NCBI GenBank assembly: GCA_903930515.1 | Contig: CAIYYW010000130.1 | Coordinates: 1 to 11,108 of the forward strand | Direction: 5' to 3' | From: an uncultured delta proteobacterium | GTDB taxonomy: Bacteria; RBG-13-61-14; DRUE01 | DNA length: 11,108 nt | Part shown: in pieces, positions 1-11,108 of the stretch | Layout: every line of letters begins with the position of its first letter | Position numbering within the stretch: position 1 is the first letter of the stretch | The notes under the pieces: model-generated | What the model saw: the letters and a program-made list of their open reading frames with translations, nothing else | Told to the model about the DNA's origin: nothing | The model's database searches: none | Program-made: the position numbers and the translations under genes

Positions 1-65
1 CGAGTTGCGCAGGACCGGCATTTGGTATTTGGCAAAAATATCAGGTTTTTCAATTTCGTCTTTTA

Positions 66-296
66 ATGGTTAAAATAACAGGGATGGGCGCAAATGCGAA
101 ATTCGGCCTGATGGTTTTAGCCACCTTGTCCATAATGGTCCTGCTGGTGGTCAGCGGTGAGAGACGGGATTTGAAAGCAGGGGCCGCGTCAAAAGTGGAT
201 CTGAAGCAGATTCAGGCGCAGGTTTCCGCGGGCAATTTGACCCTTCATCTTGCGGAGTTTGGGAAGAAACTTGGCTCAACGGAGGACGCTGAATGA
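66..296 (+). CDS. small single-pass membrane protein upstream of amrS (AmrS N-terminal-like module)
   Basis: A 76-residue protein with one hydrophobic segment (about residues 14-29) followed by a short polar tail expected outside the membrane. The tail carries L58-T-L-H-L-A-E-F-G-K-K-L69. From my knowledge of the family, this resembles the [E]AxFYxKL segment that normally precedes the first cysteines of AmrS. The AmrS encoded next lacks that segment. The stop overlaps the amrS start (ATGA, 293-296), and the GGAGG of amrS at 281-285 lies inside this ORF, so translation of the two is probably coupled. The ATG at 66 has no visible Shine-Dalgarno. The frame stays open to the left edge of the window, so the real start may lie outside it. 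It could be a split-off N-terminus of AmrS, an independent anchor, or a peptide substrate. I do not know a named family for it. Confidence 0.55.
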   Translation: MVKITGMGANAKFGLMVLATLSIMVLLVVSGERRDLKAGAASKVDLKQIQAQVSAGNLTLHLAEFGKKLGSTEDAE

Positions 297-1273
297 GCAA
301 GGGTTATGTTCAATGCCTGCTCTGCCCGAAGCAATGCGTTCTGGGTCCGGAGGAGCGCGGCGATTGCCGGGTGCGGATCAACTACCAGGGAGATTTGGTC
401 GCCCTGACCTATGGCAAGCCCTGTACGGTGCATAAGGATCCGGTGGAAAAAAAACCGATGTTTCATTTCTTGCCGGGAACTTACGCCTTTTCTTTGGCCA
501 CGGCCGGATGCAATCTCCATTGCAAGTTCTGCCAGAACTGGGAAATCTCTCAAATCAACCCGGAGGACGCCAAGAATATGGACTTGAACCCTAAAGCTGC
601 GGTTGATTACGCGCTCAAGAGCGGGTGCCGGAGCATCGCCTATACCTATTCCGACCCGATCATTTTTTATGAATACACCTATGACATCTCGGTTTTGGCT
701 CGGAAGGCCGGTCTGAAGAATATCCTGGTCACGGCCGGGTTCATCAATGAGAAGCCCTGGCGCAAACTGTGCGAGGTCACGGACGGGGCCAATATAGACC
801 TCAAGGCATATTCCGAGGATTTTTATCGCCGGATTTGCAACGGCCAAATGGAGCCGGTTTTGAACGCGATCAAGGTGGCGGTGGAAATGGGGGTTGCGGT
901 TGAGATCACCAATTTGATCGTGCCCACCTTGAATGACGATCTGGAGATGATCAAGCGGATGGCCGGATGGATCCTGGAAAATATCGGCCCGGAATATCCG
1001 CTCCATTTCTCCCGCTTCTTTCCGCTCTACCAGCTTCGGGGGCTGCCGCCCACTCCTTCGGAAACCCTGGTAAGGGCCAGGGAGACCGCCCTGGGAGCGG
1101 GTCTTGATTATGTTTATATCGGCAATGTTGAGGTGGAGGGCGCGGGAAATACCTATTGCCCGAATTGCAAGAAAACCCTGATTGAACGGCAGGGATACCA
1201 GGTGAGCGAGCTCGGGATAATAAACGGCGCCTGCAAGTTCTGCGGAACGCAGATCAAGGGGGTATGGGGTTGA
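293..1273 (+). CDS. amrS: AmmeMemoRadiSam system radical SAM enzyme AmrS
   Basis: A 326-residue radical SAM protein of the pyruvate-formate-lyase-activating-enzyme-like group. The SAM/[4Fe-4S] motif CxxxCxxC is C73, C77, C80 in the sequence AGCNLHCKFCQNW. An N-terminal cysteine cluster (C8, C11, C15, C25; CLLCPKQC then RGDCRVR) is typical of AmrS. A C-terminal pair of CxxC motifs (C289/C292 and C314/C317) probably binds zinc or a further cluster. No signal peptide or membrane segment is seen, so it should be cytoplasmic. GGAGG at 281-285 lies 7 bases before the ATG, and an in-frame TGA at 290-292 fixes this as the start. Family knowledge places amrS with AmrA (AMMECR1) and AmrB (Memo), here fused two genes downstream. 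The reaction catalysed by the system is not established to my knowledge. The usual [E]AxFYxKL N-terminal segment is missing and appears instead on the upstream small ORF. Confidence 0.93.
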   Translation: MSKGYVQCLLCPKQCVLGPEERGDCRVRINYQGDLVALTYGKPCTVHKDPVEKKPMFHFLPGTYAFSLATAGCNLHCKFCQNWEISQINPEDAKNMDLNPKAAVDYALKSGCRSIAYTYSDPIIFYEYTYDISVLARKAGLKNILVTAGFINEKPWRKLCEVTDGANIDLKAYSEDFYRRICNGQMEPVLNAIKVAVEMGVAVEITNLIVPTLNDDLEMIKRMAGWILENIGPEYPLHFSRFFPLYQLRGLPPTPSETLVRARETALGAGLDYVYIGNVEVEGAGNTYCPNCKKTLIERQGYQVSELGIINGACKFCGTQIKGVWG

Positions 1274-1461
1274 TGGAAAAGAAAAAAAGCATCAAGCGTC
1301 GTAAATTTTTTGTCCTGATCGGAGTGGTCGCGCTCGGGATCGGCTGGCTGAGGAATTATTTTAAACCCGGCTCCGGCGGAAAATCCCGCTCTTGCCTGTC
1401 CCTTCACCCGGCCCGTTTTTATCAAAAACTTTTTTCCGCTTCCGATGGAGGCAAGCAATGA
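1273..1461 (+). CDS. small protein with Tat-like leader, between amrS and amrB-amrA
   Basis: A 62-residue protein starting at the ATG that shares its A with the amrS stop (TGATG, 1271-1275). An in-frame ATG at 1264 is possible but less likely. The N-terminus is a twin-arginine-like leader (K8-R9-R10-K11-F12-F13, then a hydrophobic stretch to about residue 26). The tail holds L42-S-L-H-P-A-R-F-Y-Q-K-L53, matching the tail motif of the small ORF at 66-296 (L, L, H, A, F, K and L identical) and the AmrS N-terminal [E]AxFYxKL segment. Its 3' end contains GGAGG (1447-1451), the ribosome site of the next gene, and its TGA overlaps that gene's ATG (ATGA, 1458-1461). No radical SAM domain follows. 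It may be a duplicated AmrS N-terminus whose catalytic part was lost, or a standalone exported peptide that partners AmrS. No family is recognised with certainty. Confidence 0.6.
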   Translation: MEKKKSIKRRKFFVLIGVVALGIGWLRNYFKPGSGGKSRSCLSLHPARFYQKLFSASDGGKQ

Positions 1462-3023
1462 AGATAAAAAATATCGCTTTTTTCTCTCTCGCGTTTTTCC
1501 TGCTATGCGCCGCGTGCAAGAAGCCCAAACCGGAAGCCGCGCAGGCGCCCGGCCGGGAACTTCCGGCGAGCGAGGGGACCTTCCCCGCAGTGGTTGCCGG
1601 CCAGTTTTATCCGGCTGATCCGGGGCAATTGCGAACGATGATCCAGGGCTTTCTGTCCCAGGCCCGGGTTGCGGAAATCCCGGCGCGGATTTTCGCGGTC
1701 CTGTCCCCGCACGCCGGGTATATCTTTTCCGGGCCGATCGCGGGATATTCTTACCGGGCGCTCCAGTCGCAGGGCAGTAAAAAATTCGTGATCATCGCGC
1801 CCAGCCACCACTATCCCGGAGCCGGCCAGGTCGCGGTTTTGAACGCGGACTATTACCAGACCCCGCTGGGCAAGGTAAAAATCAACCGCGATAAAGTCCG
1901 GGAATTATACGGCCTGGGGGATTGGGTCACCACGGACCCGCGCTATTTTTCAGAGGAGCACGCCGCGGAGGTGCAACTGCCGTTCTTGCAGACGATCGTT
2001 GGAGACGGCCTGGAAGTGGTTTTGATCGTGATGCCGGACCCGAGCCTGGAGATGACACAGAAGCTGGCGCAGGGTTTGCTCAAGGTTTTTCCCGGAGAAG
2101 ACTGGGTGTTCATCGCCAGTTCGGATATGAGCCACTACCATAGCAATGACCAGGCCCGGCAGATAGACCGGAACACCTTAAACCTGCTGGAGCAGATGGA
2201 CATCAGCCGGCTTTACCAGGAGGGGATGGGCACGGCGCGGACCGCGGAACTGTGCGGGATCGGCCCGGTGCTCACGGTGATGCAGGCCTTTAAAACTTTC
2301 CATTCCGGAACGGTCAAAATTCTAGCGGCGAAAAATTCCTTTGAGACCACCCAGGCCAACCCCGAGCGGGTGGTCGGGTACGGGGCCGCGCTGTTCCTGC
2401 TTCCCTCCGGCGCAACTCCGGCCCCGGCTTCCTCCCCGGCCGAAGTTGAGGAGTTGAAGCCTTACGGAGGAGACCTGACCCTGGACGAGAAAAAGGAATT
2501 GATGAAGCTGGCGCGATATTCGGTTGAGACCTATGTCCGGGAGGACCGGATTCCGGAAGTGGAAGTAAAACATCCCCGGCTCAAGGAATTGGGCGCGGCC
2601 TTTGTCACGCTCACGGAGCGCGGTCAGTTGCGCGGCTGTATCGGGCATGTCATCGCCCGGGAGCCTCTTTATTTGTGCGTGCGAGATGTGGCCTGCAGCG
2701 CGGCCAAGCAGGACCCGCGATTCCCGCCGGTCACCGCCGGGGAACTTAAGGATCTGGACTATGAAATCTCCCTGCTCTCCCCGCTCGCGCCGGTCAAAGA
2801 CCTGACCATCATCAAGGTCGGACGGGACGGGCTGGTGATGAGGATGGGGCCGTATCAGGGGCTGCTCCTGCCCCAGGTGCCGGTGGAGCAGGGATGGGAC
2901 CGGGAAGCCTTTTTAAGCCATACCTGCAATAAAGCCGGGATGGGATCCAATTGCTGGTCCAATCCGGAGGTTCAGATCCTCCGCTTCCAGGGATTGGTCT
3001 TCAAGGAAAAAGATTTGAAATAA
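1458..3023 (+). CDS. amrB-amrA: AmrB-AmrA fusion (Memo + AMMECR1), predicted lipoprotein
   Basis: A 521-residue fusion of the two partners of AmrS. Residues 1-20 form a lipoprotein-type signal ending CAAC (C20 as the lipidated Cys); the -3 position is Cys rather than the usual Leu/Val, so SPII cleavage is likely but not certain. Residues about 41-316 are the Memo domain: PHAGY (H85), PSHHY (H117), EEHAAEVQLPFL, SSDMSHY (D223, H226) and ELCG (C266). These match the His/Asp/Cys positions reported as metal ligands in human MEMO1. A Pro/Ala-rich linker (about 317-333) leads to the AMMECR1 domain (about 340-516), with its hallmark LRGCIG (391-396) and the LPQVPVEQGW segment. The start at 1458 is chosen over 1392 because GGAGG lies 6 bases upstream and a signal peptide follows at once. 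It is the last gene of the locus and ends 10 bases from a convergent gene. The function of the system is unknown. Confidence 0.92.
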   Translation: MKIKNIAFFSLAFFLLCAACKKPKPEAAQAPGRELPASEGTFPAVVAGQFYPADPGQLRTMIQGFLSQARVAEIPARIFAVLSPHAGYIFSGPIAGYSYRALQSQGSKKFVIIAPSHHYPGAGQVAVLNADYYQTPLGKVKINRDKVRELYGLGDWVTTDPRYFSEEHAAEVQLPFLQTIVGDGLEVVLIVMPDPSLEMTQKLAQGLLKVFPGEDWVFIASSDMSHYHSNDQARQIDRNTLNLLEQMDISRLYQEGMGTARTAELCGIGPVLTVMQAFKTFHSGTVKILAAKNSFETTQANPERVVGYGAALFLLPSGATPAPASSPAEVEELKPYGGDLTLDEKKELMKLARYSVETYVREDRIPEVEVKHPRLKELGAAFVTLTERGQLRGCIGHVIAREPLYLCVRDVACSAAKQDPRFPPVTAGELKDLDYEISLLSPLAPVKDLTIIKVGRDGLVMRMGPYQGLLLPQVPVEQGWDREAFLSHTCNKAGMGSNCWSNPEVQILRFQGLVFKEKDLK

Positions 3024-3033
3024 ATGACGCGGC

Positions 3034-4140
3034 TTATCCGGCGAAAAATTCCTTGACCGAATTTACCACTTGATCCTGCTCCTGGTCGGTCATCTCCGGA
3101 AAGAGGGGCAGGGCGATGGATTTTTTGCTCGCCTGTTCCGCCACCGGGAATTTGCCGTTTTTGTCCAGATACCGCTTGAAGCAACTGAATTGATGGAACG
3201 GACGGGGATAGTAAAGCGAGAACCCGATCCCCTTTTGCCGGAACCGGTCCATTAACGCATCCCGCTGGTCCAGGGTGATGACAAAAGCATTATAGGTGTG
3301 CTTGCGGTCCGGCTTCTCTTCGGGCAAGCGGAGCGGAAGACCGGCCAACAGCTCCCGGTATCTTTTCGCCCTTGCCCTGCGCGCCTCAATCCATTGGTTC
3401 AGATATTTCAGCTTCACCCGCAACACCGCGGCCTGGATCGCGTCCAGACGACTGTTGATCCCGATCGTGGTCCGGTCTCCGGACCCCTTGGCGCCGTGAA
3501 CCCGCAGTTCGGAAAACCGCTGATACAACTGCTCGGAATCGGTCACCGCCATCCCGCCGTCCCCGAACCCGCCCAGGACCTTGGTCGGATAAAAACTGTA
3601 GCAGCTATATTCGCTCAAGCCCCCGATCTTCCGGCCCTGGTATTCCGACCCGATCGCCTGGCAGGCATCCTCAATCAAATACAAGTTCTCTTCTTTGGCC
3701 AAAGCCCGGATTCCATCCATCGCCGCGGGTTCCCCGAACAAATGCACCGGCAGGATGGCCCGGGTATGTTTTGTGATCTTGCTTGCAATCGCTTCCGGGT
3801 CCAGGTTAAAACCGTTCGCCTCAATGTCCACGAACACCGGCTTGGCCCCCGCCCAGCAGATCACGGCCGCGCTGGAAAAGAAGCTGTAAACCGAGGTCAG
3901 CACTTCATCGCCCGGGCCGATCCCCAGGGCCTTGAGCGAGAGCAACAGCGCGTCGGTCCCGCTCGCAACCCCGATCGCGTGTTTCACCCCCAGGTAATCG
4001 GATATTTCCTTCTCAAACGCCTCCAGCTCCGGGCCCAAAATAAACTGGTGGCTTAGAACCACCTGCATCATCGCCTGGTCTATTTCCGGCTTGATCCCCT
4101 GATACTGCCGCTTCAAATCCAGAAATGGCACTCCGTCCAA
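3034..4140 (-). CDS. DegT/DnrJ/EryC1/StrS-family PLP-dependent sugar aminotransferase
   Basis: About 368 residues, the usual length for enzymes that transaminate nucleotide-linked keto-sugars (amino-sugar donors for LPS, capsule or glycoprotein). It opens with the family hallmark VPFLDLKRQY. K187 in SFYPTKVLGG is the PLP-binding lysine, and D158 in EDACQAIG should contact the pyridine nitrogen. SGTDALLLS (residues 60-68) and GINSRLDAIQAAVL are further family motifs. Because the lysine is present, this is an aminotransferase rather than the dehydratase variant. The start is a TTG at 4138-4140 with GGGAGG a few bases upstream. A GTG at 4129-4131 and an ATG at 4221 are alternatives; the ATG would add 27 residues of non-family sequence. 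No other sugar-biosynthesis gene is visible nearby, so the substrate cannot be named. The gene lies 126 bases downstream of the zinc-ribbon gene on the same strand and converges on amrB-amrA with a 10-base gap and no visible terminator. Confidence 0.92.
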   Translation of the reverse strand: MDGVPFLDLKRQYQGIKPEIDQAMMQVVLSHQFILGPELEAFEKEISDYLGVKHAIGVASGTDALLLSLKALGIGPGDEVLTSVYSFFSSAAVICWAGAKPVFVDIEANGFNLDPEAIASKITKHTRAILPVHLFGEPAAMDGIRALAKEENLYLIEDACQAIGSEYQGRKIGGLSEYSCYSFYPTKVLGGFGDGGMAVTDSEQLYQRFSELRVHGAKGSGDRTTIGINSRLDAIQAAVLRVKLKYLNQWIEARRARAKRYRELLAGLPLRLPEEKPDRKHTYNAFVITLDQRDALMDRFRQKGIGFSLYYPRPFHQFSCFKRYLDKNGKFPVAEQASKKSIALPLFPEMTDQEQDQVVNSVKEFFAG

Positions 4141-4266
4141 AATACCCTCCCCCTGAAATTTTTCCCCGCCATTTTCCCGGCAATCCCGGTCATGGTCAAG
4201 CGCAAAAAAGGCGGAATTCAATCCAAAGGATAGCCGAAGAAAAAGAAAATGGTAGTCAAGGAAGCA

Positions 4267-4902
4267 TTATCTCAGCCCGATCAGATGGAACAGATGAGTG
4301 AAAAAGGCGATCGCCTCCGGGTCTTTCCGGTCCGGGGTCCAGGCAAAGGGAGCCAGCGCCATCTGGGCCAGCGCGTAATAGCCGAGCGTCAACTGCCCGA
4401 TCGCGACATATCCGGTGGCGAACTGGCCCAAGCCGAAAAAGATGCTGATCGCGAACTGGGCGATCGCGGTGGGCGCCATAATAAACTGTCCGAACCCGAA
4501 CAGAATGCCGATCCCGAACTGGGCAAGGGTGAACAGGCCGATGGCGAACTGGCCGATGGCAATAATCCCCTTTGCCACCCGCAATTTTCCTTCTTTCCTG
4601 CCAAAGGCGATATGGACCAGGGGCCAGCCGAAAACCGTAATGCTGCTCTTCCATTCAAAGCCCCAGTCCGGTTTCACCATCCTTTGAAAAAGAGCGGTCC
4701 CCGGCCCGGGAGCGCCGCAATGCGGACAGGTCGGCGCGCGATTGCTGAGCTCTTTTCCGCAGTCCGGGCACCGGGTCATTCCGGACGCGGTTCCAGGTGG
4801 AAATCCGGAAGATGCCGGCTGAATCGCAAAGCCGCAAGACGGACAAAAAGCATCGGTATCCTTCAACGGATTGCCGCAGTTTTGACAATTACTCTGCGCC
4901 AA
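4267..4902 (-). CDS. double zinc-ribbon protein with Gln-centred hydrophobic repeat tail
   Basis: A 211-residue protein. Two N-terminal zinc ribbons are visible: C6/C9/C20/C23 and C45/C48/C59/C62. A segment follows (about 81-113; FGWPLVHIAFGRK then RVAKGIIAIG) that I recall from an uncharacterised bacterial family with Gly-rich hydrophobic repeats. Residues about 113-186 form a hydrophobic tail in which [GA]Q recurs at Q118, Q128, Q139, Q149, Q160, Q170 and Q180, spaced 10, 11, 10, 11, 10, 10. The tail is probably membrane-embedded or membrane-associated, with the ribbons cytoplasmic. The start is a TTG at 4900-4902 with GGGAG 7 bases upstream. The repeat makes other frames open too, but only this frame has the zinc ribbons. 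It may share a transcript with the aminotransferase downstream. Function unknown. Confidence 0.85.
   Translation of the reverse strand: MAQSNCQNCGNPLKDTDAFCPSCGFAIQPASSGFPPGTASGMTRCPDCGKELSNRAPTCPHCGAPGPGTALFQRMVKPDWGFEWKSSITVFGWPLVHIAFGRKEGKLRVAKGIIAIGQFAIGLFTLAQFGIGILFGFGQFIMAPTAIAQFAISIFFGLGQFATGYVAIGQLTLGYYALAQMALAPFAWTPDRKDPEAIAFFTHLFHLIGLR
4391..4552 (-). repeat. imperfect tandem coding repeat, 30/33-bp alternating period
   Basis: Within the zinc-ribbon gene, aactg on the + strand (the Gln codon with its neighbour on the coding strand) recurs at 4391, 4421, 4454, 4484, 4517 and 4547. The spacings are 30, 33, 30, 33 and 30. The flanking bases (gcgaactgg, cccgaactggg, ggcgaactggc) are similar but not identical. 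The array therefore looks like an old internal duplication of a 63-bp double unit held by protein selection, not a recent slippage repeat. Confidence 0.75.
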
Positions 4903-5214
4903 AATTTTGCTCCCTTTCCTTTTATTTTCCTAAATCATGCCGGCTGATTCCAGACATTTTATTATTGCATCATAAATAGTCATTACGAATCCATTTCTGA
5001 TGACGAAAGTTCTGCTCATATATCGCCCCCGGTTTCCTGGACACCAATTTATCATCAAGCGGCCAACCTGGTCAAGCCCCGCTCCAGGCGGGGTTCGGGC
5101 CTGCTGAGCAGGGGCGCGGCAATCCCGCGTATTTCGCAAGACCCTGCTTGAAAATGGAGAATGGGTTCAATCCGTGATATATTCTAAAAATATCAGGTCA
5201 GGAGGTTTTGAATA
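4903..5214. other. divergent intergenic region, no convincing gene
   Basis: This stretch lies between the TTG start of the zinc-ribbon gene (- strand) and the mannosidase (+ strand), so it should hold both promoters. The half nearest the zinc-ribbon gene is AT-rich. The half nearest the mannosidase is GC-rich with hairpins (5075-5112). A TATATT at 5178-5183 could be a -10 for the mannosidase, but no well-spaced -35 is visible. The mannosidase has AGGAGG 9 bases before its ATG. On the - strand a 29-codon ORF (4930-5019) starts after a weak GGGGG and ends 27 bases before the zinc-ribbon start. It could be a leader peptide, but nothing beyond its position supports it. Confidence 0.5.
5075..5112. 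repeat. pair of GC-rich hairpins upstream of the mannosidase
   Basis: CCCCGC (5077-5082) pairs with GCGGGG (5088-5093) around a 5-base loop, extendable by one G-T and one A-T pair. CCTGC (5100-5104) pairs with GCAGG (5108-5112) around TGA. GGGGCGCGGC at 5111-5120 recurs, inverted, at 10933-10942 in the other palindromic cluster. A REP-like remnant or RNA structure are both possible. It has no T-run, so it is not a classic terminator. Confidence 0.35.
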
Positions 5215-8037
5215 ATGCCCGGCAATAAATTGATTTTTTTGCCTCATACTCACTGGGACCGGGAGTGGTATCTTCCCTTTGAGCTCTTCCGGGAAAAGCT
5301 GGTGCAGTTGCTTGACCGGTTGTCGCGGATGATGGCCGAGAATCCCAACTATCAATATTTTTTGCTGGACGGCCAGACCATTGTTCTGGAGGATTACCTG
5401 GAGACCGGGGGACTGAACCTGGAGCTGTTGAAATTGATCAAGACGGGACGGATCGGGATCGGCCCCTGGTATGTTCTTCCCGACGAGTTCCTGGTCTCGG
5501 GCGAGGCGATCATCCGGAATTTGAAAAAAGGCTTTGAGGTTTCCCGCCATTTCGGGGTGGAGCCGGTCAAGGTCGGATACCTTCCGGATATGTTCGGGCA
5601 CATCTCGCAGATCCCGCAAATCCTGCGCGGGTTCGGGATTGACACCGCCATCGTCTGGAGGGGCGTTCCCAAAATGGACCGGAACCAGTTCCGCTGGCAG
5701 ACCAAGGACGGCAGTTCGGTGCTCGCGGCATACCTGCCGATGGGCTATGGCGCGATTTTTGATCTCCCGGACTCGGCCGAGGAATTTCTGGAAAAGCTGA
5801 GCCTGTTCTTCCCGCTGATCAAGATGCGGGACGAGAGCCGGGTATATTTGATTATGGTCGGGACCGACCACTGGGTTCCGGAAGGGAACCTTCCGGAATT
5901 GCTCAACCGCGCCAACGAGCTCAAGAAAGACTGGCAGATGGAAATGGGCACGCTGGAGGGATACTTCGCGGAATTGAAATCGCGCCTGAGCGAGATTCCC
6001 GCGTTCCAGGGCGAGCTTAGGTCCAACGAGCAGACCCAGATCCTCCCCAGCGTGGCGTCCTCACGGCTCTACCTCAAGGAGATGAATCACCGAGCCGGCG
6101 CGCTGCTGGAAAAGTATTTGGAGCCGATGGCGACTTTGGACTGGATTTATTCCGGGGCGGAGTTCCGGCCGCGGCTGGAATATTTATGGAAAATCCTTCT
6201 GCAAAACCATCCCCACGATTCCATCTGCGGATGCAGCGTGGATTCCGTGCATCTGGAGATGGAATCCCGGTTCAAGAAACTCTTTGAACTCGCGGAAACT
6301 CTTTTGAAGCAGGCCGCGGCCTCGCTCGGCTGTCCGGAGGGATTGAAGCAAAACGCGGTTTCGGTCTGGAACCCCAATCCATCGGGATCGCCTGCGGTTT
6401 TGGATTTTGAAACCGATCTTTTCACGGGCAAGGATTTGGTCCTGGAAAATGAAGCGGGCAAGGGCTTTGCGCTGGAGCGGGTGGAATGTCTGGAGCCGGA
6501 GGAAACCTATTACCAGTTTGAGGTTCCGGCCGGGATCGCCTGGATGACCTTCAGTTGGCTCAGCCCGGACCAACTGTTCGGATACTTCCCGAGTTCAATA
6601 GAAACGACCCGGGAGGGAGACCGACTATTGGTCGAAATCGGACTGGGAAAGGACCCGGTCAATTTCCCGCTCCGGAAAGAATTCATCCGGATCAAGGAGC
6701 AGATTGAGAAGGATAAAATCTCCACGGTCAAGGTTCGGCTTTATCGCAAACAACTCTGCCGGATGATCGCGGTGCTGGACGAGCTAAATGGACCGGCGGT
6801 TACGGTCTTGCTGGTCAAACCCGGCAAAGCCGCGCCTGGGAGCAGTCTGGTCAAATCAAAGGCCGGCCTGGAAAACCAACTGCTCAAGGTGAGTCCGGGT
6901 TCGGAGGGAGAGCTCCGGATTATAGACCGGGAGAGCGGGAAAGAATTGACGCTGGAATTTTCGGATCGGGGAGACCGGGGGGATAGCTACAATTTTGATC
7001 CGGTTCCCGGCGAGCAGCCGATCCGGAAGCCGGACAAATTCAAGTTCAAGCTCGGGCCGAAGGGGAACCATTTCGCCACTTTGGAATTGGAACATTCTTA
7101 CCGGATCCCGGGTTCGCTGGATCAGGACCGGAGCCGCCGGAGCGATAAAAAGATTTTGCTCAAGCTCCAGACCCGGGTTTATCTTTATGCCGGGTTGCGC
7201 CGGGTGGATTTTGAAACCAGCTTTGAGAACACCGTCCAAGATCATCGGCTGCAGGCTGATTTCTGGTGCCCGGGCCAGTCGGATTTCATTTATGCCGAGA
7301 GCCAGTTTGAGCTGGTGAAACGGAAGATTGAAAAAGAAACCGCGCCCACGCCTCCGGATTTCAATGACATCTTCCGACTCCTGTTCGGGAGCGAGTGCAA
7401 ATACGGGAACAGCCCGGTCCAGAATTTCGCCTGCCTGGAAGGAAAGGATTTGGGGGTGATCCTGGCCGGAAGGGGTCTCAAGGAAATCGGGGCGGAAAAA
7501 AACCCGGAAAAAAATCAGACCCGGCTCTCGTTCACGCTTTGCCGGAGCATCGGATTTCTGGCGCGGGCGGACCTCAATTTCCGGAACGGCCTGGCCGGGC
7601 CGCCGCTTCCGGTTCCGGATGGACAATGCCTTCGGAAATTCCGCTGGAATTATTCCCTCAGCTTCTTCTCCGGGTCCCTGGAATCAGCCTCGGCCTTCAA
7701 CCGCGCTTACCAGTTTGTTTTTCCGGCAATGGTATTCCCCGGCGAGAGCGGAATGGAGTTGCCGTTCCAGATCAAGAGTCCTAAAATTATCCTGAGCGCT
7801 TTCTATCCGGGTGAGGATCAGCGGGCGTTTGTGCGTCTATTCAATCCCTCGGGACAGGCCGAGAAACTGGAGCTGGAATTGAAAGGGGTTAGCGCGGCCC
7901 GGCCTTTGAACCTGGACGGGCGCGAAATTTCAAGGCCGGATTTCAAGCTGAACCATAATCTGGCGGAAACCATTCTCAAGCCCGGAGAGATTTTTACCCT
8001 GGGCCTGGAAATAATAAAAAAGGAAAAAAGAAAATGA
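5215..8037 (+). CDS. glycoside hydrolase family 38 alpha-mannosidase (MngB-like)
   Basis: A 940-residue retaining, metal-dependent alpha-mannosidase. HTHWDREW (H13, D15), the predicted nucleophile D125 in GYLPDMFGH, and H334-D335 in NHPHDSICGC line up with the zinc ligands and nucleophile of GH38 enzymes. Residues about 1-270 are the catalytic N-terminal domain, about 275-370 the helical middle domain, and the remainder the large beta-sandwich C-terminal half. The HTHWDREW form is that of bacterial MngB-type enzymes (mannosylglycerate and related hydrolases) rather than lysosomal enzymes; the acid/base residue was not assigned. No signal peptide is seen, so it should be cytoplasmic and act on an imported or internal mannoside. 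AGGAGG lies 9 bases before the ATG. The TGA overlaps the ATG of the creatininase-family gene (ATGA, 8034-8037), pointing to a shared pathway. No transporter or PTS gene is nearby to name the substrate. Confidence 0.93.
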   Translation: MPGNKLIFLPHTHWDREWYLPFELFREKLVQLLDRLSRMMAENPNYQYFLLDGQTIVLEDYLETGGLNLELLKLIKTGRIGIGPWYVLPDEFLVSGEAIIRNLKKGFEVSRHFGVEPVKVGYLPDMFGHISQIPQILRGFGIDTAIVWRGVPKMDRNQFRWQTKDGSSVLAAYLPMGYGAIFDLPDSAEEFLEKLSLFFPLIKMRDESRVYLIMVGTDHWVPEGNLPELLNRANELKKDWQMEMGTLEGYFAELKSRLSEIPAFQGELRSNEQTQILPSVASSRLYLKEMNHRAGALLEKYLEPMATLDWIYSGAEFRPRLEYLWKILLQNHPHDSICGCSVDSVHLEMESRFKKLFELAETLLKQAAASLGCPEGLKQNAVSVWNPNPSGSPAVLDFETDLFTGKDLVLENEAGKGFALERVECLEPEETYYQFEVPAGIAWMTFSWLSPDQLFGYFPSSIETTREGDRLLVEIGLGKDPVNFPLRKEFIRIKEQIEKDKISTVKVRLYRKQLCRMIAVLDELNGPAVTVLLVKPGKAAPGSSLVKSKAGLENQLLKVSPGSEGELRIIDRESGKELTLEFSDRGDRGDSYNFDPVPGEQPIRKPDKFKFKLGPKGNHFATLELEHSYRIPGSLDQDRSRRSDKKILLKLQTRVYLYAGLRRVDFETSFENTVQDHRLQADFWCPGQSDFIYAESQFELVKRKIEKETAPTPPDFNDIFRLLFGSECKYGNSPVQNFACLEGKDLGVILAGRGLKEIGAEKNPEKNQTRLSFTLCRSIGFLARADLNFRNGLAGPPLPVPDGQCLRKFRWNYSLSFFSGSLESASAFNRAYQFVFPAMVFPGESGMELPFQIKSPKIILSAFYPGEDQRAFVRLFNPSGQAEKLELELKGVSAARPLNLDGREISRPDFKLNHNLAETILKPGEIFTLGLEIIKKEKRK

Positions 8038-8855
8038 GCCTGGAGCTGACCCGGCAGGAGATTGAGGCGTGCGGCAAATTCCCGCCCGAGCGGAGAAGGG
8101 TTTTTATCTTTTCGGTCGGAAACGATTTTGAAGCGCACGGCCCGGCGCTGCCACCGGAGGTTGACAGCCTGATGGCACGGATGCTTTCCAATCAACTGGC
8201 GGTCAATACCGGCGCCTATTATGCCGGCCATATCCCCTATACCAGCGACCGGGTGGGAGAAATCGCAAGGGCGTGGTCCCCGCTTCATATTGATTTTGAG
8301 CTGTTCCTGGAAAAAACCGTCGGCTTGATCAAGGAGGCGATGTCAAAATTCCCCTGGCCGGCCGAGCGGATTATTATTTTCGTCGGACACGGCGGCCTGA
8401 TCCCGCTCCTGATGATGGGAGACGACCTGAGCAAAAAAATCGGGGTCAAGACCAGGGTCGGGTTCGTGGCCGGGGTGGGGAAGGTGGACCTCCCCAAAAA
8501 CCTGGAAGCCCGGGATGCGGTGGAGAAAATTTTGGCCGGGGCCGGCGAGCATGCCTATATCCTGGAACATTCGGTGGCCGCGGCAATGGGCGTGCTGGAT
8601 TGGGAGAAGCTGGAAAAGATGAACCAGGAAGCGGCCCGGGATCCCGAAGCATTGCTCAGGAAACATCCGGCCCTGGCCGGCCTGGGAGGATACCAGTTGT
8701 TCGGGGATCCGAAAAAATACGGATGCCTGAAAGAAGTGGGACTGGAATTCGTGCTCAATGATTTCCTGAGCCGTAAAAAAATGGTGGTGAGCAAGGAACT
8801 GGGAGAGATTTTGATCCAGGCCGGTCTTAAAACCGCGGAGCTGCTCCTGCTTTAG
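8034..8855 (+). CDS. creatininase-family metal-dependent amidohydrolase
   Basis: A 273-residue protein matching the creatininase fold family, whose members hydrolyse C-N bonds in cyclic amides, formamides or peptides (creatininase, the archaeal deformylase ArfB, the mycofactocin peptidase MftE). E33, H35 and D44 in DFEAHGPALPPEVDS correspond to the metal ligands E34/H36/D45 of creatininase. H119 in VGHGG matches the GHGG motif. HAYILEHS (H173, E178) resembles the later HAGxxETS motif. The usual NGHGGN is VGHGGL here, a departure that may reflect a different substrate. There is no signal peptide. It is translationally coupled to the GH38 mannosidase through an ATGA overlap, so it probably acts before or after mannose removal on the same compound. 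The family is fairly secure; the substrate is unknown. Confidence 0.8.
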   Translation: MSLELTRQEIEACGKFPPERRRVFIFSVGNDFEAHGPALPPEVDSLMARMLSNQLAVNTGAYYAGHIPYTSDRVGEIARAWSPLHIDFELFLEKTVGLIKEAMSKFPWPAERIIIFVGHGGLIPLLMMGDDLSKKIGVKTRVGFVAGVGKVDLPKNLEARDAVEKILAGAGEHAYILEHSVAAAMGVLDWEKLEKMNQEAARDPEALLRKHPALAGLGGYQLFGDPKKYGCLKEVGLEFVLNDFLSRKKMVVSKELGEILIQAGLKTAELLLL

Positions 8856-8859
8856 AAAC

Positions 8860-8888
8860 AAAAAGGGCCGGCTGTTTATTGCCGGCCC
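8860..8888 (-). terminator. intrinsic terminator between convergent operons
   Basis: GGGCCGGC (8865-8872) and GCCGGCCC (8881-8888) form a perfect 8-bp GC stem with an 8-base loop. Read on the - strand, the stem is followed by TTTTTG (complement of 8860-8864), giving a good terminator for the LysM gene that ends at 8910. On the + strand the stem is followed only by a mixed GTTTCGG tract, so termination of the creatininase-family transcript there would be weaker. Short flanks GAAAC/GTTTC (8855-8859 and 8889-8893) are also complementary. Confidence 0.75.
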
Positions 8889-8909
8889 GTTTCGGTTATT
8901 CCTAATTGC

Positions 8910-9962
8910 TCAAGGGGTTTCAGTCATCCGGACCCTTTGCCCGATCTTGAATTCAATCACACTCACGGTCACCAGCGCGACTGCGGTATTTTCGCGCGGG
9001 TCAATCACCACCACCTGCCCGATCATCCGATCCGGCATTTGTTTCTTTACTCGGTTCTCGGTAAATACCTTGCCCGGGATATACACTTCCAACATATTCC
9101 CCGGCTCAATCCCAGCGGCCTTGCCCAAGTCTATATAAACAATGTCTCCTTTGGCAAAGGAGGGCGTCTGCTTCTTGTTGGCCACGATATATCCGTCCAG
9201 CTTTTTCTGGCTCTTGATAATCGGCACCTCCGCGGTCAGGGGCGGAAGGTAGGGCCTGAGAAAATCGCCTTCCTTCATCTCCTGATAAGATTTCACCACC
9301 TCGGCCATCCCCCCGGTTTCGGTCAGCTTGGTTATCTCCAACTCGCCCAGGGTGATGATTTTATAACCCAGCTTCTTCCTGGTGATCGGATGCCGAATTT
9401 CTTCCGCGACCCGAAAGACGCTGAACAAGTCCCCCTCTTTCGCCCCGCCGGCGGAACCGATATCCACATAAACCGTATCCTGAGCTCCGATCAACCCCCG
9501 ATCATCCAGGGTGCCCGCGATCTTTCCGGCTTTTTCAAAATCCTTGACCTCGATCCAACCAACGGAAGAGGCTTCCTTGTAAATCACCTTGGCAACTTGC
9601 CCCTCCGGGGTCTTGACCACTTCGGCTTCCTCGCCCATCTTTTCCCTGGTCTCGCCCAGCTTGGGCACCGTCTCAATCTCAGGCGCCAGCTTCTCCCCCT
9701 CCGGATACAGGTTGAGCACATCTCCCGGGAAGATCAGGTCCGGGTCAATGATAAAGGAGTTGCGCTCCCAGATCTTCGGCCAGTAATAAGGGCTGTTCAG
9801 GAACCGCCCGGCAACATCCCAGAGCGTGTCATAAGGCTGCACCACATAAATCAGATTTCCCTCCTCAGCCTCAGACCCGCCGGCCTGCGCCCAAGCCTCC
9901 CGGCCGTAAAGGATTCCCGCCAAAATTATAATCGCCGCTAAGCCGATCCAGCTCTTCCGCAT
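8910..9962 (-). CDS. exported LysM-domain protein with duplicated C-terminal module
   Basis: A 350-residue protein. Residues 1-25 are a Sec signal peptide with probable cleavage after AWA. A LysM domain (about 38-88; IYVVQPYDTLWDVAGRF, then PGDVLNLYPEG) should bind peptidoglycan in the periplasm. Two similar modules follow: DTVYVDIGSAGGAKEGDLFSV (from about 162) and DIVYIDLGKAAGIEPGNMLEV (from about 273). Each continues to a strand motif near its end (EGDFLRP; GQRVRMT). These resemble the small beta domains seen at the C-termini of FlgT-like and LysM-associated proteins; that likeness is from memory. GGAGG at 9969-9973 lies 6 bases before the ATG. The gene sits 27 bases downstream of the coiled-coil/TPR gene, so the two probably form one envelope operon, ended by the hairpin at 8865-8888. 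A structural or scaffolding role at the cell wall is likely; no catalytic domain is visible. Confidence 0.88.
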   Translation of the reverse strand: MRKSWIGLAAIIILAGILYGREAWAQAGGSEAEEGNLIYVVQPYDTLWDVAGRFLNSPYYWPKIWERNSFIIDPDLIFPGDVLNLYPEGEKLAPEIETVPKLGETREKMGEEAEVVKTPEGQVAKVIYKEASSVGWIEVKDFEKAGKIAGTLDDRGLIGAQDTVYVDIGSAGGAKEGDLFSVFRVAEEIRHPITRKKLGYKIITLGELEITKLTETGGMAEVVKSYQEMKEGDFLRPYLPPLTAEVPIIKSQKKLDGYIVANKKQTPSFAKGDIVYIDLGKAAGIEPGNMLEVYIPGKVFTENRVKKQMPDRMIGQVVVIDPRENTAVALVTVSVIEFKIGQRVRMTETP

Positions 9963-9989
9963 CTTTCTCCTCCTTCTTTCTGGCTCAAT

Positions 9990-10748
9990 TCATTTTTTTA
10001 ATTTCTCTTGCGCCAGATTAGCATATTTGCTGAACGGATACAAGGATACCAATTCCTGATACAATTCCCGAGCATTCCCCTTTTCTCCCATTTTCTCACA
10101 AATCTCCCCGGATTTAAACAGGGCCTCCGGCGCCAATTCGCACGCCGGATACCGGTCCGATAATTCCAGATATGCTTTCGCCGCCTCCGGCCCTTTCCCG
10201 GATTGAGCGCGGCTTTGCCCCAGGTAATACAACAGTTGACAGGACTCCTTGGCCTCCGGTTTGTGGTTCAGCCGATCCTCAATCAACTTTTCCGCCTCCA
10301 AATATTTTTTCGCCGTAATCAGTTTTTTCGCTTCCGCGACCGAATCCTTGCCCGGCTCAACCTTTACCGGCTCCGCCTTTTTTTTGTCCTCGTCGATTAT
10401 CTGGATCACCAGCGGCCCGGTCTTTTCCGGCGTTCTTTCCACCTTGACCACCTGCAGGTTCCCGGCTGGACCTTTACCTTCCGTCGCGATCGGTTTTTCT
10501 TCAAAGGTATCCGCGGGTTTGACCGCCGAATTAGCCTGCTCCAGCTTTTCCATCCGGCTCAACAGCAGATCAAGCTTCGCGTTCAATTCCTCTATCTGCT
10601 GCTTGAGTTTGAGGTTCTGCTCCCTCAGCTCCTGGATCTGCTCCTCCACCGTCTGCGTGCCCTTGGGGGCCGCGGAGCTCAAAAGAGATAAAACCAGGAC
10701 CAATCCCAAGATCGGCCATAAACCCCGCTCAAATCTCTTGGTATCCAT
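9990..10748 (-). CDS. periplasmic coiled-coil/TPR protein resembling CpoB/YbgF
   Basis: A 252-residue protein. The N-terminus has a basic n-region (MDTKRFERG) and a hydrophobic core (about 11-24), read as a signal peptide or membrane anchor. Residues about 33-72 form a heptad-rich coiled coil (EEQIQELREQNLKLKQQIEE). A charged Pro/Lys-rich linker follows to about 135, then TPR-like helices (about 136-250), including a unit around YLELSDRYPACELAPEALF and one around ELYQELVSLYPFSKYANLA. This layout, coiled coil then C-terminal TPRs, is that of CpoB/YbgF of the Tol-Pal system, but no tol or pal gene is in view, so the equivalence is unproven. No Shine-Dalgarno precedes the ATG; the promoter lies only 8 bases upstream, so translation is probably leaderless. 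It is the first gene of the operon with the LysM protein. Confidence 0.85.
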   Translation of the reverse strand: MDTKRFERGLWPILGLVLVLSLLSSAAPKGTQTVEEQIQELREQNLKLKQQIEELNAKLDLLLSRMEKLEQANSAVKPADTFEEKPIATEGKGPAGNLQVVKVERTPEKTGPLVIQIIDEDKKKAEPVKVEPGKDSVAEAKKLITAKKYLEAEKLIEDRLNHKPEAKESCQLLYYLGQSRAQSGKGPEAAKAYLELSDRYPACELAPEALFKSGEICEKMGEKGNARELYQELVSLYPFSKYANLAQEKLKK

Positions 10749-10756
10749 ATATTCAA

Positions 10757-10786
10757 ATTATACCGTTAAATGACTGAAAAAGTCAA
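10757..10786 (-). promoter_or_regulatory. sigma70-type promoter of the TPR-LysM operon, near-leaderless
   Basis: On the - strand, TTGACT (10781-10786) and a perfect TATAAT (10757-10762) are separated by 18 bases. The expected transcription start is near 10750, only about 2 bases before the ATG at 10746-10748. This agrees with the lack of any ribosome-binding site ahead of that gene. Confidence 0.75.
10771..10785. promoter_or_regulatory. inverted repeat over the -35 box, possible operator
   Basis: TGACT (10771-10775) and AGTCA (10781-10785) form a perfect inverted repeat around GAAAA. It covers most of the -35 hexamer and part of the spacer of the promoter at 10757-10786, the position expected for a repressor site. 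Half-sites of 5 bases are short, so chance is possible. Confidence 0.35.
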
Positions 10787-11000
10787 TTCTGGGGTTGCCA
10801 CCGATTTCTTGGGATAGAAAATAAGGGTAAATTGGGATTGAAGGGAGGGATGGAAGGAAAGGGGCGCAGGGTAACAGCAAGCCAGGATCCCGCCTCGGGC
10901 AAGATTGCCCTGCCCGATTTCGGGTGCGGCAAGCCGCGCCCCGACTAAGCCCAAACCGGGTGCGATCCAGCTTGCCGACCCAATGTTCGCCTTATTGAAT
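10787..11000. other. intergenic region between the RCC1-protein stop and the TPR-LysM promoter
   Basis: No gene is supported here. The part next to the promoter is purine-rich on the + strand (about 10835-10865). The middle is occupied by the palindromic cluster at 10861-10942. An 81-codon frame on the - strand (10766-11011) starts from TTG, runs through the palindromes and the promoter, and shows no protein-like features, so it is not called. Confidence 0.6.
10861..10942. repeat. REP-like palindromic cluster
   Basis: This is a nested set of GC-rich inverted repeats in about 82 bp. The outer arms are GGGGCGC (10861-10867) and GCGCCCC (10936-10942). Inside are CGGGCA/TGCCCG, with the alternative GGGCA-AGAT-TGCCC, and GCGGC/GCCGC. 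The layout resembles REP/BIME or small MITE-like intergenic elements. Whether it is multicopy cannot be seen from one window. It lies just past the stop of the RCC1-repeat gene and may protect or end that transcript. Confidence 0.5.
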
Positions 11001-11108
11001 TCACGGCCCAAATCCGATCACATCCACCGGAACATTGCTCTCAACAGTTGCCCCATTCCCAAGTTGACCATAATCATTTCTCCCCCAGCACTTTACTCCG
11101 CCGCTGGA
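11001..11108 (-). CDS. RCC1-repeat protein, C-terminal end (partial)
   Basis: The last 35 codons and stop of a gene entering from beyond the right edge. The sequence [20 protein letters not shown], then [11 protein letters not shown], fits the RCC1 repeat consensus (GxxxCWGxNxxGQLGxG, with a later PVxV). Bacterial RCC1-repeat proteins are usually large, often secreted beta-propellers with unknown ligands. The protein appears to end right after this blade, with the TGA at 11001-11003. The palindromic cluster at 10861-10942 follows. Length and domain layout upstream cannot be judged. Confidence 0.8.

Follow-up and report, generated by a model that had tools for sequence, protein, structure and literature searches.

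The window analysed here, a stretch of 11,108 nucleotides, spans the full length of contig C130 in a draft genome (G000) of 3.65 Mb and 401 contigs. It carried four overlapping genes, ORF1, amrS, ORF3 and memo-ammecr1 (Table 1). The ORF1 stop and the AmrS start overlapped in an ATGA at 293, the AmrS stop and the ORF3 start in a TGATG at 1271, and the ORF3 stop and the Memo start in an ATGA at 1458. Both small ORFs were found where the first-pass annotation had placed them, with the plain transmembrane segment described for ORF1 and the Tat-like IKRRKFF leader described for ORF3. ORF1 ended in LTLHLAEFGKKLGSTEDAE and ORF3 in LSLHPARFYQKLFSASDGGKQ. The true start of ORF1 may be 84 instead of 66, because the methionine at 84 was the one conserved in a genome of the same genus (G001). 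The Memo-AMMECR1 protein scored 182 bits for PF01875 and 181 bits for PF01871, and its two domains also exceeded the curated cut-offs of TIGR04336 and TIGR04335. Its N-terminus, MKIKNIAFFSLAFFLLCAAC, could be read as a signal peptide with a lipobox, whose -3 position was atypical.

Table 1. Features of the split amrS locus in the window and combined membrane proteins beside split amrS genes in relatives.
Feature	Location	Coordinates	Strand	Description
ORF1	window	66..296	+	membrane-anchored small protein, 76 aa (70 aa if start at 84); order: N-terminal transmembrane segment, linker, VDLKQIQAQVSAGN stretch, AmrS-N-terminus-like tail
ORF1 transmembrane segment	window	102..152	+	FGLMVLATLSIMVLLVV; mean hydropathy 2.75
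ORF1 docking-like tail	window	237..272	+	LTLHLAEFGKKL
AmrS, split form	window	293..1273	+	AmmeMemoRadiSam radical SAM enzyme; starts at MSKGYVQCLLCP; without leader and without EAxFYxKL
ORF3	window	1273..1461	+	62 aa; Tat-like leader and LSLHPARFYQKL tail; another start in the same frame at 1264
ORF3 twin-arginine-like motif	window	1291..1311	+	IKRRKFF
ORF3 docking-like tail	window	1396..1431	+	LSLHPARFYQKL
Exported Memo-AMMECR1 fusion	window	1458..3023	+	signal peptide and lipobox-like LCAAC; PF01875, PF01871, TIGR04336, TIGR04335
Combined membrane protein	L038	8700-12365		beside split amrS
Combined membrane protein	L048	8658-12569		beside split amrS
Combined membrane protein	L050	8843-12664		beside split amrS
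Combined membrane protein	L058	8745-12656		beside split amrS
Combined membrane protein	L096	2020-5658		beside split amrS

The AmrS of the window belongs to TIGR04337, since it reached 368.1 bits against a curated cut-off of 220, and it does so as a split form. The profile match began at position 9, and the protein held the CX3CX2C radical SAM motif with C73, C77 and C80 invariant. We surveyed 80 AmrS loci and then 60 more from other genomes (140 in total), the latter taken once the pattern had already been defined on the first 80. In those first 80, the majority of AmrS had a Tat or membrane leader followed by EAxFYxKL and VQCxLCP, and 23 began directly at MxxVQCxLCP, like that of the window. 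Across the 140 loci, EAxFYxKL was present in frame in 99 of the 104 unsplit AmrS and in none of the 36 split ones, bearing out the earlier claim that the AmrS of the window lacks its normal N-terminal segment. Although our survey shows this in-cis segment to be the rule in the family, it forms no part of what the curated cut-off of TIGR04337 requires. The leaders of the unsplit proteins were Tat-like in 70 cases, otherwise hydrophobic in 31 and absent in three (one of them masked by Ns), and EAxFYxKL sat immediately ahead of VQC, the strand leading into the first cysteine motif. The point of the split corresponded to a loop: fused proteins read EAxFYEKLxxG-VQC, whereas the split form reads EARHYEKLAG, a stop, and then MKKVRC. 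With the break placed in the loop that follows EKL, gene fission and then relocation is the simplest history.

The tails of the two small proteins were clearly alike. The LxLHxAxFxxKL ending attributed to both was recovered by tail alignment and by regular expression; the further shared S and D residues that had been pointed out were judged uninformative. Local alignment of the ORF1 and ORF3 tails gave a score of 38, above all 5000 shuffles (p = 0.0002), and the tails of the G001 orthologues, LSLHPGEFYRKL and ISLHPAQFYAKL, were closer to each other than the window pair (score 60, p = 0.0002). When the expression [LIVMF].LH.[AG].[FY]..[KR][LIM] was run over the window and 35 loci in all six frames, it matched only ORF1, ORF3, their G001 orthologues and one AmrS N-terminus (L013, LGLHEARYYTKL). 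Both small ORFs were retained in this same-genus genome, with identities of 59% for ORF1 and 53% for ORF3, and both are under purifying selection: pN was 0.25 and 0.38, respectively, against a pS of about 0.8 at synonymous sites that are saturated between the window and G001. Pfam and NCBIfam profile searches matched no family to ORF1 or ORF3. A search of the G000 genome for more copies of ORF3 returned the window copy only, the other matches to the ORF3 family profile being Tat-like leaders of unrelated large proteins. A SHOCT-like resemblance of the ORF1 tail was dropped, as its register was two residues off and no profile matched.

A set of 8262 stop-to-stop frames, each 40-110 aa long, was searched with a hidden Markov model trained on fused AmrS N-terminal segments only (49 rows). 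The eleven best matches were all small proteins adjoining split amrS, namely, in order, L057 ORF3, L041 ORF3, L039 ORF3, L043 ORF1, L057 ORF1, L056 ORF1, L043 ORF3, L068 ORF3, the window ORF3 (ninth), L061 ORF3 and L053 ORF3. The ORF1 of the window scored poorly (-0.4 bits); its G001 orthologue reached 8.1 bits, the maximum of the shuffles being 5.7. Position agreed with the profile. Of the 35 distinct split loci that could be evaluated, 34 encoded a small Tat-leader protein directly downstream of amrS. None of the 104 unsplit loci did; the few regular-expression matches there fell in the Memo gene or in frames that matched by chance. The count for split loci pools the window, L014, L005, L006, the first 80 loci and the 60 further loci, leaving out four that could not be judged (contig ends or Ns) and L140, a duplicate of L061. 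The downstream protein typically ended in EAxYY....LAG. At nine split loci from the PVC group, Desulfobulbaceae and others (L038, L042, L048, L050, L054, L058, L093, L111 and L133), the Tat protein after amrS instead had a YPGPVRPLD..GKWxG tail with no EAxYY, and ORF1 was missing, so docking through EAxFY cannot be universal. Upstream of amrS, 20 of 39 split loci encoded another small exported protein whose tail was of the same type; it mostly overlapped or lay close to the amrS start and had a membrane segment or, in the ORF1 relatives of L049 and L053, a cleavable-looking signal peptide. One split locus (L138) had ORF1 only. Among fused AmrS, ORF1 resembled those with a membrane leader (L045, L046, L128) and ORF3 those with a Tat leader. 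In L122, L123 and L141, the Tat-EAxFY segment was joined, in frame, to the Memo N-terminus. At L068, the gene that follows the small Tat protein with a 4-base overlap (2106-3089) looked like a polyprenyl synthetase.

Phylogenetic analyses with cytosolic AmrS as outgroup placed the leader-fused and split AmrS in one clade (support 99). Within it, 19 of the 21 split rows formed a clade (support 96), and the remaining two (L041 and L125) lay near membrane-leader fused forms. A larger unrooted tree required 3 changes for the split state, compared with 35 when the labels were shuffled. Since the split was clustered (2-3 changes across trees), the locus counts are not independent events, and their weight is that of retention over long divergence. 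The same clustering indicates that the split is old and was inherited or spread across genomes. By name, split-bearing genomes included Omnitrophota, Planctomycetota, Verrucomicrobia, Lentisphaerae, Hydrogenedentota, Elusimicrobia, Thermodesulfovibrionales, Desulfobulbaceae, an Escarpia endosymbiont, Aegiribacteria and the lineage of the window. This recurrence of the same split in about ten phyla excluded sequencing error. The proposed resemblance between the tail motif and the AmrS N-terminal segment was backed concordantly by profile, position and phylogeny, which likewise support the suggestion that this N-terminus has become a separate, duplicated and exported module.

Structure prediction gave a further view of the segment. 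The model of a fused AmrS (L063; mean pLDDT 95.5) showed strands Y39-K41 (YEK) and V47-C49 (VQC) flanking a short loop, with block pLDDT values of 91 and 98, respectively, and suggests that the two form a hairpin, one that could be completed by another polypeptide. In the model of the split AmrS of the window, a short V6-Q7 strand formed even without a partner, a prediction that would count against docking, though not decisively. The nearest solved folds were pyruvate formate-lyase activating enzymes, one of which has a bound peptide; 3cb8 gave a TM-score of 0.76-0.81 on target length.

Regarding export, ORF3 conformed to the Tat pattern of S/TRRxFLK followed by a moderately hydrophobic region. 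The motif was IKRRKFF in the window, ISRRKLF in G001 and TRREFLK in many relatives; in several others the pair was RK or KR, and the first arginine was the sole invariant column of the alignment (A4). No Pfam family matched the ORF3 of the window, and its relative in L039 reached the TAT_signal profile PF10518 at 13.9 bits, under the 22.7 cut-off. The G000 genome encoded TatC (PF00902, 232 bits). Co-export of a subunit that has no leader with a partner that bears a Tat leader, known as hitchhiking, is an established route (PMC10924467), and the split loci showed the corresponding gene arrangement of a leaderless cargo co-encoded with a Tat-leader partner. Because split AmrS nests among relatives with Tat or membrane leaders (101 of the 104 unsplit proteins), the AmrS of the window is itself probably exported. 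This makes the earlier model, a cytoplasmic AmrS whose substrate is made inside and moved out to the exported Memo-AMMECR1, the less likely one.

Altogether, we hold with moderate confidence that ORF1 and ORF3 are the leader-plus-docking segment of the AmrS N-terminus, detached, duplicated and flanking a shortened amrS, with ORF3 as a Tat carrier and ORF1 as an anchor. This reading is supported by the conservation of the small proteins, by their sequence relationship to the AmrS N-terminus, by the mutual exclusion between them and the in-cis segment, by the order of the genes, by the place of split AmrS in the trees and by the TatC of this genome. From these we infer binding of AmrS by ORF1 and ORF3, hitchhiker export, anchoring and catalysis outside the cytoplasm. 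AmrS would fold and gain its Fe-S cluster in the cytoplasm, the N-terminal segment being supplied in trans in the split form. The ORF3 tail would then dock on the exposed N-terminal edge of the folded enzyme, and its twin-arginine leader would take the leaderless AmrS along, as a hitchhiker, across the Tat translocon. ORF1, bearing the same tail on a Sec leader or signal anchor, could hold AmrS on the membrane's outer face near the Memo-AMMECR1 lipoprotein.

Radical SAM enzymes are generally regarded as cytoplasmic. SAM is not known to occur outside the cytoplasm, which counts against an extracytoplasmic AmrS. The cytoplasmic location of SAM would suit an alternative in which ORF1 and ORF3 dock a cytoplasmic AmrS in trans as inner-membrane anchors or recruiters, the Tat-like leader being a signal anchor, as would the ordinary transmembrane segment of ORF1 and the occasional RK or KR in place of the ORF3 twin arginine. 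However, any N-in anchor would leave the EAxFY tail outside, away from a cytoplasmic AmrS; moreover, the L049 and L053 ORF1s look cleavable and secreted, sister AmrS are Tat-fused and Memo-AMMECR1 is exported, so we consider this explanation unlikely.

We give even less credence to the idea, also raised in the first-pass annotation, that the small proteins are modified by AmrS, here taken as RiPP-like precursor peptides that would be exported to meet Memo-AMMECR1. They do adjoin a radical SAM enzyme whose closest folds are the pyruvate formate-lyase activating enzymes, including the peptide-bound one, and many ORF3s have a conserved C-terminal LAG or WxG, but the same segment lies inside the enzyme in 99 of the 104 unsplit AmrS and in cytosolic AmrS, and the peptide is missing wherever the segment is in cis. 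In addition, radical-SAM RiPP precursors have a separate leader and a variable core, and no variable core was seen in ORF1 or ORF3, whose tails stop within about 10 residues of the motif. An assembly frameshift or chance similarity, with ORF1 as a broken AmrS N-terminus and ORF3 as an unrelated small membrane protein, might be suspected from a draft assembly in which the end of ORF1 coincides exactly with the amrS start. Nevertheless, the same arrangement occurs under purifying selection in the genome of the same genus and again in many unrelated genomes, and the ORF3 tail is significant by profile, making this account extremely improbable; the frameshift artefact was rejected, the split being conserved in independent genomes.

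The genes near amrS in relatives were also compared in the first 80 loci. Among the 23 split loci, 14 had a membrane spermidine-synthase-like protein encoded nearby and 10 an FMN_bind/Fer4_5 membrane protein; among the 57 unsplit loci, the respective counts were 27 and 3. Five split loci combined the spermidine-synthase-like, FMN-binding and Fer4_5 parts in one membrane protein of 1200-1300 aa (Table 1). In G000, both families were encoded elsewhere than on the window contig. Separately, four leader-fused AmrS (L062, L080, L101 and L102) carried a CxxCH, in the variants CNACH, CAQCH, CRPCH and CVECH, lying after the EAxYY-like segment and ahead of the first catalytic cysteines. Such a motif possibly marks an exported radical SAM enzyme that binds haem c. 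These neighbours and CxxCH forms fit an extracytoplasmic redox system without proving it. We tentatively propose, as a possibility that we do not favour outright, an extracytoplasmic radical SAM system in which the N-terminal strand is borne by Tat carrier and membrane-anchor micro-proteins, and in which the FMN-binding/4Fe-4S and spermidine-synthase-like membrane genes of relatives would supply electrons and SAM-related chemistry.

Both AMMECR1 and Memo belong to families linked to human disease. The split locus is a variation on the known AmmeMemoRadiSam system; all three families (TIGR04337 AmrS, TIGR04336 Memo and TIGR04335 AMMECR1) were above their curated cut-offs in the window. It differs in that AmrS lacks the N-terminal segment, which is found instead in two exported small proteins, and in that Memo-AMMECR1 is one exported polypeptide. 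Leader-fused AmrS shares with it the segment, the clade, an exported Memo-AMMECR1 partner and, in relatives, the transmembrane spermidine-synthase-like neighbour, but is one polypeptide where the split system has two or three. The pyruvate formate-lyase activating enzyme 3cb8 is alike in fold, without the N-terminal cysteine motif, the leader or such partner peptides. Tat hitchhiker pairs such as NiFe hydrogenase and formate dehydrogenase (PMC10924467) similarly join a leaderless Fe-S enzyme to a co-encoded Tat-leader partner. In contrast, the ORF3 partner consists only of a leader and about 20-35 residues, with no cofactor subunit, and the putative cargo is a radical SAM enzyme. Our literature search found no account of exported AmrS or of ORF1/ORF3-type proteins; Burroughs et al. 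2019 (Memo contexts, cited in PMC7159879) lay outside it and may hold prior notice. If true, export of a split AmrS by way of a detached docking tag would tell where the AmmeMemoRadiSam system acts, and ORF3 would be a very small Tat carrier, made of a leader and one docking strand. A radical SAM enzyme that seemingly owes its export leader to a micro-protein bearing its missing strand is unusual, and the small-protein family defined here is easily overlooked in annotation.

Elsewhere in the window, the minus strand (4267-4902) encoded a zinc-ribbon protein with repeated hydrophobic AIxQFAIG-like units. Other contigs of the same genome (C248, C362 and C217) carried what looks like a parallel set, made up of another AmrS, truncated where its contig ends, and two more Memo genes.
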